Assembly: GCA_030604825.1 (NCBI GenBank)
Contig: JAUVVB010000011.1
Coordinates: 1 to 64,000 of the forward strand
Reading direction: 5' to 3'
Source of the DNA: Chloroflexota bacterium
GTDB taxonomy: Bacteria; Chloroflexota; Dehalococcoidia; E44-bin15
Length of the DNA stretch: 64,000 nt
Part shown: one piece after another, positions 1 through 64,000 of the stretch
How positions within the stretch are numbered: position 1 is the stretch's first letter
Layout of the letters: each line of letters starts with the position of its first letter
Position numbers and translations under genes: made by a program
The notes under the pieces: model-generated
Told to the model about the DNA's origin: nothing
The model's database searches: none
The model's input: only the letters and a program-made list of their open reading frames with translations

Positions 1-4
1 TTAG

Positions 5-39
5 AAAGGCAGGATAACTTCTAAAGTCGTCCTGCCTTT
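5..39. terminator. Hairpin, probable terminator
   Basis: A perfect 10-bp inverted repeat (arms 5-14 and 30-39, loop of 15) is followed by T-rich sequence on the plus strand, with A-rich flanks that give some T on the minus strand. It lies downstream of the minus-strand gene at 92-370 and may stop transcription from either side. Confidence 0.6.
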
Positions 40-91
40 TCTGTTTGTGCATATAGGGATTCTGACCATCTACACAGTGGACTGCCGGATG

Positions 92-370
92 CTACTCCTT
101 CTTTTTAGTTTCAGCTTCTATGCCAAGTAAACGCATAGCCAGTGCCCAGGTAATCAACATAGGCATGCCGGCCAAAAAAGCAGCAATTGCCAGCAGCAAC
201 CAGGCTGTTGTCCCCAAGCCAAGGGTGATGTCCGCAGCCGCAGCAATCAACCCCAATACAGCGAATAGACAACCAAGAAACCAGCAAATGTGGAACGACA
301 GCCCCATTGGCCCAAGGGCTTTCCTTGCCTCTTCACGGTCCTTGAAGGGTTTTTCCCAACGTTTCTCCAT
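92..370 (-). CDS. Small two-TM membrane protein, unknown function
   Basis: A protein of about 92 residues with a charged N-terminus (MEKRWEKPF) and two long hydrophobic segments near residues 28-50 and 56-80, ending in a Lys/Glu-rich tail. I do not recognise a family. The ATG at 370 is chosen over an in-frame GTG at 379 because a strong AGGAGG lies 8 bases upstream of it. Base composition is visibly less GC-rich than the arginine genes nearby. A 24-base element found upstream of this gene (406-429) recurs at the same distance upstream of the next minus-strand gene, suggesting common control. Confidence 0.6.
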   Translation of the reverse strand: MEKRWEKPFKDREEARKALGPMGLSFHICWFLGCLFAVLGLIAAAADITLGLGTTAWLLLAIAAFLAGMPMLITWALAMRLLGIEAETKKKE

Positions 371-405
371 GGATATCACCTCCTTTCCTTAGAATCCTAC
401 TTCTT

Positions 406-429
406 AACCGGGATTCCCCCTATCAACTA
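406..429 (-). promoter_or_regulatory. Duplicated upstream element, copy 1
   Basis: A 24-base segment matching 1060-1083 with two mismatches. Read on the minus strand it contains TTGATA followed by a G-run and CCGGTT. It begins 36 bases upstream of the start codon of the 92-370 gene. It could be a shared promoter or operator; no convincing -10 is seen at the standard distance. Confidence 0.4.
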
Positions 430-451
430 CTGTGGCCATACTAAAGCACGA

Positions 452-1027
452 TTAATCACTTTTTCCCGATTTCGGCATTCCTATCCATCTTGGAGTTCTA
501 TTCATATATTCATGATAGGCGTCTCCATATTTCTGAAGGCAGCCCTGCTCTTCAACATTGGCAAAAGCAACACAGCCAACCACGAATACGATGAAAAACA
601 ACAAGAAAATCCACGAGGCCGTGGCTATACCTAAACCCAGTAAGAAGACGAAAATAGTGACATACATCGGATGCCTTGAGTAGCGATACAGCCCTCTGGA
701 AACCGGCCCGTTAAGTGGTGTAGTAGCCCAGTTTACCAGAACCACGGTGTAGGTAATTAATCCTATCAGAGTAATAGGCAGACCTATGTAGAACCACATT
801 GTTCCTAGTCTTAACGGCAGGAAGATAGAATATACCAGGGCGGGAACTAAAAGTAGCTTTGAAGAATAGGCAACTATCTTCCCAGCCATGGAGAGTTCGC
901 TCTCTTCAGTGGAGGGTGCACCTCGCTTGATAGCGATACGGATAAAGAAAGGGAACGACAATATTAGATAAAGCATAAAAATCCAGGCATTCCATACACC
1001 TATTTCAAAAGCTGGTATAAGCGACAT
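452..1027 (-). CDS. ICMT/phospholipid-methyltransferase-type membrane protein
   Basis: A 191-residue membrane protein with four to five hydrophobic segments. The C-terminal half carries the family signature of isoprenylcysteine carboxyl methyltransferase and related small membrane methyltransferases: GLYRYSRHPMY near residues 113-123, then a paired acidic motif (VEEQ) and a YxxY stretch near the end. Members use SAM to methylate lipids, lipid-linked groups or small thiols; the substrate here cannot be told. The start is ATG with GGGGGAG 6 bases upstream. The gene has its own copy of the element at 1060-1083. Confidence 0.75.
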   Translation of the reverse strand: MSLIPAFEIGVWNAWIFMLYLILSFPFFIRIAIKRGAPSTEESELSMAGKIVAYSSKLLLVPALVYSIFLPLRLGTMWFYIGLPITLIGLITYTVVLVNWATTPLNGPVSRGLYRYSRHPMYVTIFVFLLGLGIATASWIFLLFFIVFVVGCVAFANVEEQGCLQKYGDAYHEYMNRTPRWIGMPKSGKSD

Positions 1028-1059
1028 GATTCTCCCCCTTATGGTTCACTTCCCACTTC

Positions 1060-1083
1060 AACCGGAATGCCCCCTATCAACTA
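1060..1083 (-). promoter_or_regulatory. Duplicated upstream element, copy 2
   Basis: Second copy of the 24-base element (see 406-429). It begins 33 bases upstream of the start codon of the methyltransferase-like gene, almost the same offset as copy 1. The conserved position favours regulation over chance. Confidence 0.4.
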
Positions 1084-1139
1084 GTTTGGGTATGTTAACC
1101 CCCTGCTTGCTGGCTGTCAAGGCCGAGAACCAGCTCTTC

Positions 1140-1168
1140 TTGCTTTAGCCATATTCGTGTGATATAGT
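1140..1168 (+). promoter_or_regulatory. Promoter of argJ (leaderless)
   Basis: TTGCTT at 1140-1145, a 17-base spacer, and TATAGT at 1163-1168. The predicted start of transcription, about 7 bases on, coincides with the GTG start codon at 1175. No Shine-Dalgarno sequence is seen, so the mRNA may be leaderless. Confidence 0.55.
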
Positions 1169-1174
1169 TTCAAC

Positions 1175-2380
1175 GTGAAAGCCAAAGTCATCCCTAACGG
1201 CACCATCACCTCCCCCAGGGGCTTCCTCGCCGGCGCAACACAAGCTGGCTTGAAGTCCAAGGGGGGGCTGGACCTGGGCATCCTCTATTCCGGGGTGCCC
1301 TGCCTCGCTGCTGGACTGTTCACCAGCAACCGGATCAAGGCTGCGCCGGTGTTGCTTTGCCAGCAGCACATCGCCAAGGGCAGGGGGCAGGCCATCGTGG
1401 TGAATGCTGGCTTTGCCAATGCCTGCACCGGGGAGCAGGGGATGAGCGATGCCGCTGAGATGGCAAGCCTTGCGGCAAAGAGGCTGGGGGTATCTGCTGA
1501 GGATGTCTTTGTTGCCAGCACCGGGGTCATCGGGAAGGGGCTTCCCCTAGAGCGTATCAGCTCAGGCATTGAGAAAATAGCCCTCTCAAGGCAAGGGGGG
1601 CATGAGCTGGCAGAGGCCATCACCACCACCGACACCTTCGCCAAGGAGAGGGCGGTTTCCCTGGAGCTGGATGGGAAGGAGATGGTTATCGGTGGCATTG
1701 CCAAGGGGGCGGGAATGATCCACCCCAACCTGGCCACCCTGCTCTGTTTCCTGTCCATCGATGCTCTGGTGGATATCCATTTCCTGAAAAAGGCGCTGCG
1801 GGAGGCGGTGGACATCTCCTTCAATATGATCACCATCGATGGCGATACCAGCCCCAACGATACGGTACTGATCCTTGCCAGTGGGCTGGCGGGCAACGGG
1901 AAGATCGAGGATGGGAGTGCTGAGGCCAGGGCGTTTCAAGATGCCCTGGATGGGGTTTGCATCTATCTGGCGAAGAGCATTGCCCGCGATGGCGAGGGGG
2001 CAACCAAGCTCATCGAGGTCGCTGTGGAGGGGGCGCTCTCTGCTGATGATGCCAGGGTTGCGGCCCGAACCGTAGCCGGCTCCCCCTTGGTAAAGGCGGC
2101 AGTTCACGGAAGCGACCCCAACTGGGGGCGAATCATCGCCGCCCTGGGTCGAAGCGGTGCCGAGATCGATGGCTCAAGGCTCGACCTTTTCCTGAATAAC
2201 CTATGCCTGATGAAAGGAGGCTCGCCCCATCCCTTTGATGAGGACGAGGTGAGGCAGGCGATGAAGGGAGAAGAGGTGCCCATCAGGGTTTGCCTCAACC
2301 TGGGCAATGCGAAAGCTATCGCCTGGGGCTGCGACCTGGCTGAGGAATATGTCACCATCAATAGCGAGTATAGGACGTAG
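1175..2380 (+). CDS. argJ: Bifunctional ornithine acetyltransferase/N-acetylglutamate synthase ArgJ
   Basis: A 401-residue protein of usual ArgJ length. It transfers acetyl from N-acetylornithine to glutamate and may also use acetyl-CoA, closing the cyclic arginine pathway in the cytosol. The autocleavage region KGAGMIHPNLATLL (about residues 177-190) is present, with the Thr that becomes the N-terminal nucleophile of the beta chain. The GDTSPNDT and SDPNWGR motifs are also intact. The GTG start lies exactly at the predicted transcription start. It heads a loose arginine cluster (argB, argD, argG, argH follow). Confidence 0.93.
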   Translation: MKAKVIPNGTITSPRGFLAGATQAGLKSKGGLDLGILYSGVPCLAAGLFTSNRIKAAPVLLCQQHIAKGRGQAIVVNAGFANACTGEQGMSDAAEMASLAAKRLGVSAEDVFVASTGVIGKGLPLERISSGIEKIALSRQGGHELAEAITTTDTFAKERAVSLELDGKEMVIGGIAKGAGMIHPNLATLLCFLSIDALVDIHFLKKALREAVDISFNMITIDGDTSPNDTVLILASGLAGNGKIEDGSAEARAFQDALDGVCIYLAKSIARDGEGATKLIEVAVEGALSADDARVAARTVAGSPLVKAAVHGSDPNWGRIIAALGRSGAEIDGSRLDLFLNNLCLMKGGSPHPFDEDEVRQAMKGEEVPIRVCLNLGNAKAIAWGCDLAEEYVTINSEYRT

Positions 2381-2393
2381 GGGAGCAGTGGTT

Positions 2394-2936
2394 ATGAATA
2401 AATGCCTTATATCGATTCTGCTAGCAGCCCTGCTGTTGGCTTCAGGGTCGCTAGTGGGCTGTGGTGGAGGACTGCAAACATTCAGCAAACACGGTATATC
2501 GTTCAAGGTATCCAGCGATCTCAAATTGGAAGAGTACACCGTTAGGGTTCAAGACCAGATTTTTCGGAAAGGGCCTGCTGGCTATAACGAAGGGGCTGTG
2601 CTAAGCACTGAGAAGAATTTCATATTCCTGTGGCTCAAAGGGCCTGAATTTACGCCGGAAGAAGTTCGGCTTTCCATCCTTAGTACCCCATCCACCTTCA
2701 GCTCAGTTGACCCCGCTTTTCGGGCACGGATAACAGGAGACCTTGTCACGCAGCGGGTGGCCGATTTTGAGGTAACTTTTGCACACATGCAGTTCACCTT
2801 TCCAGGGGGAGAGGCCCCAGGCATTACCGCTGTTTGGTACTGCCCAGCCAGCCAGAGAACGATGCAACTCGTGATAATTCATAAACAGCCAAAAAGGGAG
2901 ATGGAGAGCTTCATACGGAGTTTCTCCTGCGGGTAG
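2394..2936 (+). CDS. Predicted lipoprotein, possibly PsbP/DcrB-like
   Basis: A 180-residue protein with a short charged N-terminus, a hydrophobic stretch and a lipobox-like LVGC near residue 26, so probably exported and lipid-anchored. The mature part begins with a pattern (HGISFKVSSDLK) and ends with a repeated-aromatic stretch reminiscent of PsbP/DcrB-fold stress lipoproteins, but I cannot assign it firmly. ATG at 2394 is chosen because GGGGAG lies just upstream and a signal peptide follows at once; longer readings run into argJ. It lies 13 bases after argJ and is probably co-transcribed. Confidence 0.6.
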   Translation: MNKCLISILLAALLLASGSLVGCGGGLQTFSKHGISFKVSSDLKLEEYTVRVQDQIFRKGPAGYNEGAVLSTEKNFIFLWLKGPEFTPEEVRLSILSTPSTFSSVDPAFRARITGDLVTQRVADFEVTFAHMQFTFPGGEAPGITAVWYCPASQRTMQLVIIHKQPKREMESFIRSFSCG

Positions 2937-2956
2937 GCAGCGGAAGGACGGACCAA

Positions 2957-3244
2957 GTGCATGCCTTAGGCAGGGCAATATCAGTCTTTGGAGTTGCGAT
3001 AGCAGTGTTAGCTTCGCTTGCCAATCTTGTTGTAGCTTTGATTGCCCTCTTTCATCTATTCGGTAATCTCGCACTCATTGGTATTCTATTATTCCCAGTT
3101 GCAATGGGTGCTTATCCGTTTATTGTTTGGATAGTGAACGGCTCTGCTATCTATTTTGCAGTATGGGGTGGCTTATGGGGCGCTTTCATATTGGGAGGCA
3201 TCATAGCTTCAATCGGCTCAAGAGTTGCCGGAGAGGAAGGGTAG
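2957..3244 (+). CDS. Small membrane protein, unknown function
   Basis: A 95-residue, almost wholly hydrophobic protein with three likely membrane segments (about residues 8-32, 36-52 and 66-86) and small-residue-rich helices (GGLWGAFILGG). No known family is recognised. The start is GTG with GGAAGG about 9 bases upstream. It follows the lipoprotein gene by 20 bases and precedes argB by 63 bases. Confidence 0.5.
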   Translation: MHALGRAISVFGVAIAVLASLANLVVALIALFHLFGNLALIGILLFPVAMGAYPFIVWIVNGSAIYFAVWGGLWGAFILGGIIASIGSRVAGEEG

Positions 3245-3268
3245 CGTGAGGCCTCGGCCTCGCCAGGC

Positions 3269-3284
3269 CGACCCTAAAGGGTCG
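3269..3284. other. Short GC hairpin upstream of argB
   Basis: CGACCC and GGGTCG arms flank a TAAA loop, giving a perfect 6-bp stem just upstream of argB. No T-run follows, so it is more likely an RNA structure or processing site than a terminator. Confidence 0.3.
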
Positions 3285-3307
3285 CGCTGCGTAAGGGTGA
3301 ACTTAGA

Positions 3308-4078
3308 GTGAACAAACCCATCGTCGTCAAGATTGGGGGCTCAACCCTGGGCAGCCAGGATACCACGCTGGAGGACCTGGTCTCCCTCCAGAAGGAGGGG
3401 AAAACCTTGGTGGTGGTTCACGGTGGCGGCAATGTGATAACGGAGTGGCTTTCCCGGCAGGGCATCGCCACCAGGTTCGAAAATGGGCTCAGGGTGACAG
3501 ATCGCCCCACCCTGGAGGTGGTGGTGGCGGTGCTTTGCGGGCTGGTCAACAAAGGGCTTGTTTCTGCCATTCACTCCCTGGGGGGGAGAGCCATGGGGTT
3601 GAGCGGGGTTGACGGGCGCTTCATCGAGGCCAGGATAAAGGATGCTCAGCTAGGCTATGTGGGGGAGATCGTGAAAATCAACACTGAGCCTATCGAAGCA
3701 ATCCTTAAAGGAGGCTATATACCCATAATCGCTCCTTTAGGTTTGGAGGCCAAGGGCGAAAAACTCAATGTCAATGCAGACACCGCCGCCGGCGAGATCG
3801 CCACTGCCTTATCTGCGGAGAGGCTGGTCTTTCTCACCGATGTGCCCGGCATTCTGGATGGTTCGGGGAAATCGCTCCCTCGTCTCTCTGGTGATGAGGC
3901 CAGCTCGCTGATCGACTCGGGCGTGGTCTCGGGGGGGATGATCCCCAAGGTGGAGGCATGCCTTCGTGCCCTTTCCACCGTGTCCATAACCCATATCATT
4001 GATGGCAGGGAGCGCCACGCCCTGCTGGAGGCTGTTGTCGGAAAAGAGAAGGGCACCATAATCGCTAGAGGGGAATGA
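3308..4078 (+). CDS. argB: Acetylglutamate kinase ArgB
   Basis: A 256-residue amino-acid-kinase-fold enzyme that phosphorylates N-acetylglutamate with ATP, the second step of arginine synthesis. It shows the N-terminal KIGGS, the substrate-binding HGGG motif (about residues 38-41) and the NVNADTAAGEIA motif near residue 155. The start is GTG. The stop overlaps the start of argD (ATGA), indicating translational coupling. The length suits the single-domain bacterial enzyme. Confidence 0.93.
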   Translation: MNKPIVVKIGGSTLGSQDTTLEDLVSLQKEGKTLVVVHGGGNVITEWLSRQGIATRFENGLRVTDRPTLEVVVAVLCGLVNKGLVSAIHSLGGRAMGLSGVDGRFIEARIKDAQLGYVGEIVKINTEPIEAILKGGYIPIIAPLGLEAKGEKLNVNADTAAGEIATALSAERLVFLTDVPGILDGSGKSLPRLSGDEASSLIDSGVVSGGMIPKVEACLRALSTVSITHIIDGRERHALLEAVVGKEKGTIIARGE

Positions 4079-5298
4079 TGGATTGGCAGGGGCTGGAGCA
4101 GAGATACCTGATGAAAACCTTTAAGCGTGTGCCGCTGACCCTGGTGCGGGGTGAGGGGGCCAGGGTGTGGGATGATAAGGGGAAGGAGTATCTGGATTTT
4201 GTCGGCGGCTGGGCGGTGAACGTCCTCGGCCACTGTCACCCCGCAATAGCCGACGCCGTGGGGGAGCAATTGCGCACCCTTATCCAGGTATCCAATCAAT
4301 TCTATACCGTGCCCCAGATACGCCTGGCCGAGCTTCTGGTGCAGAATAGCTGCCTTGATCGGGTCTTCTTCAGCAATAGCGGGGCGGAAGCCGATGAGGG
4401 GGCGGTTAAGCTGGCCCGGAAGTATGGCAAGCTTCATCTGGGGGGAGCCTATGAGGTTATCACCGCCACCGGTTCCTTTCACGGCCGCACCCTGGCCATG
4501 ATCGCCGCCACCGGGCAGCCGAAGTTTCAGCAGCCCTACACCCCGCTGCCTGAAGGCTTTGTCAATGTAGAATATGATAGAATCGATGCTATCAAGAAAG
4601 CCACAGGGCGAAAAACCTGCGCCGTGATGCTGGAGGCGATCCAGGGGGAGGGAGGGGTCAATGTCCCCGGGGATGATTACCTCAATGAGGTGAGGGCCTG
4701 GTGTGATGAGCGAGGCATCCTCCTCATCCTGGACGAGATTCAGACGGGGATGGGGAGAACGGGGACGCTATTTGCCTATCAGCAGTGCGGGATCGAGCCT
4801 GACATCATGACCCTGGCCAAGGGGCTTGGCGGTGGCGTTCCCATTGGCGCCATCCTGGCGAAGGAGGAGGCCTCGGTATTTGAGCCCGGGGACCATGGCT
4901 CCACCTTCGGTGGCAATCCCCTGGCCTGCGCTGCGGGATATGCCACCTTGAAGTTTCTCCTGGAGCAGGATATAGTGGAAAACTGCCGCCGCGTGGGCGA
5001 ATACCTGATGGCTCGCCTCCAGGGGCTGAAGGCGAAATTCGATTTTATCGTTGAGGTAAGGGGGCGCGGTCTGCTGGTTGCCCTTCAGTTCTCCACGGAG
5101 ATCGCCGATGGGCTGGTGGGGGCTTGCCTGGAGCAGGGATTGCTGCTCAACGCGGTGAAGCCCAGCGCCCTTCGCTTCATGCCGCCGCTGATCATCGGCG
5201 AGAGGGAGGTGGACGAGGCCATTGCCATCCTGAAGAGGGTGCTGGTTAAGGCAGGCCAGGAGATGGTGGCTGCCGGTGACCCACCAGGGACAGAATGA
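4075..5298 (+). CDS. argD: Acetylornithine aminotransferase ArgD
   Basis: A 407-residue class III PLP-dependent aminotransferase that converts N-acetylglutamate semialdehyde plus glutamate to N-acetylornithine. Visible features are the GGWAVNVLGHCHP entry, the SGAEADEGAVKLAR region, the DEIQTGMGRTG motif around residue 222 and the Schiff-base lysine in TLAKGLGGG. It could also serve succinyl-ornithine or related substrates, but the argB overlap points to arginine. Either of two ATGs (4075, 4078) may start it. Confidence 0.92.
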   Translation: MMDWQGLEQRYLMKTFKRVPLTLVRGEGARVWDDKGKEYLDFVGGWAVNVLGHCHPAIADAVGEQLRTLIQVSNQFYTVPQIRLAELLVQNSCLDRVFFSNSGAEADEGAVKLARKYGKLHLGGAYEVITATGSFHGRTLAMIAATGQPKFQQPYTPLPEGFVNVEYDRIDAIKKATGRKTCAVMLEAIQGEGGVNVPGDDYLNEVRAWCDERGILLILDEIQTGMGRTGTLFAYQQCGIEPDIMTLAKGLGGGVPIGAILAKEEASVFEPGDHGSTFGGNPLACAAGYATLKFLLEQDIVENCRRVGEYLMARLQGLKAKFDFIVEVRGRGLLVALQFSTEIADGLVGACLEQGLLLNAVKPSALRFMPPLIIGEREVDEAIAILKRVLVKAGQEMVAAGDPPGTE

Positions 5299-5304
5299 GG
5301 GCGA

Positions 5305-6045
5305 ATGCTAAGACTTTGGGGAGTAATGGCAGCGGTGCTGGCCCTTTCCCTGCTCTCCGGCTTTTTTGGCGGTGAAACGGGTGAGCTGGTCGAATATTCG
5401 GAGGTTGAGGGAAAGGATTTCGTCCTCATCTGGAACTCAGGTGGCTGGGGGAGAAGCTCTGTTGAGATTGACCCCGATTGGACTGGCATCCTGGAGGGGA
5501 TGCAATCGGAATTGGGGGAGTTGGGCTATACCTCGGTGGTGGTGAATCATATCAGGAGCGAAAGTACCACATGGGGACTGCTTATGGAGATAAAGGAAAC
5601 GCTGACGGGCTACCCCACAAAGGCGGGGGGGCTGGCAGAGGAGGTGGATCTGTTGACGAGTTCCAATGAGGAGTTAAGGGTGATCCTCATTGGCCCATGT
5701 AATGGCGCCGCATATGTAAACGAGGCGATGAGGCTTGTGGAGGATAACCTCAGGGTCTATAGCATTCAGGTGGCGCTTCCCTTTTGGTATCACCCCTCCG
5801 TCACCGAAAGGACCCTGGTATTAAACGACAACGGGATAAGGCCTGATGTCCTCCACACCGGTGATATTTGGGCCATAACTCGGGCCAATCTTTGGCGCCT
5901 TCCCAGCATCGAAAAGCCGCCCGGTGGAGCGGTGATGTTATTTAATCGGTTCATAAAGGCTCCTGGCCATGAATATACCTGGGATCATCCCAAAGTGCAC
6001 TCGGAAATCACTTCCTTTTTACATCACAATTTTGGGAGCGACTGA
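5305..6045 (+). CDS. Secreted or anchored protein of unknown function
   Basis: A 246-residue protein with an N-terminal hydrophobic segment (residues 4-22) that reads as a signal peptide or anchor. The rest alternates strand- and helix-like stretches. A GPCNG motif after a hydrophobic strand (VILIGPCNGA, about residue 133) resembles the nucleophile elbow of alpha/beta-hydrolases with Cys in the nucleophile place, and a late His (HPKVHSE) could complete a site. This is resemblance only. It lies 6 bases after argD and 16 before argG, so it is likely co-transcribed with arginine genes, though it need not act in that pathway. Confidence 0.55.
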   Translation: MLRLWGVMAAVLALSLLSGFFGGETGELVEYSEVEGKDFVLIWNSGGWGRSSVEIDPDWTGILEGMQSELGELGYTSVVVNHIRSESTTWGLLMEIKETLTGYPTKAGGLAEEVDLLTSSNEELRVILIGPCNGAAYVNEAMRLVEDNLRVYSIQVALPFWYHPSVTERTLVLNDNGIRPDVLHTGDIWAITRANLWRLPSIEKPPGGAVMLFNRFIKAPGHEYTWDHPKVHSEITSFLHHNFGSD

Positions 6046-6061
6046 TCGGAGGTTTTAGCAA

Positions 6062-7294
6062 GTGGCAGAGAAGGTAGTGCTGGCATATAGTGGGGGGCTT
6101 GATACCTCGGTGGCCATCAGGTGGATCGGGGAAAAGTACGGTATGGATGTGATCACCCTTACCGCTGAGATAGGCGGCGAAAAGGACATGCCCTCCGTTC
6201 GAGAGAAGGCTCTCCAGGTGGGAGCGGTGAAGGCTCTGGTGGTGGATGCCAGGGAGCTTTTCGTCAAACACTTCGTCTACCCCGCCCTCCAGGCCGATGC
6301 CCTCTATGAGGGGCAATACCCCCTGGCCACAGCGCTGGCTCGCCCGCTGATCGCAAAGCTGCTGGTGGATGCCGCCCTCGAGGAGGGGGCGGCGGCGGTG
6401 GCCCATGGCTGCACCGGGAAGGGGAATGACCAGGTGAGGTTCGATGTTAGCCTTGCCGCCCTCGCCCCTCAGCTCAGGATCATCGCCCCCGCCAGGGAAT
6501 GGGGGATGAGCCGGGAGCAGGAGATCGCCTACGCCCAGAGGCATGGAATCCCCATCCCTGTCACCGTAGCCAGCCCCTATTCCATCGATGAGAACCTTTG
6601 GGGCAGGAGCATCGAGTGCGGCATTCTGGAGGATCCCTGGGAGGAGCCGCCGGAGGAGGTATTTGCCTGGACCAGATCGCCGGGGGATGCCCCCGATGAG
6701 TCCGCCTATGTGGAGATCGGCTTTGAGAGGGGGATACCCCTCAGCCTTGATGGAAAGGAGATGGACGGCGTCTCCCTGATCCAGGAGCTCAACCATCTGG
6801 CGGGGAGTCATGGCGTGGGCAGGATCGACCACCTGGAGAACAGGCTGGTGGGCATAAAGTCCAGGGAGGTCTATGAGGCGCCGGCGGCAATGGTGCTGCT
6901 TATGGCGCATAAGGCCCTGGAGGCGATGACCCTTTCCAAGGATCAGTTGAGGTTCAAGGAGAAGGTGGCCTTGGAGTATGCCGACCTCATCTATAACGGG
7001 CTTTGGTTCAGCGCCCTGCATCAGGACCTGGCTGCCTATGTGCAGAGCTCGCAGCGCCATGTAACGGGCACGGTGAGGGTGAAGCTGCATAAGGGGAATG
7101 CCAGCGTAGTGGGGCGAAAGTCGCCCAAGTCCCTTTACAGCTATAGCCTTGCTACCTATGATAAAGGCGACCAGTTCGATCAGAGCGCATCGCCGGGCTT
7201 CATCCACATCTGGGGGCTGCCGGTTAAGACCCAGGCTCAGGTTCAGCCTCTGGAGCTCTTACCTGAGAACTTGGAAAAAAAGGAGGAGGGATGA
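6062..7294 (+). CDS. argG: Argininosuccinate synthase ArgG
   Basis: A 410-residue enzyme that joins citrulline and aspartate using ATP. The N-terminal ATP loop [11 protein letters not shown] (residues 8-18) and the [12 protein letters not shown] motif (about residue 115) are intact, and length is standard. The start is GTG with CGGAGG about 9 bases upstream. The last codons overlap the next gene by ATGA. No ornithine carbamoyltransferase gene is present in the window to make its substrate. Confidence 0.94.
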
Positions 7295-7737
7295 CCAGGT
7301 ACTGGGAAGACTACAATGTAGGGGACAAGTTCAAGACGCCGGGGAGGACGATAACGGAGTCCATGATAAACCTGATGGTCAGCCTTGGCGGATATACCCA
7401 GCCCTTTTTCCTGGATGAGGAGGAGGCGAAGAAGACCATCTTTGGGGGCCGGATTGCGCCGGGGAGGATGACCATCTTCATGATGGGGGGCCTGGAGGAG
7501 CAATCTGGGATGTGGGATGAGGAGACCATGATGGCCCTTATGGGAATTGATAAGATAAGGATCAAGGCGCCGCTTCGCCCCGGGGATACCATAAGGGTGG
7601 AGATGGAGATAACGGAGAAGAGGGAGACCAGCAGGCTCGACCGAGGCATAATCATCCATAAGAGCGTATGCAAGAACCAGAAGGGGGAAGAGGTGGCGGA
7701 GACGGAAGCCGCGCACCTGGTTAAGCGGAGGGGATAG
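7291..7737 (+). CDS. MaoC-like hot-dog protein lacking the usual catalytic pair
   Basis: A 148-residue single hot-dog-fold protein of the MaoC/R-specific enoyl-CoA hydratase type: GDKF near the N-terminus, then a segment ending [10 protein letters not shown] that matches the family's active-site loop. In active hydratases this loop begins with an Asp and a His (GDxNPxH). Here it reads GGYTQPFF, so both catalytic residues appear to be missing. It may bind acyl-CoA without hydrating it, or act as a thioesterase-like or structural protein. It sits between argG (4-base overlap) and argH (2-base gap), an odd place for a CoA enzyme. Confidence 0.75.
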
Positions 7738-7739
7738 AA

Positions 7740-9104
7740 TTGCGCAACAATCAGTTCAAAAAAGAGGTGGAGGAATATACTGCATCAATCCCCTTTGACC
7801 GGCGGCTGTATAAGCAGGATATCGCCGGCTCCATCGCCCATGCCCGGATGCTGGCAAGGCAGGGCATCATCAGCGATAAGGAGGCCGAGCTCATGGTGAT
7901 GGGGCTTAGCTCCATCCGCGAGGAGATAGAGCAGGGTATTTTCGAACTTCGCGCTGATCTAGAAGATATCCACATGAATATAGAGGTGCGCCTTATCGAG
8001 AAAATCGGTGACATGGGGCGAAAACTTCACACCGCCCGCTCCAGAAATGACCAGATCGCCCTGGATATGCGCCTCTTCGCCAAAGAGGCCATTTCGGAGA
8101 CCACAGATAAGCTGGTGGCGTTTCAGCGCGCCCTCCTCGATCTAGCTGAGGCGAATAAGGATGTAATCATGCCCGGCTATACCCACCTGCAGCGGGCGCA
8201 GCCGGTTCTCTTTGCCCATCATCTGCTGGCCTACTTCGAGATGCTGCAGCGCGATGTGGAGCGCTTCCGCGACTGCCTCAAGCGCGCCGACGTCATGCCC
8301 CTGGGGAGCGGGGCGCTGGCTGGGGTGCCCTATCCTGTGGACCGCGAATTCCTGGCCCGGGAGCTTGGATTTGGCAGGGTGAGCCAGAACAGCATGGATG
8401 CTGTCTCCGACCGCGACTTCATCATCGAGTACCAGGCGGCGGCAAGCCTGGCGATGATGCATATGTCGCGCCTCGCCGAGGAGATCGTGCTCTGGTCTTC
8501 AGCGGAGTTCGGATTTGTGGAGCTTGCCGCCGCCTACACCACTGGCTCCAGCATCATGCCCCAGAAGCAGAACCCCGATGTCGCCGAGCTTGCCCGCGGC
8601 AAGACGGGGAGGGTATATGGCAACCTCCTTGCCATCCTCACCACCATGAAAGCCTTGCCCCTCACCTACAACCGGGACATGCAGGAGGATAAGGAGGGCT
8701 TCTTTGACACCGTGGACACCCTTCTTTCGACCCTGGACGTGTTCAGCGGAATGATAGCCACTCTAAAGGTTAAGGGCGAAAGGACTCGGCAGGCTGCCGA
8801 GGCAGGTTACATCCTGGCCACCGACCTGGCGGACTATCTGGTGAGAAAGGGGATCCCCTTCCGCCAGGCTCACGAGGTGGTGGGCAAATTGGTGGAATAT
8901 GCAGTGGCGAAGGGGAAGAGCTTTAGCGAGCTAAGCATCGCTGAGTATAAGGGCTTCTCTTCCCTCTTCGATGAGGATGTCTATTCCATCACCGTAGAGA
9001 GCGCGATTGAGGCGCGGGCTGCTCATGGGGGCACTGCGCCTGAGCAGATAGAACGACAACTGGCAAGGGCGAGGAAAATCGTCCGCGGCGAAGATGTAGC
9101 ATAG
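7740..9104 (+). CDS. argH: Argininosuccinate lyase ArgH
   Basis: A 454-residue member of the fumarase/aspartase superfamily that splits argininosuccinate to arginine and fumarate. The superfamily signature GSSIMPQKQNPD, with the catalytic Ser loop, lies near residue 277, and HTARSRNDQ near residue 98. The start is a TTG with GGAGGGG 6 bases upstream. It closes the arginine unit; a weak inverted repeat lies between it and convergent rpmB. Confidence 0.94.
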   Translation: MRNNQFKKEVEEYTASIPFDRRLYKQDIAGSIAHARMLARQGIISDKEAELMVMGLSSIREEIEQGIFELRADLEDIHMNIEVRLIEKIGDMGRKLHTARSRNDQIALDMRLFAKEAISETTDKLVAFQRALLDLAEANKDVIMPGYTHLQRAQPVLFAHHLLAYFEMLQRDVERFRDCLKRADVMPLGSGALAGVPYPVDREFLARELGFGRVSQNSMDAVSDRDFIIEYQAAASLAMMHMSRLAEEIVLWSSAEFGFVELAAAYTTGSSIMPQKQNPDVAELARGKTGRVYGNLLAILTTMKALPLTYNRDMQEDKEGFFDTVDTLLSTLDVFSGMIATLKVKGERTRQAAEAGYILATDLADYLVRKGIPFRQAHEVVGKLVEYAVAKGKSFSELSIAEYKGFSSLFDEDVYSITVESAIEARAAHGGTAPEQIERQLARARKIVRGEDVA

Positions 9105-9131
9105 CAGCAAGAGCGTGGCACAGGCGATGGA

Positions 9132-9177
9132 TGGGTTTAGGGCAGGCCTTGGCGGCTTTGAGAGCGAGGGCTAAACC
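9132..9177. terminator. Possible bidirectional terminator between argH and rpmB
   Basis: GGTTTAG near 9134 pairs with CTAAACC near 9171, enclosing GC-rich sequence that can pair further. The repeat reaches into the 3' end of rpmB. No clear T-run is seen, so this is tentative. Confidence 0.25.
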
Positions 9178-9359
9178 AAGAGCTTTTGCTGGGTGCGCAT
9201 GCATCGGGTGCAGATATTTAGTCGCACCTTCTTCCCGTCGATGAGGAGGGTCTTCTTCTGGGTATTTATTCTCCACTGCCGCTTGGTTCGCCTCTTGGAG
9301 TGGCTGACATTATGTCCGAACTGGAGCGTCTTGCCGCAAATATCACATTTCCCCGGCAT
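9171..9359 (-). CDS. rpmB: 50S ribosomal protein L28
   Basis: A 62-residue protein of the zinc-binding type of L28. CxxC pairs occur near the N-terminus (CDICGK) and the C-terminus (CTRCM), and the GHNVSHSKRRTKRQW core is typical. ATG at 9359 is chosen over an upstream in-frame start because family members begin MPGKC or similar, and AAAGGTG lies 8 bases upstream. It is divergent from fakA, a common neighbour in other bacteria. Confidence 0.95.
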   Translation of the reverse strand: MPGKCDICGKTLQFGHNVSHSKRRTKRQWRINTQKKTLLIDGKKVRLNICTRCMRTQQKLLV

Positions 9360-9372
9360 CGCCACCACACCT

Positions 9373-9401
9373 TTGACCAAGTCGGGATTTTACGGTAGAA
9401 T
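9373..9401 (+). promoter_or_regulatory. Promoter of fakA-recG-argS
   Basis: TTGACC at 9373-9378, a 17-base spacer, TAGAAT at 9396-9401. It fits the sigma-70 consensus closely. It overlaps the leader of the divergent rpmB gene. Confidence 0.6.
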
Positions 9402-9411
9402 TCATAGAATC

Positions 9412-9440
9412 AGAATATCATAATGCGACCCTGGTGGCAA
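9412..9440 (-). promoter_or_regulatory. Promoter of rpmB
   Basis: On the minus strand TTGCCA (9440-9435), a 17-base spacer and TATTCT (9417-9412). The predicted transcripts of rpmB and fakA start almost back to back and cross, so the two could interfere with each other. Confidence 0.55.
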
Positions 9441-9462
9441 GCTTGCCGTTGAGGGTGAAGGG

Positions 9463-11058
9463 ATGCAAAGGATAAGATCCTGTAGCGGGCAAGATCTGGC
9501 AGATATGTTCGTTTCGGCCACGGCGTGGCTGGAGAGGAACGCTGAGGAGATAAACTCGCTCAACGTCTTTCCCGTCCCCGATGGCGATACCGGCACCAAT
9601 ATGCTGCTCACCATGCGCTCGGCAACGGCGGAGGCCGATCGTTCCCAGGAGGAGAGCGCCTCTGCGGTTGCCTGCGCCCTGGCCTACGGTGCCCTAATGG
9701 GAGCGCGGGGAAATAGTGGGGTGATCCTCTCCCAGATACTGCGCGGCTTGGCCGCAAGCCTAAATGATAAGCGTTTCCTCCACGGGAGGGACCTGGTTGC
9801 CGGTTTGGTGGAGGGGTCATCTCTGGCATATAAGGCGGTGAGCCGTCCGGTGGAGGGGACCATGCTCACCGTGATCAGGGAGGCCTCCGCCGCTGCTAAG
9901 GAGTACTCCTCGACGACTAAGAACCTGATTTCCATCCTGGAGGTCACCGTCAATGCCGCCAGGGATTCCGTTGCCAGAACCCCCTCTTTGTTAGCGGTGC
10001 TCCGTGAGGCAGGGGTGGTGGATGCCGGGGGGTTGGGGCTTTACGTTCTCCTGGAAGGGCTGTTGCGCTTCCTCAAGGGGGAGATCGAGGAGGGATATGA
10101 AGCCGGCGAGCCAATTCCAGTTAGGCTACCCCGGGCCAAGATTCCCTCAGGCTCTTATGGTTACTGCACCGAGTTCATCATCGAGGGGCAAGACCTCAGC
10201 CTTGGCCGCATCAGGGAGGAGCTGGAGAGCCTAGGGGAATCGGTGATGGTGGTGGGGGACGAGAATGTGGTCAGGGTCCATGTCCATACCTTCGAACCGG
10301 GCAATGCGATTGGCTATGCCACCTCTTTGGGGACATTGCGCCAGGTGAAGGTGCAAAACATGGATGAGCAGCATGAGGATTTCCTCGCCATGAAGCAGCC
10401 ATCCCTGGTCGATATCGCTACGGTAGCGGTGGCCTCGGGGGAGGGGCTTAATGAGGTATTTCGCAGCCTGGGGGTAACCGCCATCGTCCCCGGGGGACAG
10501 ACGATGAACCCCAGCACCGAGGAACTGCTGCGGGCGGTGAAGGCGGTGCCCTCGGAGAAGGTCATCCTGCTGCCCAATAATCCCAATATCGTGCTTGCCG
10601 CGGAGCAGGCCCTGAAGCTAAGCTCCAAGAGGGTTGAGGTTGTGCCTACGGAATCGATTCCTCAGGGGGTGGCGGCGCTTCTTGCCTTCAACAACGAGGC
10701 GGATCTGGAAACAAATCTCAGGGCAATGGAAAGGGCGAGGCAGGTGGTGAGGACGGTGGAGGTGACCACCGCGGTGCGCCAGGCAAAATTTGGCGACCTG
10801 GTTATGGAGAAGGGTCAGCCCATCGCTTTTCTCGATGGGGAGCTGGTGGCGGTGGGCGATAGCATCCCCCAGATGGTGGGCCAGGTGCTGGAGCAATTGG
10901 ATTTGGGGCGGAGCGAGATCATCACCCTTTATTACGGTGCCGATAGCGGGGAGGCTGAGGAGCTGGCCGAGCAGATGCGTCAGAAATACCCCCATCTGGA
11001 GGTGGAGGTGATCTTCGGGGGTCAGCCCCATTATAACTATATCCTTTCCGTGGAGTGA
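9463..11058 (+). CDS. fakA: DAK2-domain fatty-acid kinase FakA (YloV-like)
   Basis: A 531-residue protein of the YloV/FakA family. The N-terminal DAK2 nucleotide-binding domain shows NVFPVPDGDTGTNM near residue 35 and GARGNSGVILSQ near residue 85. A middle domain and a C-terminal EDD-type domain follow. FakA phosphorylates fatty acids carried by FakB/DegV proteins for phospholipid synthesis or signalling; no fakB lies in the window. The stop overlaps recG (GTGA), and rpmB-fakA-recG is a conserved arrangement elsewhere. Confidence 0.9.
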   Translation: MQRIRSCSGQDLADMFVSATAWLERNAEEINSLNVFPVPDGDTGTNMLLTMRSATAEADRSQEESASAVACALAYGALMGARGNSGVILSQILRGLAASLNDKRFLHGRDLVAGLVEGSSLAYKAVSRPVEGTMLTVIREASAAAKEYSSTTKNLISILEVTVNAARDSVARTPSLLAVLREAGVVDAGGLGLYVLLEGLLRFLKGEIEEGYEAGEPIPVRLPRAKIPSGSYGYCTEFIIEGQDLSLGRIREELESLGESVMVVGDENVVRVHVHTFEPGNAIGYATSLGTLRQVKVQNMDEQHEDFLAMKQPSLVDIATVAVASGEGLNEVFRSLGVTAIVPGGQTMNPSTEELLRAVKAVPSEKVILLPNNPNIVLAAEQALKLSSKRVEVVPTESIPQGVAALLAFNNEADLETNLRAMERARQVVRTVEVTTAVRQAKFGDLVMEKGQPIAFLDGELVAVGDSIPQMVGQVLEQLDLGRSEIITLYYGADSGEAEELAEQMRQKYPHLEVEVIFGGQPHYNYILSVE

Positions 11059-13412
11059 AAACCTTGGAAGTGGCCACGCTGCGAAAGATCCTGGAGCTGG
11101 AGCGAAAAAAGGGCTACCGGGATGGTGCGGTCATCGGGGGGCTTGACCGCTATCTGCGGCGCTGGGGTGGCGAGGTGGAGAATGCCGAGCTCCTTGCCAT
11201 AAGCTATTCCTCTCTGGATGAAGGCCAGCGCCGCGAATGGATCGATAAGGTTCTGCAGTGGCTGGAGGAAATGGAGCCGCAGAAGCCGCCCGCGGCAAGG
11301 GATGAGTCCTTGGAATTGCCCATCACCACCATGAAGGGGATCAGCACCAGCCTGGCAGCCAGGTTTCGCCGGCTGGGGGTCAGTACGGTGCGCGATATGC
11401 TCTACTTCTTCCCCAACCGCCATCTGGACTACAGCAGGAGGAAAACCATCGCCCAGCTGGAGGTGGGAAAGGAGCAAACGGTGGTGGCTACGGTGTGGCA
11501 GGCCCAGGAGACCACCCTGGGGGGAAGGCGCTCCACCGAGGCCATCGTGGGCGATGAGACGGGAAACATGAGGGTGGTTTGGTTCAACCAGCCCTATCTG
11601 GCGAAGAAGTTGCGCACCAATTCCAATTTGGTGCTCAGCGGCAAGGTGGGAGTGTTTAAGGGGATAAAGCAGTTCCACTCCCCGGAGTACGAGCCGCTGA
11701 CCGAGGAGCTGATTCACACCGGCAGGCTGGTGCCCCTTTATCCCCTCACCCAGGGGCTGAGCCCCAGGGTGGTGCGCCGGCTGGCCAAGGAAACCGTGGA
11801 CTATTGGGCGCCGCGAATGGCGGACTTCCTCCCCCACGAGGTGATAAGGCGAGCTCGGCTCCTGGAGCTCTCCGAGGCGATAAGGCAGGCTCACTACCCC
11901 GATAGCGAACGGGCTAAGGATGAGGCCAGAAGGAGGTTGGCCTTTGATGAGCTCTTCCTCATCCAGCTCGGCGTGCTCTCCCGGAGGCGGGATTGGCGGG
12001 AGGGTGGTGAGGCCAACCAGATAGAGGCTGATCGCCAGATTCTGGAGAGATTCCTCAGCTCCCTTCCCTATGCCCTCACCCCGGCTCAGCAGCGCGCCCT
12101 GGAGGAGATCCTTGGCGACCTGGCTAAGCCGAGGCCGATGAGCAGGCTGCTTCAGGGGGAGGTGGGCAGCGGTAAGACGGTGGTGGCCACCGCAGCGCTA
12201 ATGGCCACCGTCTGCTGTGGCTATCAGGGGGCCTTCATGGCGCCCACCGAGATCCTGGCGGAGCAACATTTTTGGAGCATCTCCTCCCTTTTGGCCGAGG
12301 CAGGTCATCGGGAAAATGGCGAAGGCTTCCTTCGCTCTTTCTCGGGCATTCTGCCCAGTCCCATCGCTGTAGCCCTGCTTACGGGAAGCATGAAAAAAAG
12401 CGAGAAGAATGAGCTTCATCGAGCGATCTGGGGTGGGGAGGTGGATCTAGTCCTGGGCACCCATGCCCTGATTCAGAAGGAGGTGGAGTTTCAGCGCCTG
12501 GGGCTTGCCATAGTTGATGAGCAGCATCGCTTTGGCGTGATGCAGCGCTCGGCGCTGCGCCACAAGGGGGCAAACCCCCACCTTCTGGTGATGACGGCTA
12601 CCCCCATCCCCCGCAGCCTGGCGCTTACCCTTTATGGTGACCTCGATCTATCGGTTATCGACGAGCTCCCCCCGGGGAGGCAGATGATAAAGACGAAGTG
12701 GCTTGCCCCCGAGGAGAGGGAAAGGGCTTATCGCTTTGTGCGCCAGCAGGTGCAGCAGGGATGCCAGGCCTTCATCATCTGCCCCCTTATCGAGGAGTCG
12801 GAGGTCATCGAGGCCAAGGCGGCCATCAGGGAGCATGAGCGTCTCAGTGAGGAGGTATTTCCCGATCTTGGCCTCGGGCTCGTCCATGGCCGGCTCAAAG
12901 CCTCGGAGAAGGAAGATGTGATGAGGCGGTTTCGAGGCGGGGAGCTGGACATCCTAGTCGCCACCCCGGTGGTTGAGGTGGGCATCGATGTTCCCAATGC
13001 CACGGTGATGCTCATCGAGGGTGCCGATCGCTTCGGCCTGGCGCAGCTTCACCAATTCCGCGGTCGCGTGGGCAGGGGGGAAAAGCAGAGCTATTGCATT
13101 CTGGTGGCCGAGGAGCCAACCCCTGAGGGGAGGGAGCGCCTTTCGGTGCTGGAGCGCACTCACGACGGCTTCCTGCTCGCCGAGGAGGATCTGAGGCTCA
13201 GGGGGCCGGGGGAATTCTTCGGCACCAGGCAGAGCGGGCTTCCCGACCTCAAGATGGCAAAGCTCTCCGATATAAAGCTGCTGGAACTCGCCCGCAGCGA
13301 GGCGATCAGGCTGTTTCAAAAGGACCCCACCCTATCTCAGCCCGAGCACCAGCCCCTTTCCCGGGAGGCGGCTCGGCTGTGGCAGGGGGGGATCGTTGGG
13401 GTTGAGGCATGA
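11055..13412 (+). CDS. recG: ATP-dependent DNA helicase RecG
   Basis: A 785-residue superfamily 2 helicase that remodels stalled forks and branched DNA. An extra region of about 90 residues precedes the wedge/OB domain (around residues 100-250). The helicase part has Walker A GEVGSGKT near residue 370, the DEQHRFG box near residue 485, MTATPIPRSLAL, and the C-terminal QFRGRVGRG motif. It is longer than the E. coli protein because of the N-terminal extension. It overlaps both neighbours by 4 bases, so the three genes are translationally coupled. Confidence 0.95.
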   Translation: MKTLEVATLRKILELERKKGYRDGAVIGGLDRYLRRWGGEVENAELLAISYSSLDEGQRREWIDKVLQWLEEMEPQKPPAARDESLELPITTMKGISTSLAARFRRLGVSTVRDMLYFFPNRHLDYSRRKTIAQLEVGKEQTVVATVWQAQETTLGGRRSTEAIVGDETGNMRVVWFNQPYLAKKLRTNSNLVLSGKVGVFKGIKQFHSPEYEPLTEELIHTGRLVPLYPLTQGLSPRVVRRLAKETVDYWAPRMADFLPHEVIRRARLLELSEAIRQAHYPDSERAKDEARRRLAFDELFLIQLGVLSRRRDWREGGEANQIEADRQILERFLSSLPYALTPAQQRALEEILGDLAKPRPMSRLLQGEVGSGKTVVATAALMATVCCGYQGAFMAPTEILAEQHFWSISSLLAEAGHRENGEGFLRSFSGILPSPIAVALLTGSMKKSEKNELHRAIWGGEVDLVLGTHALIQKEVEFQRLGLAIVDEQHRFGVMQRSALRHKGANPHLLVMTATPIPRSLALTLYGDLDLSVIDELPPGRQMIKTKWLAPEERERAYRFVRQQVQQGCQAFIICPLIEESEVIEAKAAIREHERLSEEVFPDLGLGLVHGRLKASEKEDVMRRFRGGELDILVATPVVEVGIDVPNATVMLIEGADRFGLAQLHQFRGRVGRGEKQSYCILVAEEPTPEGRERLSVLERTHDGFLLAEEDLRLRGPGEFFGTRQSGLPDLKMAKLSDIKLLELARSEAIRLFQKDPTLSQPEHQPLSREAARLWQGGIVGVEA

Positions 13413-15097
13413 TAAAGGAAGAGATGGCAAGGCTTCTGCAGGAGGCAGTCAGCGAGGCCCAGAGCAGGAATCTGCTCCCACCCCTGACCCTGCCCCCGGT
13501 CCTGCTGGAGCGCCCCCAGAATCCGGAGCATGGGGACTATGCCAGCTCCCTCCCCCTGAAGCTGGCGCGGGCGGCGAGGATGGACCCCATGACCATTGCC
13601 CACAGCCTGGTCAGCCTGATTCAGCTCCCCAAGGGGGTGGAGAAGGTCGCGGTGGCGCCCCCTGGCTTCATCAATTTCTCGCTGCGGAGCGATTGGCTCA
13701 CCAGGCAGGTGGAGGAGATCCTGAGGCGGGGGGAGGAGTATGGAAACCTCGACCTGGGCAAGGGGATGAAGGTGCAGGTGGAGTTCGTCAGCGTCAATCC
13801 CACCGGGCCGCTTCATGTGGGGCATGGCCGGGGGGCTATCCTGGGCAGCACCCTGGCCGATGTGCTCGCTGCCACCGGCTATGAGGTGGTAAAGGAATAC
13901 TACATCAACGATGCCGGTAGCCAGATGGATGCCTTCTATCGCTCCCTGTATGCTCGCTGTCAGCAGGAGCTGGGGTTGGAGGCCCACATGCCCTCCGAGG
14001 GCTATTTCGGAAAATATTTGACCGACCTTGCAAAAGAGATTATTGAGGCGAGGGGAGGAAGGGAGAAGGTACTCTCTGAGTTGAGGCGCGCCCTCTCGAC
14101 GGGAGCAGAAGGGGCAATTCAGGATGAATTGGGCCGGATGGGGATGGAAAAGGTCCTCCACTCCATCAAATCTGACCTTGAGCTACTGGGCGTGACTTTC
14201 GACCAGTGGTTTAGCGAGCAGAGCCTTTTCGACCAGGGGCAATACCACAGGGCGATGTCTTGGCTCAGGGAAAAGGGCTACACCAGCGAGAAAGAGGGGG
14301 CGGTTTGGTTTGTTTCCACCACCCTGGGGGAGGACAAGGACAATGTGCTGGTGAGGAGCGATGGCTCCCCCACCTACTTCGCCTCAGACATCGCCTACCA
14401 CTATAACAAATTCCTGGAGCGGGGCTTCGATAGGGTGATCAACATCTGGGGGGCAGACCACCAGGGGCATGTCTCCCGAATGAAGGCGGTGGTGGGCGCC
14501 CTGGGGATCGACCCCGAGAGGCTCCAGATCATCATCTCTCAGATGGTCAGCCTGAGGCGAGGTGAGGAGATGATCAAGGTGTCGAAGCGCACCGGTGAGC
14601 TGGTCACCCTTCGCGAGCTGGTGGAGGAGGTGGGTGCCGATGCCTGCCGCTTCTTCTTCCTGTCCCGCTCCGCCAATAGTCAGATGGACTTCGACCTGGA
14701 ACTGGCGAAAAGGCAGTCGGCGGAAAACCCGGTCTATTATGTCCAATATGCTCATGCCCGCATCGCCAGCATCCTGCGCCTCGCCGAGGAGAGGAAGATC
14801 GATTATAGCCGGGGGGATACCTCTCTGCTCACCGCCGAGCCTGAACTCACCCTGATCCGAAGGATGCTCCAGCTTCCCGAGGTGATGGAAATGGTGGTCT
14901 CAACCCTGGAGCCCCACCATCTCTCCTTCTATGCCACTGAACTGGCGACCACCTTCCATAACTTCTACGAGAAATGTCGCGTCATCTCCCAGGACGAGGC
15001 CCTCACCGGGGCAAGGCTTAAGCTGGTGGAGGCGGCAAAGGTGGTGCTTGCCAAGACCCTCGGCCTCATGGGGATGAGCGCCCCGGAAAGGATGTGA
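13409..15097 (+). CDS. argS: Arginyl-tRNA synthetase
   Basis: A 562-residue class Ia synthetase of normal length. It has the N-terminal ArgRS-specific domain, the HIGH-type motif HVGHGRGA (about residue 137), the MIKVSKRTG form of KMSKS near residue 388 and the DALR anticodon-binding domain at the C-terminus. ATGA overlap with recG. No terminator is visible after it, and a new promoter starts 15 bases downstream. Confidence 0.95.
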   Translation: MIKEEMARLLQEAVSEAQSRNLLPPLTLPPVLLERPQNPEHGDYASSLPLKLARAARMDPMTIAHSLVSLIQLPKGVEKVAVAPPGFINFSLRSDWLTRQVEEILRRGEEYGNLDLGKGMKVQVEFVSVNPTGPLHVGHGRGAILGSTLADVLAATGYEVVKEYYINDAGSQMDAFYRSLYARCQQELGLEAHMPSEGYFGKYLTDLAKEIIEARGGREKVLSELRRALSTGAEGAIQDELGRMGMEKVLHSIKSDLELLGVTFDQWFSEQSLFDQGQYHRAMSWLREKGYTSEKEGAVWFVSTTLGEDKDNVLVRSDGSPTYFASDIAYHYNKFLERGFDRVINIWGADHQGHVSRMKAVVGALGIDPERLQIIISQMVSLRRGEEMIKVSKRTGELVTLRELVEEVGADACRFFFLSRSANSQMDFDLELAKRQSAENPVYYVQYAHARIASILRLAEERKIDYSRGDTSLLTAEPELTLIRRMLQLPEVMEMVVSTLEPHHLSFYATELATTFHNFYEKCRVISQDEALTGARLKLVEAAKVVLAKTLGLMGMSAPERM

Positions 15098-15111
15098 GCA
15101 AGCCCCTTTTC

Positions 15112-15140
15112 TTGACCCCCCTTAGCCGAGATGCTAAAGT
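15112..15140 (+). promoter_or_regulatory. Promoter of the first CoA-transferase gene
   Basis: TTGACC at 15112-15117, a 17-base spacer, TAAAGT at 15135-15140. The predicted leader is about 85 bases and starts the catabolic island. Confidence 0.6.
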
Positions 15141-15232
15141 ACTTACCGGGCTTGAATAAACAACGGGGCAAACCGTTTTGAGTCCGCGGTAGGATAGCCG
15201 AAGGACTTTTATAGTTTGAAAAGGGGGACGAA

Positions 15233-16435
15233 ATGGGCATGGCGCTGGAAGGGATAAGGGTGTTGGATTTCACCATCTGGCAGCAGGGGCCGGTTGCCAC
15301 CCAGGCGCTGGCGGACATGGGGGCAGAGGTGATCAAGATAGAGGAGCGGGTTGGTGGCGACCCCGGAAGGGGACTCATCTGGCGCAGCGACCAGACGGTC
15401 TTGGCCACCTATTTCGAGTGCCACAACCGCAACAAGAGGGGGATCACCCTGGACCTGCGAAAGGATAGGGGAAAGGAGGTCCTCTATCGGCTGGTGGAGA
15501 GATCAGACGTTTTCGTGCAGAACCTGCGCCCTGGGGTGGTGGAGAGGCTGGGGGTGGATTACCCCGCGCTTTCAAAGATCAATCCCCGGTTAATATATGC
15601 CTCCGCTACCGGCTGGGGGAGCAAGGGTCCCGATGCCCGAAAGCCCTCCTTTGACGTCCTCGCCCAGGGGAGAGGGGGGATGTTGAGCGTCAGCGGGGAG
15701 CCCGATGAGCCGCCACCGCTGATCCAGGTAAATGGCGGCGCCGATTGGGTGGGCGCCATGGTGCTCGCCTACGGGATCATGGTTGCCCTGTTTAATCGGG
15801 AGCGGACGGGGAGGGGGCAGGAGGTGGAGGTATCCCTTCTGGGGAGCCAGACATGGTATGGGCAGCTGGGCTTTCAGCGATACCTCTTCTCCGGGAAAGC
15901 GCCAAGGAGGGTTTCCCGCAACGCCCTGGGGAATCCGGTTTATAACATTTACCAGGCTGGGGATGAGAAGTGGATCGTGCTTGCCATGCTCCAGTCCCAG
16001 AGGCATTGGGCAAACTTCTGTAAGGCCATCGGGCGGGAGGAGCTGGAAAACGACCCCAGATTCAATTCCATCGAGTCGAGGAGGGAAAATGCCGCTGAGC
16101 TCACCTCGCTACTGGATGCTCACTTCCTCACCAAGCCCAGGGCGGAGTGGATGAAGCGCCTTGAGGAGGTTGATATCCCCTGCGCCGCCGTTCAGGACTA
16201 TGAGGACCTGGCTCACGACCCCCAGGTGTTGGCCAACGATTATATCGTCGACTTCGACCATCCCGTTGCCGGTGCGGTAAAGCTGGTGGGAATACCGGTG
16301 AAGCTGAGCGAGACCCCGGGCTCGATAAGGATGCCTGCTCCGGAATGGGGTCAACATAATATGGAGGTGCTCATCGAGATCGCGGGATATAGCATTGAGG
16401 AGGTCGCCCGCTTCATGGAAGAGGAGGTAATCTGA
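15233..16435 (+). CDS. Family III (CaiB/BaiF) CoA-transferase 1
   Basis: A 400-residue CaiB/BaiF-type CoA-transferase, which moves CoA between carboxylic acids through an aspartyl-CoA intermediate. The catalytic Asp is most likely D171 (NGGADWVGAM). The N-terminal LEGIRVLDFT and the RLGVDY region fit the family. It is closely similar to the second copy at 23988-25205: the first 45 residues differ at only a few positions. The donor and acceptor acids are unknown. An HMG-CoA-lyase-like gene follows 14 bases later, suggesting activation followed by cleavage. AGGGGG precedes the ATG. Confidence 0.9.
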   Translation: MGMALEGIRVLDFTIWQQGPVATQALADMGAEVIKIEERVGGDPGRGLIWRSDQTVLATYFECHNRNKRGITLDLRKDRGKEVLYRLVERSDVFVQNLRPGVVERLGVDYPALSKINPRLIYASATGWGSKGPDARKPSFDVLAQGRGGMLSVSGEPDEPPPLIQVNGGADWVGAMVLAYGIMVALFNRERTGRGQEVEVSLLGSQTWYGQLGFQRYLFSGKAPRRVSRNALGNPVYNIYQAGDEKWIVLAMLQSQRHWANFCKAIGREELENDPRFNSIESRRENAAELTSLLDAHFLTKPRAEWMKRLEEVDIPCAAVQDYEDLAHDPQVLANDYIVDFDHPVAGAVKLVGIPVKLSETPGSIRMPAPEWGQHNMEVLIEIAGYSIEEVARFMEEEVI

Positions 16436-16449
16436 TAAGGGGGAAGAAA

Positions 16450-17652
16450 ATGAAATGGGATATGAGAGGGCAGTTGCCCAAGAAGGTTCAAATGCTGGAG
16501 CTCTTGCCCCGGGATGGCTTGCAACATGCGTCAAAGGTCATACCCATAGAGACTAAGCTTTGGTTCATCGACCAGTTTATCCAGGCGGGATATACCGCCT
16601 TCGAGGTAACCAATTTTGCTCACCCCAGGTTTATGCCCCAACACAGGGACGCCGAGGAGATATTAAAAAGGGTGTCAGAGCTTGATTCGGTGAAGAAAAA
16701 CGGTGTGCACCTCAAGTGCTATGGTATGACCAGAAGGGCTTTCGAGAGGGCGGCACAGTGTGCACAGGATGGATATCCACCCCATAGCGTTGCCTTCACC
16801 ATCTCCACCGAAGACCTCCATGGCAGGAGGAACTCCGGTAGAACGAGGGAGGAATACCTCAAGGAGATCCCTGAGTTTGTGCGCATCGCTAGGGAGAATG
16901 GCTTTGAAATTGATATGGCCATGGCCTGTGTCTACGGTTCGCCATGTGCTGGCCCGGTGCCTATCGAGAATACCATCGAGCTAATGGAGCGGGGGCTGGA
17001 TTTGGGGATCAGGAGGTTCACCCCTTGCGACACAACCGGTGAAAGCAATCCGCTGAGAGCCTATGAGTATATGGCCACTCTTGTTGATAGGTTTGCGAAA
17101 TATGACGATGAAATCAAGTTCAGAGTGGCCCACTTTCATGATGCCAGGGGAATGGCGTTGACTAATTATGTAGCCTCAATTCTTGGTGGCGCCAGAGTTT
17201 TAGAGACCTCTCTGGGGCAATGTGGAGGGCAACCGGCATTTGTGGTTGATGGTGTTCCTGGCGTGGGAACAGGCCCCCTTTATACCAACTCCGATATCGT
17301 GGGCAATGCGGCCACCGAAGACGTGCTAGTCATGCTCGATGAGATGGGCATCGATGTCGGCGTCGATATCGATCGGGTGCTTCAGTTGGGCAGGGTGCTG
17401 GAATGGGTGTTAGAGCAGTCGCTTAGGCCCTACTGCACCAAGTCGGGGAGACCGATCAAGCAGCCGGTGGAGTGGTGCATACCCGAAAGGGACTTAGCTT
17501 ATATACCTCCGTATGGCCCGCCAGAAGTTTACTGGGCTGACCCCTCCCGGTACAAGCCCGCTTCGGCAAGTTTCATCGCCAAGGAATTCGAGGGCCGGGA
17601 GCTCAGGTGGGATCCCTGGGAGGATAAGGTAAAAGGGGTGGAGGAAGGGTAA
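16450..17652 (+). CDS. HMG-CoA lyase-like aldolase with C-terminal extension
   Basis: A 400-residue TIM-barrel protein of the DRE-TIM/HMG-CoA lyase group. It shows the PRDGLQ motif at residues 20-25 with the catalytic Arg, the metal-binding HFHDARG near residue 224 and the Gly-rich loop LGQCGGQP that carries the mobile Cys. Known members cleave 3-hydroxy-3-methylglutaryl-CoA or related tertiary 3-hydroxyacyl-CoAs to acetyl-CoA and a keto acid. About 90 residues beyond the barrel, rich in Pro and Trp, are not usual in HMG-CoA lyase, so the substrate is probably different. Likely one operon with the preceding CoA-transferase. Confidence 0.85.
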   Translation: MKWDMRGQLPKKVQMLELLPRDGLQHASKVIPIETKLWFIDQFIQAGYTAFEVTNFAHPRFMPQHRDAEEILKRVSELDSVKKNGVHLKCYGMTRRAFERAAQCAQDGYPPHSVAFTISTEDLHGRRNSGRTREEYLKEIPEFVRIARENGFEIDMAMACVYGSPCAGPVPIENTIELMERGLDLGIRRFTPCDTTGESNPLRAYEYMATLVDRFAKYDDEIKFRVAHFHDARGMALTNYVASILGGARVLETSLGQCGGQPAFVVDGVPGVGTGPLYTNSDIVGNAATEDVLVMLDEMGIDVGVDIDRVLQLGRVLEWVLEQSLRPYCTKSGRPIKQPVEWCIPERDLAYIPPYGPPEVYWADPSRYKPASASFIAKEFEGRELRWDPWEDKVKGVEEG

Positions 17653-17786
17653 ACGGGGCGCAAAGGGGGCGCAAAGGGGGTGGTAGCTTTCAAGCGGTAA
17701 AGGGCGAGCTGCGGAGATAAAGGGTGGCCGGTCATCGGTCCCTTCCAGAAAGGGTTTTTGAACAGTACGAGAAAGGAGGTCTCAAG

Positions 17787-18974
17787 GTGAGAAATTGGTT
17801 GCTAAGCTTACTGTTGGTACTCATGGGGGTTGTCCTGGCGTTCAACGCCTCCTGCGGACCGGGCGAGGGAGCAGCTAAGACCTACAAGCTTGGGTTCCTT
17901 GGCCCCCTCACCGGCCCCGGTGCGCCCTGGTATCTCCCTATGGTCTACGGAGGCGAGATAGCTGCCGAGGAGATCAACGAGACGGGAGGAATTGTGGTCG
18001 GCGGGGAGACATACATGATCCAGATAACGCCTGCCGATGACAAGGTTTCCCCCGAGGAGTCGGTGACTGCAGCTCAAAAGCTCGTGTTCGATGAGAAGGT
18101 TCAGTACATATTTGGCCCCATAGGCTCTACCTGTGCCCTGGCGGTAAGGCCTGTGACCGAGGAGAACCATGTGGCTATCTTTGCCCTTGCCGATCCGGAT
18201 ACTCTGGAAGTGAGCCCAGAGTATCCCTATACCTTCGCCTATCTCGAGCGTGGGGATGTCTTTGCTGGAGCTGGCTACGGGTGGCTGAAGGAGAGTCAGC
18301 CCGAGGTCAAGAGGGTCGCCACGCTCACGGTTCGCAGCACCGATGGGGAGGCTTACCATTGGAGGGCCGTGAGCGCAATAGAAGCCCAGGGCATGGAGGT
18401 TGTGGCCAGCGAATTCTATGAGTCAGGAACCATTGAGTTCAGCCCGTTTCTTACCCGCATCCTGGCGGAGGATCCCGATGTCATCGATGTCAGCCCTGCA
18501 TCGGCAAGCCACGCTGGCCTCATCGTCAAACAGGCCCGGGAGATGGGCTACAATGGCCTCTGCTACAGTTCCTATCGTATGAGTGGCCGAGTCTTGGGAA
18601 TGGCTGCCGGGCTGGAGAACGCCGAGGGCTTCGTCACCGTCAGCTGGCCTTTTATGCACGTGGGCACTCCCGAGCAGCGAGCTTTCTACCAGAAGTTCGT
18701 TGACAAATACGGGGAGGGGGTGTGGGATGAGACGGCGCCGCATGCCTACGACTGGGTATACTGGATAACCTCGATATTTGAAGAGGTGGATAGCTTCGAT
18801 CTCGAGGTGGTGCTGCCAGCCTTGGAGGAAAGGGAATTTGAAGGGCTCACCGGGCTAAATCGGTGGGTGGGCGAGGAGGAGTTCGGCATCGCGCGCGAGA
18901 GATACCGGAGCCCCTTGTACGTCGTGGTGTTTCACGATGGGGAGTGGGAAGTGGTAGCCACCGTAGAGTACTGA
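17787..18974 (+). CDS. Branched-chain-amino-acid-type ABC substrate-binding lipoprotein
   Basis: A 395-residue periplasmic-binding-protein type I (LivJ/Peripla_BP_6-like). A lipoprotein signal ends FNASC near residue 27, followed by a GFLGPLTGPGAPW start of the ligand domain. Such proteins bind amino acids, aromatic acids, urea or amides. The GTG start at 17787 is chosen because AGGAGGT lies 7 bases upstream and the signal peptide begins there. No LivHMGF permease or ATPase genes are adjacent, which is unusual. A degraded piece of a second, related gene follows directly. Confidence 0.85.
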   Translation: MRNWLLSLLLVLMGVVLAFNASCGPGEGAAKTYKLGFLGPLTGPGAPWYLPMVYGGEIAAEEINETGGIVVGGETYMIQITPADDKVSPEESVTAAQKLVFDEKVQYIFGPIGSTCALAVRPVTEENHVAIFALADPDTLEVSPEYPYTFAYLERGDVFAGAGYGWLKESQPEVKRVATLTVRSTDGEAYHWRAVSAIEAQGMEVVASEFYESGTIEFSPFLTRILAEDPDVIDVSPASASHAGLIVKQAREMGYNGLCYSSYRMSGRVLGMAAGLENAEGFVTVSWPFMHVGTPEQRAFYQKFVDKYGEGVWDETAPHAYDWVYWITSIFEEVDSFDLEVVLPALEEREFEGLTGLNRWVGEEEFGIARERYRSPLYVVVFHDGEWEVVATVEY

Positions 18975-19119
18975 CCGGGGCTGCCGGGGATTACGCCGAA
19001 GGCTTTATCGTCTCTACCTCCCGTCCCACTTTCGAGAAGGGGACGCCAGAGCAGCATGCCTTCTACCAGAAGTTCGTCGATAGATATGGCGAGGATGTAT
19101 GGTCGGCAACGGCCCACTC
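18975..19119 (+). pseudogene. Remnant of a second LivJ-type binding-protein gene
   Basis: Translating from about 18971 in the frame that differs from the intact gene gives AEGFIV, then GTPEQHAFYQKFVDRYGEDVW. This matches residues of the intact neighbour (GTPEQRAFYQKFVDKYGEGVW) almost exactly. The copy has no start and loses similarity after about 19115, so it is a decayed tandem paralogue left by recombination. Confidence 0.75.
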
Positions 19120-19121
19120 CG

Positions 19122-19202
19122 GCCAGAGAGATTGCAAACGGCTTAGAAGCAGCCGGCTATAGTACCTGGTATTTTGAGCGTGACACTCTAAGGCGAAACT
19201 AA
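19122..19202 (+). pseudogene. Possible remnant of a TIR-domain gene
   Basis: A 26-codon stretch ending in TAA reads AREIANGLEAAGYSTWYFER and a few more residues. This strongly resembles the first helix and second strand of bacterial TIR domains (LEAAGYxTWYxExD). It has no start and follows the binding-protein remnant in another frame. The match is short, so the call is tentative. Confidence 0.35.
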
Positions 19203-19250
19203 GCTGAAAGGCGTCAAGCCGCAATTCAAGATTTTTGAGGGGATGAAGAG

Positions 19251-20219
19251 ATGCGTAAACGAGCTGTTCTTATTTCGACAGTAGTTTTAGCCTTCATCCT
19301 GATCGTGATGGGGGTCGGGTGCGGGTGCGGAGCGCCGCCGGGGAAGGAAGTAACCGTCGGCAATAAGAACTTCACGGAGCAGTATATTGTCGGTGAGTTA
19401 ATAAAACAGCTATTGCAGGACCGTGGCTTCACGGTCAAATTGGTATCAGCCCTCTCCACTACGAAGCTTAGGGAGGGGATGGAAGACGGCGAAATCGATA
19501 TTTGCGCCGAGTATACCGGGACGGCCTGGATGCTGCTTCTTGCCCACCAGCGTGAGCCGGGGAGAGATAACAACGAGGTTTACCGCCTCACAAAGGAAGA
19601 GGAGGAGGGCAACGGCTTTATCTGGCTCAATCCCATCTGGAACAACAATACTTATGCTCTTGCTTCCTGGCCCGAGTTCGTTGAAGAGCATGGTCTACAG
19701 ACACTCTCCGATCTGGCGTCGCTTTATAGGGAAAAGGAGGGGGAGATCAAGACTTCCATCGGCGAAGAATTCTCCAAGCGTCCAGACGGTCTTCCCGCCT
19801 TAGAGATGCACTACAACTTCACAATTGCTGAATCCCATCTCAGCGTTACCGCGCCTCCGGGAACTTGTCTGCAGAGTTTGGAAAAACACGAGTGCGATGT
19901 AGCAATGGTCTTCGGTACAGATGCTGCGATTCACGAGCATGGATGGTATCTATATGTGGACGACAAGGCTTTTTCCCCGCCGTACGACCTGACCCCTTAT
20001 GTCCGCGAGGAAGTCCTCGCTGAGTATCCTGAAATTGCAGATATTCTCAATGAGTTGGTGGGTACTTTCCCTGGCGGAGGTGAACCTGCTACCCTTGACA
20101 TAGTTGCTGAATGCCAGGACGTCTGGCAGGAACTTAACGCTAAGGTGGACATTGACAAAATGGACGCCGACGAGGTTGCACATGAGTACCTGGTCGACAA
20201 GGGCTTGATCAAGGAGTGA
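19251..20219 (+). CDS. OpuC/OsmF-type glycine betaine/choline-binding lipoprotein
   Basis: A 322-residue OpuAC-domain protein. A hydrophobic signal with a Cys cluster (GVGCGCG, about residue 23) suggests a lipoprotein. The mature part opens with TVGNKNFTEQYIVGEL, the hallmark of the OpuBC/OpuCC/OsmF subgroup, and contains CAEYTGTAW near residue 84. Ligands of the family are quaternary amines. No permease or ATPase gene lies nearby. ATG with GAGGGG about 9 bases upstream. Confidence 0.85.
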   Translation: MRKRAVLISTVVLAFILIVMGVGCGCGAPPGKEVTVGNKNFTEQYIVGELIKQLLQDRGFTVKLVSALSTTKLREGMEDGEIDICAEYTGTAWMLLLAHQREPGRDNNEVYRLTKEEEEGNGFIWLNPIWNNNTYALASWPEFVEEHGLQTLSDLASLYREKEGEIKTSIGEEFSKRPDGLPALEMHYNFTIAESHLSVTAPPGTCLQSLEKHECDVAMVFGTDAAIHEHGWYLYVDDKAFSPPYDLTPYVREEVLAEYPEIADILNELVGTFPGGGEPATLDIVAECQDVWQELNAKVDIDKMDADEVAHEYLVDKGLIKE

Positions 20220-20234
20220 AGAGGTGCAGCTGAA

Positions 20235-20639
20235 ATGAGATTGCTCCCGGGGAAGAGAATCTCTAAGTTTATATTGACTTGGATAAGCCCGCTAGGATGG
20301 CTTCTACTGATTATATGGTACGTGGTTAATCTTATGCCGGCGGGGGGAAATGTCCCACCTATAATTCACGGCATCGAAGTTAGCCCAAGTACGGTCCAAA
20401 CTGGGCAGACAGCAAGCGTTCGCGTTCATGCTTCTGATCCTGATGGTGATGAAATTCACTACTTTTGGGGCTCTGCCTTGGGCCGGATACAACTCGATCG
20501 ATTTCAAGATGACCAGTGCACTTATGTTGCTCCCGACCTACCCGGGGTGGATTTCGTCTGGGTCACGGCGTACGACGATAAAGGTGCAGAAGTTGAGGGT
20601 TTCGAGATTGTTACCATTGCGGAAGGTGGAACAGACTAA
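20235..20639 (+). CDS. Membrane-anchored protein with a PKD/Ig-like domain
   Basis: A 134-residue protein: an N-terminal membrane segment (about residues 11-34) followed by one beta-sandwich-like domain with VSPSTVQTGQTASVRVHASD and DPDGDEIHYFW, typical of PKD/cadherin-like extracellular modules. It probably sits outside the membrane and may help ligand capture or cell-surface assembly. It lies between two betaine-type binding proteins, 15 bases after the first. Confidence 0.6.
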   Translation: MRLLPGKRISKFILTWISPLGWLLLIIWYVVNLMPAGGNVPPIIHGIEVSPSTVQTGQTASVRVHASDPDGDEIHYFWGSALGRIQLDRFQDDQCTYVAPDLPGVDFVWVTAYDDKGAEVEGFEIVTIAEGGTD

Positions 20640-20696
20640 ATCCTCCCTATTACATCTGATTTTTTGGCATAAAGGAGCTAGAACGGGCCAGATGTC

Positions 20697-21731
20697 ATGA
20701 GAGGGAAAGGTTTCAAAGCTGGCTTGGGTGGATTGCTTGCGGTAGTCATAGCTATCACCGTGACGTTCTCAGCGTCCTGCGCACGCGCTCCCGCCACACC
20801 TGTCATCAAAATAGCCGATATGGGCTGGCAGAGCAATGTACCGGTCATCAACATAATGAAGATTATTCTGGAAGATGAGCTAGGCTATGAAGTGGTATTT
20901 GTACCCACACTCTGGGCACCAGATACTTTTGATGCCCTGGCCAAGGAACCACCGGATGTTGACATCTTTGCCGAGTGCTGGATGCCAAACGGACAACCCC
21001 TTGTGGATGAGTATGTTACAGAGAAAGGTCAGGCAGAAGTGGTCGCCACAAGCTATGTGGGTCGCCAAGGCTTTGTCGTTCCTACTTATGTCATTGAGGG
21101 AGATCCTGAGAGAGGTATCGAGCCGATGGCGCCTGACCTGCGCTCGGTCGAGCAACTGAATGACTATGTCAATTTGTTTGACCGTGACCATGACGGCAGA
21201 GGCGACTTGGTTGGAGGCCCTGAAGGGTGGATATGCACTGAGATAAATGAGTGGCAGCTGGAGAGCTGGGAGCTGAGTTATGATCAGATTATACAGGATG
21301 AGTGGATAAGCTGGAGCCAGCTAACTTCAGCATACTATGAAGGGGAGCCTATCCTATGTTACGCCTACGAGCCCACCTGGCCTACGCTTCTGTTTGGCCT
21401 CACCTGGCTTGAAACGCCGGCGTATAGTGACGAAGCCTGGGCTGACTATGAGATCTGGAAGGATTGGAAGGCAGGCATGGATGTGAACTGGGAACCTGGA
21501 ATTGCATGTGGCTACCCGCCATCTGAGGTTTTGGTTGTGGTGACCGACGAGTTCAGCCAGAAGTACCCAGATGCTTACCGCTTCTTGCAAAACTGGAGCA
21601 TACCTGTGGAAGACCTGACTGATCTCAGTGTCCAGATAGAGCTTCACAGGCTACCTGCGGCTTATGTAGCCTCCGAGTACATGAAGGAGCACCAAGAGCT
21701 TGTGCACCAATGGTTAGCTGGCATAGAATAA
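20697..21731 (+). CDS. ProX-type glycine betaine/proline-betaine-binding lipoprotein
   Basis: A 344-residue OpuAC-domain protein of the ProX-like subgroup. The signal ends FSASC near residue 27; the mature protein starts with IKIADMGWQSNVP, with further Trp-rich segments (GWICTEIN, YEPTWP) that could form the aromatic cage for a quaternary amine. It differs clearly from the OpuC-type protein at 19251, so the two probably bind different ligands. No transporter genes accompany it. A strong terminator follows. AAGGAG lies upstream but rather far from the ATG. Confidence 0.85.
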   Translation: MRGKGFKAGLGGLLAVVIAITVTFSASCARAPATPVIKIADMGWQSNVPVINIMKIILEDELGYEVVFVPTLWAPDTFDALAKEPPDVDIFAECWMPNGQPLVDEYVTEKGQAEVVATSYVGRQGFVVPTYVIEGDPERGIEPMAPDLRSVEQLNDYVNLFDRDHDGRGDLVGGPEGWICTEINEWQLESWELSYDQIIQDEWISWSQLTSAYYEGEPILCYAYEPTWPTLLFGLTWLETPAYSDEAWADYEIWKDWKAGMDVNWEPGIACGYPPSEVLVVVTDEFSQKYPDAYRFLQNWSIPVEDLTDLSVQIELHRLPAAYVASEYMKEHQELVHQWLAGIE

Positions 21732-21752
21732 ATTCATAGCAGAAAGCAAATG

Positions 21753-21777
21753 TGGCTGCACAAAAAGCCATTTTTTT
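21753..21777 (+). terminator. Rho-independent terminator
   Basis: TGGCT (21753-21757) pairs with AGCCA (21766-21770) and is followed by seven T. It ends the binding-protein transcription unit. Confidence 0.7.
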
Positions 21778-21886
21778 CCCTCGCTACGCGCCCAAATGGT
21801 AGCTGGAGCCACGTAACGGGAGCAGACAGCGGGCTCTCTTTATGCTGATAGCCGTCTGCAAACGGAGACTATTATGTCGGGCCTGT

Positions 21887-23824
21887 TTATGGCATCGCTT
21901 CCTCCTCGGTCACCGGCTCCCAGGGGTCGGGCATGGGCATGGGGGGGACGCCTGCCTCATCCCAGGGGAGGTTGAAAAGCAGGTTGCGACGGATCGCCTT
22001 TCCTCGCTTTGGCAGCTTGTCCCAGGGTATGTGACCCCAAAGGATGGCATAGGCTATGGTGTAGCACTCCCGGTTGTTGATGCTGCCATCCACGATGACA
22101 TTGACCACCGCTGGCTTTCCCCCCTCAGCCGCCCTGAACGCCCTCTCCATGGCGGGCCTTATCTGACCTGGTTCGGTGACATGCTCGCCATGGCAGCCCA
22201 TCCATTCGCTTATCTTGTCATACCTCATATCGGGCAGGAACTCCCATGCCAGGGGCTGATCCTGTGCCCCCATAGCCTCCCAGCCCTTCCCGTAGTTGAG
22301 GTATTTCATTCCGGTAAACCAGCCATTGTTGTTGGTGACCACATAGACGATGGGCAGCTTATATCGGGCGGCGGTCTCCACATCGTAGCCTGCCAGCCCC
22401 TGGCCTGAATCGCCCATGAACACCACGATGGGCCTCTTACTGGCCTCGGGGTCGGCGAAGGCAGCGCCAATGGCCATGCCGATGCCATGGCCCACCCCAG
22501 CCTGCTCCCCGCAATCGATATATTGCCCGCTGTAGCGGCACTTGATGAGGGGAGGGGCAAAGCTGGATATGGTGAAGCCATCCATCACCACCCGGTTCAT
22601 GCCTCCATAGAGGTCCTCGCAGGTGTCCCATACCGCCTTCGCCAGGTAGGCAAAGTGGATCGGCCTGTGGTCGCTGTACTTCTCCGCCCTTGCTCGCAGC
22701 TCCTCGTCAGACTTCTCCTGCTCCTGGCGGATGCGCTGCGTCCACTCCGCCCTCTCCGGGGGTGGCTTCAGGCCCTTGGCCTTGGCATAGTCCAGCATCT
22801 GGCTTAGCACCACCGACGGCGTCCCCACGATGGCCACCTCGGTATCCTTAAGGTAGGTCCAGATGTGCTGTGGCGACTCATTTACCTGGATGCACCTCTG
22901 CCAGGTGCCCCCATAGGCATCGAACCCCCCCACCTTCATCCCCAGGGCGATCACCAGGTCGCTTTCGGGCAGCACCCTGCTCGCGATGCGGGAGCTGATG
23001 TGGAGGGGGTGAATCTCAGGAAGTGCCCCGCGGCTTATCCTTCGTCCGCTAACCGGGACCTGGGCCAGCTCGGCGAACTCCACTAGCTGTGGGGCGCCCC
23101 CCGACATGTGGACGCCATCGGCGGCAATGATGATGGGGTTTTTGGCCTCGAAGATGAGCTTCACCGCCCTCTCGATGAGCTTGGGGTCTCCACCTACGGT
23201 CAGCGGCTCCGCGGTCTCATCCCCCCGCCACCTCTCCACATATAAAGCGCTCTCCCCAGCCAGGGTTTGAGCCCGAGGGAATATGGAGTCGAGGAAGCAG
23301 TCAACGGCAAACTCCAGGGCTACCGGACCCTTGGGCCAGAATTGGGCATCCTTGAACGCCTTGGTGATGTAACGCTTATATTCCCAGGGGAAGCGAAGCC
23401 GCCTGGTCCATTTGGTTATGTTACACAGAAGCTCCTCGGCATGGCACTCCTGCAGGGCGTATGCCCGATCGTGGTAGGATTCATGGCCCGAGAGCAGCAT
23501 GACCAGCGGTGAGCAGTTCAGGTAGGCCTGCTGGATGGCGCTAACCGCATTTCCCGTGCCTGGCCCGGTGGTGGCGAAGGCAACCCCCGCCTTCCCGGTG
23601 ATCTTAGCGTAGGCTTCGGCGGCATATACCCCCGACTGCTCGTGGTGAAAGCTGACCATCTTTATCCCCGCCATGCTCATCAGGTCCAACAACGCCCAGA
23701 AGTGCCCACCGTGAACGCCGAAGGCGATCTCCACTCCCTGCTCCTTAAGGGCATCAACGGCGGCCTGCGCCGGAGAGGGATAGATCTCCCTCATCCCCAA
23801 AGGTACCTCTTTTGCTTCAGTCAT
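21887..23824 (-). CDS. ThDP enzyme, oxalyl-CoA decarboxylase/2-hydroxyacyl-CoA lyase-like
   Basis: A 645-residue thiamine-diphosphate enzyme with the three-domain acetolactate-synthase layout. The N-terminal Pyr domain carries the catalytic Glu in FHHEQSGV (E62). A central domain follows, and the C-terminal PP domain has GDSGQGLAGYDVETAARYKL and NNN near residue 472. The GDS-x-ETAxRYxLP pattern is closer to oxalyl-CoA decarboxylase and 2-hydroxyacyl-CoA lyase than to acetolactate synthase. Such enzymes release formyl-CoA or CO2 from CoA esters. CoA-transferase genes lie close on either side. ATG at 23824 is supported by AAAGGAGGT 5 bases upstream. Confidence 0.8.
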   Translation of the reverse strand: MTEAKEVPLGMREIYPSPAQAAVDALKEQGVEIAFGVHGGHFWALLDLMSMAGIKMVSFHHEQSGVYAAEAYAKITGKAGVAFATTGPGTGNAVSAIQQAYLNCSPLVMLLSGHESYHDRAYALQECHAEELLCNITKWTRRLRFPWEYKRYITKAFKDAQFWPKGPVALEFAVDCFLDSIFPRAQTLAGESALYVERWRGDETAEPLTVGGDPKLIERAVKLIFEAKNPIIIAADGVHMSGGAPQLVEFAELAQVPVSGRRISRGALPEIHPLHISSRIASRVLPESDLVIALGMKVGGFDAYGGTWQRCIQVNESPQHIWTYLKDTEVAIVGTPSVVLSQMLDYAKAKGLKPPPERAEWTQRIRQEQEKSDEELRARAEKYSDHRPIHFAYLAKAVWDTCEDLYGGMNRVVMDGFTISSFAPPLIKCRYSGQYIDCGEQAGVGHGIGMAIGAAFADPEASKRPIVVFMGDSGQGLAGYDVETAARYKLPIVYVVTNNNGWFTGMKYLNYGKGWEAMGAQDQPLAWEFLPDMRYDKISEWMGCHGEHVTEPGQIRPAMERAFRAAEGGKPAVVNVIVDGSINNRECYTIAYAILWGHIPWDKLPKRGKAIRRNLLFNLPWDEAGVPPMPMPDPWEPVTEEEAMP

Positions 23825-23855
23825 TCTACCTCCTTTGTGATTTGAAGGATAGCTT

Positions 23856-23884
23856 AATCTAACATCGCCAAAATGTCTTGTCAA
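23856..23884 (-). promoter_or_regulatory. Promoter of the ThDP enzyme gene
   Basis: Minus strand TTGACA (23884-23879), a 17-base spacer and TAGATT (23861-23856). The predicted leader is about 25 bases. It is among the best matches to the sigma-70 consensus in the window. Confidence 0.65.
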
Positions 23885-23902
23885 GGAATCCCTGGGGCGG
23901 GC

Positions 23903-23929
23903 TTGACTTTTACTCGTTTATGATAATAG
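23903..23929 (+). promoter_or_regulatory. Promoter of the second CoA-transferase gene
   Basis: TTGACT at 23903-23908 with a TGn-extended -10 TAATAG at 23924-23929 (15-base spacer). It is divergent from the ThDP promoter, so the two genes may be regulated together. Confidence 0.4.
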
Positions 23930-23987
23930 GCTTAGGGTGTGATGCCATTCCCACATGCACACCGATGAAATAAGGGGGTGAAAGGCG

Positions 23988-25205
23988 ATGACCATGCCAC
24001 TGGAGGGGATCAGGGTTTTGGACTGGACGTTATGGCAACAGGGACCGGTGGCCACCGTGATGCTGGCGGACCTGGGGGCGGAGGTGATCAAGATAGAGGA
24101 GCGGGTGGGTGGCGACCCGGGAAGGGGGATTTTAGCCATTGCCGGGGTAATGGCGGGGATTAGCGGAGAATGGAACTTCTACTTCGAGAATTTCAACCGC
24201 AACAAAAAGGGCATCACCCTGGATATCAGGAAGGAAAAGGGGAAGGATGTCCTCTACCGCCTGGTGGAGAAGTCCGATGTCTTCGTCCACAACTTTAGGA
24301 AGGGGGTCCCGGAGAGATTGGGGATAGACTATGAGACCCTTTCTCGCCATAATCCGCGGCTGATCTATGCCCATGCCTCTGCCTTCGGCCCCCAGGGGCC
24401 GGAGGCGGCGAAAACGGGGATGGATTTCACCTTCCAGGCGAGGGGCGGGCTGATGCACTCCATTGGGGAGCCCGGCGTTTTCCCTCAGCTGGCCCCCATA
24501 GGGGTGGCCGATGAATTGGGGGGTATCATGCTCTCTTACGCTGTGCTGGCCGCCCTCATCGCCCGGGAGCGAACTGGCGTCAGTCAGAAGGTGGAGGTCT
24601 CCGCCCTGGGCAGCCTCATCTGGCTACAGCAGCTCACCATGGGGCTGATCCTGATGCTGAAGCAGCCGCCGCCCAGGCTGGGGAGGAGGGATCAGGGGAA
24701 TCCGCTGTGGAACTATTACCCCTGCCAGGATGAGCGCTGGATCATGTTGGCCATGCTCCAGTCCGATCGTTACTGGCCCGATTTCTGCCGCGTGATAGGA
24801 AGGGAGGACCTGGCAAAAGATCCAAAGTTCGAGGACATGTGGAAGAGGTCGGAGAACCATGAGGAACTCATCGATATGCTGGACCAGATCTTCATGAGTA
24901 AGCCCAGGGATGAATGGATGAGGATGCTCAAGGAGGGAGGGGACTTTATCTTCGGCCCCGTAAATAGCCTCCTGGACCTGGAGGAGGACCCGCAGGTGGT
25001 GGCCAATCAGTATATCACCACCTTCGACCATCCCACCCATGGTCCCATAAAGCTGGTGGGCATCCCCTATCACTTGAGCCAGACCCCGGGCTCTTTGAGG
25101 CTCCCTGCCCCCGAGTTCGGTCAGCATACCGAGGAGGTGCTGCTGGAGATCGGTGGCTATAGCTGGGAGGAGATCGAGAAGCTCAGGGAGGAGGAAGTGA
25201 TTTGA
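23988..25205 (+). CDS. Family III (CaiB/BaiF) CoA-transferase 2
   Basis: A 405-residue paralogue of the CoA-transferase at 15233, with the same opening (LEGIRVLDWT, AEVIKIEERVGGDPGRG). The catalytic Asp is most likely D175 (IGVADELGG). The segment around residues 48-62 differs in length between the two copies, which could alter acid specificity. Family members include formyl-CoA:oxalate CoA-transferase, fitting the neighbouring oxalyl-CoA decarboxylase-like gene, though carnitine, benzylsuccinate and other acids are also family substrates. It ends 1 base before the next gene. Confidence 0.9.
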   Translation: MTMPLEGIRVLDWTLWQQGPVATVMLADLGAEVIKIEERVGGDPGRGILAIAGVMAGISGEWNFYFENFNRNKKGITLDIRKEKGKDVLYRLVEKSDVFVHNFRKGVPERLGIDYETLSRHNPRLIYAHASAFGPQGPEAAKTGMDFTFQARGGLMHSIGEPGVFPQLAPIGVADELGGIMLSYAVLAALIARERTGVSQKVEVSALGSLIWLQQLTMGLILMLKQPPPRLGRRDQGNPLWNYYPCQDERWIMLAMLQSDRYWPDFCRVIGREDLAKDPKFEDMWKRSENHEELIDMLDQIFMSKPRDEWMRMLKEGGDFIFGPVNSLLDLEEDPQVVANQYITTFDHPTHGPIKLVGIPYHLSQTPGSLRLPAPEFGQHTEEVLLEIGGYSWEEIEKLREEEVI

Positions 25206-25206
25206 G

Positions 25207-26124
25207 ATGCGCATCGCCCTTATCGGGCAGGCTGCCTTTGGCGAGGCGGTAGCCAGGGCCTTTTTGGAGAAAGGTTGGCAGGTGGTGGGCATTTATGTAC
25301 CTCCCGATGTCCCCGGTGCTCGCCCTGATCCCTTAAAGCAACTGGCGCTTGACCGGGGAATCCCCCTGTTTCAGCCTCGCCGAATGAGGGACCCCGGGGT
25401 CTACGAGGGCTATAAAGCCCTTTCCCCAGACCTGGGGGTGATGGCCTTCGTCACCGATATCGTGTCCCCGGCCATCCTCCGCTGCCCTCCTCTGGGCACC
25501 ATTCAATACCACCCCTCGCTCCTCCCCAGGCATCGCGGAGCCAGCGCCATAAATTGGGCCATCATCAATGGAGAGGCCAGGACCGGGCTCACCATCTTCT
25601 GGCCCGACGAGGGCACCGATACCGGCCCCATCCTCCTCCAGCAGGAGGTGGAGATAGGTCCCGATGAAACCGTGGGCTCCCTCTACTTCAACAAGCTCTT
25701 CCCCTTGGGGGTGGAGGCCCTGGTGGAGGCGGTGGAGCGGGTGGAAGGGGGAAGCGCAGCCCGCATCCCTCAGGACGAATCCAGGGCTACCTATGAGCCC
25801 CCTTGCCGTGAGCAGCATGCCATCATCAATTGGTCCCAGCCGGCGCAAAGGGTATATGACCTGATTCGGGGGACAAATCCCCAGCCCGGCGCCACCACCT
25901 ATATTGGGGGGGAAAAGCTGAAGATATTCGACTGCGAGCTTCGCCCCCCTCATGGGGAAGCAGCCCCAGGCGAGATCGTCGAGCTGAGGGATGAAGGCTT
26001 CCTCGTTGCCTCCGTTGGCGGTGGCATCCTGGTGAAAAGGGTGCAGCCCCCCGATTCCCCCAAGATGGCAGCATCCCAGTACGCTGCCTCTCTCAAGGTG
26101 GGCTCAAGGCTGGGGCAAACTTGA
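25207..26124 (+). CDS. 10-formyl-THF hydrolase-like formyltransferase
   Basis: A 305-residue protein with an N-terminal formyltransferase domain and a C-terminal Fmt-type domain. The active site YHPSLLPRHRGASAINW with H102, and GTDTG with D138, matches the hydrolase domain of 10-formyltetrahydrofolate dehydrogenase (ALDH1L1, H106 and D142, same spacing of 36). It does not match Met-tRNA formyltransferase, whose Asn is replaced here. It lacks the ALDH half. It may hydrolyse or transfer formyl groups from formyl-THF. It starts 1 base after the CoA-transferase, so the two are likely translated together. Confidence 0.8.
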   Translation: MRIALIGQAAFGEAVARAFLEKGWQVVGIYVPPDVPGARPDPLKQLALDRGIPLFQPRRMRDPGVYEGYKALSPDLGVMAFVTDIVSPAILRCPPLGTIQYHPSLLPRHRGASAINWAIINGEARTGLTIFWPDEGTDTGPILLQQEVEIGPDETVGSLYFNKLFPLGVEALVEAVERVEGGSAARIPQDESRATYEPPCREQHAIINWSQPAQRVYDLIRGTNPQPGATTYIGGEKLKIFDCELRPPHGEAAPGEIVELRDEGFLVASVGGGILVKRVQPPDSPKMAASQYAASLKVGSRLGQT

Positions 26125-26137
26125 CATAAAGCTGACG

Positions 26138-26166
26138 TTGACTTTCAAATTCGCCTCTGATAACAT
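26138..26166 (+). promoter_or_regulatory. Promoter of the BzdNOPQ-like operon
   Basis: TTGACT at 26138-26143, a 17-base spacer, TAACAT at 26161-26166. The predicted leader is about 13 bases, just long enough for the Shine-Dalgarno. Confidence 0.55.
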
Positions 26167-26185
26167 GGAATTGTAGAAGGAGGTA

Positions 26186-27328
26186 ATGGTGAAAAAAGGG
26201 CTTGAATGGGCCAAGAGCCTTTATCAGGACCGCGCTCAGCGGGCCAAGGAGCTGAGGAACCATGGCAAGAAGGTGATGGGCTATATCTGCTGTTACCCCC
26301 CCACGGAGCTGATCACCGCATCTGGAATGGTGCCCTACCGCATCACGGGAACCCTGGAGCCGATAACCGAGGCCGATGCCTATCTGGAGACCCTGATGTG
26401 CCCCTATGTGCGGGCCTGCCTCGACCTGGGGGTCAAGGGTCGATACGACTTCGTGGATGGCATAATCTGGCCCCACACCTGCGATAACATCCAGAAGACC
26501 TACGATATCTGGAAGCACTATGTCCCCCACTCCTATTACCACTACCTTGATGTCCCCCACATGAGTGATCCGTCCTCCTTCGAATTCTTCGCCAAGGGGC
26601 TCGATGTGCTAAAGGAGAGCCTGGAGGAGTTCTCCGGGGTCAAGATCACCGATGAGCGCCTAACGGAGGCCATCGGGCTTCACAACCAGAACCGCGCCCT
26701 GCTCCGGGAGCTCACCTATCTCAGGAAGCCCGACCCTCCCCTCATCTCGGGGGCTGAGATGACCCAGGTGGTGCTCGCCGCCATGAGCATTCCGGTGGAG
26801 GAGGCCAACCACATGCTCCGGGAGACCATCGCTGAGGTGAAGGAAAGGAAGGATGGTCTCAAGCAGGGGTTGCGCCTGCTGGTCTATGGCAGTGAGATCG
26901 ACGATATCGCCTTTATAAAACTGATGGAGGACTGCGGGGCCAACGTGGTCATCGACGACCTCTGTATCGGCACCAGACATTACTGGAAGGATGTTTCCGC
27001 CGATGGCGATCCGCTGGTGAGCCTGGCCAATCGCTATCTGGGGGATATCATGTGCCCCCGCACCTTCCGCCGCTCCCCGGGAAGTCGCCAACAGGATCTG
27101 GATAATAGATTTGGCTACATCAGGGATTTCGCCCAGGAGTTCGATGTCCAGGGGGCCATCCTCTATATAATAAGGTACTGCGATACCTTTGAGTTCGACG
27201 CCCCGGAGGTGAAGGACTACCTCCAGGAGGCGGGCATACCGGTGCTTCACCTGGAGGATGACTATAGCTTGACCAGCATCGGCGGCTTCAAGACCAGGAT
27301 CCAGGCCTTCCTGGAGATGCTGGAGTAA
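26186..27328 (+). CDS. Benzoyl-CoA reductase/2-hydroxyacyl-CoA dehydratase subunit, BzdN/BcrC-like
   Basis: A 380-residue subunit of the HgdB/BcrBC family. It shows the cysteines expected to hold an iron-sulfur cluster or substrate: ICCYPPTELI near residue 35, MCPYVRAC near residue 72, and IIRYCD near residue 330. Length fits BcrC/BzdN. With its partner it would form the active-site half that reduces an aromatic acyl-CoA, or dehydrates a 2-hydroxyacyl-CoA, using low-potential electrons from the activases. Start is ATG 26186 or GTG 26189; AGGAGG spacing favours the GTG slightly. Confidence 0.85.
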   Translation: MVKKGLEWAKSLYQDRAQRAKELRNHGKKVMGYICCYPPTELITASGMVPYRITGTLEPITEADAYLETLMCPYVRACLDLGVKGRYDFVDGIIWPHTCDNIQKTYDIWKHYVPHSYYHYLDVPHMSDPSSFEFFAKGLDVLKESLEEFSGVKITDERLTEAIGLHNQNRALLRELTYLRKPDPPLISGAEMTQVVLAAMSIPVEEANHMLRETIAEVKERKDGLKQGLRLLVYGSEIDDIAFIKLMEDCGANVVIDDLCIGTRHYWKDVSADGDPLVSLANRYLGDIMCPRTFRRSPGSRQQDLDNRFGYIRDFAQEFDVQGAILYIIRYCDTFEFDAPEVKDYLQEAGIPVLHLEDDYSLTSIGGFKTRIQAFLEMLE

Positions 27329-27343
27329 AAGGGCAAGGAGGAA

Positions 27344-28681
27344 ATGATGGAGCAGGAGAAGAGGCCAGAGGAGGTAAAGAAGACATCGGCAAGGAAGTGG
27401 ACTGAATCTGCCAAGAAGGTGCGCGGGCTGGTGGCTAATATGTATTTGCGCGCCATTACCGAGGATAAGCCGGTGGCCTGGGTGATGTTCACCCTGTGCA
27501 ACGAGCTTTTCGTTGCCATGGATGTTTTGCCTGTTTACCCTGAGAACTATGCCGGGCTCTGCGCCACAAAAAGGGTTGGCGATCCCTTCATCGACAGGGC
27601 GGAGGCCGATGGCTACTCCAACGTTACCTGTAGTTATGCCAGGATCGGCCTGGGCTATTCCGCCCTTTGGCGGGATACGGGGGAGATCCCCCCCTTCGCC
27701 CCCGATGGAGGCATGGCAAGGCCCATCATGCTGGTAGGTTCCAGCCTGGTATGCGATACCAGGTATAAATGGTTTCAGGCCTTCTCTCGATATCTGGATG
27801 TCCCCTATTACGCCTTTGATATGCCCGGTCCGCCGGCGGTCACTGCCCATCGCCCCGATGTCAGAGAGCAGTATATGAAGTATAACCTGACTCAGCTTCA
27901 TGGGCTGGTGAGCTTCATGGAGGAGAGGCTGGGGAAGAAGATGGACTGGGACAAGCTGGATGAGATCGTGCGCCGTGCCGAGAAGTCCTACCGGCTATGG
28001 TACGATGCCTATATGATGGCGGGTAGGGCGGTGCCCTGTCCCTTCCCCGCTGAAGACTCCTTCCGTTGCTTCGTCCCCGCCTTCTTCATGATAGGGGAGC
28101 AGGAAGCCCTGGACTTCTATCAGGGGCTTTACGATGAGATCAAGTACAAGGTGGATAACAAGATAGGCAGCCTCCCCGAGGAGAGGTATCGCCTGCTGTG
28201 GGGAGGCGGGCTGCCTCCATGGCATACCATGGGCATCTTCAACTATGTGGAGGACCGGGGGGCGCTCTTCGTCTTTCAATCGGTCTATCTACCCTTGAAC
28301 CCCGCGGATATTCCCGACAGGATCACCAATCCCCTGGAGCGCCTGGTCTACTCGCGATATGAGATGGGCATCAGGCGAGCCGAGCATGATAGAAAGCTGG
28401 GCCTCTTTGGCGCGTGCAACTTCGTGGGCCTGGGCAATCCCTTGCTCTTCGTGGACGAGTTTAAGGTGGATGGTGTGGTGATGCACTGGCTCCGCTCCTG
28501 CCGCGGCGCCACCATCGGCCAGATCTATCAGAAGAGACTTCTGGCGGAGCGCTCCAACTTGCCCGTCCTTTTTGTGGAAAGCGACATGTGTGATATTCGG
28601 GACTACTTCGAGGCTGACTGGAAGATGAAGTTTGACGCCTTCCTCGAGACCCTGGAGACCAGGAAAAGGGCAGGGGCATAA
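27344..28681 (+). CDS. Benzoyl-CoA reductase/2-hydroxyacyl-CoA dehydratase subunit, BzdO/BcrB-like
   Basis: A 445-residue partner subunit of the same family, with length matching BzdO/BcrB. Cysteines in FTLCNELF, VTCSYARIGLG and LRSCRGATIGQ are candidates for cluster or substrate binding. The order 380-445-278-262 residues reproduces bzdN-O-P-Q of Azoarcus-type class I benzoyl-CoA reductase. Two ATGs (27344, 27347) follow AAGGAGG. A very strong hairpin separates it from the activase genes. Confidence 0.85.
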   Translation: MMEQEKRPEEVKKTSARKWTESAKKVRGLVANMYLRAITEDKPVAWVMFTLCNELFVAMDVLPVYPENYAGLCATKRVGDPFIDRAEADGYSNVTCSYARIGLGYSALWRDTGEIPPFAPDGGMARPIMLVGSSLVCDTRYKWFQAFSRYLDVPYYAFDMPGPPAVTAHRPDVREQYMKYNLTQLHGLVSFMEERLGKKMDWDKLDEIVRRAEKSYRLWYDAYMMAGRAVPCPFPAEDSFRCFVPAFFMIGEQEALDFYQGLYDEIKYKVDNKIGSLPEERYRLLWGGGLPPWHTMGIFNYVEDRGALFVFQSVYLPLNPADIPDRITNPLERLVYSRYEMGIRRAEHDRKLGLFGACNFVGLGNPLLFVDEFKVDGVVMHWLRSCRGATIGQIYQKRLLAERSNLPVLFVESDMCDIRDYFEADWKMKFDAFLETLETRKRAGA

Positions 28682-28705
28682 GGGCAAAATCTGGAAAGTG
28701 GGAGC

Positions 28706-28734
28706 ACATAGCCAGGGCGTTCCCCTGGCTATGT
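28706..28734. other. Strong intra-operon hairpin
   Basis: Perfect 12-bp arms (28706-28717 and 28723-28734) around a 5-base loop, with flanking CACAT/ATGTG able to pair partly. There is no T-run, so it is unlikely to be a terminator. It lies between the reductase-subunit genes and the activase genes and may block 3' exonuclease or mark a processing site that sets subunit ratios. Confidence 0.65.
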
Positions 28735-28754
28735 AATGTGAGAAGGGGAACGAG

Positions 28755-29591
28755 ATGTACTTTGCTGGGGTTGATATTGGCTCTACCATGACCAAGGTGG
28801 TGATCATGGATGAGGAGGTCATCGCCTCGGTCATCGGTCCCACCGGCGCTGAGCACCGCCGCCTTGCCAATAGGGTGATGGAGGAGGTGCTCAGGCAGGT
28901 GAACCTGCCCTTCGATGAGATATCCTACGTGGTAGCCACCGGCTATGGCAGGATCAATGTCCCCTTTGCCGACCGGCAGATCACCGAGATAACCTGCCAT
29001 GCCCGGGGGGTGTATAGCCTGTTTCCCACGGTGCGCACCGCCATCGACATCGGGGGGCAGGATGCCAAGGGGATCAAGATCTCCAATGGCAAGGTGGTGG
29101 GCTTCGTGATGAACGATAAGTGCGCTGCGGGAACGGGTAGATTCCTCGAGGTCATTGCCGATGCCCTGGGGGTTAGGCTGGAGGAGATGGGGGAGCTCTC
29201 CATGAACTCCAGGAACAGGGCCAAGATCAGCAGCACCTGCACCATCTTTGCTGAGCAGGAGGTGGTATCCCGCATCTCCGAAGGGGTGTCCATCGAGGAT
29301 ATATTGGCCGGCCTTCACGAGGCCATTGCCAGCAGGGTATACCGCATGGCGGAGAGGCTGAAGATAGAGCCTGATGTGGTGCTTACCGGGGGGGTGGCCA
29401 AAAATATAGGTGTGGTCAAGGCCATGGAGGAGCAGATAGGTTTCCCCCTCCTCATCCCTCAGGAGCCCCTGCTCACCGGGGCTATCGGGGCTGCCCTGCT
29501 GGGCAAGGAGCTCACCCTGAAGGCCGTGGAGGGCGGGAAGCCCGTAGAAAGGGGGACTCGCCGCCTTGAAGAGGCCACCTTCTTCGAGTAG
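28755..29591 (+). CDS. ATP-hydrolysing activase subunit 1 (BzdQ/BcrA-like)
   Basis: A 278-residue ASKHA-fold ATPase of the BadF/BadG/HgdC type. Phosphate loop VDIGSTMTK (residues 6-14), a second nucleotide motif IDIGGQDAK near residue 97, and the two cysteines that bridge a [4Fe-4S] cluster between subunits in NDKCAAGTG (about residue 124) and SSTCTIF (about residue 163). It uses ATP to raise electrons to the potential needed by the reductase subunits. Good Shine-Dalgarno (GGGG, 8 bases). Confidence 0.88.
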   Translation: MYFAGVDIGSTMTKVVIMDEEVIASVIGPTGAEHRRLANRVMEEVLRQVNLPFDEISYVVATGYGRINVPFADRQITEITCHARGVYSLFPTVRTAIDIGGQDAKGIKISNGKVVGFVMNDKCAAGTGRFLEVIADALGVRLEEMGELSMNSRNRAKISSTCTIFAEQEVVSRISEGVSIEDILAGLHEAIASRVYRMAERLKIEPDVVLTGGVAKNIGVVKAMEEQIGFPLLIPQEPLLTGAIGAALLGKELTLKAVEGGKPVERGTRRLEEATFFE

Positions 29592-29608
29592 GCGGGGGTA
29601 TTTGGTTT

Positions 29609-30397
29609 ATGGCGTTCTTTGCTGGGATTGACGTTGGCTCGGTAACCACCAAGGCAGTCATCGTCGCCGATGGCGAGCTTGGGGTTTATCATGTCGCCCC
29701 ATCGGGGGCGAACTACAGGTTGGCGGCCCAGAAGGTCATGGAGGAGGCTTTGGCTAAGGCGGGGCTTGCCCTCGATGATTTGGCTTACATCGTGGCCACC
29801 GGCTATGGGGCAGCTAACGCCGATTTTGCCGCCCAGCAGGTCACCGACATATCCTGCTGCGCCAGGGGGGTAAATCGCCTCTTCCCCCAGGTGAGAACGG
29901 TCATCGAGATTGGGGGGCAGGCAAGCCGGATAATTCGGGTGAATGCCGAGGGTAGGGCCACCAATTTTGTGGTTAGCGAGAGGTGCGCCGCAGGAAGCGG
30001 TCGCTTCTTGCAGGTCATCGCTCGCGTCCTCCAGATAGACCTGGAGGATGTGGGCCCGCTATCCCTCAAGGCGAAAAATCCGGTTACCTATACCACAGGT
30101 TGCGCCGTCTTCGGGGAATCAGAGGCCATATCCCGGGTGGCGGAGGGTACCCCCAAGGAGGACATCTTGGCTGGGGTGCATAACGCCCTCGCCGCCAAGA
30201 TCTCCAACCTCCTGGAAAGGGTGGGCTTGGAGGAGGAATGCGCCATAACCGGCGGTGGCGCCCTGGATGTGGGACTTATCATGAGGGTGGAGCAGAGGCT
30301 GGGGGTTCATCTGCTGGTGCCTCCTCAGCCTCAGATCACCGCCGCCTTGGGTGCGGCACTATTGGCTGAGGAGAGGTCCCCCATCTCGCCAGCTTAG
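29609..30397 (+). CDS. ATP-hydrolysing activase subunit 2 (BzdP/BcrD-like)
   Basis: A 262-residue paralogue of the preceding activase: IDVGSVTTK, IEIGGQASR, and cluster cysteines in SERCAAGSG and TTGCAVFGESEA. The second motif has Ala-Ser in place of the usual Gln-Asp-Ala pattern seen in its partner. Two different activases point to a heterodimer, as in class I benzoyl-CoA reductases; dehydratase activators are homodimers. The stop overlaps, on the opposite strand, the restored stop of the SDR gene (TTAG). Confidence 0.87.
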   Translation: MAFFAGIDVGSVTTKAVIVADGELGVYHVAPSGANYRLAAQKVMEEALAKAGLALDDLAYIVATGYGAANADFAAQQVTDISCCARGVNRLFPQVRTVIEIGGQASRIIRVNAEGRATNFVVSERCAAGSGRFLQVIARVLQIDLEDVGPLSLKAKNPVTYTTGCAVFGESEAISRVAEGTPKEDILAGVHNALAAKISNLLERVGLEEECAITGGGALDVGLIMRVEQRLGVHLLVPPQPQITAALGAALLAEERSPISPA

Positions 30398-31183
30398 GCC
30401 ACCAGCGTGCCGCCATCGACGAATAGGGCAAACCCCGGTTATATACTCCGCAGCATCAGAGGCCAAAAATAGCACCGCCTTTGCCACATCCTCAGCGCTG
30501 CCCAGGCGTCCCCAGGGTATCCTGGGGGTGAAAACGGCAACCGGGTCCAGGCCCAGCCCTTCCATCGGCCCTCTAACCCCCGGGGTATCGATAAATCCAG
30601 GGCCCACGGCATTTACATTTATCTTATGCCTGGCCAGTTCCCGGGCAAAGCTCCTGGTGAGCATGATCACCGCTGCCTTGCTCGCCTCGTAGTGGAGCAA
30701 TCCCGATATGAAAGGCTGCACCCCCTCAAAGGAGGCCACGTTTACCATCTTGCCCCCCTTCCCCCGCTTCACCATCTCCATCCCCACCTCCCGGGAGCAG
30801 AGAAAAACCCCCTTGGCGTTGACCGCCTGCACCCTGTCCCAGTCCTGCTCCTCAATTTCGAGGGCTGAAGGCTTTGCCGGATAAATGCCCGCATTGTTCA
30901 CCAGGATGTCCACCCTGCCAAAACTTTCCAGGGTAGCCTGGACCATCCGCCGCACATCCGCCGCCCGGCTCACATCGGCCTGGAGGGCGAGGGCCTTTCG
31001 CCCCAGCGCCTCAATACCTTGAGCCACCTCTTGTGCCCCCTCCAGGTTGAGGTCGGCGATGGCTACATCAGCCCCTGCCTGGGCCAACATCAAGGCAATG
31101 GCTCGCCCGATCCCCTGGGAGCCCCCGGTTACCAGGGCCACCTTATCCTCGAGGTCAAGCAGTTTCTCCACGCTATCGCTCAT
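30359..31183 (-). CDS. SDR oxidoreductase with a C-terminal frameshift
   Basis: A FabG-like short-chain dehydrogenase of about 274 residues as read. Cofactor loop TGGSQGIG near residue 18, NNAG near residue 93, catalytic Tyr-Lys in HYEASKAA. After YITG the reading ends in an Arg/Trp-rich tail instead of the usual VDGG ending. Dropping one base from the run of four C at 30433-30436 gives YITGFALFVDGGTLVA and a stop at 30394, exactly the family ending. So there is either a recent one-base insertion or a sequence error. ATG 31183 is set by AAAGGGGGTG upstream. Confidence 0.8.
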   Translation of the reverse strand: MSDSVEKLLDLEDKVALVTGGSQGIGRAIALMLAQAGADVAIADLNLEGAQEVAQGIEALGRKALALQADVSRAADVRRMVQATLESFGRVDILVNNAGIYPAKPSALEIEEQDWDRVQAVNAKGVFLCSREVGMEMVKRGKGGKMVNVASFEGVQPFISGLLHYEASKAAVIMLTRSFARELARHKINVNAVGPGFIDTPGVRGPMEGLGLDPVAVFTPRIPWGRLGSAEDVAKAVLFLASDAAEYITGVCPIRRWRHAGGLSWRDGGPLLSQ

Positions 31184-31209
31184 CATCACCCCCTTTGGCA
31201 AGATACTAA

Positions 31210-31237
31210 AGGATATCCCAATTACGGGAGATGTCAA
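31210..31237 (-). promoter_or_regulatory. Promoter of the SDR gene
   Basis: Minus strand TTGACA (31237-31232), a 16-base spacer and TATCCT (31215-31210). It is divergent from the trpS promoter 11 bases away. Confidence 0.5.
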
Positions 31238-31247
31238 GGAAGCCAGC

Positions 31248-31276
31248 TTGTCCCTGCCTTCCTTTTGTGCTAGACT
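31248..31276 (+). promoter_or_regulatory. Promoter of trpS
   Basis: TTGTCC at 31248-31253, a 17-base spacer, TAGACT at 31271-31276. The short leader holds only the Shine-Dalgarno; no T-box or attenuator is seen. Confidence 0.45.
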
Positions 31277-31295
31277 TCCTCAAGGAAGGGGGCAA

Positions 31296-32270
31296 ATGAA
31301 GGGTCGCGTCTTTTCCGGAGCCAGACCAACGGGAAGGCAGCACATTGGCAATTACCTGGGTGCTATCCAGAATTACGTCAAGCTCCAGCAGGACTATGAA
31401 TGTATCTACTGCGCGGTGGATATTCACGCCCTAACCACCCTTGAGGGCACCGAAAACCTGAAGGAAAACATCAGGGAGATGATGCTCGACTGGCTGGCAG
31501 CCGGTCTTGACCCGGAGAAGAGCATCCTCTTTGTCCAGTCCCACGTGCCTCAGGTGATGGAGCTTCACACCCTGTTGAGCATGGTCACCCCGCTTGGCTG
31601 GCTGACCAGGGTTGCCACCTTCAAGGAGAAGGCCAGGATGCAGCCCCACAATATAAATTACGGGCTGGTGGGCTATCCGGTGCTGATGACGGCGGACATC
31701 GTCCTGTATAAGGCGGATACCGTGCCGGTGGGACAGGACCAGTTGCCCCATCTGGAGCTGGCCAGGGAGATCGCGCGCAGGTTTAACTACACATTTGGCG
31801 ATACCTTCCCTGAACCGCAGGCCCTTCTCAGCGATTTCCCCGCAGTTATCGGGCTGGATGGGGTAAACAAGATGAGCAAGAGCCTGGATAATCATATTGA
31901 GCTTGCCGCCACCCCTGAGGAGACCGGGGAACGGATAATGACTGCCTTCACCGATCCCGCCCGCAAATACCGCAGCGACCCCGGCCACCCCGAGATATGC
32001 AATGTATGGCGGTTACATCACTTTTACAACCCCAATCAGGTGGAGAACATCGCCGCCGAATGTCGAGGCGCTCTCCGCGGTTGCGTGGAATGCAAGGAGC
32101 AACTGGCCCAGGGCATCAATGCCGCCCTGGCGCCCTTCCGCCAGCGGAGGGCAGAGCTGGCTGCCCGGCCTCAATATGTGGAGGAGGTCCTTGCCGATGG
32201 CGCTCGTCGCGCCCACGGCATCGCCACGGAGACCATAAGGGAAGTCAAAGAGAGGATGGGGCTCATCTAG
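31296..32270 (+). CDS. trpS: Tryptophanyl-tRNA synthetase
   Basis: A 324-residue class Ic synthetase of normal length. The N-terminal HIGH-type motif PTGRQHIGN lies at residues 11-19, DIVLYKADTVPVGQDQ near residue 135, and KMSKS near residue 195. ATG 31296 is chosen because the HIGH motif then falls at the usual distance and GGAAGGGGG lies just upstream; the reading frame is open for 83 more codons upstream without meaning. One base separates it from the next gene. Confidence 0.95.
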   Translation: MKGRVFSGARPTGRQHIGNYLGAIQNYVKLQQDYECIYCAVDIHALTTLEGTENLKENIREMMLDWLAAGLDPEKSILFVQSHVPQVMELHTLLSMVTPLGWLTRVATFKEKARMQPHNINYGLVGYPVLMTADIVLYKADTVPVGQDQLPHLELAREIARRFNYTFGDTFPEPQALLSDFPAVIGLDGVNKMSKSLDNHIELAATPEETGERIMTAFTDPARKYRSDPGHPEICNVWRLHHFYNPNQVENIAAECRGALRGCVECKEQLAQGINAALAPFRQRRAELAARPQYVEEVLADGARRAHGIATETIREVKERMGLI

Positions 32271-32271
32271 G

Positions 32272-33069
32272 ATGGTTCAGTTGCCTGTGGCCAGGAGCGG
32301 ACGGGCAGCCCTTGAGGTGGCGACCCAGGCAGCGAAGGATGCGGGAGGGATAATCAGGGCCCACTTCCATGGCGAAAGGCATGTGGAGTATAAGGGGAGG
32401 AGCGACATCGTCACCGATGTTGACCTCCTGGCTGAGAAGGCGATTATTTCACTTCTCAGGGAAGAATACCCCGGCTTCGGCATCATCAGCGAGGAGTCGG
32501 AGGAAATCGCTGCCGACTCGGGCTATACCTGGATCATCGATCCCCTGGATGGCACCCGCAACTTCGTCTATGGTATCCCCCACTTTTGCGTCTCCATTGC
32601 TCTGGCCCGGGGTGATGAGGTGCTCCTGGGCGTCATCTACGACCCGTTGCGCGGGGAGTTCTTTCGTGCTGAAAAGGGGAAGGGCGCCTTCCTCGACGAT
32701 GCGCCCATCTCCGTCTCGGCAAAAGCGACGGTCCAGGGCTCCCTTGTCGGCTTCGACATGGGATATGAAGCCGAGAGGGGTAGGGAGGTGCTGGAGGTGG
32801 CCAGCGCCCTCTGGCCCGGGATTCACAGCGTGAGGGTTATGGGCTCCGCTGCCCTGGGGCTTGCCTATGCCGCCTGCGGGCGGCTCGACATCTACCTTCA
32901 CCTCTCCTTATTCCCCTGGGACCTGGCCGCCGGCATGCTGCTGGTCACCGAGGCTGGGGGCAAGGTCAGCGAGATCGATGGCAAGCCGGTCTCCATCCGC
33001 AGCAAGAAGGTCATCGCCACCAGCAAACCGATCCATGAGGACTTTATGGGGCGGGTCAGGGGCGGTTAG
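32272..33069 (+). CDS. Inositol-monophosphatase family phosphatase
   Basis: A 265-residue Mg-dependent, Li-sensitive-type phosphatase. Metal-site motifs are EESEE near residue 76, WIIDPLDGTRNF near residue 87 and WDLAAGMLLVTEAGG near residue 213. Substrates in this family include inositol phosphate, fructose-1,6-bisphosphate, PAP and histidinol phosphate, and cannot be separated here. It runs with trpS. Its stop overlaps the stop of the convergent hydrolase gene (TTAG). Confidence 0.88.
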   Translation: MVQLPVARSGRAALEVATQAAKDAGGIIRAHFHGERHVEYKGRSDIVTDVDLLAEKAIISLLREEYPGFGIISEESEEIAADSGYTWIIDPLDGTRNFVYGIPHFCVSIALARGDEVLLGVIYDPLRGEFFRAEKGKGAFLDDAPISVSAKATVQGSLVGFDMGYEAERGREVLEVASALWPGIHSVRVMGSAALGLAYAACGRLDIYLHLSLFPWDLAAGMLLVTEAGGKVSEIDGKPVSIRSKKVIATSKPIHEDFMGRVRGG

Positions 33070-33752
33070 GAGCTCAACCCCTTCCCCACCCTCCCCACCA
33101 GCCAGCCTTTGAGCAGGTGGTGTAGCTCCTGATGGCACTCCCTGAGGAAGTGCCCTGAGTCCTGGTAGATAACCAGCTCCTTGGGCTCCCTGGCCCATTC
33201 ATGGATTTGATGAGAGCATCTGACCGGGAGGTTGCGGTCCCTCGTCCCATGAATGAGGAGCAGCGGCTTTGGCGCCAGCCTGTCCACAAGCTGTGCCCCG
33301 AAGGTCTGGCTTGAGAGCCCCACCACTGCCTTCACCTCCGGGCTCAGCGTCCCTGCCATGATGGCCACCGCAGCGCCGAAGGAGTGCCCCACAAGGGCAA
33401 CCCTATCTATCTTGAGCCCCTTCAGGAAGTGAATCCCCACCAGGACATCGAGGATGCATTCGTCGAAATCTCCGGGAAAGCGATAATGGAGGCGCAGCGA
33501 ACTTGTGCTTTCCTGAACAAGCTCATCGCCTAAGGACGAAAAAATGCCAAAGGAGGGGCCATCGAAGCCGCCAAGGGCGCCGCAAACCCAGATCACCCCA
33601 CCGCTATTGCCCTCCAGGTGATGGAGGATGCATTCGATGTCGCCCCGCGAGGTGTTGAGGATGATGTGGCTTTTGTTGCCTGCCATGGGCAAGGTCTGAA
33701 CCCCTTGCAGGGCGAGAACGATGCGGGCAGCATTCATCGACCCCTTTTCCAC
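33066..33752 (-). CDS. Alpha/beta-hydrolase
   Basis: A 228-residue protein of the dienelactone-hydrolase-like/S9 peptidase-like esterase group. Nucleophile elbow GHSFGA near residue 122, a likely acid in HGTRDRNLP and a His in DSGHF near residue 203 complete a triad. The true substrate is unknown. It starts 2 bases after the stop of the Dph6-like gene, so it is the last gene of an operon that begins with the Lrp-type regulator. The start could be GTG 33752 or ATG 33737. Confidence 0.8.
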   Translation of the reverse strand: MEKGSMNAARIVLALQGVQTLPMAGNKSHIILNTSRGDIECILHHLEGNSGGVIWVCGALGGFDGPSFGIFSSLGDELVQESTSSLRLHYRFPGDFDECILDVLVGIHFLKGLKIDRVALVGHSFGAAVAIMAGTLSPEVKAVVGLSSQTFGAQLVDRLAPKPLLLIHGTRDRNLPVRCSHQIHEWAREPKELVIYQDSGHFLRECHQELHHLLKGWLVGRVGKGLSS

Positions 33753-33754
33753 CT

Positions 33755-34423
33755 CTATTTCCTTACCATCTCATATCTCAAGATATCCAGGAACCAGTAT
33801 CCCTCTCTCAGTTCCTGCCTGCTATCGGTTATCTCAATTCGCTTCTGGAAAAGGGGGCCATTGGTGACAAAGGTATGGTATTCGCCCTTCTCGCCACAGA
33901 TATGGATATCGAGCGCGCCAAGCTCTTTTATGAATCTACGGTTCACCTTCCGCCCCAGCCAATTTTGATCGAAGAACTCGGCCTTGGCGGTGACCACCAC
34001 CGCCTCAAAGCCGGCATCTACGAAGCTGGTGAGGACGCGCTCTGGCTCATCGCCCCAAAGGGGCATTATGGGTGTCACTCCCAGTTCGTCACAGACCCTC
34101 TCTATCCAGTCCCGGTGTTCCTGAAGGTCGATGTCCCCGAATACCACCCCGCCGACCCCCTTTTGCTTCAGTTCCGCCACGGCGTCTTTGAATCCCCCTT
34201 CGTAGCTATCCCAGGTAACCTCCCTTTGAACGATGGGTATTCCCATCGCCTCTGCCTGTGCCACCAGTAGCCTTTGGTCCAGGCCGTGGCTCATGCTTTT
34301 TCGAACATCTCGATTGATAAAATTCAAAAGAAAGCAGGCTTGGAAACCACTGAGCATTGCCCTATAGAGCGAAAAACAGCTCTCCTTTCCTCCGCTCCAG
34401 GAAATGGCAACCAGTGGCTTCAT
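33755..34423 (-). CDS. Dph6-like ATP pyrophosphatase (diphthine-ammonia-ligase family)
   Basis: A 222-residue PP-loop ATPase (ATP_bind_4 family). The ATP loop ISWSGGKES is at residues 7-15, with EVTWDSYEGGFKDAV and GDIDLQEHRDW matching the conserved core, and EYHTFV near the C-terminus. The eukaryotic and archaeal homologue amidates diphthine on EF2; bacteria lack diphthamide, so the bacterial role is open. ATG 34423 overlaps the upstream aminotransferase stop (ATGA). Confidence 0.85.
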   Translation of the reverse strand: MKPLVAISWSGGKESCFSLYRAMLSGFQACFLLNFINRDVRKSMSHGLDQRLLVAQAEAMGIPIVQREVTWDSYEGGFKDAVAELKQKGVGGVVFGDIDLQEHRDWIERVCDELGVTPIMPLWGDEPERVLTSFVDAGFEAVVVTAKAEFFDQNWLGRKVNRRFIKELGALDIHICGEKGEYHTFVTNGPLFQKRIEITDSRQELREGYWFLDILRYEMVRK

Positions 34424-35595
34424 CTGGCTTGATGCCTCTTGACGAACCTCGCCATCCTCTCCAGGGCCTCCTCGATCTCCACAAGCGAGGTGGCATAGCA
34501 GCAGCGGATATACCCCTCTCCGCACTGGCCGAAGGTAGAGCCGGGTACAACTGCCACCTTATCCTCCAGCAGCAGCCTCTCGGCGAACTCCTCCGATGAT
34601 AGCCCGGTGCCCTTTATCGAGGGGAAGGTGTAGAAGGCCCCCCTGGGCTCAAAGCAGGTGAGCCCGATATCGTTTAGCCCCTTAACCATGATGCGGCGTC
34701 GCTGGTCGTACTCCGCCACCATCTGCTCAACATCGGCATCGCCCGCCCTGAGCGCTTCCAGGGCCGCCATCTGTCCCATCGTCGGTGCGCACATCATGGT
34801 GTACTGGTGAATCTTCATCATCGCCTCGATGATCTCCTCCCTGGCCGCGGCGTAGCCGATCCTCCACCCGGTCATGGCATATGCCTTGGAGAAGCCACTG
34901 AGGAGGATGGTGCGCTCCTTCATCCCGGGCAGGGAGGCAAAGCAGGTATGCTCCACCCCATATACCAGTCGGTCATATACCTCGTCGGAGATCACCAGCA
35001 GGTTATGCCGCTGCGCCACCTGGGCTATCTTCACCAGTTCCTCCCTGTCCATCACCGCCCCGGTGGGGTTATTGGGGTAGCCGAGAAGGATGGCCTTTGT
35101 CTTTGGGGTTATCCTCTTCTCGATGTCCTGGGCTCTAACCCTGAAGTCGTTTTCGATATTGGTGGGCACGGGAACGAATACCCCTCCGGCAAGCACGGTG
35201 CAGGGTACATAGGAGACATAGCTGGGGTCGTGGATGATGACCTCGTCCCCGGGGTCCAGGACCGCCCTCAGCGCCAGGTCAATCCCCTCGCTGACGCCAA
35301 CGGTGATCAGCAGCTCACGGTGCGGGTCGTAGGAAATGCCATAGCGACCCGCAAGGTAGCTGGCAAGCTCCTCTCTGAGCTCCAGAAGCCCATAGTTTGA
35401 GGTGTAGGAGGTATATCCCCGCTCCAGGGAATATATCCCCGCCTCGCGGATGCGCCACGGGGTGACGAAGTCTGGCTCGCCAACCCCCAGAGAGATGACG
35501 CCCTCCATGGAGGCCAGGAGGTCAAAGAACCTCCTGATCCCCGATGGGGAGACCTCTCTAACCCGCCGTGAGATGGGACTTCCTTCTGGATTCAA
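34420..35595 (-). CDS. Class I/II PLP aminotransferase (aspartate/aromatic type)
   Basis: A 391-residue fold-type I aminotransferase. It has LGVGEPDF near residue 37, YPNNPTGA near residue 174, DEVYDRLVY, and the PLP lysine in SGFSKAYAMTGWRIGY near residue 237. It resembles the PatA/AspC group that uses aspartate, aromatic or branched-chain amino acids. Start is TTG with AGGAGG 7 bases upstream. It directly follows an Lrp/AsnC regulator, which often controls such genes in response to amino acids. Confidence 0.9.
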   Translation of the reverse strand: MNPEGSPISRRVREVSPSGIRRFFDLLASMEGVISLGVGEPDFVTPWRIREAGIYSLERGYTSYTSNYGLLELREELASYLAGRYGISYDPHRELLITVGVSEGIDLALRAVLDPGDEVIIHDPSYVSYVPCTVLAGGVFVPVPTNIENDFRVRAQDIEKRITPKTKAILLGYPNNPTGAVMDREELVKIAQVAQRHNLLVISDEVYDRLVYGVEHTCFASLPGMKERTILLSGFSKAYAMTGWRIGYAAAREEIIEAMMKIHQYTMMCAPTMGQMAALEALRAGDADVEQMVAEYDQRRRIMVKGLNDIGLTCFEPRGAFYTFPSIKGTGLSSEEFAERLLLEDKVAVVPGSTFGQCGEGYIRCCYATSLVEIEEALERMARFVKRHQAR

Positions 35596-35606
35596 TATGG
35601 AACCTC

Positions 35607-36086
35607 CTAAGGCATAAGTGGCACCCGCTTCGGTCGCTCCTCAACTCCAAGGATCTCTCCATCCTCCTTATATCGCTTGAGCAGGAAGTGGGTCACCGTC
35701 CCCTGAACCGATTCCAGGGGGGCGAGCTTCTGGGATACGAAGCCAGCGACCTCCTGCATGGTGCTGCCCACCACCAGCACCGCCAGGTCATAGGTGCCCG
35801 AGACCAGATAGACGGAGCGCGCTTCAGGGAAGCGGTAGATCCTCTCGGCGATGGCATCAAATCCCACATCCCGTTGCGGGACTACCTTGACCTCCACCAA
35901 AGCCCAGACCTGCTCCTCCCCCACCCTGTCCCAGTTGATCACCGTCTTATATTTCAGGATGGTGCGGTCGCCCTCCGCCTTCTTGATCGCCCTCTTTACC
36001 TGGGAAAGGGATTTGCCGGTCCTGGTGGCGATCTGCTGTGGGGTGGTTCGGGCGTCCCTCTCCAGGATTCTGAGAATCTCCTTCAT
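35607..36086 (-). CDS. Lrp/AsnC-family transcriptional regulator
   Basis: A 159-residue regulator: an N-terminal winged helix-turn-helix (residues 1-55, with TPQQIATRTGKS) and a C-terminal ligand-binding RAM domain (VYLVSGTYDLAVLV near residue 95). The aminotransferase gene begins 11 bases downstream, so it probably senses an amino acid and controls its own operon. Confidence 0.9.
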   Translation of the reverse strand: MKEILRILERDARTTPQQIATRTGKSLSQVKRAIKKAEGDRTILKYKTVINWDRVGEEQVWALVEVKVVPQRDVGFDAIAERIYRFPEARSVYLVSGTYDLAVLVVGSTMQEVAGFVSQKLAPLESVQGTVTHFLLKRYKEDGEILGVEERPKRVPLMP

Positions 36087-36096
36087 AGATACCCCC

Positions 36097-36336
36097 TTAT
36101 ACTATCTCGATAATAGACCACTCGTCCTGCCCCTCATGGTAGCAAAGTTCAAAGAGCCTGTCATCTTTGGTCTTCACCACGAAATGCTTTTCGCCCGGTT
36201 CCTGCCACTCTTTTTCGACCTCCTTTACTTCATACTTCTCATCCTGCCACACGAACGAGGCAGGACGGTCAGCGTAAACCCGACCGGAGTAGCAGGTGAC
36301 TTGGACTGGTTTATCGGACTCCATTTCAAAATACAA
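36097..36336 (-). CDS. Small conserved-looking protein, possibly DUF6504-like
   Basis: A 79-residue, charged, soluble protein with a beta-rich pattern (PASFVWQDEKYEVKEV, then FVVKTKDDRLFELCYH and a final hydrophobic strand). The pattern recalls the DUF6504 group of small bacterial proteins, which have no known function. The TTG start at 36336 is chosen because AAGGAGG lies 4 bases upstream; the ATG four codons later would be too far. Confidence 0.6.
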   Translation of the reverse strand: MYFEMESDKPVQVTCYSGRVYADRPASFVWQDEKYEVKEVEKEWQEPGEKHFVVKTKDDRLFELCYHEGQDEWSIIEIV

Positions 36337-36364
36337 ATAGCCTCCTTTTCACCGTCTTGAGCTA

Positions 36365-37435
36365 CTAAGTATTAAACCATCTAGAGTAGCTTTCATCTAC
36401 TGCATAGCCGTTATCCACTATTTGCACCACAAGACGAGTATGTTTATCCCATGGCATAGTGAGATACATCGTTACAGTCATGCCACAATCAGGCGCTAGG
36501 TCAAGGAGTGCGCTTTCTTCTGCATTCCAAAGCATACCGCCGCCAGCATCAAACCCCGCACGGATATAAACATCATATGCAGTTTCAGTTCCCCGATTCT
36601 CTACAGTCACGATGAGCTCCACATAGTTACCTTCAGTCGTTGCTTCCCAATCATGAGTTAGGATCGGCACTGGAACAATATCGTAAATATGAGCAGCTTC
36701 ACCTTGAAATTTCGGAGGAAGCTCACCAATTTGCCATCCCTGTCCTGTTGTTTCGAGATAGAAGTATTTCTTACCGTTATGTTCCCAGTAGGTTCCATCA
36801 ATTCCTTCTCCCCCTAATATTCCCACTGCCCAATGGCCAGGTAAAGATAACAAGACAACCCCATAGCCCATTTCATGCAAGATTGCAGCCATCAATATAG
36901 AAGTATCCTCGCAATCTCCTCCATTGTCTACCAATGTCTCGATGGGATACCTTGGGTATTCGTCGTAGGGTGTGGTAACGCTATCCGATGTGTATGGAAG
37001 GCTTTGCACAAAGGAGACAGCGAAGTTGACGGTCTCCCACTCATCAAAACCCTCACTTATGGCGGCTTCTTCTATCTCCTCGACCAACATCTCTAAGTGA
37101 GAATCATCTTCTGGATGCGTGACATAGACTGAGTAATCCTCGGTAGGCGGTCTCGGCATCTCCCTATAGTAATCGTATAACGCTCTTGGTAAGTTTAATG
37201 TCCATGTCCACTCAGTGCCAGCGTACCGCCAGTCATATTGCATCGTAATTATGTCTGAAGATTCAGGGGGCTCTTGAACTATTTTAACGGGTTTTGGTGT
37301 AGGCGTTGCTCCTGACCTGTCCAAGAATGCATCCCAGAAGTCCTCCCAATCCCCTCTGCATCCCGCGCAGGCGAATGTAGACACCAGCAAGATGCCCAAG
37401 ATCAAGATTGCCAGAATTCCTTTGGCTTTCGTCAT
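36365..37435 (-). CDS. Transglutaminase-like lipoprotein
   Basis: A 356-residue exported protein. The signal peptide ends in a Cys-rich lipobox region (STFACAGC, about residue 25), then a Thr/Pro linker. A transglutaminase/cysteine-peptidase-like core has Cys in NGGDCEDTS (about residue 172) and His in LPGHWAVGI (about residue 200). A C-terminal beta-rich module of CARDB type (VELIVTVENRGTETAYDV) follows. The core may cleave or crosslink envelope proteins. By eye it is less GC-rich than its neighbours and looks acquired. It lies 9 bases after gatA. Confidence 0.75.
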   Translation of the reverse strand: MTKAKGILAILILGILLVSTFACAGCRGDWEDFWDAFLDRSGATPTPKPVKIVQEPPESSDIITMQYDWRYAGTEWTWTLNLPRALYDYYREMPRPPTEDYSVYVTHPEDDSHLEMLVEEIEEAAISEGFDEWETVNFAVSFVQSLPYTSDSVTTPYDEYPRYPIETLVDNGGDCEDTSILMAAILHEMGYGVVLLSLPGHWAVGILGGEGIDGTYWEHNGKKYFYLETTGQGWQIGELPPKFQGEAAHIYDIVPVPILTHDWEATTEGNYVELIVTVENRGTETAYDVYIRAGFDAGGGMLWNAEESALLDLAPDCGMTVTMYLTMPWDKHTRLVVQIVDNGYAVDESYSRWFNT

Positions 37436-37444
37436 CCCTCGTCC

Positions 37445-38902
37445 CTAAATCTCTGGTCTCCTCTTTTGCCACCCCGTTGCCTGCTCGTAGGCGAAGCCAA
37501 TGCGGAGCAGCGTCTCCTCTGAAAAGGGCTTACCTATGATCTGCATCCCCACCGGAAGCCCGTCGGAAAAGCCGGCGGGGACGGAGAGGCCGGGGATGCC
37601 GGCGATGTTTATGGGCAGGGTGCACACATCGCTCAAATACATCTGAAGCGGGTCGTCCACCTTCTCCCCGATCTTGAAGGGGACGGTGGGCGAGGTGGGG
37701 GTGATCAGGGCATCGAAGCGCTCAAAGGCGTCCTCGAACTCCCTTCTGATCAGGGTGCGCACCTTGGAAGCCTTGAGGTAATAGGCATCGTAGTAGCCGG
37801 CGGACAGGGCATAGGCGCCCAGGATGATGCGCCGCTTCACCTCGGGGCCAAAGCCAAATTCTCTGGTCTTCTCCATGGCATCCCACATGCTCTCCGCCTC
37901 TTGATAGGAGAAGCCATATTTAACCCCATCGTAGCGGGCGAGGTTGGCCATTGCCTCCGAGGGGGCGATGATATAGTAGGCGGCCAGGGCGTATTTGGTA
38001 TGGGGCAGGGAGACCTCCCAGTCCACCTCCGCCCCCAGCTCCTCCAGCTTCCCGATGGCGGTGCGCATCACCACCTCCACCCCCTTTTCCATCCCCTCCA
38101 CGAAGTATTCTCTGGGAACGCCGAGGCGAAGTCCCCGAAGGTCGGGGACGAGGGATTTGGTATAGTCGGGAACGGGATAGTTCGCCGAGGTGGAGTCCCT
38201 GGGGTCGTAGCCGGCGATGATGTTCATCACCAGGGCCGAGTCGGTGACGTCCTTGGTCATGGAGCCGATCTGGTCCAGGGAGCTGGCGAAGGCCACCAGT
38301 CCGTAACGGCTCACCCTGCCGTAGGTGGGCTTGAAGCCAACGATGCTGCAGAATCCCGCTGGCTGGCGGATGCTGCCCCCGGTATCGGAGCCCAGGGCAT
38401 AGATGGCCTCGCCCACGGCCACTCCCACCGCTGAGCCTCCGCTGGAGCCACCGGGGACCCGATCCAGCCCCCAGGGGTTGTGGGTGGGGAAAAGGGCTGA
38501 GTTCTCCGTGGAGGAGCCCATGGCGAACTCATCCATATTCGCCTTCCCCACCATCACCAGCCCCGCCTCCTTCAGCCTTTCCACCACCATGGCATCGTAG
38601 GGGGGAACGAAATTATCCAGCATCCTCGAGGAGCAGGTGGTTCTTATCCCCTTGGTGCACATATTGTCCTTGATCAGTGCCGGAACGCCGGTTAGCGGGG
38701 TAAGATCGCCAGCTCGAATTCGCTCGTCTGCCTGCTCCGCCTGGTGGCGGGCCAGCCCCTCGGTCACCGTAACCAGGGCATGAACCTTTTCATCCACCTG
38801 GGCGATCCTTTCCAGGATGGCCTTGGTCAGCTCAACGGAGGAAAGCTCCCTATCCTTGAGGAGCTGGTGAGCCTGGTGAATGGTGAGGTGGTGAAGGTTC
38901 AT
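37445..38902 (-). CDS. gatA: Aspartyl/glutamyl-tRNA amidotransferase subunit A
   Basis: A 485-residue amidase-signature enzyme. The Ser-cisSer-Lys site is visible: Lys in IKDN near residue 77, GGSSGGSAVGVA near residue 150 and GSDTGGSIRQPA near residue 172. It releases ammonia from glutamine for conversion of mischarged Glu-tRNA(Gln)/Asp-tRNA(Asn). ATG 38902 has GGGAGGG 5 bases upstream and lies 12 bases after gatC. gatB, the kinase subunit, is not in this window. Confidence 0.95.
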   Translation of the reverse strand: MNLHHLTIHQAHQLLKDRELSSVELTKAILERIAQVDEKVHALVTVTEGLARHQAEQADERIRAGDLTPLTGVPALIKDNMCTKGIRTTCSSRMLDNFVPPYDAMVVERLKEAGLVMVGKANMDEFAMGSSTENSALFPTHNPWGLDRVPGGSSGGSAVGVAVGEAIYALGSDTGGSIRQPAGFCSIVGFKPTYGRVSRYGLVAFASSLDQIGSMTKDVTDSALVMNIIAGYDPRDSTSANYPVPDYTKSLVPDLRGLRLGVPREYFVEGMEKGVEVVMRTAIGKLEELGAEVDWEVSLPHTKYALAAYYIIAPSEAMANLARYDGVKYGFSYQEAESMWDAMEKTREFGFGPEVKRRIILGAYALSAGYYDAYYLKASKVRTLIRREFEDAFERFDALITPTSPTVPFKIGEKVDDPLQMYLSDVCTLPINIAGIPGLSVPAGFSDGLPVGMQIIGKPFSEETLLRIGFAYEQATGWQKRRPEI

Positions 38903-38913
38903 CTTCGCCCTCC

Positions 38914-39201
38914 CTACTCCAGCACCGCCCTCACCCTGAAGCATCCCTCCTCCTTGCGGGGGGCGTTTTCCAGTATCTCGCCCTGGGGGAAGGAGGGTGC
39001 TACCTCATCCTCGCCGAGCACGTTCTCCAGGGGGGTGGGGTAGGCGGTGGGGGGAACATCGCTGGTGTCAACCTGCTGTAGCACCTCAAAATTCTCCAGG
39101 ATATTGGAGAGCTGTCCCCTGAATTTCTCCATCTCCTCCGCGGAGAGCCCCAATCGGGCAAGGAGGGCGATATGATTTACTTCCTCACGACTTAGCTTCA
39201 T
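38914..39201 (-). CDS. gatC: Aspartyl/glutamyl-tRNA amidotransferase subunit C
   Basis: A 95-residue GatC: opening LSREEVNHIALLARLGLS, a helical middle and the extended tail with DVPPTAYP that wraps GatA and GatB in known structures. Normal length. First gene of the minus-strand unit, with its own promoter. Confidence 0.95.
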   Translation of the reverse strand: MKLSREEVNHIALLARLGLSAEEMEKFRGQLSNILENFEVLQQVDTSDVPPTAYPTPLENVLGEDEVAPSFPQGEILENAPRKEEGCFRVRAVLE

Positions 39202-39227
39202 CCTTCACCTTTCGAGCGCGATTGCCG

Positions 39228-39257
39228 ATTATAGCACCTAAATCCTAGCACAAGCAA
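39228..39257 (-). promoter_or_regulatory. Promoter of gatCA
   Basis: Minus strand TTGCTT (39257-39252), an 18-base spacer and a perfect TATAAT (39233-39228). Confidence 0.6.
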
Positions 39258-39270
39258 CCCAAAAAGGACA

Positions 39271-39299
39271 TTGCCACCCATCTCCAAAAGGGTTATAAT
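39271..39299 (+). promoter_or_regulatory. Promoter of the small gene and EF-G paralogue
   Basis: TTGCCA at 39271-39276, a 17-base spacer and a perfect TATAAT at 39294-39299. Divergent from the gatC promoter. Confidence 0.65.
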
Positions 39300-39342
39300 T
39301 TTTCAGTGCGGAAAGGGGAGATTATATGGAGGGGGTGAAAGA

Positions 39343-39570
39343 ATGGGCCAGAGGATATTCGAGATCGAACATCAGCCTGGAGAGCAGTTTGTGCTCCGCT
39401 TCAGGCCCTATGCCCTTTGCTGGCTGCCGGAGGAAACGAGGAGCCATATATTTGGGGCGCGAAAGGAGATGCTCCTTGCCCTGAGAAGCATCATCGATCG
39501 AGCCATCGAGCGGGTGGAGGAAAGGGAGAAGAGCGAGGCGAAGTCGAGGACCAATATCGAGATCGAGTGA
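39343..39570 (+). CDS. Small protein of unknown function preceding the EF-G paralogue
   Basis: A 75-residue soluble protein with a basic/acidic helical C-terminal half (LALRSIIDRAIERVEEREKSE, likely coiled coil). No family recognised. ATG 39343 is set by a strong GGAGGGGG 7 bases upstream and a good promoter 44 bases upstream. It lies 17 bases before the EF-G-like gene and is surely co-transcribed with it, which suggests a link with translation. Confidence 0.65.
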   Translation: MGQRIFEIEHQPGEQFVLRFRPYALCWLPEETRSHIFGARKEMLLALRSIIDRAIERVEEREKSEAKSRTNIEIE

Positions 39571-39587
39571 GAAAAGGGGGATGATCT

Positions 39588-41648
39588 ATGCAGCGCTATG
39601 GCGTGGAGCAGATCCGAAATGTCGTCCTGCTTTCCCATGGCGGCTCGGGGAAGACATCGCTCTCCGAGGCAATGCTGTTCGGTTCGGGGGCGATCACCCG
39701 CCTGGGCAGGGTGGACCATGGCAATACCACCTCGGACTATGATCCCGAGGAGATAAAGCGAAAGATCAGCATTTACCTCTCCCTCATTCCCGTTGAGTGG
39801 AAGGGGTTTAGGGTGAACATCATCGATACCCCGGGCTATGCCGACTTCCTCAGCGAGGTAAAGTCAGCGGTGCGCGTTGCCGATGGGGCCATCATCGTCG
39901 TTTGTGCTGCTTCCGGCGTTGAGGTGGGGACTGAGCTGGTGTGGAGATATGCCGAGGAACAAAAAATCCCCCGTCTTATCTTTATCAACAAGATGGATCG
40001 GGAAAATGCCGATTTCTTCAAGACCCTGGGGGAGCTTCAGGCCCATTTTGAGAAGAGATGCCTCCCCATAGGGCTTCCCATCGGGGCGGAGCGGGATTTT
40101 AAGGGCGTGGTCGATCTCACCCAGATGAAAGCCTATACCGGTACTCAGTGGCAAGAAGGGGAGATCCCCGAAGAGTTCAAGGGCCGGGCGGAGGAATTCA
40201 GGGAGAAGCTGGTGGAGGCGGTGGCCGAAACCGATGATGAGCTTATCGCCAAATATCTGGAGGGGGAGGAGCTCACCGCGGAGGAGATGTGGAGGGGGCT
40301 GAGGGCGGCCACCCTTGGCGGGCAGGCGGTGCCCATCTTGGTGGGCTCCGCCTTGGAGAACGTGGGCGCGGGGAGGCTGTTGGATGCCATGTGTGATTTC
40401 CTCCCCTCACCCCGGGATGGTGACCAGATCAAGGCCATAAATCGGGCAACCCGTGAGGAGGAAACAATCAACCCCGACCCCACTGCCCCCCTGTCTGCCG
40501 TGGTATTCAAGACCAGTGCCGACCCCTATGTGGGAAAGCTCACCTACCTCCGGGTGTACTCCGGCACCATTCACAGCGACTCCTCGGTGTGGAATAGCAC
40601 CAAAGATCGGGCGGAGAGGATCGGGCAGCTCTACGTCTTGAGGGGCAAATCTCAGGAGCCGGTGCCCCAGCTTATCGCTGGTGATATTGGGGCAGTGGCT
40701 AAGCTGGCCGAGACCTCCACCGGGGATACCCTCTGTCATCGAGACCATCCCCTGGTACTGCCCGCCATGGAGTTTCCTTCGCCTGTGCTCAGCGTTGCCG
40801 TTCACCCAAAGACCAAGGCAGACCTGGATAAGATGGGGACAGCACTGGCAAGGCTCACTGAAGAGGACCTCTCCCTTAAGGTCTACCGGGAGACAGATAC
40901 TATGGAGACCATCCTTTCCGGGATGGGGGAAGCTCAGCTTGAGGTGGCTGCTGAGAAGATGCAGCGCAAGTTCGGCGTCGATGTCAGGATGGAGGTTCCC
41001 AAGGTCCCCTATAAGGAGACCATCACTGTGGCGACGAAGGCGGAGTACAAGCATAAAAAGCAAACCGGGGGACATGGACAGTACGGGCATGTCTTCCTGT
41101 CGCTGGAGCCACTGCCCCGGGGACAGGGCTATGAGTTTGGCGATAGGGTGGTGGGCGGCGTGGTGCCCAAGAACTACATCCCGGCAGTGGAAAAGGGGGT
41201 GACGGAGGCCATAAACGAAGGGGTATTGGCCAGTTATCCCGTTGTCGATATAAAGGTAACCCTCTATGACGGCAGCTATCACTCCGTGGACTCCTCGGAC
41301 ATATCCTTCAAGATCGCCGGTGCCCACGCCTTGAGGAAGGGACTCTCGCAAGGGCAGCCTGTGCTCTTGGAACCGATAATGAACATGCGGATCACAGTGC
41401 CCGAGGGCTTTACCGGCGATGTCATTGGCGACCTCAACAGCAAGCGGGCCAGGGTGCAGGGGATGAACCCCCAAGATGGTTTGAACGTTATCGAGGCTCA
41501 GGCACCCATGGCTGAGGTGCTTCGCTACGCCATAGACCTGAGGTCGATGACCCAGGGCAGGGGAAGCTACCAGATGGAGTTCAGCCATTACGAGGAGGTG
41601 CCGCCCCATGTTGCCCAGAAGATCAGCGCTGAGAGGGGGAAGGCCTAG
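39588..41648 (+). CDS. EF-G-like GTPase (FusA2/type II)
   Basis: A 686-residue five-domain translational GTPase. G1 SHGGSGKTS at residues 17-25, G3 DTPGYADF near residue 80, G4 NKMD near residue 134, and C-terminal EF-G domains IV and V (GGHGQYGHVFL and the final EVPPHVAQKI). SHGGSGKTS and the lack of a switch I Thr context like the main EF-G's mark it as the divergent paralogue family, thought to act in recycling or stress rather than general translocation. A canonical fusA would lie elsewhere. Confidence 0.88.
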   Translation: MQRYGVEQIRNVVLLSHGGSGKTSLSEAMLFGSGAITRLGRVDHGNTTSDYDPEEIKRKISIYLSLIPVEWKGFRVNIIDTPGYADFLSEVKSAVRVADGAIIVVCAASGVEVGTELVWRYAEEQKIPRLIFINKMDRENADFFKTLGELQAHFEKRCLPIGLPIGAERDFKGVVDLTQMKAYTGTQWQEGEIPEEFKGRAEEFREKLVEAVAETDDELIAKYLEGEELTAEEMWRGLRAATLGGQAVPILVGSALENVGAGRLLDAMCDFLPSPRDGDQIKAINRATREEETINPDPTAPLSAVVFKTSADPYVGKLTYLRVYSGTIHSDSSVWNSTKDRAERIGQLYVLRGKSQEPVPQLIAGDIGAVAKLAETSTGDTLCHRDHPLVLPAMEFPSPVLSVAVHPKTKADLDKMGTALARLTEEDLSLKVYRETDTMETILSGMGEAQLEVAAEKMQRKFGVDVRMEVPKVPYKETITVATKAEYKHKKQTGGHGQYGHVFLSLEPLPRGQGYEFGDRVVGGVVPKNYIPAVEKGVTEAINEGVLASYPVVDIKVTLYDGSYHSVDSSDISFKIAGAHALRKGLSQGQPVLLEPIMNMRITVPEGFTGDVIGDLNSKRARVQGMNPQDGLNVIEAQAPMAEVLRYAIDLRSMTQGRGSYQMEFSHYEEVPPHVAQKISAERGKA

Positions 41649-41678
41649 CGATAGCTACCACCAACAGATGCAAAAGAA

Positions 41679-41703
41679 GAGGCTGCCCAACTTGGGCAGC
41701 CTC
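41679..41703. terminator. Bidirectional terminator hairpin
   Basis: Perfect 10-bp GC-rich stem (41679-41688 with 41694-41703) around AACTT, flanked by A-rich sequence on one side and T-rich on the other. It lies between the convergent EF-G-like and etfA genes and can serve both. Confidence 0.75.
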
Positions 41704-41725
41704 CTTGCATTTCTCCAAGGCCTCT

Positions 41726-42724
41726 TCAGCCAGAGACCAGCTTCTTTAGCTTCTCGGTGAAGGCGGGGAGTACCTTCTTGTAGTCCCCCACCACCCCGAA
41801 GCGAGCCTCCTTGAAGATGTTGGCCTCGGGGTCCTTGTTTATGGCAATGATGTTCTTGGCGCCCGAGCAGCCCGACATGTGCTGGCTGGAGCCAGATAAA
41901 GCAACGGCAATATACAGGGTGGGACCGACGATCTTTCCGGTGAGCCCGACCTGAAGGGAAGCTGGAACCCATCCATTATCGCAGGGTGGCCGGGTAGCCC
42001 CTACCGCCCCTCCCAGGACCTTGGCCAGCGCCTCCAGATCCTGGAAGGCCTCGGCGCTGCCCATCCCTCGACCGCCACAGATCACCACGTCGGCATCCTC
42101 GAGCTTGATCCCCACCACCTCCTCCTTCACCTTTTCCAAAACCTCTGTCCTGATCATTGAGGGGTCCAGCCCCGACTCGATGTTTATCACCTCGCCCTTG
42201 CGGGAATCGTCTCTGGGCAGGGGCTCCAGCGCCTTTGACCTCACGGTGGCCATCTGGGGGCGGGTCTCACAGCAATAAACCCCCCGGGCATTCCCCCCAT
42301 AGACCGGCCTCGTCCCCAGCAATAGCTTTGATTCGGGGTCGATGCTAAGCTCCACGCAGTCCATGGAGACCGCGGTATCCAGCCTGAAGGCCAGCCTGGG
42401 AGCAAGGTCGCGCCCTATGGCTGTCTGGCCCAAAAGCAGGATGTTGGGTGAAACCTGCTTAACCACCTTTTCCATCACCGCCACATAGCTATCGGTCCTA
42501 TAATTGGCAAGCAGCGGGTCATCAATCACATACACCTTTTCTGCGCCAAAGGCGATGGCCTCCTGGGCAAGTTCCGCGATGCCGCTACCCATCAAAACGG
42601 CAGAGAGCTCCTCCCCCAGGGCATCGGCCAGTGCCCGTCCACCGCCAAGTAACTCCATGGTAATGGGGGCGAGCTTCCCTTCCACCACCTCGCCAACTAC
42701 CATTACCCCTTTGTTTTCCGCCAT
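41726..42724 (-). CDS. etfA: Electron transfer flavoprotein alpha subunit
   Basis: A 332-residue ETF alpha chain. It carries the C-terminal FAD-binding domain with ICGGRGMGS near residue 216, VGATRPPCDNGW and the VGLTGKIV, ALSGSSQHMSG and AINKDPEA motifs. With EtfB it accepts electrons from acyl-CoA dehydrogenases or, in bifurcating forms, drives ferredoxin reduction. It lies 23 bases after etfB. A terminator follows. Confidence 0.95.
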   Translation of the reverse strand: MAENKGVMVVGEVVEGKLAPITMELLGGGRALADALGEELSAVLMGSGIAELAQEAIAFGAEKVYVIDDPLLANYRTDSYVAVMEKVVKQVSPNILLLGQTAIGRDLAPRLAFRLDTAVSMDCVELSIDPESKLLLGTRPVYGGNARGVYCCETRPQMATVRSKALEPLPRDDSRKGEVINIESGLDPSMIRTEVLEKVKEEVVGIKLEDADVVICGGRGMGSAEAFQDLEALAKVLGGAVGATRPPCDNGWVPASLQVGLTGKIVGPTLYIAVALSGSSQHMSGCSGAKNIIAINKDPEANIFKEARFGVVGDYKKVLPAFTEKLKKLVSG

Positions 42725-42747
42725 CGGTTACCTCCTTATAAGCCTGG

Positions 42748-43551
42748 TTATACCAGCTTTGCCTCTCTTAGTTTCAGCGCCAGATTTGCCGCTGCCTCCT
42801 CGGGGCTTTCGCCCTCGATGATCTCGCACTTCGCCTCCTTGACCGGGGCGAACAGCTTGACCAGCTTGGTGCGTGCCCCGGCGGCGCCCAGCTGGGAGGT
42901 CTCGGCACCGATGTCCTGGGCAGTCCAGGTGGGAACCTCCTTCCTCGCTGCCGCCATGATCCCCTTGAGCTTTGGATAGCGGGGCTCGCCCAGCTCATTG
43001 CTTACTGTGATCAGTACCGGGGTAGAAACTTCGATCACCTCGTAGCCATCAGCCACTACCCTCTCCAACCTTACCTTTCCATCCACCATTTCCACCTTCT
43101 GGGCCACGGTTACGCTGGGTATGCCCAAGAACTCGGCGATGCCAAGGCCCACCTGACCTACATCCCAGTCTGCAGCTTGCCTGCCGCAAAATATGAGGTC
43201 GTATTCCCCTATCTTTTTGATCGCCATGGCTAAGGCATAGGCTGTGGAGCGGCTGTCAGCGCCCTCGAAGGCTGGGTCCTGAAGCAGGATCAGCTCGTCA
43301 GCGCCCATGGCCAAGGGCTTCCTGATCACGTCCATAACGAAGTCCTTGCCCAGGCTGAGCACGCTGATCTTGCCCCCATGCGCATCCTTGACCCTTAGCG
43401 CCGCCTCCACCGCCTGTTCGTCAAAGGGGCTGACCACCTGTGATACCCCAGCGCCGGCGACAACCTTCTTTGCCGCCTCGTCCACCTTGAAACTGCCCGC
43501 TGGTGCCTCTGGATCTGCTATCTGTTTCACGCAAACGACCATATTGGGCAT
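42748..43551 (-). CDS. etfB: Electron transfer flavoprotein beta subunit
   Basis: A 267-residue ETF beta chain with VVCVKQIADPE at the start, AMGADELILL near residue 90, FCGRQAADWDVGQVG near residue 123 and the basic SNELGEPRYPKLKGIMAA segment. ATG 43551 is chosen because AAGGGGG lies 7 bases upstream and the family start MxxVVCVKQ follows. Its promoter sits in the 106-base gap behind the mutase gene. Confidence 0.95.
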   Translation of the reverse strand: MPNMVVCVKQIADPEAPAGSFKVDEAAKKVVAGAGVSQVVSPFDEQAVEAALRVKDAHGGKISVLSLGKDFVMDVIRKPLAMGADELILLQDPAFEGADSRSTAYALAMAIKKIGEYDLIFCGRQAADWDVGQVGLGIAEFLGIPSVTVAQKVEMVDGKVRLERVVADGYEVIEVSTPVLITVSNELGEPRYPKLKGIMAAARKEVPTWTAQDIGAETSQLGAAGARTKLVKLFAPVKEAKCEIIEGESPEEAAANLALKLREAKLV

Positions 43552-43613
43552 CGCTATCCCCCTTTCTAAAGCTTGATAATTACCCCATTCCTTCCCCGGC
43601 CAGCCAAGCGTAA

Positions 43614-43642
43614 AATTTATCACGCTGGAGATGGGATGTCAA
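43614..43642 (-). promoter_or_regulatory. Promoter of etfBA
   Basis: Minus strand TTGACA (43642-43637), a 17-base spacer and TAAATT (43619-43614). A strong consensus match, so etfBA can be transcribed apart from the upstream mutase. Confidence 0.6.
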
Positions 43643-43657
43643 GGGAGCTCGACCGGC

Positions 43658-45400
43658 CTATGCTGCCACGTCATATGCCTGGTATTCCCCGAAGACACCC
43701 CGCAACACGTCACAGATCTCCCCGATAGTGGCGTCGGCCTTTACCGCCGCCAGTATGGGGGGAATGAGATTGGCCTTTTCATCCTTGGCCTCTTCATTGA
43801 GTCGCCTCAGGCTTGCCTTTACCTGCCCGTTATCTCGCTCCCTCTTCACCTGGGCCAGCTTTCTTAGCTGCTTCTCCTCTGCCTCCGCCCTCTTTTTGGG
43901 GTCATAGGGGTGTTCCACCAGCCTCGAGGTGAGCACCTCCAGCTCCTGCTCACCGGTGAAACGGTTTACGCCAACGATCACCCTCTCCCCGGTCTCTATC
44001 TGCCGCTGATATTCATAGGCGCTCCTGGCGATCTCCCGCTGCATATGACCGTTCTCGATGGCGGCGACCGCACCACCCATGGCATCGATGCGGTGGATGA
44101 TCTCCCAGGCCTCCTCCTCTATCTGGTCGGTCAACGTCTCCACATAATAGGAGCCCGCCAGGGGGTCGATCACCTCGTTTAGCTTGCACTCGTACTCAAG
44201 GATTCTCCTGGCATCCGCTTGAAGCTGGTAAGCCTCAACGCTATGCCCCAGCCCCAGGGGCTCATCGTAGCGTGGCCTGACATCGCCACCGCCGCCGGAT
44301 AGGGCAGAAGCCACACCCCCGATGACGGAGCGGGTTAGATTACTGAGGGGGCGCTGCAGGGTGGTGCTCACGTTTCCAATGCCGGCCCGGGTATTGGCGC
44401 GCAGTATCCAGCTTCGGGGGTTTTTGGCCCCAAATCTCTCCCCCATGATCTTGGCCCACATCCGCCGCGACGCCCGATGAAGCGCAATCTCGGCGAAGAA
44501 ATGCATGCTTCCGCCAAAGTTGAGGAAGCTGAGCCGAGGGACAAAGGCATCCACATCAAGCCCGGCATCTATCCCCAGCTTTACATAAGAGATGGCATTG
44601 GAGAAGGTAAATCCCAGAACCTGAGCACCGGTAGCCCCCGCCTCCCTCAGGTGATAGCCACAGATGCTTACGGTGTTCATCAGCGGCATGTGCTCGGTGC
44701 AGTAGGTGATGGTGTCCCTAATCATCCTCATCGATGGCTGGGGAGGGAAGATGTAGGTGCCTCGGGCCACAAACTCCTTTAGGATATCGTTCTGGGGGGT
44801 TCCCCTCAGCTTATGTATGGCAATCCCCCTCTGCTGTGCCAGGGCAATGTACATTGCCAGGATAACATTACAGGGGGCGTTAATGGTGAAGTTAGAGGCT
44901 ATCCTATCCAGGTCATCATCGCCCGCGAAGGCCTCATAGATAACCTCAAAATCCCGCAGCGTGTCCACCGCCACCCCTACCTTGCCCACCTCCCCCCGAG
45001 CCATGGGGTGGTCCGAATCATAGCCACATTGGGTGGGAAGGTCGAAGGCGATATTGGGGCCGCCAACCCGGTGGTGCCGCGCCATATACTGGTAGAAATC
45101 CCTGGTATCCTCGGCGGTGCCATAGCCGGAATAGTCGCCAGCCCGAACCAGCCCGCCACCGCTCACCGCATAGCCCGCTCCGCTAACCCCGGGCACCGAG
45201 GAGGGATAGATGTCGGCGGTGAAGGGATACCCCCCGGGAAATCCCACCTTCTCCAGGAAATCGAAGTGCTTCACATCGGCAGGGGTGTAGAATCTTCTGC
45301 CTTCCTTGACCCCAAATCTCTCCAGGGAGCGCTTCAGGGTCCCTTCCTGCCACTGCTTCCTCCTCCTCTCTACCTGCCCTATCCTGTCCTGCCGAAACAT
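43658..45400 (-). CDS. Divergent B12-dependent acyl-CoA mutase large subunit
   Basis: A 580-residue catalytic subunit of the methylmalonyl-CoA mutase family without a fused B12-binding domain. The barrel motifs FDLPTQCGYDSDHP, NDILKEF and GYHLREAGA are present. The substrate loop is unusual: the normal YPTMY...TMRQYAG becomes IYPSSVPGVSGAGYAVSGGG with an insertion, then LVRAGDYSGYG. This suggests a substrate other than methylmalonyl-CoA, perhaps a branched or hydroxylated acyl-CoA. ATG 45400 is preferred over 45442 because a strong promoter overlaps the latter and GAGGTG lies 5 bases before 45400. No small-subunit gene is nearby. Confidence 0.82.
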   Translation of the reverse strand: MFRQDRIGQVERRRKQWQEGTLKRSLERFGVKEGRRFYTPADVKHFDFLEKVGFPGGYPFTADIYPSSVPGVSGAGYAVSGGGLVRAGDYSGYGTAEDTRDFYQYMARHHRVGGPNIAFDLPTQCGYDSDHPMARGEVGKVGVAVDTLRDFEVIYEAFAGDDDLDRIASNFTINAPCNVILAMYIALAQQRGIAIHKLRGTPQNDILKEFVARGTYIFPPQPSMRMIRDTITYCTEHMPLMNTVSICGYHLREAGATGAQVLGFTFSNAISYVKLGIDAGLDVDAFVPRLSFLNFGGSMHFFAEIALHRASRRMWAKIMGERFGAKNPRSWILRANTRAGIGNVSTTLQRPLSNLTRSVIGGVASALSGGGGDVRPRYDEPLGLGHSVEAYQLQADARRILEYECKLNEVIDPLAGSYYVETLTDQIEEEAWEIIHRIDAMGGAVAAIENGHMQREIARSAYEYQRQIETGERVIVGVNRFTGEQELEVLTSRLVEHPYDPKKRAEAEEKQLRKLAQVKRERDNGQVKASLRRLNEEAKDEKANLIPPILAAVKADATIGEICDVLRGVFGEYQAYDVAA

Positions 45401-45432
45401 CTTCACCTCGGAGAATGGGCCCGTCGGGATAA

Positions 45433-45461
45433 ACTCTATCATCACCCTTGCCCCATGTCAA
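45433..45461 (-). promoter_or_regulatory. Promoter of the mutase gene
   Basis: Minus strand TTGACA (45461-45456), a 17-base spacer and TAGAGT (45438-45433). Its predicted transcript starts near 45426, inside the longest reading frame, which supports the later start codon. Confidence 0.55.
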
Positions 45462-45517
45462 GGAAAGGCCAAATTTTAGTTGATTAAGTTAGGCATCCTT
45501 TTGAAATGTCGCTGCTC

Positions 45518-45547
45518 TTGACATTCTAGCCTAAATTATGATAAACT
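45518..45547 (+). promoter_or_regulatory. Promoter of the signalling operon
   Basis: TTGACA at 45518-45523, an 18-base spacer with TG before the -10, and TAAACT at 45542-45547. Confidence 0.5.
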
Positions 45548-45627
45548 ATAAACTCTCGCCCAAAAAAGGTGAAATCTTACCAATAAAGTCGAAAATATTC
45601 AATAATGGATTTAGGGGGTCAATTGCG

Positions 45628-46164
45628 GTGGAAAATTTGATGACGGCCAAGGAGGCAGCAGAATACCTCAGGTTGAACTACATGACGGTTTACAAGCTGG
45701 CTCAGAAGGGCAAGATTCCCGCCACCAAAGTAGGGGGGAATTGGCGGTTCAAGAAGGACATCCTCGATGATTGGCTGACGAAGCAGGCCGTCTCTATAGA
45801 GGGGGTGGTGCTGGTTGTGGATGACGACCCCAGGGTGAGGGAGACCCTCAGGGATATCATTTCGGGGCAGGGTTATAAGGTGGTTACTGTGGCGACGGGG
45901 GAGGAGGCCTTGGAGGAGGTGGATAAGCGGCACTTCGACCTGGTTTTTCTGGACCTGATGCTGCCCGGCATTAGCGGGTCGGAGGCCTTTGCTGCCATAA
46001 AGGAGAAGGATAAGAGGACGGTAGTGGTCATCGTCACCGGTTATGGCGATGAACCCGTAGCCATGGAGGCGATGTCCTTAGGGCCTTTGTTTCTGATTAG
46101 AAAGCCGTTCCGGGTAGAGGACGTGATCGAGGCTCTAAATGTGGCCATCAAGATAAGACGCTGA
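45628..46164 (+). CDS. Excisionase-type HTH fused to a response-regulator receiver
   Basis: A 178-residue protein. An N-terminal HTH_17/excisionase-like domain (residues 4-52, MTAKEAAEYLRLNYMTVYKL and GNWRFKKDILDDWL) joins a CheY-like receiver (residues 60-175) with acidic pair DDD, phospho-acceptor D109, T137 and K159. The usual order in response regulators is receiver first, and the DNA-binding part is normally of another family. GTG 45628 is chosen because AGGGGGT lies 9 bases upstream and a promoter lies inside the longer frame. It heads the operon that holds the kinase. Confidence 0.8.
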   Translation: MENLMTAKEAAEYLRLNYMTVYKLAQKGKIPATKVGGNWRFKKDILDDWLTKQAVSIEGVVLVVDDDPRVRETLRDIISGQGYKVVTVATGEEALEEVDKRHFDLVFLDLMLPGISGSEAFAAIKEKDKRTVVVIVTGYGDEPVAMEAMSLGPLFLIRKPFRVEDVIEALNVAIKIRR

Positions 46165-46180
46165 AACAAAGGGAGAAAGA

Positions 46181-46447
46181 GTGAGGGCGCTGGTCGCTGG
46201 AATCTTAAGCTTTCTCATCATCTACCTCTTTGACTGGGCCTCCATAAAGAGGGTCCCCGGTGGCAAGCAGGCGATAGCCTTTTTGTTTCTTGATGTGCTT
46301 TATGTATCCGTTCGGGATCGCTTTTTCTTCCCCAGGATGTTCCCCGATTATCCCCAATACCAGAGGCAAACGCCGATGCTGATTCCCACCAGGGAAAGCA
46401 TTAGTGCCTGCTTCAGCACGTTAAAGGCAAGGGAGGCCTTAAGATGA
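46181..46447 (+). CDS. Small protein with one membrane segment, unknown function
   Basis: An 88-residue protein with an N-terminal hydrophobic segment (residues 4-20) and a basic, aromatic-rich tail (RDRFFFPRMFPDYPQYQR). No family recognised. GTG start with GGGAG upstream. ATGA overlap with the GH3-type gene suggests the two products work together. Confidence 0.55.
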   Translation: MRALVAGILSFLIIYLFDWASIKRVPGGKQAIAFLFLDVLYVSVRDRFFFPRMFPDYPQYQRQTPMLIPTRESISACFSTLKAREALR

Positions 46448-48054
46448 AGGTGAGCACCGCCACGGAGCTGCTGCAGAAGGGAAAGACCGAGGACATCTGG
46501 CAGAAGTACTGTGGCTTCATCGACTTCAGCATAGAGGAATTCATGGAAATCCAGAGGCATCTACTGCTGGAACAGCTGGGGCTGCTGGCAAATTGCGAGC
46601 TGGGGCAGAGGATGATGGGGGATGCTAGGCCCACCACCGTGGAGGAGTTTCGCCTCAAGGTTCCCCTGACCAGCTATGAGGACTATGCCCCTTACCTTTT
46701 GAAAAAGAGGGGGGACGTTTTGCCCGAGAAGCCCCTTCTCTGGCAGCGGACCGCGGGGAGGTATCCGGAGTACCGCTTCAAATGGGTTCCGGTCACCGAA
46801 AGGCTCTTCAGGGAGACAGGGGCATACCTGGTTTCCTGGGCAGTCTTCTGCAGCTGCCGGGAGAGGGGTGACATCAATTTTAAGGACCACGATAAGGTCC
46901 TCTATGGCATGGCTCCTCCCCCATATACCACCGGTGCCTTGGCGCGGGTTGTTCCTGAGGAGTTCAAGCTGGATTTTCTTCCCCCCATGGAGAAGGCGGA
47001 GAGGATGCCATCTCGAAGAAGGATGGATCTGGGCGTCTCCTTAGCGCTCGCTGAAGGGTTGGACTTCGTTTTCGCCCTCTCCGGCGTGTTGGTGGGTCTA
47101 GGACAGCGGATCAGCGATGCAGCACGGGTTCTCGACCTTTCCTATGTTGCCTCTAGCCCCGGGGCGTGGCCTCGGGTGGCAAAGGCACTCCTCAAGAGCA
47201 GGCTGGCAAGGCGCCCGCTGCTTCCCAGGGACCTGTGGACGCTGAAGGGGCTGGCTTGCACTGGCGGTGACACCGCGGTCTACCGGGATAGGATAAAATA
47301 CTACTGGGGAAGAGAACCCCTGGAGGTCTATGGTGCTGCCGAGGTGGGCATCTTTGCCCTGCAGGCCTGGAACTATAAGGATATGACCTTCGTACCTACC
47401 ACTGCCTTCCTGGAGTTCATCCCCGAGGAGGAGCACCTGAGGCTCAAGGCGGACCCCGCTTATCGGCCGCGCACCCTGCTCCTTGATGAGGTGGAGGCGG
47501 GGCAGAGATATGAGCTGGTTCTTACCAGCCTCCAGGGTGGGCCCTTTGTTAGATATAGGATTGGCGATATGATAAGGGTAAATTCGCTACGCGATGAGGA
47601 GCTGGGGATAGACCTCCCCCAGATAGCAGTCGATAACCGAGTTGATGGGCTCATCGGTATCGGTGGTTATGCCCGCCTTGGCGAAAAGGCTATCGAGCGG
47701 GCCATTGAGGACACCGAGCTTGCCTGTGAGGGATGGACAGCGAGGAAGGAGGTTATTGGGGGTGAGCCTGTAGTCCACGTTTACATCGAGCTGAGGGACG
47801 GGGAGCTGACCGCTGAGGAGGCAAGGCTTGCCATTCATCGCAGCCTAAAAAGGCTCAATCATGACTATGCCGCCATGGAAGACGTGCTCGGTTTTCAGCC
47901 TGCAACGCGAGTGACCCTGCTTCCACAGGGGGCATTTGAAAGGTATAGGGCACAGGGGGGAGATTCGCCGCCGCGGATAGATGCCTCGGATGAGGTCATA
48001 AGCCGGCTTTTGGGGTTAGACAAGGAGGGAGGTTTCGGTGGTCCTCAACGCTAG
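46444..48054 (+). CDS. GH3-family acyl-adenylating enzyme
   Basis: A 536-residue protein of the GH3 superfamily, relatives of the ANL adenylases. Plant members conjugate amino acids to hormones; most bacterial ones have unknown substrates. Visible are YEDYAPYLLKK near residue 78, the P-loop-like CTGGDTAVYRDRIKYYWG near residue 275, VYGAAEVG near residue 299 and VRYRIGDMIRV near residue 364. The expected reaction is activation of a carboxylic acid with ATP and transfer to an amine or thiol. It overlaps genes on both sides in a two-component operon, hinting that it makes or removes a signal. Confidence 0.82.
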   Translation: MKVSTATELLQKGKTEDIWQKYCGFIDFSIEEFMEIQRHLLLEQLGLLANCELGQRMMGDARPTTVEEFRLKVPLTSYEDYAPYLLKKRGDVLPEKPLLWQRTAGRYPEYRFKWVPVTERLFRETGAYLVSWAVFCSCRERGDINFKDHDKVLYGMAPPPYTTGALARVVPEEFKLDFLPPMEKAERMPSRRRMDLGVSLALAEGLDFVFALSGVLVGLGQRISDAARVLDLSYVASSPGAWPRVAKALLKSRLARRPLLPRDLWTLKGLACTGGDTAVYRDRIKYYWGREPLEVYGAAEVGIFALQAWNYKDMTFVPTTAFLEFIPEEEHLRLKADPAYRPRTLLLDEVEAGQRYELVLTSLQGGPFVRYRIGDMIRVNSLRDEELGIDLPQIAVDNRVDGLIGIGGYARLGEKAIERAIEDTELACEGWTARKEVIGGEPVVHVYIELRDGELTAEEARLAIHRSLKRLNHDYAAMEDVLGFQPATRVTLLPQGAFERYRAQGGDSPPRIDASDEVISRLLGLDKEGGFGGPQR

Positions 48055-51000
48055 CACGCTGATTCCCTTAGCCGCTCTCCTCGGTTTCCTGGTGCTCATA
48101 GCGCTGGTGGCCCAGCAGAGCTTGAGGAGGAGGATCAACCTGCTCTTCGTCTGGTATACCTTTACCTTGATGGTCTGGGCCTTTTGCTTCTTCATGTTGT
48201 ACGCCAATATCCCCTTGATGAGCGCCTCCTTCTGGAGCAATATTCTGGTCGTCCCCGTCATGTTCGGCGCTGTGGCCTTCTTTCATTTTGTCCGCGTTTT
48301 CCTCCGGAAATCGGAGCCCGTTTCATGGCTTTCCTTGGGTTATGGGCTCTGCTTACTATTTGCCATTGTCGCTGCCCTGGGATATGCCGTTGAGGGGGGC
48401 TATCATACCCCGGGGACTTACCATTTCGATTTTGGCATCGCTACCTATATTATGACCCCCATTGCCCTTGCCTTCGTCGGTGCGGCGATCTTCAATTTGG
48501 TGCGGGCATTTGTCAGCACCAAAGACCCCTTTGCTCGCAACCGGGTTATCTACCCGTTAGCCGGTGTGCTTATCGCTATCCCGCTCACCATGACAAACTT
48601 CATCCCCGGGTGGAGGTGGTTCCCTGCTGGCCACATGGGCAACCTGATCCAAGCCTGCCTGCTTGCCTATGCCATCCTCATGTACCGGCTGGTGGATGTG
48701 AGCATCGTGCTGCGGCGGGGCTTCGTTTATTCCATGCTTACCGCCTTCGTTTTGGGCCTCTTCCTGGTGGTGGCCTTCATCGTTCAGGCAGCCTTCCACG
48801 CTCAAGCCGGTCAAAGCTTCTGGATCTCAGCGGTGGTCATGGCGATCATCATCACCGCGGTTTTCCAGCCGACTTATCGCTACATTCAGCGGCGGGTGGA
48901 CCTTCTTTTCCAGCGGGAGACCTATGAGTACCGGCGCACCCTGCTTGCCTCCAGCCAGAAGATGAGCGCCGTTTTGGATGTGGATGAGTTGGCTGAGTGG
49001 CTGGTGGCTGATCTCATGTGGACCATGAAGGCGGCAAAGGCGGGACTCTTCCTCTTGGATAAGGAAACCCAGCAATACATGCCGAGGGCGCTTAGGGGGT
49101 ATGATAATTCCGGGGTGGGCCGGATCCACTTCAAGGGCGATAACCCGGTGGTGATACGCCTGGCTGAGGGGAACAGCTGTCTAACTGCTGAGGACATGGA
49201 CCGCATCCCCCAGCTTCGCAGCCTGTGGAAATCGGAGCGAGGGCAGCTGGGCAAGCTGGAAACGGAGGTCCTGGTTCCGCTGAAGGTAAAGGATACCCTT
49301 ATTGGCGTGGTGGTTCTGGGCCCCAAGCGCTCTAAGGAGCGTTATTCCTTCGATGATCTGGAGCTCCTGCTCACCGTGGCCAACCAGGCGGCGGTGGCCC
49401 TGGAGAACGCCCGGCTCTATGAGGAGAGCCAGCTTAGGGCAGAGCGGCTTAAGGAATCGGAGGAGAAATACAGGGTTCTGGTGGAGGACATGAACGATGG
49501 CTATGCGGTGGTTCGGGGGGATCGCGTCCTTTTCGTCAATAAGAGAAGTGCTGAGGTCATTGGAAGACCTGCCGAGGAGATCGTGGGGCAGAGTTTCTGG
49601 CGGGTCATCGCCCCCGAGTCCATGGAGACAGTGAAGCAGCTTTATGAAGCGACCATGGCTGGGGAGACGGCGCCGGAGACGATGGAATTCACCCTCACCG
49701 CAGAAGACGGGACCAGATTACCCCTGGAGGTCAGATTTAAGGAGATCCTGTATGAGGGCAAACCTGCCTATTCCCTGATCATGAGGGATGTCTCGGCGAG
49801 AAAGAAGGCTGAGGAGGAGAAGGAGCGGCGCAGCCGGGAGATGGCTGCCCTCAGCGCCATCGCCTCCACGGTGAGCCGGACCCTGGACCTGGACGAGCTG
49901 CTGAACAATACCCTGGACAAGGTGCTGGAGCTGATGGGGGTGGAGGTGGGGGGGATATTACATCTCGATGCCTCGGGCAGGAGGCTCACCCTTCGCAGCT
50001 ATCGGGGGATATCCGAGCAAATGGCTGGTGACTTCGTCGTAATAGAACTGGATGAGGAGGAGGTGGAGCGAGCGCGGCGGTGGGTGGAGCCCACCGTGGA
50101 CATGGCGCGGGTTTTGAATGAGGAGAACCGGGCCAGGGTGGCTGCGGCTATACAGAAGGAAGGGCTTCAGATGTTCACCATGGTGCCTATTAGGGCAAAG
50201 AGGGAACCCTACGGGGCTTTGGCCATCGGCAGCCATGATCGCCGTGAGCTCACCCCAGAGGAGGTGCATTTGCTGGGCTCCATCGCTAACCAGATAGCGG
50301 TGGGCATAGAGAACGCCAGGCTTTACCAGGGGGCTAAAGAAACGGCGGAGCAGCAGGCGGTGATGGCTGAGGTAACCAGGATCCTCAGCTCCAGCCTGGA
50401 TATCAGCCAGGTTTATCAGGCGTTTACCGCAGAGATTAAGAAGCTGATCGATTTCGACCAGGCCAGCATCAATTTGGTGGAGGGGCAGAGCATAAAGGTC
50501 CTTGCCCTGTCCCAGGATGCGCCCACCGGGGTGGAGGTAGGGGGCACGCTCCCGCTTAGGGGGTCAGGCACCGAATGGCTGGTGCTCAACAAGAAGGCTC
50601 ACATTGAGGCAGACCTGGAAAAGGAGCATTGTTTTTCCTCGGACGACCGTCTTATTGCCGAGGGATTCAGGTCTACAATACGCCTCCCCTTGATAGCCAA
50701 GGATAGAGCCTTTGGCACCTTCAACCTCAGAAGCCGCCGCCCCCATGCCTTCGGGCGGGAAGAGTTAGAGGTCTTGGAGCAGATCGTGGGCCAATTAGCC
50801 ATCGCCATTGAGAATGCCACCCTATTTAACACGGTGAAGGGCCACGAGGAGCAGCTGGAGAAGGCCTACGAAGAGCTTAAGGCAGCACATGATTACATGG
50901 TGCAGTCAGAGCGGTTGAGGGCTTTGGGTGAGATGGCTGGTGGTGTAGCCCACGACTTCAACAACATCCTGGCCATCATCCTGGGCAGGACTCAGCTGGC

Positions 51001-52042
51001 TTTGGAGGATACAGGAGACGCCATGGTGAAGAGGAGCCTTGATATCATCGAACGGACCGCTGTTGATGGGGCAAAGACGGTGCGTCGCCTTCAGGACTTC
51101 GCCAGGGTGAGGGTGGATCGGGAATTGGAACGGGTTGACCTCAACGAACTGGTGAAGGGTGCCCTGCTTATGGTGGAGCCACGCCGGGCGGAGCGGCAGG
51201 TAACGGGGAGGGTGGAGATCGGCATCAGTGCTGACCTGGATAAGGTTCCCCCGGTGGAGGGAAACCCGGCGGAGTTGAGGGAGGCGCTGATGAACATCAT
51301 GTTCAATGCCATGGACGCCATGCCTGAGGGGGGCAAGATCACCGTTAAGAGCGAGCAGCAGGATGGCTGGGTTGTTCTTTCCATAAGCGACACTGGCATT
51401 GGCATGTCTGAGGAGGTGAAGCGCAGGGCGTTCGATCCCTTCTTCAGCACCAAGGGTGCCGACGGGCTGGGTCTAGGGCTTAGCGTGACCTACGGCATTA
51501 TCACCAGGCATGGGGGGAACATCGATGTGGACACCAGCCCGGGGAGGGGTTCCACCTTCTATATCAGGCTCCCCGTAGCCAGGGGCGCTCGGAGGCGGGT
51601 GCGCGCCAATAATAATAACGCCCATGCCATCAAGAACGCCAGAATACTCCTCGCCGATGACGACCCGGAGGTGGCTGAGGTTCTTGAGCTGATGCTGGGC
51701 CAGCTAGGTCACCGGGTAACGGTGGCTAGCAGTGGCCAGGAGGCTCTCACCGCCTTTTCCCCGGGGGACTACGACATGGTGATCACCGACCTGGGGATGC
51801 CTGACATCTCGGGGCGTGATGTGGCTAGGGCGATCAAGGATATAGAGCCCCAGATTCCGGTGCTGCTGGTCACCGGCTGGGGGGTTCAGCTAGACCCGCG
51901 GGAGATGAAGGAGATGGGCATTGATGGGGTGATTGCCAAGCCCTTTAGCAAAGATACCCTTTCGGCACAGATAGCAACGCTACAGGTTGCCAAGCAAAGG
52001 AGGGTTGGGAAACATGAAAGCGCAGCGGATTCTGGTCGTTGA
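48038..52042 (+). CDS. Multi-sensor hybrid histidine kinase
   Basis: A 1334-residue membrane kinase. Seven or eight membrane helices (about residues 7-290), GAF (about 310-470), PAS (about 480-600), two more GAF domains (about 605-770 and 775-930), then HisKA with the phospho-acceptor H near residue 972 (GGVAHDFNN). HATPase motifs are MNIMFNAMDAM, DTGIGM and GLGLSVTYG, and a C-terminal receiver has its Asp near residue 1250 (ITDLGMPD). GTG start with GGAGG upstream, overlapping the GH3 gene by 17 bases. Three GAF domains suggest small-molecule sensing. Confidence 0.92.
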   Translation: MVLNASTLIPLAALLGFLVLIALVAQQSLRRRINLLFVWYTFTLMVWAFCFFMLYANIPLMSASFWSNILVVPVMFGAVAFFHFVRVFLRKSEPVSWLSLGYGLCLLFAIVAALGYAVEGGYHTPGTYHFDFGIATYIMTPIALAFVGAAIFNLVRAFVSTKDPFARNRVIYPLAGVLIAIPLTMTNFIPGWRWFPAGHMGNLIQACLLAYAILMYRLVDVSIVLRRGFVYSMLTAFVLGLFLVVAFIVQAAFHAQAGQSFWISAVVMAIIITAVFQPTYRYIQRRVDLLFQRETYEYRRTLLASSQKMSAVLDVDELAEWLVADLMWTMKAAKAGLFLLDKETQQYMPRALRGYDNSGVGRIHFKGDNPVVIRLAEGNSCLTAEDMDRIPQLRSLWKSERGQLGKLETEVLVPLKVKDTLIGVVVLGPKRSKERYSFDDLELLLTVANQAAVALENARLYEESQLRAERLKESEEKYRVLVEDMNDGYAVVRGDRVLFVNKRSAEVIGRPAEEIVGQSFWRVIAPESMETVKQLYEATMAGETAPETMEFTLTAEDGTRLPLEVRFKEILYEGKPAYSLIMRDVSARKKAEEEKERRSREMAALSAIASTVSRTLDLDELLNNTLDKVLELMGVEVGGILHLDASGRRLTLRSYRGISEQMAGDFVVIELDEEEVERARRWVEPTVDMARVLNEENRARVAAAIQKEGLQMFTMVPIRAKREPYGALAIGSHDRRELTPEEVHLLGSIANQIAVGIENARLYQGAKETAEQQAVMAEVTRILSSSLDISQVYQAFTAEIKKLIDFDQASINLVEGQSIKVLALSQDAPTGVEVGGTLPLRGSGTEWLVLNKKAHIEADLEKEHCFSSDDRLIAEGFRSTIRLPLIAKDRAFGTFNLRSRRPHAFGREELEVLEQIVGQLAIAIENATLFNTVKGHEEQLEKAYEELKAAHDYMVQSERLRALGEMAGGVAHDFNNILAIILGRTQLALEDTGDAMVKRSLDIIERTAVDGAKTVRRLQDFARVRVDRELERVDLNELVKGALLMVEPRRAERQVTGRVEIGISADLDKVPPVEGNPAELREALMNIMFNAMDAMPEGGKITVKSEQQDGWVVLSISDTGIGMSEEVKRRAFDPFFSTKGADGLGLGLSVTYGIITRHGGNIDVDTSPGRGSTFYIRLPVARGARRRVRANNNNAHAIKNARILLADDDPEVAEVLELMLGQLGHRVTVASSGQEALTAFSPGDYDMVITDLGMPDISGRDVARAIKDIEPQIPVLLVTGWGVQLDPREMKEMGIDGVIAKPFSKDTLSAQIATLQVAKQRRVGKHESAADSGR

Positions 52043-53486
52043 CGATGAACCTTTCGCCCGGGAGATGATGCAGGAGATCCTGGAGCGAGAGGGCTACCAG
52101 GTGGTGGCGTTGGGCAGCGCTCAGGAGGCGCTGCACCAGGGGGGGGAGGAGCCCTTCGACCTGCTCCTTGCCGACATCGTGATGCCCCAGATGGGGGGTC
52201 TGGAGCTGGTCAGGGAATTCCAGGAGATAAGCCCTGATACCGTTCCCCTGCTGATCACGGGTTATGCCAGCATCGAAACGGCTCAGGCAGCGATGCGGCA
52301 GGGGGTTTATGACTACATCGTCAAGCCCTTTGAGAAGTCCGAGCTTTGCGCCGCGGTGACCAAGGCATTGCGCCGCAGGAGGATCATCGAGGAGGACGCT
52401 CGTCTCAAGGAGCTGTTGGGGATATATAAGGTGAGCCAGTCCATGGTCACCAGCAAGGAGCAGCGGGAGGTGCTGGAATCCGTCCTCGGCGTGGCGGTCC
52501 ACCAGACAAGGTGCAGCGGCGGCGCCATTCTCCTCTTCGATGCCTCGGGTAAGGGGCTGATGATCGCATCTGCCCTGGGGGCATGGGAGCCTGCTGCCAG
52601 GGTGGCCAATGCCATACTGGAGGTAGGAGTGGAGCCCTGGATTGCGGGGATGGACAAGCCCTTGCTCTTCACCGATGAGGAGGGACATCCCCTGTTTTCC
52701 GTGGCTGGCCATTGGTTTCCCGATAGGGAACCGCTGACCACCAAGGCAAAGGGCGTGGAGATGTTGCTCCTTCCCATAAAGAGCGAGGATAGGGTCTTTG
52801 GCCTGTTACAGGTTTTCAGGGAGGGGGAGGGGGAGCTACTTACCCGGAGCGATCTGGAGCTGTTGACCATCCTCGCCACCCAGGCGGGGGCTTCGATAAA
52901 GAGCCGCCAGCTTTTCTCCGAGCTGGAGGAGAGCTGTGTTGGTGTCCTGCAGTCCCTGGCCTCCTTGGTTGACCGGAGGGGTTTCTACACCCAGGGTCAT
53001 ATGGAAAGGGTAGCTGAAATGAGCGAGAAGCTGGGGCTGAGGCTGGGTCTTGGCGAGGAAGAGATAAAGACGCTGAAAACGGGGGCCAGCCTTCACGATA
53101 TCGGGCGCATCGGCGTCAGCGAGAGCATTCTCAACATGCCCGGTGAGCTCACGGCAAAGGAGTGGGAGCTCATCAAACTTCACCCCATAATTGGCGATGA
53201 GGTGCTGAGCCCGTTGCGGCCGCTGGCGGATGTTCGCTATATTGTAAGGCATCACCACGAGCGCCTTGATGCAAGTGGCTATCCCGATGGCCTTTCCGGG
53301 GAGGAGATAACCCCGGTCCTAGGGGTGGTTTCGCTGTGCGATGCCTACGATGCCATGACCTCGCCCCGCCCTTGGCGCCCTGCCCTTCCTCGGGACGAAG
53401 CCATCACCATCTTGCTCCAGGAGAGGGAAACGAAGTTCGATTCCCAGATAACGGAGACCTTTGTGGGCATGCTGAACGAGGAGTAA
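52014..53486 (+). CDS. Response regulator with GAF-like and HD-GYP domains
   Basis: A 490-residue output protein. Receiver (residues 1-120, VVDDEP start, DLLLADIVMP with the phospho-acceptor Asp, KPF), a GAF-like middle (about 150-310), and a C-terminal HD-GYP phosphodiesterase with HD at 361-362 (HDIGRIGV) and HHERLDASGYPDGL. It should degrade cyclic-di-GMP or a related dinucleotide when phosphorylated. ATG 52014 lies inside the end of the kinase gene (29-base overlap), so the two are tightly coupled. Confidence 0.92.
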   Translation: MKAQRILVVDDEPFAREMMQEILEREGYQVVALGSAQEALHQGGEEPFDLLLADIVMPQMGGLELVREFQEISPDTVPLLITGYASIETAQAAMRQGVYDYIVKPFEKSELCAAVTKALRRRRIIEEDARLKELLGIYKVSQSMVTSKEQREVLESVLGVAVHQTRCSGGAILLFDASGKGLMIASALGAWEPAARVANAILEVGVEPWIAGMDKPLLFTDEEGHPLFSVAGHWFPDREPLTTKAKGVEMLLLPIKSEDRVFGLLQVFREGEGELLTRSDLELLTILATQAGASIKSRQLFSELEESCVGVLQSLASLVDRRGFYTQGHMERVAEMSEKLGLRLGLGEEEIKTLKTGASLHDIGRIGVSESILNMPGELTAKEWELIKLHPIIGDEVLSPLRPLADVRYIVRHHHERLDASGYPDGLSGEEITPVLGVVSLCDAYDAMTSPRPWRPALPRDEAITILLQERETKFDSQITETFVGMLNEE

Positions 53487-53490
53487 TCCG

Positions 53491-54666
53491 CTAAAGCAGC
53501 GAGGGTATGTCCTTGGAGGCGTCTGCGATCTCCTTGAGCTTCTGCTCCGCTTCCTTCTCTCTCTGCCTTATCATGGGGATGGAGTCCTTCAATTTGTAAT
53601 AGAACCCCCTCACCCTTTCCACGTCGCTGAGCTGGGAAAGGACGAGGGTTACACTGACCCCTCCCTTTTCCCTGGGGTAATCGCCGCTTCTGATGAGCGC
53701 CTCCTCCGCCAACTCCTTCAAATAATCGCCGATCTCCTTGACGATATCCAGATTCATTTCCTTTGAGGGAGCGGAGAGCAGATAAAGGGCGCTTCCGGCA
53801 TCCTTTGGCCGGCAGCCAACGGAGAGCTCGCTCAACGCCTCATCCATTGCCTCGATCCCCTTGTGGGTCTCGGTTCCCTTTTTGCGGAAGTGGCGTCTCC
53901 TTTCGAAGGGGAACCGGAACAGCGGTAGTGGAGACATGCCGTGGCCGATCACCGTCCATCCACCCAGGGTCTGGATGATATCGCCGGCATCAATTATCCT
54001 GGCCCCGATGTGCTTTCTCTTCTTCTCCTCGCCAGCGCAGAGAAGATTGTAGAAGGGCTCCACTATCTGCTGATTGATCATCTGCATATTGCCGATGAGG
54101 CTTGCGTCCTTCCTCACGTACCGTTGATTGTCCATCAGGAAAACAGCATCTGCCACCTCGTATATGGTTTTAAGGCAGGTGGCGGTATTGTAAAAGCACC
54201 TTTCCTCGGTGTTTTCCTCGTGTTCAAAGGGGAGGACAACCAGGGCGTAGACCGGCTTGTCGAGGTACCTCTCCTTGATGGCCTCGGTAAGTACGGGAAG
54301 CCCCCCGGAGCCGGTCCCCCCGGCGGCGGCGGCAATGAGGAGGAAGGCATCGGTCTCCCAGAATCGCTTCGTCGTTCTTATGGCATCGACGACCTTATCG
54401 CTTCCCTCCCTGGCTATCTCGGCACCCAGCTCGTTTATCTTGCCCACGCCATGACCGCCGGTCTTTCGTCCCCCGAGCATGATTCGATGCTGGAAATCGC
54501 TGCGTACCGCCCTCAGTCCGGAAAGGTCAGCCTCATCGGTGTTTACGGCAAAGGTGCCGGTTATTATCTCCAGCCCTCGCTGACATGACGCCCTTTTGCC
54601 GATGAGGGCAAACTCGTCGGCGATTCTCCCTCCGCACTGCCCCAGTCCCACCACAACTAACTTCAT
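53491..54666 (-). CDS. Tubulin/FtsZ-superfamily GTPase, CetZ-like
   Basis: A 391-residue protein with the tubulin signature GGTGSGG at residues 116-122 and the glycine-rich VGLGQCGGRIADEF start. It differs strongly from FtsZ in length distribution and lacks FtsZ's C-terminal binding tail; several features recall archaeal CetZ and related bacterial tubulin-like proteins. GTP-driven filaments for shape or organelle positioning are the likely role, but that is inference. A charged helix closes the protein (MIRQREKEAEQKLKEIAD). AAGGAGGTG sits 5 bases before the ATG, and two promoters lie upstream. Confidence 0.82.
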   Translation of the reverse strand: MKLVVVGLGQCGGRIADEFALIGKRASCQRGLEIITGTFAVNTDEADLSGLRAVRSDFQHRIMLGGRKTGGHGVGKINELGAEIAREGSDKVVDAIRTTKRFWETDAFLLIAAAAGGTGSGGLPVLTEAIKERYLDKPVYALVVLPFEHEENTEERCFYNTATCLKTIYEVADAVFLMDNQRYVRKDASLIGNMQMINQQIVEPFYNLLCAGEEKKRKHIGARIIDAGDIIQTLGGWTVIGHGMSPLPLFRFPFERRRHFRKKGTETHKGIEAMDEALSELSVGCRPKDAGSALYLLSAPSKEMNLDIVKEIGDYLKELAEEALIRSGDYPREKGGVSVTLVLSQLSDVERVRGFYYKLKDSIPMIRQREKEAEQKLKEIADASKDIPSLL

Positions 54667-54727
54667 TTTCCACCTCCTTTTCCTCGCAGAAAGCCAAGAT
54701 TTCCACCAATGGCTTTGGCTACCTCAA

Positions 54728-54757
54728 CTTATAAAGGATACACCTCCTCCCTGTCAA
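54728..54757 (-). promoter_or_regulatory. Proximal promoter of the tubulin-like gene
   Basis: Minus strand TTGACA (54757-54752), an 18-base spacer and TATAAG (54733-54728). Confidence 0.55.
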
Positions 54758-54771
54758 GCCCGATTGAAAAC

Positions 54772-54800
54772 ATATTATCGCAAAACCTCCCCCACGTCAA
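54772..54800 (-). promoter_or_regulatory. Distal promoter of the tubulin-like gene
   Basis: Minus strand TTGACG (54800-54795), a 17-base spacer and TAATAT (54777-54772). Tandem with the proximal promoter 43 bases downstream. Confidence 0.55.
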
Positions 54801-54840
54801 GGAAGGCGAAAATGGTACCTTTACCCCCCTCCCTTTGTGC

Positions 54841-54846
54841 TATAAT
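54841..54846 (+). promoter_or_regulatory. Possible -10 of the GalT-like gene
   Basis: A perfect TATAAT 25 bases upstream of the ATG at 54872, but no good -35 at the standard distance. It may need an activator or be weak. Confidence 0.35.
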
Positions 54847-54871
54847 CTTGCTTGCTCTAGGGGGTGTTTCG

Positions 54872-55903
54872 ATGGAATTTCGAAGGGAAATGAAAAGCAT
54901 GGAGCTCCTGAGCCCTCTAGCCGGGTTTGAAAGGGAGCTTAAATGGGTGGAGTACCGGGAGGACCCGTTGACCGCATGCCAGAGCAGGATAAATGTGGCC
55001 AGGGTGGGAAGGGAGAGGCAGGCGCAAGTGGGGGTGGACCTCACTGGGGTGATAGAGGGGACGAGGGGGGATTGCCTTTTCTGCCCCCACAACATCGAGC
55101 AGAGGACGCCCCGATTCCCCCCCGAGCTCTATCCCCAGGGCAGGATAAAGAGGGGGGAGTGCCTCGTCTTCCCCAACCTGTTTCCCTTCGCCCAGTACCA
55201 CGCCGTGGGAACCTTAACCCGGGAGCACTTTTTGGATCTGGATGAGTTCACCCCTGAAATGCTGGTGGATAATATCATGGCATCAAGGGATTTCATAGCC
55301 TTGGTGCACCAAAGGGACCAGGGGGCGAAATGGCCGATGTGGATATGGAATCATCTGCCCCCCAGCGCCGCCAGCATAATACATCCCCATGTTCAGATAC
55401 TGGTGGATGAAGCGCCTTCCCCGGAGCTGAGCAGGCTCTTGAGGAGGAGCGAGGAATATTTTGCCGCCCGGGGCAGGAACTACTGGCAGGATCTGGTGGA
55501 GGAGGAGAGGGAGCTGGGCCAGAGGTACATCGCGGAGAACGATTCGCTGGCTGTCCTGGCAAGCTATGCCCCCAGAGGGAATCGGGAGGTTCAGCTAATA
55601 TTCAAGGGGCTGAGCAACCTCGCCGATCTGGGGGAGGGGCAGGCAATGGATTTTGCCACCTCGGTGGTGAAAATACTGCGCTGCTATAAGGGGATGGGGG
55701 TGAACTCCTTCAACCTGATCACCTATTCTGCACCCTCTGGGGAGAGGCTGGACTATTATTGGCTCAGCGCCAGGATGATCTCCCGCCCCTTCTTCCAGCC
55801 CTTCTACACCAACGATACCGGCTTCATGGAGAGGTTTCACGATATCTGGGTGATCGAAACCCTGCCTGAGGATGTGGCCGCCCAGCTGAGGAAGGGCTTT
55901 TGA
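54872..55903 (+). CDS. GalT-like nucleotidyltransferase (HIT superfamily)
   Basis: A 343-residue protein with the galactose-1-phosphate uridylyltransferase layout. A zinc-type CLFCPHN motif lies near residue 67 and the catalytic IIHPHVQI (HPHxQ) near residue 168. It lacks the usual FKNxG stretch before the histidines (here WNHLPPSAAS), so the substrate may be another nucleotide sugar or a dinucleoside polyphosphate. ATG 54872 follows GGGGGTG; the open frame upstream overlaps regulatory DNA. Its 3' end lies 4 bases from the convergent crotonase. Confidence 0.75.
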   Translation: MEFRREMKSMELLSPLAGFERELKWVEYREDPLTACQSRINVARVGRERQAQVGVDLTGVIEGTRGDCLFCPHNIEQRTPRFPPELYPQGRIKRGECLVFPNLFPFAQYHAVGTLTREHFLDLDEFTPEMLVDNIMASRDFIALVHQRDQGAKWPMWIWNHLPPSAASIIHPHVQILVDEAPSPELSRLLRRSEEYFAARGRNYWQDLVEEERELGQRYIAENDSLAVLASYAPRGNREVQLIFKGLSNLADLGEGQAMDFATSVVKILRCYKGMGVNSFNLITYSAPSGERLDYYWLSARMISRPFFQPFYTNDTGFMERFHDIWVIETLPEDVAAQLRKGF

Positions 55904-55907
55904 GCTA

Positions 55908-56666
55908 TCACTTCCCCTTCCATACTGGGGGTCTGCGCTCCACAAAGGCCCTCGCCCCCTCTATCATGTCCTCGCTGTTAAGGGCAGGAGCTGCAATCTC
56001 CCATCCTTCTTGCGTCTGGCCCAGGGTGGGGGGCAGGCTCTTATACACCACCTCTTTGGTGGCCCTCACTGCCAGGGGGGCATTCTGGCACAGCCGTTGG
56101 GCAAAGGCAGCGGCCGCTGGCATGAGCTCCTCAGCGGGGACCACCCGGTGGACGAATCCGATCTCATAGGCCCTTTGGGCGCTGATGCGCTCCCCGGTGA
56201 GCAGCATCTCCAAAGCCAGCCCCAGGGTCATATGGTGGATTACATGGGCTACGGGGATAGCGGGCACCCCCACCGTAACCTCCGATATGGCGAACTGGGC
56301 ATCCTGGCTGGCGATCCTGAAATCGCATTCCATGGCCAGAACGAAGCCCCCGGCTAGGGCATGCCCCCTGACGGCGGCAATGGTTGGCTTCCACACCCCC
56401 AGAGAGGTGGGACGGGTACCCCTGGTCTGTTCCCCCTCCTTGAAGAAAGTCCCCTGAGCGGCCCGCTCCTTCAGGTCAAGCCCGGCGCAGAACGTCGGTC
56501 CCGCCCCGCTGAGGATGGCTACCCAGGCATCGTCATCATCGCGGAATCTTATCCACGCCTTCTCCAGTTCCTCCAGGAGCTCATAGCTGAGGGCGTTCCT
56601 CGCCTCGGGGCGATTCAGGGTGATATAGGCGATCCTTTCCTTCCTCTCGTAGAGCAGCACGGGCAT
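55908..56666 (-). CDS. Crotonase-family enzyme (enoyl-CoA hydratase/isomerase)
   Basis: A 252-residue crotonase-fold protein. Oxyanion-hole motifs are present around FCAGLDLKE (near residue 60) and GHALAGGF (near residue 103). Of the two catalytic glutamates of typical hydratases, the first position reads Val (GGFVLAME), while the second is kept (FAISEVTVG). It may therefore be an isomerase or another crotonase rather than a standard hydratase. Monocistronic or coupled to the IMP-dehydrogenase-like gene 26 bases upstream. Confidence 0.85.
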   Translation of the reverse strand: MPVLLYERKERIAYITLNRPEARNALSYELLEELEKAWIRFRDDDDAWVAILSGAGPTFCAGLDLKERAAQGTFFKEGEQTRGTRPTSLGVWKPTIAAVRGHALAGGFVLAMECDFRIASQDAQFAISEVTVGVPAIPVAHVIHHMTLGLALEMLLTGERISAQRAYEIGFVHRVVPAEELMPAAAAFAQRLCQNAPLAVRATKEVVYKSLPPTLGQTQEGWEIAAPALNSEDMIEGARAFVERRPPVWKGK

Positions 56667-56691
56667 GATGACCCCCTTTCCTCCATCGGCT

Positions 56692-57834
56692 TTATAGGCC
56701 CTGAAGGGCCTGAAAGTATTTCCCCTCCGTCTTTATTGCCGGAGCGAATACCATCTCCACGCGGTGCATCTCCTTGATGGATAGGGCGCCGCACATCCCC
56801 ATGGCGGTGCGCAGCGCCCCGGTGAGGTTTTGCGTACCTTCGGTGACCGATGCTGGCCCGAAGAGGATCTGCTGCAGGGGGCTGGTGGTGCCCGTCTTGA
56901 TCCGTGTCCCCCGGGGCAGGGCGGGATGGGGATGGGCCATCCCCCAGTGGCTGCCCCTTCCCGGAGCCTCCTCGGCCTGGGCCAGGATGGAGCCCAGCAT
57001 CACGGCGTCGGCGCCGGAGGCAATGGCCTTACACAGGTCGCCACCGGTGCGGATGCCTCCATCGGTGATTATGGCAACGTATCTCCCCGTCTCGCGCAGG
57101 TATTGCTCCCGGGCAGCGGCGCAATCCATGGTGGCCGTCAGTTGAGGAACGCCTACCCCCAGCACCTCCCTGGTGGTGCAGGCAGCCCCCGGCCCCACGC
57201 CCACCAGTATCCCGGAAACCCCTTCCCGCATCAGGGCAAGGGCGACGCTCTGGGTTACACAGTTGCCCACGATGATGGGAGCGGGCATTACCTGGCATAG
57301 CTCGGAGAAGACCAGCCCGCGATAGCTTTTGGATATGTGGCGAGCGGTGGTCACCGTGGATTGCACCACCAGGATATCGATCCCCGCCTCCGCGGTGAGG
57401 GGGGCAAAGCGCTTGGTGTTCTGGGGGGTAACCGAGGCAGCACAGATAGCCCCCTGGCCCTTGATCTCCGTTATTCGGTCGCCGATGAGGTTCTCCTTTA
57501 TCGGCGCGGAGTAGATCTTCTGCATCAAGGGGGTGATCTCCTCATCGGGGGCGTCGGAGATCTCGGCCAAGACCGAGTCGGCATCCTGATAGCGGGTGTG
57601 CACCCCCTCCAGGTTGAGCACTGCCAGCCCGCCTAGCTGGCTCAGCAGGACGGCAAAGCGGGGGTCTACCACGGCATCCATGGCCGAGGCCAGGATGGGG
57701 ATGGAGAAGGTGAAGCCTCCCACGGTGAAATCGATGTTCACCTGCTCCGGGTTGATGGTGACATCTCCAGGAACCAGCGCCACCTCATCAAAGCTGTAAC
57801 AACGCCTCAGCTCGTTGGACCGTGGGGCAACCAT
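56692..57834 (-). CDS. IMP dehydrogenase-related protein (GuaB3 type)
   Basis: A 380-residue TIM-barrel protein of the IMPDH/GMP-reductase family without CBS domains. The substrate Cys lies in GPGAACTTREVLGVGVPQ near residue 219; VPGDVTINPEQV at the start and TDGGIRTGGD near residue 262 also match. The length and lack of CBS domains match GuaB3-type proteins, shown in some bacteria to have IMP dehydrogenase activity, but GMP reductase or another activity cannot be excluded. It has a strong promoter. Confidence 0.88.
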   Translation of the reverse strand: MVAPRSNELRRCYSFDEVALVPGDVTINPEQVNIDFTVGGFTFSIPILASAMDAVVDPRFAVLLSQLGGLAVLNLEGVHTRYQDADSVLAEISDAPDEEITPLMQKIYSAPIKENLIGDRITEIKGQGAICAASVTPQNTKRFAPLTAEAGIDILVVQSTVTTARHISKSYRGLVFSELCQVMPAPIIVGNCVTQSVALALMREGVSGILVGVGPGAACTTREVLGVGVPQLTATMDCAAAREQYLRETGRYVAIITDGGIRTGGDLCKAIASGADAVMLGSILAQAEEAPGRGSHWGMAHPHPALPRGTRIKTGTTSPLQQILFGPASVTEGTQNLTGALRTAMGMCGALSIKEMHRVEMVFAPAIKTEGKYFQALQGL

Positions 57835-57866
57835 GCTATCCCTCCTCTTCCCTCGATGTAACAGAA

Positions 57867-57896
57867 AATATAGCAGAGGGAGAAGCCTTAAGTCAA
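57867..57896 (-). promoter_or_regulatory. Promoter of the GuaB3-like gene
   Basis: Minus strand TTGACT (57896-57891), an 18-base spacer and TATATT (57872-57867). Confidence 0.6.
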
Positions 57897-57902
57897 TGGA
57901 GG

Positions 57903-57932
57903 TGGACGGGTGGAGTTCAATTAATATATAAT
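57903..57932 (+). promoter_or_regulatory. Promoter of rsmI
   Basis: TGGACG at 57903-57908, an 18-base spacer and a perfect TATAAT at 57927-57932. Confidence 0.5.
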
Positions 57933-57953
57933 GGTTCGCCTCAAGGAGGATAG

Positions 57954-58763
57954 ATGCCCACCCTTTATATCGTGGCCACCCCGATAGGCAATCTGGAGGA
58001 CATCTCGCTGCGCGCCCTTCGCATTCTGGGCCAGGTGGCGCTCATTGCCGCCGAGGATACCAGAAAGACGAGGCGCCTCCTCGCCGCCTATGGCATCAAA
58101 AAGCCCCTCACCAGCTACCATGAGCATAACAAGAGGCAAAAGCTTCCCCATATCCTGGATCGCCTGAGGTTCGAGGATGTGGCCCTGGTTTCCGAGGCAG
58201 GGATGCCGGGGATAAGCGACCCCGGCTACGAGCTGGTGGTGGCTGCCACCCAGCGGGGAATTCCCGTTGTGCCCATCCCCGGGCCATCGGTTCTGGTCAC
58301 TGCCCTGGCCATCTCTGGCCTCCCCAGCGATCAATTCATTTACCTGGGCTTCCTCCCCCGCCGCAAGGGGCAGCGTCTCCGTTTTCTCGAACAAATTGCT
58401 GAGGAGGAGAGAACGCTCTTGGCTTTTGAGGCGCCCCATCGGCTTCTCTCTAGCTTAGGGGATATCTTGCATGTCCTGGGGGATAGGAGGATCGCAGTAT
58501 GCCGCGAGCTGACCAAAATCCATGAGGAGGTTTTCAGGGGGAGGGTCAGCCAGGCGATAGAGCACTTTTCCCAGCCAAGGGGGGAATTTACCCTGGTCAT
58601 CGAGGGCAAGAGGGGTAAAGCCTATTCCGTTGAGGAAGCGGAAAGGCAGCTACGCGTATTCTATGAAAAAGGGGCCTCCGCCAGGGAGGCCATCTCCCAG
58701 GTGGCGGAGGCGACGGGGGCATCAAAGAAGGAGCTCTATCGGCTTTGGCTTAAGCTGGGCTAG
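57954..58763 (+). CDS. rsmI: 16S rRNA (cytidine-1402 2'-O)-methyltransferase RsmI
   Basis: A 269-residue SAM-dependent methyltransferase of the tetrapyrrole-methylase fold. It shows PTLYIVATPIGNLEDIS, AEDTRKTRRLL near residue 37, SEAGMPGISDPGYELV near residue 79 and the PGPSVLVTAL and SGLPSDQF motifs. It modifies C1402 in the decoding site. AAGGAGG lies 5 bases before the ATG. Ends 50 bases before metG. Confidence 0.94.
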   Translation: MPTLYIVATPIGNLEDISLRALRILGQVALIAAEDTRKTRRLLAAYGIKKPLTSYHEHNKRQKLPHILDRLRFEDVALVSEAGMPGISDPGYELVVAATQRGIPVVPIPGPSVLVTALAISGLPSDQFIYLGFLPRRKGQRLRFLEQIAEEERTLLAFEAPHRLLSSLGDILHVLGDRRIAVCRELTKIHEEVFRGRVSQAIEHFSQPRGEFTLVIEGKRGKAYSVEEAERQLRVFYEKGASAREAISQVAEATGASKKELYRLWLKLG

Positions 58764-58766
58764 CTT

Positions 58767-58796
58767 TTGTATTTTCGTCCTAGATTGTGATAGAAT
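58767..58796 (+). promoter_or_regulatory. Promoter of metG
   Basis: TTGTAT at 58767-58772, an 18-base spacer with TG before the -10, and TAGAAT at 58791-58796. Confidence 0.45.
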
Positions 58797-58813
58797 AAAC
58801 GAGCGTTACGGCT

Positions 58814-60475
58814 ATGAGTGAGCGCATCTTTATCGGGGTAGCCTGGCCCTATGCCAATGGTTCCCTTCATCTGGGTCATATCGCCGGTGCCTATCTTCCA
58901 GCGGACATCTTCGCCCGCTACCATCGCCTCAAGGGGAATGAGGTGCTTATGGTCTCGGGCTCCGACCAGCATGGTACTCCGATAACCTTGCGCGCTGAGC
59001 AGGAGGGGAAGAAGCCCCAACAGATCACCGCCATCTATCATGAGGAATTCCTTGGGTGCTGGCAAAAGCTGGGCATCTCCTTCGACCGGTTCACCACCAC
59101 CGGCACCCAGAACCATCACCAGCTGGCTCAGCATTTCTTCCTCACCCTGCTGGAGAAGGGCTATATCTATAAGGACACCATGGCCCTGCTTTACTGCCCC
59201 CGTTGCCGCCGTTTCCTCCCCGATCGCTACGTGGAGGGGACCTGTCCCTACTGCCATTCCCCGGGGGTGAGGGGGGACCAGTGCGATGTGTGCGGCAAGC
59301 CTCTAAATCCCCTGGATCTCATCGATCCCCATTGCCGGATATGCGCTGCCCTCCCCGAGGTCAGGGAATCGGAGCACTTCTTCCTCAGGCTTAGCGCCTT
59401 CAACCAGGAACTCCTGGAGTGGGTGAAGGGAAACACCCACTGGAAGCAGAACGTGTTGAACTTCACCATTAACCTGCTCACCGAGGGACTGAAAGACCGT
59501 GCCATCACCCGGGATATAGAATGGGGCATCCCGGTGCCGGTGCCTGGCTTCGATGAGAAGAGGATATATGTATGGTTTGAGGCGGTGATCGGCTATCTCT
59601 CGGCGAGCAAGGAGTGGGCAAATTCCGTTGGCGATGAGCAGAGGTGGCGCGATTTCTGGCAGGGGGATGCCAGGTCCTATTACTTCATCGGGAAGGACAA
59701 TATCCCCTTCCATACCATTATCTGGCCGGCGATGCTCATGGGCTATGGAGGGCTCAACCTACCCTATGATGTGCCCGCCAACGAGTTCCTCACCCTTGAG
59801 GGCAGGCCCCTTTCCACCAGTCGCAACTGGGCGGTTTGGCTCCCCGATTATCTGGAGCGCTATGACCCCGACCCGTTGCGCTACTTCCTCTCGGCGAACA
59901 TGCCGGAGAGCGGGGATACCGATTTTTCATGGCGGGAGTTTTTGCGGCGCAATAACGATGAGCTGGTTGCCACCTATGGGAATCTGGTTCACCGGGTACT
60001 CACCCTCACCTATCGCAGCTTTGAGGGAAGGGTTCCCCCTCCCGGCGAGCTGGATGAGAGGAGCAAGGCCCTGCTGGGGAAGGCGGAGGATGCCCTGGCC
60101 ACCGTCGATGGGCTGCTCTATCGCTGTCGCTTCAGGGAGGCGATGAGGACTGCCATGTCCCTGGCGCAGGAGGCCAATCGCTATCTCGATGAGAAGTCCC
60201 CATGGAAGAGGATGAACGAGGAAAGTGCCACCACCCTGTACACCGCCCTGCTGGTGATCTCAAACCTGAAGACCCTTTTCTATCCCTTCCTTCCCTTTAG
60301 CTCCCAGAAACTTCATCGGCTGCTTGGATTTGAGGGGCAGGTGGAGGATGGTGGCTGGACCCCTGCTGAGCTGCCTGCTGGTCAAAGGCTAGCCCCGCCT
60401 GAGCCCCTTTTCGCCAAATTGGAGGAGGAAATAGAGGCCCGGGAAACGGCTAAGCTGCGGGGTAGCCGGGGCTAG
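58814..60475 (+). CDS. metG: Methionyl-tRNA synthetase
   Basis: A 553-residue class Ia synthetase. The HIGH-type motif is in WPYANGSLHLGHIAG (residues 10-24). The double zinc knuckle (CPRCRRF, CPYC, CDVCG) marks the MetRS2-type connective domain. In the KMSKS loop the sequence is PLSTSRNWAVW, so the Lys of the SKS core is replaced by Thr; such STSR variants occur in other bacteria. No C-terminal dimerisation/tRNA-binding domain follows. Ends 14 bases before the prenyl synthase gene. Confidence 0.93.
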   Translation: MSERIFIGVAWPYANGSLHLGHIAGAYLPADIFARYHRLKGNEVLMVSGSDQHGTPITLRAEQEGKKPQQITAIYHEEFLGCWQKLGISFDRFTTTGTQNHHQLAQHFFLTLLEKGYIYKDTMALLYCPRCRRFLPDRYVEGTCPYCHSPGVRGDQCDVCGKPLNPLDLIDPHCRICAALPEVRESEHFFLRLSAFNQELLEWVKGNTHWKQNVLNFTINLLTEGLKDRAITRDIEWGIPVPVPGFDEKRIYVWFEAVIGYLSASKEWANSVGDEQRWRDFWQGDARSYYFIGKDNIPFHTIIWPAMLMGYGGLNLPYDVPANEFLTLEGRPLSTSRNWAVWLPDYLERYDPDPLRYFLSANMPESGDTDFSWREFLRRNNDELVATYGNLVHRVLTLTYRSFEGRVPPPGELDERSKALLGKAEDALATVDGLLYRCRFREAMRTAMSLAQEANRYLDEKSPWKRMNEESATTLYTALLVISNLKTLFYPFLPFSSQKLHRLLGFEGQVEDGGWTPAELPAGQRLAPPEPLFAKLEEEIEARETAKLRGSRG

Positions 60476-60489
60476 CGGGAAAGGAGACC

Positions 60490-61455
60490 GTGGATATCTC
60501 TTCTATCTACGAGCCGATCGGGGAAGGCATGGCCCAGGTGGAGGAGTGCCTAAAGGAAATGGCTAAGGCTGACCTCCCCTGGGTGGGGGAGCCGCTGGAG
60601 TATGTGCTGGAGAGCGGTGGCAAGCGAATTCGCCCGGCGCTGACCCTTCTCTCGGGCAAGTTCTACCACTACAATCCAGAGCTCTTGGTTCCCATGGCTG
60701 CCGCCGTGGAGCTGTTCCACACCGCCACCCTGGTTCACGACGATGCGGTGGACAGGTCCTTGGTGCGCCGCGGCAAACCCACGGTCAACGCCCTTTTGGG
60801 GGAGGGGGTGGCCATCCTCCTGGGGGACTACCTTTTCGCCACCTCATCGCGGCTGGTTTCCGGCACCGGCAATCTCAAGGTGGTGAACCTTTTCGCCGAA
60901 ACGCTGGTCGCCATATCCAGCGGGCAATTGAGGCAGTTTGTGAGCGCCTACGACTGGCGGCAGGAACGGCAGGAGTATTATCAACAGATCGAGAGCAAGA
61001 CCGCCTCCCTATTCTCCGCAGCCGCCGAATCGGGGGCGATCTTGAGCGATGCCCCCCAGAAGGCGGTAGCGGGCCTCAGCACCTATGGGCGTAATCTGGG
61101 CATGGCCTTCCAGATCGTGGATGACATCCTTGATTTCATTGCCGAGGAGGAGGAGCTGGGGAAGCCCGTGGGAAGCGACCTGCTTCAGGGGACGCTTACC
61201 CTGCCCGCCATCCTGCTCATGGAGCAGCACCCCGCCGATCCGGTGATAAAGGAGATATTCCAGAATAGGGAGGATAAGGCTGGGGTGGAGCGGGTTATCC
61301 AGATGGTGCGCCAGTCCCCGGTGGTGGCGGAGTGCTATCGAATTGCCGAGGGCTTTTGTGCCGAGGCCTGTCGTGCCCTGGATGGGCTGCCAGAGAATGC
61401 CTGCCGCAGGTCGCTGCTTGACCTTGCCGACTATATCATCGAGCGCCGGAGGTAA
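60490..61455 (+). CDS. Polyprenyl diphosphate synthase
   Basis: A 321-residue trans-isoprenyl synthase that elongates allylic diphosphates for quinone side chains, membrane lipids or undecaprenyl-type carriers. The two Asp-rich motifs appear as HDDAVDRS near residue 79 (DDxxD form) and DDILDF near residue 214. KRIRP, near residue 50, is the diphosphate-binding loop. Chain length cannot be read with confidence. GTG start with AAGGAG 3 bases upstream. Confidence 0.9.
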   Translation: MDISSIYEPIGEGMAQVEECLKEMAKADLPWVGEPLEYVLESGGKRIRPALTLLSGKFYHYNPELLVPMAAAVELFHTATLVHDDAVDRSLVRRGKPTVNALLGEGVAILLGDYLFATSSRLVSGTGNLKVVNLFAETLVAISSGQLRQFVSAYDWRQERQEYYQQIESKTASLFSAAAESGAILSDAPQKAVAGLSTYGRNLGMAFQIVDDILDFIAEEEELGKPVGSDLLQGTLTLPAILLMEQHPADPVIKEIFQNREDKAGVERVIQMVRQSPVVAECYRIAEGFCAEACRALDGLPENACRRSLLDLADYIIERRR

Positions 61456-61456
61456 A

Positions 61457-62218
61457 CTAGCCCTCCCTCCTCAGCCGGTCGAGAAACTCCACTGACTTCA
61501 CCTGTCGCTCCAAGATATATCTGATGTAGTGGCGCATCAGCTGCTCCAGCTCCCTGCCCAGCTCGGCGCTTATTTTCAGCTTGTGCACTTTTGCATATTC
61601 CTGGTCTTGCAGAAAGCGCATTACCTTGAGCGCATTGAGGGAGATGGGTTGGGCCTGGGGCTCGGTCTCCTTGCATCGGGGGCAAAGCGCCCCACCGCCG
61701 CTGGAGGTGAAGAAGTTGGTGGTGGGCTCAAGGGGGCTGGTGCAGCCCAAACACCGATGGAGCTCCGGTTTATAGCCGAGGTGGGTGAGCAGGTTGAGCT
61801 CGAAGTAGCGGAGGGCGAGCTCTCCATCCTGGGCCTGGCACAGGCGGTGGAGGGTGTCAACGAGGAGCTTATATACAGGGCGATTTTCCACGTGTTCTAC
61901 GGTGAACTGATCCACCAGCTCCGCAGCATAGATGGCGAGGCTGGCGCGCCACAGGTTCTCCCTTAAGGGGAGGAAGCTATTTATGGTCTGGCTCTGGGTG
62001 ACGATGTCCAGGTTCTGCCCCCGGGCCAGCATCAGGGCAGTTTGGGTGAGAAGCTCAAGGTGTCCCCCCAGCTTGCTCATGGGCCGGCGCACCCCTTTGG
62101 CCATAGCCCTGAACTTGCCCAGGTTGGGGCTATAGAGGGTGAGGATCCTATCCGCCTCCCCCAGATTCATCCGTCTGAGCACAATGGCTTCAGTCTTATA
62201 GACCTTTGGCGCGGTCAT
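61457..62218 (-). CDS. recO: DNA repair protein RecO
   Basis: A 253-residue RecO: N-terminal OB-fold (ETEAIVLRR, LGEADRILTLYS) and a helical C-terminal domain with a zinc site formed by CLGC (near residue 157) and CPRC (near residue 181). It helps RecF/RecR load RecA on gapped DNA. The stop lies 1 base from that of the convergent prenyl synthase gene. Confidence 0.94.
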   Translation of the reverse strand: MTAPKVYKTEAIVLRRMNLGEADRILTLYSPNLGKFRAMAKGVRRPMSKLGGHLELLTQTALMLARGQNLDIVTQSQTINSFLPLRENLWRASLAIYAAELVDQFTVEHVENRPVYKLLVDTLHRLCQAQDGELALRYFELNLLTHLGYKPELHRCLGCTSPLEPTTNFFTSSGGGALCPRCKETEPQAQPISLNALKVMRFLQDQEYAKVHKLKISAELGRELEQLMRHYIRYILERQVKSVEFLDRLRREG

Positions 62219-62360
62219 TTTTTCGTTTTTTCGCCCTGGGGCAATCCTGGGATTATGGCGTTTCTTGATGTTGTGAATGGCGAAGCGTTTGGGCGAATGG
62301 CAAAGTTTGTGTTAGACGATCGTTTTGCTTGTCTATGCAATAACCACATGCGGGCGAAAA

Positions 62361-64000
62361 TCATATTTCCTGGGCAAGGAAATCCTTCAACAACAAAACA
62401 TCTGTAGCCAGAATTCCTCTCGTTTGCCCCTCAGCACTGGGACGCAACCGCCAATTGGCACCATGGAACCTTCGCTTTGATGCAGGCAACTTCTCAAGCA
62501 ACCAGCCTTTCTTTCTAATCTGACTGTTATCCACGTCCCAACATACTATCAGCTTAATATGAGGATGATACTTCGTTTTCTGCAGGAAATCTCTTATTAT
62601 ATCCTGCAAATGCATTTTGAACTCCACAATCATGTCATCTACGTGGTAGAGGCGCCTTTCCTCAATTTCCCTTCTCTGCTTTGCAGGATAGTGTCGCAAC
62701 CACTCCTGCAAATGTTCCCTGCCTACATGATCTGTGGAGACCTCATATTCGTAAATGCCATCGTATGTCTCAGTGGCGGATAGTTTCAGCACTCTGTATC
62801 CATGAAGTAATCCGGCACCAATCAACTCATGGAATAGACCAATAAGGGTTTGCTCATTTGCCGGCTCCGTGTCTATGACGATGGCATTTCTGGGATTAGC
62901 TAACGGGTGAGCAGCCCTGTGATCCCTGACCCACTGGATATTCTTGTCTACATTTATAAGTAGTGACTCGACTTCCTCATCAGGATCGCGTGGAATAATA
63001 TAGTGAGCGAATTTGGTTAGCTTGTTGAACACTTCGCTCGCGACTGCCTTGGCCGTCTGTTCATCCTCAAAGTGTAGTTTCTTCCTTCCAGGTTCGGTCC
63101 TCAAATCGTCGCAATTCATCATTATGAAAATCCCGCGCCAGTAAAAAAGGTGAGCAGTCCTTGGATGTTCTACAAAGGCTCCTAGTGGCATACCTTTCTT
63201 ACTAACGAATATGCCTGCATTCAGTGTCTCCATGTAAGGTTCAGGAGTAGTAGGCACTTCGCCCTCTTCCAGTTCCTCAGTGGGAATGAATAAACCCCAT
63301 TTATCTGCCAGTTGTTTGTAGTAAGGAGGTCTGCAGTGTAGAGCATAGTAGGCGAACTCCTTGCCACCTTTTGTAATGGTGTCCGTATCGGTGAGACCGA
63401 AACCGATCCAATTTGGCATCGGAACGTCTTTCCCCTTGTCTACTTCCTTTTTGACCGTCGTCCAGTCTACAGTTTCTACTCCAATATCATGAAAAAAGTC
63501 TGCGGGATGCCAAAATCTATTAGGCACCACTATTTCCGTTTTTTCTCCGTCTTCGCGGATATAGACCAGATTCACACGTATAGAACCATCTTCCTTCTTG
63601 TAACAACTCCAAAAATCACCTATTGCAGTATAACGCCGCAACACGTATTCTAATTGCGAAAGAGTGTATTCCGGAAATCGCACTGGTTTCACAGTAACCT
63701 TCGTGTATGGCAGTAAGTCCGGTTTAGTATCCGAAGAAAGTAGGATAGGCAAATCTTCCGTACCATCTTCGTCCATCGCCCAACTGTATCCATTCTTGAT
63801 TTCCAAAGATGACTTTGTGTCCCCAAAGGTTGATTCCAACTTAAAATCATTCGAAGAGAACGCAACCATAGTTAGCCCTACCCCAAATTCACCACGATTT
63901 GCTTCTAGTGGATTCTTAAGAGAGACGTGCGGCGCGGCTATCGACCTCACCTTGTCACTAGCAATTCCAACACCATTATCTTCAACTACGATCTCTCGAA
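62361..64000 (-). CDS. GHKL (HSP90-like) ATPase, possible C-terminal nuclease domain, 5'-truncated by window edge
   Basis: An open frame running off the right edge; at least 546 residues are visible. Near the edge the ATPase N-box EIVVEDNGVGI and, 30 residues on, the GVGLTMV lid motif define a GHKL fold (HSP90/MutL/MORC group). The long middle is unlike histidine kinases. The C-terminal 120 residues contain DDMIVEFKMH and, 30 residues later, IKLIVCWDVD, a layout like the E-x-K and following strand of PD-(D/E)xK nucleases. It is clearly less GC-rich than its neighbours, suggesting transfer. No start is visible. Confidence 0.7.
   Translation of the reverse strand, partial: REIVVEDNGVGIASDKVRSIAAPHVSLKNPLEANRGEFGVGLTMVAFSSNDFKLESTFGDTKSSLEIKNGYSWAMDEDGTEDLPILLSSDTKPDLLPYTKVTVKPVRFPEYTLSQLEYVLRRYTAIGDFWSCYKKEDGSIRVNLVYIREDGEKTEIVVPNRFWHPADFFHDIGVETVDWTTVKKEVDKGKDVPMPNWIGFGLTDTDTITKGGKEFAYYALHCRPPYYKQLADKWGLFIPTEELEEGEVPTTPEPYMETLNAGIFVSKKGMPLGAFVEHPRTAHLFYWRGIFIMMNCDDLRTEPGRKKLHFEDEQTAKAVASEVFNKLTKFAHYIIPRDPDEEVESLLINVDKNIQWVRDHRAAHPLANPRNAIVIDTEPANEQTLIGLFHELIGAGLLHGYRVLKLSATETYDGIYEYEVSTDHVGREHLQEWLRHYPAKQRREIEERRLYHVDDMIVEFKMHLQDIIRDFLQKTKYHPHIKLIVCWDVDNSQIRKKGWLLEKLPASKRRFHGANWRLRPSAEGQTRGILATDVLLLKDFLAQEI

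Follow-up and report, generated by a model that had tools for sequence, protein, structure and literature searches.

A GH3-family enzyme gene and a 7TM receptor gene are kept together in the Dehalococcoidia

RESULTS AND DISCUSSION

Conservation of the GH3–7TM gene pair

The conserved core described here consists of a gene for a GH3-family enzyme and a gene for a receptor of a single 7TM clade, and it is both smaller and more widespread than the four-gene operon of the window (the analysed stretch of 64,000 nucleotides). We favour, with a probability of roughly 0.58, the interpretation that this core is a small-molecule synthase–receptor module, in which the product of the GH3 enzyme would be sensed by the 7TM receptor and the signal passed to a lineage-specific output.

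At 75 of 85 loci the same 7TM domain is encoded downstream of GH3, no more than three same-strand genes away, and linked pairs are spread over 36 families and 57 genera; no 7TM domain was found near GH3 at six of the ten unlinked loci. A strong 7TM match is present in all of the GH3-containing genomes (27/27) but in only two of the 37 genomes that lack GH3. Two GH3 genes accompany two receptors in four genomes (G192, G334, G364 and G376), and GH3–receptor pairs are arranged in tandem at loci L093 and L099. Linkage is kept at L160 despite a rearrangement to the order methyltransferase–receptor–GH3, and G001 keeps the kinase core but is without most of GH3 and of the 7TM domain. The GH3 and receptor trees agree (Mantel r 0.88), and both this agreement and the linkage could partly reflect vertical descent. 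An alignment-based scan of genome contigs gave 80 loci, and a single-protein scan gave no match. We base no claim of spread between phyla on the metagenome-assembled genomes whose labels lie outside the Chloroflexota (Spirochaetota, L190; Clostridia, L160; Deltaproteobacteria, L179 and L192; Aenigmatarchaeota, L128).

The regulators and tailoring enzymes around the pair differ between lineages, and so do the receptor outputs, which are HisKA, HisKA_3 or GGDEF-HD-GYP with at least three swaps on either tree. Most receptors carry GGDEF-HD-GYP, and the outputs are mostly c-di-GMP enzymes with intact motifs, HDxGK being present in 44 of 44 GGDEF-HD-GYP receptors of relatives. The part retained with GH3 is the 7TM domain, not the output. 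Outputs that are mostly c-di-GMP enzymes, rather than transcription factors acting on the GH3 gene, fit a position of GH3 upstream of the receptor.

Organization of the window operon

The window operon (45628–53486, plus strand) encodes an HTH_17–receiver regulator, the GH3-family enzyme, a hybrid kinase and a REC-GAF-HD-GYP protein, and Pfam places all four where the sequence-only reading had put them. That reading overlooked an 88-residue ORF (46181–46447), which occupies the 279 bp gap between the regulator and GH3 genes. The spacing is +16 bp between regulator and small ORF, −4 between small ORF and GH3, −17 between GH3 and kinase, and −29 between kinase and HD-GYP gene. All four Pfam-assigned genes are retained in family members L041, L042, L043 and L046.

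The regulator (45628–46164; 178 aa) joins an excisionase-type DNA-binding domain (HTH_17, PF12728; E-value 2e-16) to a receiver (Response_reg, PF00072; 5e-28) whose phospho-acceptor is D109, as had been claimed. It is read in one uninterrupted frame from a GTG at 45628 to the stop at 46164, and co-linear full-length homologues (query residues about 2–178, 38–74 % identity) occur in many members of the class; it is therefore not two mis-joined genes, and an annotation artefact is ruled out. Dispersal of the gene set in all relatives and an artefactual fusion were the two grounds on which the sequence-only reading could have fallen, and neither applies. In a search of plasmids, none of the matches listed starts before query residue 21 and so none shows the fusion.

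The four-gene set is nevertheless not the conserved unit, since class-wide only GH3 and the 7TM domain are retained. The HTH-first fusion, which had been emphasized and which is found unlinked to GH3 in many Dehalococcoidia, lies outside the core, and so does the stand-alone HD-GYP protein; both were added in particular lineages. The 7TM sensor, the methyltransferase slot and the exchangeable output had gone unseen.

The GH3-family enzyme (46444–48054; 536 aa), which resembles acyl-acid amido synthetases, matches both the GH3 N-domain (6e-10; PF03321, 39.2 bits) and GH3_M (1e-13; PF23571, 51.2 bits) above the curated cut-offs of 23.6. Its AlphaFold model (pLDDT 91.7) has the GH3 fold, and Foldseek matches it to GH3.6, GH3.5, GH3.12 and JAR1 at E-values of about 1e-20 and TM of about 0.6, with 14–18 % sequence identity to the plant structures. 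Nucleotide motifs II (YGAAE) and III (YRIGD) are present, and motif I reads RTAGR, with TAG for TSG; this position is serine in 58 of 79 family members and threonine, valine, alanine or isoleucine in most others.

The small ORF (46181–46447) is not an ordinary new gene. Alignment to the intact methyltransferases of L033, L044, L047, L051 and L053 shows it to be an internally shortened PEMT/ICMT-like membrane methyltransferase in which about 30 N-terminal and 58 C-terminal residues remain and the catalytic middle is absent; a profile match (E=5e-18) covers the last 55 positions. An intact enzyme of this type occupies the same position in relatives, where a methyltransferase adjoins GH3 or is fused with it; across loci it is dispensable and replaceable. 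Elsewhere in the assembly there is just a weak homologue (476–703) and no close copy that is intact.

The kinase (48038–52042; 1334 aa) has the Pfam architecture 7TM-GAF-PAS-GAF-GAF-HisKA-HATPase-REC with the key residues H972, N1090, D1118 and D1251. Its sensor (48038–48940), the part kept beside GH3 class-wide as judged by alignments (A1 and A4) and co-distribution, exceeds the HisKA_7TM (PF16927) family cut-off and is modelled with a pLDDT of 87.4. A sequence search of the PDB with this domain gave no match at E<0.1, and Foldseek of the model against the PDB gave weak GPCR-like matches (best E-value 2.6e-3) that we do not take as homology. The last gene (52014–53486; 490 aa) starts at an ATG with AGGAGGG immediately upstream and encodes a response regulator with the Pfam order REC-GAF-HD_5; its GYP motif is present and the HDxGK lysine is absent (HDIGR), the corresponding motifs in L041–L043 being HDIGL, HDIGL and HDVGM.

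Relationships to known systems

A close parallel in design is provided by the DSF systems, in which the synthase gene lies beside the receptor gene both for RpfF with RpfC/RpfG (Xanthomonas) and for RpfF with RpfR, a PAS-GGDEF-EAL protein (Burkholderia, Cronobacter). The receptor there is a c-di-GMP enzyme or else a membrane-bound hybrid kinase paired with a REC-HD-GYP protein, an arrangement that Pfam also identifies in the window (48038–52042 and 52014–53486); one fatty-signal synthase is thus encoded beside two receptor designs (PMC9864630, PMC4698668). RpfF belongs to the enoyl-CoA hydratase family, whereas the putative synthase slot of the window is filled by GH3, and a HisKA_7TM-type sensor is common to all outputs of the GH3 units. 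No RpfF-type synthase lies within the window operon, the one gene of that family (55908–56666) being outside it on the opposite strand. The sensor is shared with other HisKA_7TM kinases and GGDEF proteins, but the GH3-linked receptors form a distinct clade found almost only with GH3.

The GH3 fold is shared with plant acyl-acid amido synthetases (JAR1, GH3.5, GH3.6 and GH3.12), which conjugate a hormone to control its signal; their three nucleotide motifs are recognizable in the window enzyme, with the motif I substitution noted above, and it differs in its bacterial partner genes. Among bacteria, the GH3 enzyme OlsH converts free fatty acid to N-acyl ornithine, and the OlsH/OlsG/OlsI ornithine-lipid pathway of Singulisphaera acidiphila likewise combines a GH3-like enzyme and a methyltransferase in an operon (PMC12493201), although without the receptor or kinase of the window operon. 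The window GH3 is not OlsH (28.4 bits against an NCBIfam equivalog cut-off of 620), and has alanine in motif I where OlsH needs serine. The acyltransferase OlsI, an alpha/beta-hydrolase, is absent from the window operon and from the part of the neighbouring genes in relatives that was identified.

Proposed function

We propose that GH3 activates a carboxylic acid by adenylation and couples it to an amine; acid and amine are probably a fatty acid and an amino acid, respectively, and the product would be an N-acyl amino-acid-like lipid amide. A neighbouring methyltransferase (membrane or class-I) and occasionally further enzymes would modify this product in many lineages, and the adjacent receptor would then sense it through its membrane-embedded 7TM domain. 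The output would be c-di-GMP turnover through GGDEF-HD-GYP, or phosphotransfer from a histidine kinase to a REC-HD-GYP protein, to DNA-binding regulators or to both. For the window we predict that the GH3 product acts on the 7TM kinase (H972), which would pass the signal to its own receiver (D1251), and onward to D109 of the HTH_17 regulator, affecting transcription, and to D54 of the REC-GAF-HD-GYP protein. The product may also leave the cell and act between cells, and no exporter was found within the unit. What the analysis shows directly are the sequences, the linkage, the co-distribution, the folds and most of the motifs; the substrate, the ligand, the direction of signalling and a role between cells are inferred. 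Linkage of GH3 to one receptor clade in 36 families lends more weight to the earlier suggestion that the signal may be a conjugate made by GH3.

For this interpretation we count the linkage, the co-distribution, the paired duplicates, the linkage that survives rearrangement, the output swaps, the predominance of c-di-GMP outputs, the state of G001, the methyltransferase beside or fused with GH3, OlsH and the DSF precedent; against it we count the motif I alanine, the missing HDxGK lysine, the six unlinked loci with no 7TM domain nearby, the two genomes with a receptor but no GH3, the possible part of vertical descent and the lack of an exporter. A rather unlikely alternative is aminolipid homeostasis, in which GH3 and the methyltransferase would make an abundant membrane aminolipid (as with OlsH and OlsG) and the 7TM domain would gauge membrane state or lipid level, with no intercellular signal. 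OlsH is indeed a GH3 enzyme whose operon also encodes an N-methyltransferase, and its product is a bulk membrane lipid (PMC12493201); the enzyme adjoining GH3 here is of phospholipid-methyltransferase type, and the modelled 7TM sensor is embedded in the membrane. The match to OlsH is very poor, however, no O-acyltransferase was seen beside GH3 at the loci inspected, the methyltransferase can be dispensed with or replaced while the receptor cannot, and exchangeable c-di-GMP outputs with intact motifs better fit signalling.

It is decidedly improbable that the 7TM protein responds to an environmental cue of another kind, with GH3 as one of the genes it controls. A DNA-binding response regulator does head the operon in the window and in some of its kin, but GGDEF-HD-GYP, on most receptors, itself binds no promoters, and the receptor clade is nearly absent without GH3 whereas the HTH_17–receiver protein occurs without it; it is again the sensor, not the output, that stays with GH3. 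Decay or a change of function in the window lineage, which would concern the window copy only and is compatible with the synthase–receptor interpretation, is suggested by the methyltransferase relic, by the motif I substitution and by the altered HD motif, but we regard it as unlikely: the window GH3 is intact and 67–69 % identical to those of L041 and L042, dN/dS between these congeners is 0.15, and all four genes are kept in L041–L043 without the methyltransferase.

Implications

Conjugation of hormones in plants is what GH3 proteins are known for, and one bacterial member produces a membrane lipid. The roles of other bacterial GH3s are stated to be open (PMC12493201), and for one large group the conserved GH3–receptor pair offers an answer that can be tested. 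Literature searches for a GH3–kinase system or a chemical signalling system of the Dehalococcoidia found none described, and to this extent the view that no system of such make-up has been reported holds. Whether GH3 enzymes make tailored N-acyl amides that dedicated 7TM receptors detect, with interchangeable kinase or c-di-GMP outputs, as an undescribed class of bacterial small-molecule signalling widespread in the Dehalococcoidia, organohalide-respiring Dehalococcoides-like genomes included, we regard as an evenly balanced question. Complete genomes of Dehalococcoides- and Dehalogenimonas-like type that are rich in rdhA carry the pair, which can thus be tested in cultured relatives. This group detoxifies chlorinated solvents, and the pair could bear on cell aggregation or on life in consortia.

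Organization of the operon and its near relatives

The operon at 45628–53486 (+) comprises five ORFs, adjacent genes either overlapping by 4–29 bp or being separated by a 16 bp gap. In order, these encode an HTH_17–receiver regulator (HTH17-REC; 178 aa, D109 present), a relic of a PEMT/ICMT-like membrane methyltransferase (88 aa), a GH3-family enzyme (536 aa), a hybrid kinase (1334 aa; H972 and receiver D1251 present) with an N-terminal seven-helix membrane sensor (7TM) followed by GAF-PAS-GAF-GAF-HisKA-HATPase-receiver, and a REC-GAF-HD-GYP protein (490 aa, receiver D54 present). Because the usual HDxGK is replaced by HDIGR in this last protein, and by HDIGL, HDIGL and HDVGM in its nearest relatives, its phosphodiesterase activity is doubtful.

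The sequence-only reading had taken the regulator, GH3, kinase and HD-GYP genes to form one signalling operon, and the four are indeed found together in other genomes, in unchanged order, at the same-family loci L041, L042, L043 and L046. An ETF gene flanks both L041 and L046, and a CetZ-like tubulin/FtsZ homologue (PF00091, PF21011) flanks the operon in the window, at 53491–54666 (−) and convergent with it, and keeps this position in L041–L043; in L060 and L219 it adjoins a reduced operon. Next to it in the window, and also in L042 and L043, is a 435 aa ORF (54596–55903, +), which has no Pfam match and shows weak similarity to GalT (galactose-1-phosphate uridylyltransferase) in its C-terminal third.

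The order-level neighbour L044 has an intact methyltransferase between HTH17-REC and GH3. Since the 88 aa ORF keeps only the first ~30 and last ~58 residues of such a protein, and the rest of the assembly (91 % complete) yielded no intact close copy, the simplest reading is that the methyltransferase was lost in the window's lineage. A distant PEMT/ICMT-like methyltransferase lies near the window start (476–703, −; E=5e-6 to the methyltransferase profile A5). The relative G001 retains HTH17-REC and a PAS-kinase-REC core, with a 45 aa remnant of GH3 and no 7TM.

Linkage of GH3 and the 7TM receptor

GH3 is present in 111 of 393 genomes sampled from the class Dehalococcoidia, and the named relatives are mostly labelled Dehalococcoidia or Chloroflexota. 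Three complete GH3-carrying genomes of one genus have 19–28 reductive-dehalogenase matches; GH3 is therefore present in types resembling the organohalide respirers in culture. At 75 of 85 non-redundant GH3 loci with sufficient downstream sequence, the same 7TM-domain receptor is encoded within the next three same-strand genes, and these pairs span 36 families and 57 genera. The ten unlinked loci include four Dehalogenimonas-like ones with the receptor on the other strand, about 3–6 kb from GH3, and two where a GAF-kinase adjoins GH3 and 7TM is not detectable. We note that the Dehalogenimonas-like loci L212, L214 and L215 (genomes G151, G131 and G093), and also G191, have two consecutive 7TM domains in one GH3-type receptor frame of 1113–1122 aa, which is 3–5 kb from GH3 and opposite to it in strand.

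A profile built on the 7TM domain linked to GH3 gave strong matches (at least 150 bits) in 27/27 GH3-positive genomes as against 2/37 GH3-negative ones (Fisher 5e-16, computed without phylogenetic correction), and four of the 27 (G192, G334, G364 and G376) have two GH3 genes and two receptors. Of the two receptors without GH3, one is beside a methyltransferase (L218) and the other downstream of LeuA-like and MmgE/PrpD genes (L217). There are also tandem GH3–receptor pairs (L093, L099) and tandem GH3 genes (L088, L168, L184, L191); the duplicated cassettes look as if a single genome held two signal–receptor pairs. Both genes are under purifying selection, with dN/dS of 0.03–0.04 in a Dehalococcoides-like pair; values in the window's family are 0.15 (GH3) and 0.35 (receptor).

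Exchange of outputs and neighbouring genes

Of the 75 linked loci, 44 have GGDEF-HD-GYP as the receptor output, 23 have HisKA or HisKA-REC and four have HisKA_3, the remainder being cut off or unclear. At least three output changes are required on the GH3 tree and on the 7TM tree alike, the pair staying together throughout. The GGDEF-HD-GYP receptors have largely intact motifs (GGDEF/GGEEF in 43/44, HDxGK in 44/44). The regulators vary too: HTH17-REC accompanies 7/25 HisKA-type and 0/46 GGDEF-HD-GYP-type pairs. A small protein that looks ribbon-helix-helix-like from its sequence is found with 36/46 GGDEF-HD-GYP-type and 0/25 HisKA-type pairs, in many cases together with a winged HTH_45 protein. 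This conserved protein of about 110–140 aa (for example L051:7664–8383), to which a Pfam search assigned no family, lies upstream of GH3 at 52/100 loci and is preceded by the HTH_45 protein at 35.

Enzymes near GH3 also vary, and include PEMT-like and class-I SAM methyltransferases, ketosynthase, ThiF-like and B12-radical-SAM proteins; PEMT–GH3 fusions occur at L073, L074, L076, L129, L147 and L171. The position of ketosynthase, ThiF-like or B12-binding radical-SAM genes between GH3 and receptor (L127:4762–6036, L155:8690–9496, L074:7506–9044, L171:3354–5823) suggests lineage-specific tailoring of the GH3 product.

Possible function of the pair

In a sequence comparison the GH3 profile hits plant GH3 structures, and in a structural one the model of the window enzyme (pLDDT 91.7) comes closest to the Bacteroides putative ligase BT_0428 and to plant GH3 acyl-acid amido synthetases. 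A characterized bacterial GH3 enzyme, OlsH of the ornithine-lipid pathway, couples ornithine with free fatty acids in the presence of ATP and Mg2+, and its gene shares an operon with an N-methyltransferase gene (PMC12493201). Identity of the window enzyme with OlsH was rejected on profile score; its motif I has Ala where OlsH has an essential Ser, with V, T and I also found there within this family. The 7TM model (pLDDT 87) has seven helices, with two extra helices and a β-hairpin after helix 4, and structure searches with it gave no convincing homologue.

Alongside the observed linkage, co-distribution, domain swaps, folds and most motifs, we infer a substrate, a ligand and diffusion between cells. 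The product of GH3 would most likely be an N-acyl amide, with methylation or other tailoring as optional steps; the 7TM receptor would detect it within the membrane, with the output passing to c-di-GMP turnover or phosphotransfer. A possible signalling role in bacteria has been discussed for N-acylated tyrosines, the stieleriacines (PMC7293339). The main rival is that the pair serves aminolipid homeostasis instead of signalling between cells.

The signalling reading would resemble the DSF (RpfF-made fatty-signal) system in its logic, a synthase paired with either of two receptor designs. One DSF receptor, RpfR, has the make-up PAS-GGDEF-EAL. RpfF is paired either with RpfR (PMC4698668) or with a hybrid membrane kinase and a REC-HD-GYP protein (RpfC/RpfG; PMC9864630). 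The GH3–7TM pair falls outside that system, since its synthase is GH3 and not RpfF. No description of a GH3–receptor signalling pair was found in the literature searched, which was largely open-access. Because its function is assigned by analogy, we do not set the pair up as a new category, and it would take its place within known synthase–receptor small-molecule signalling.
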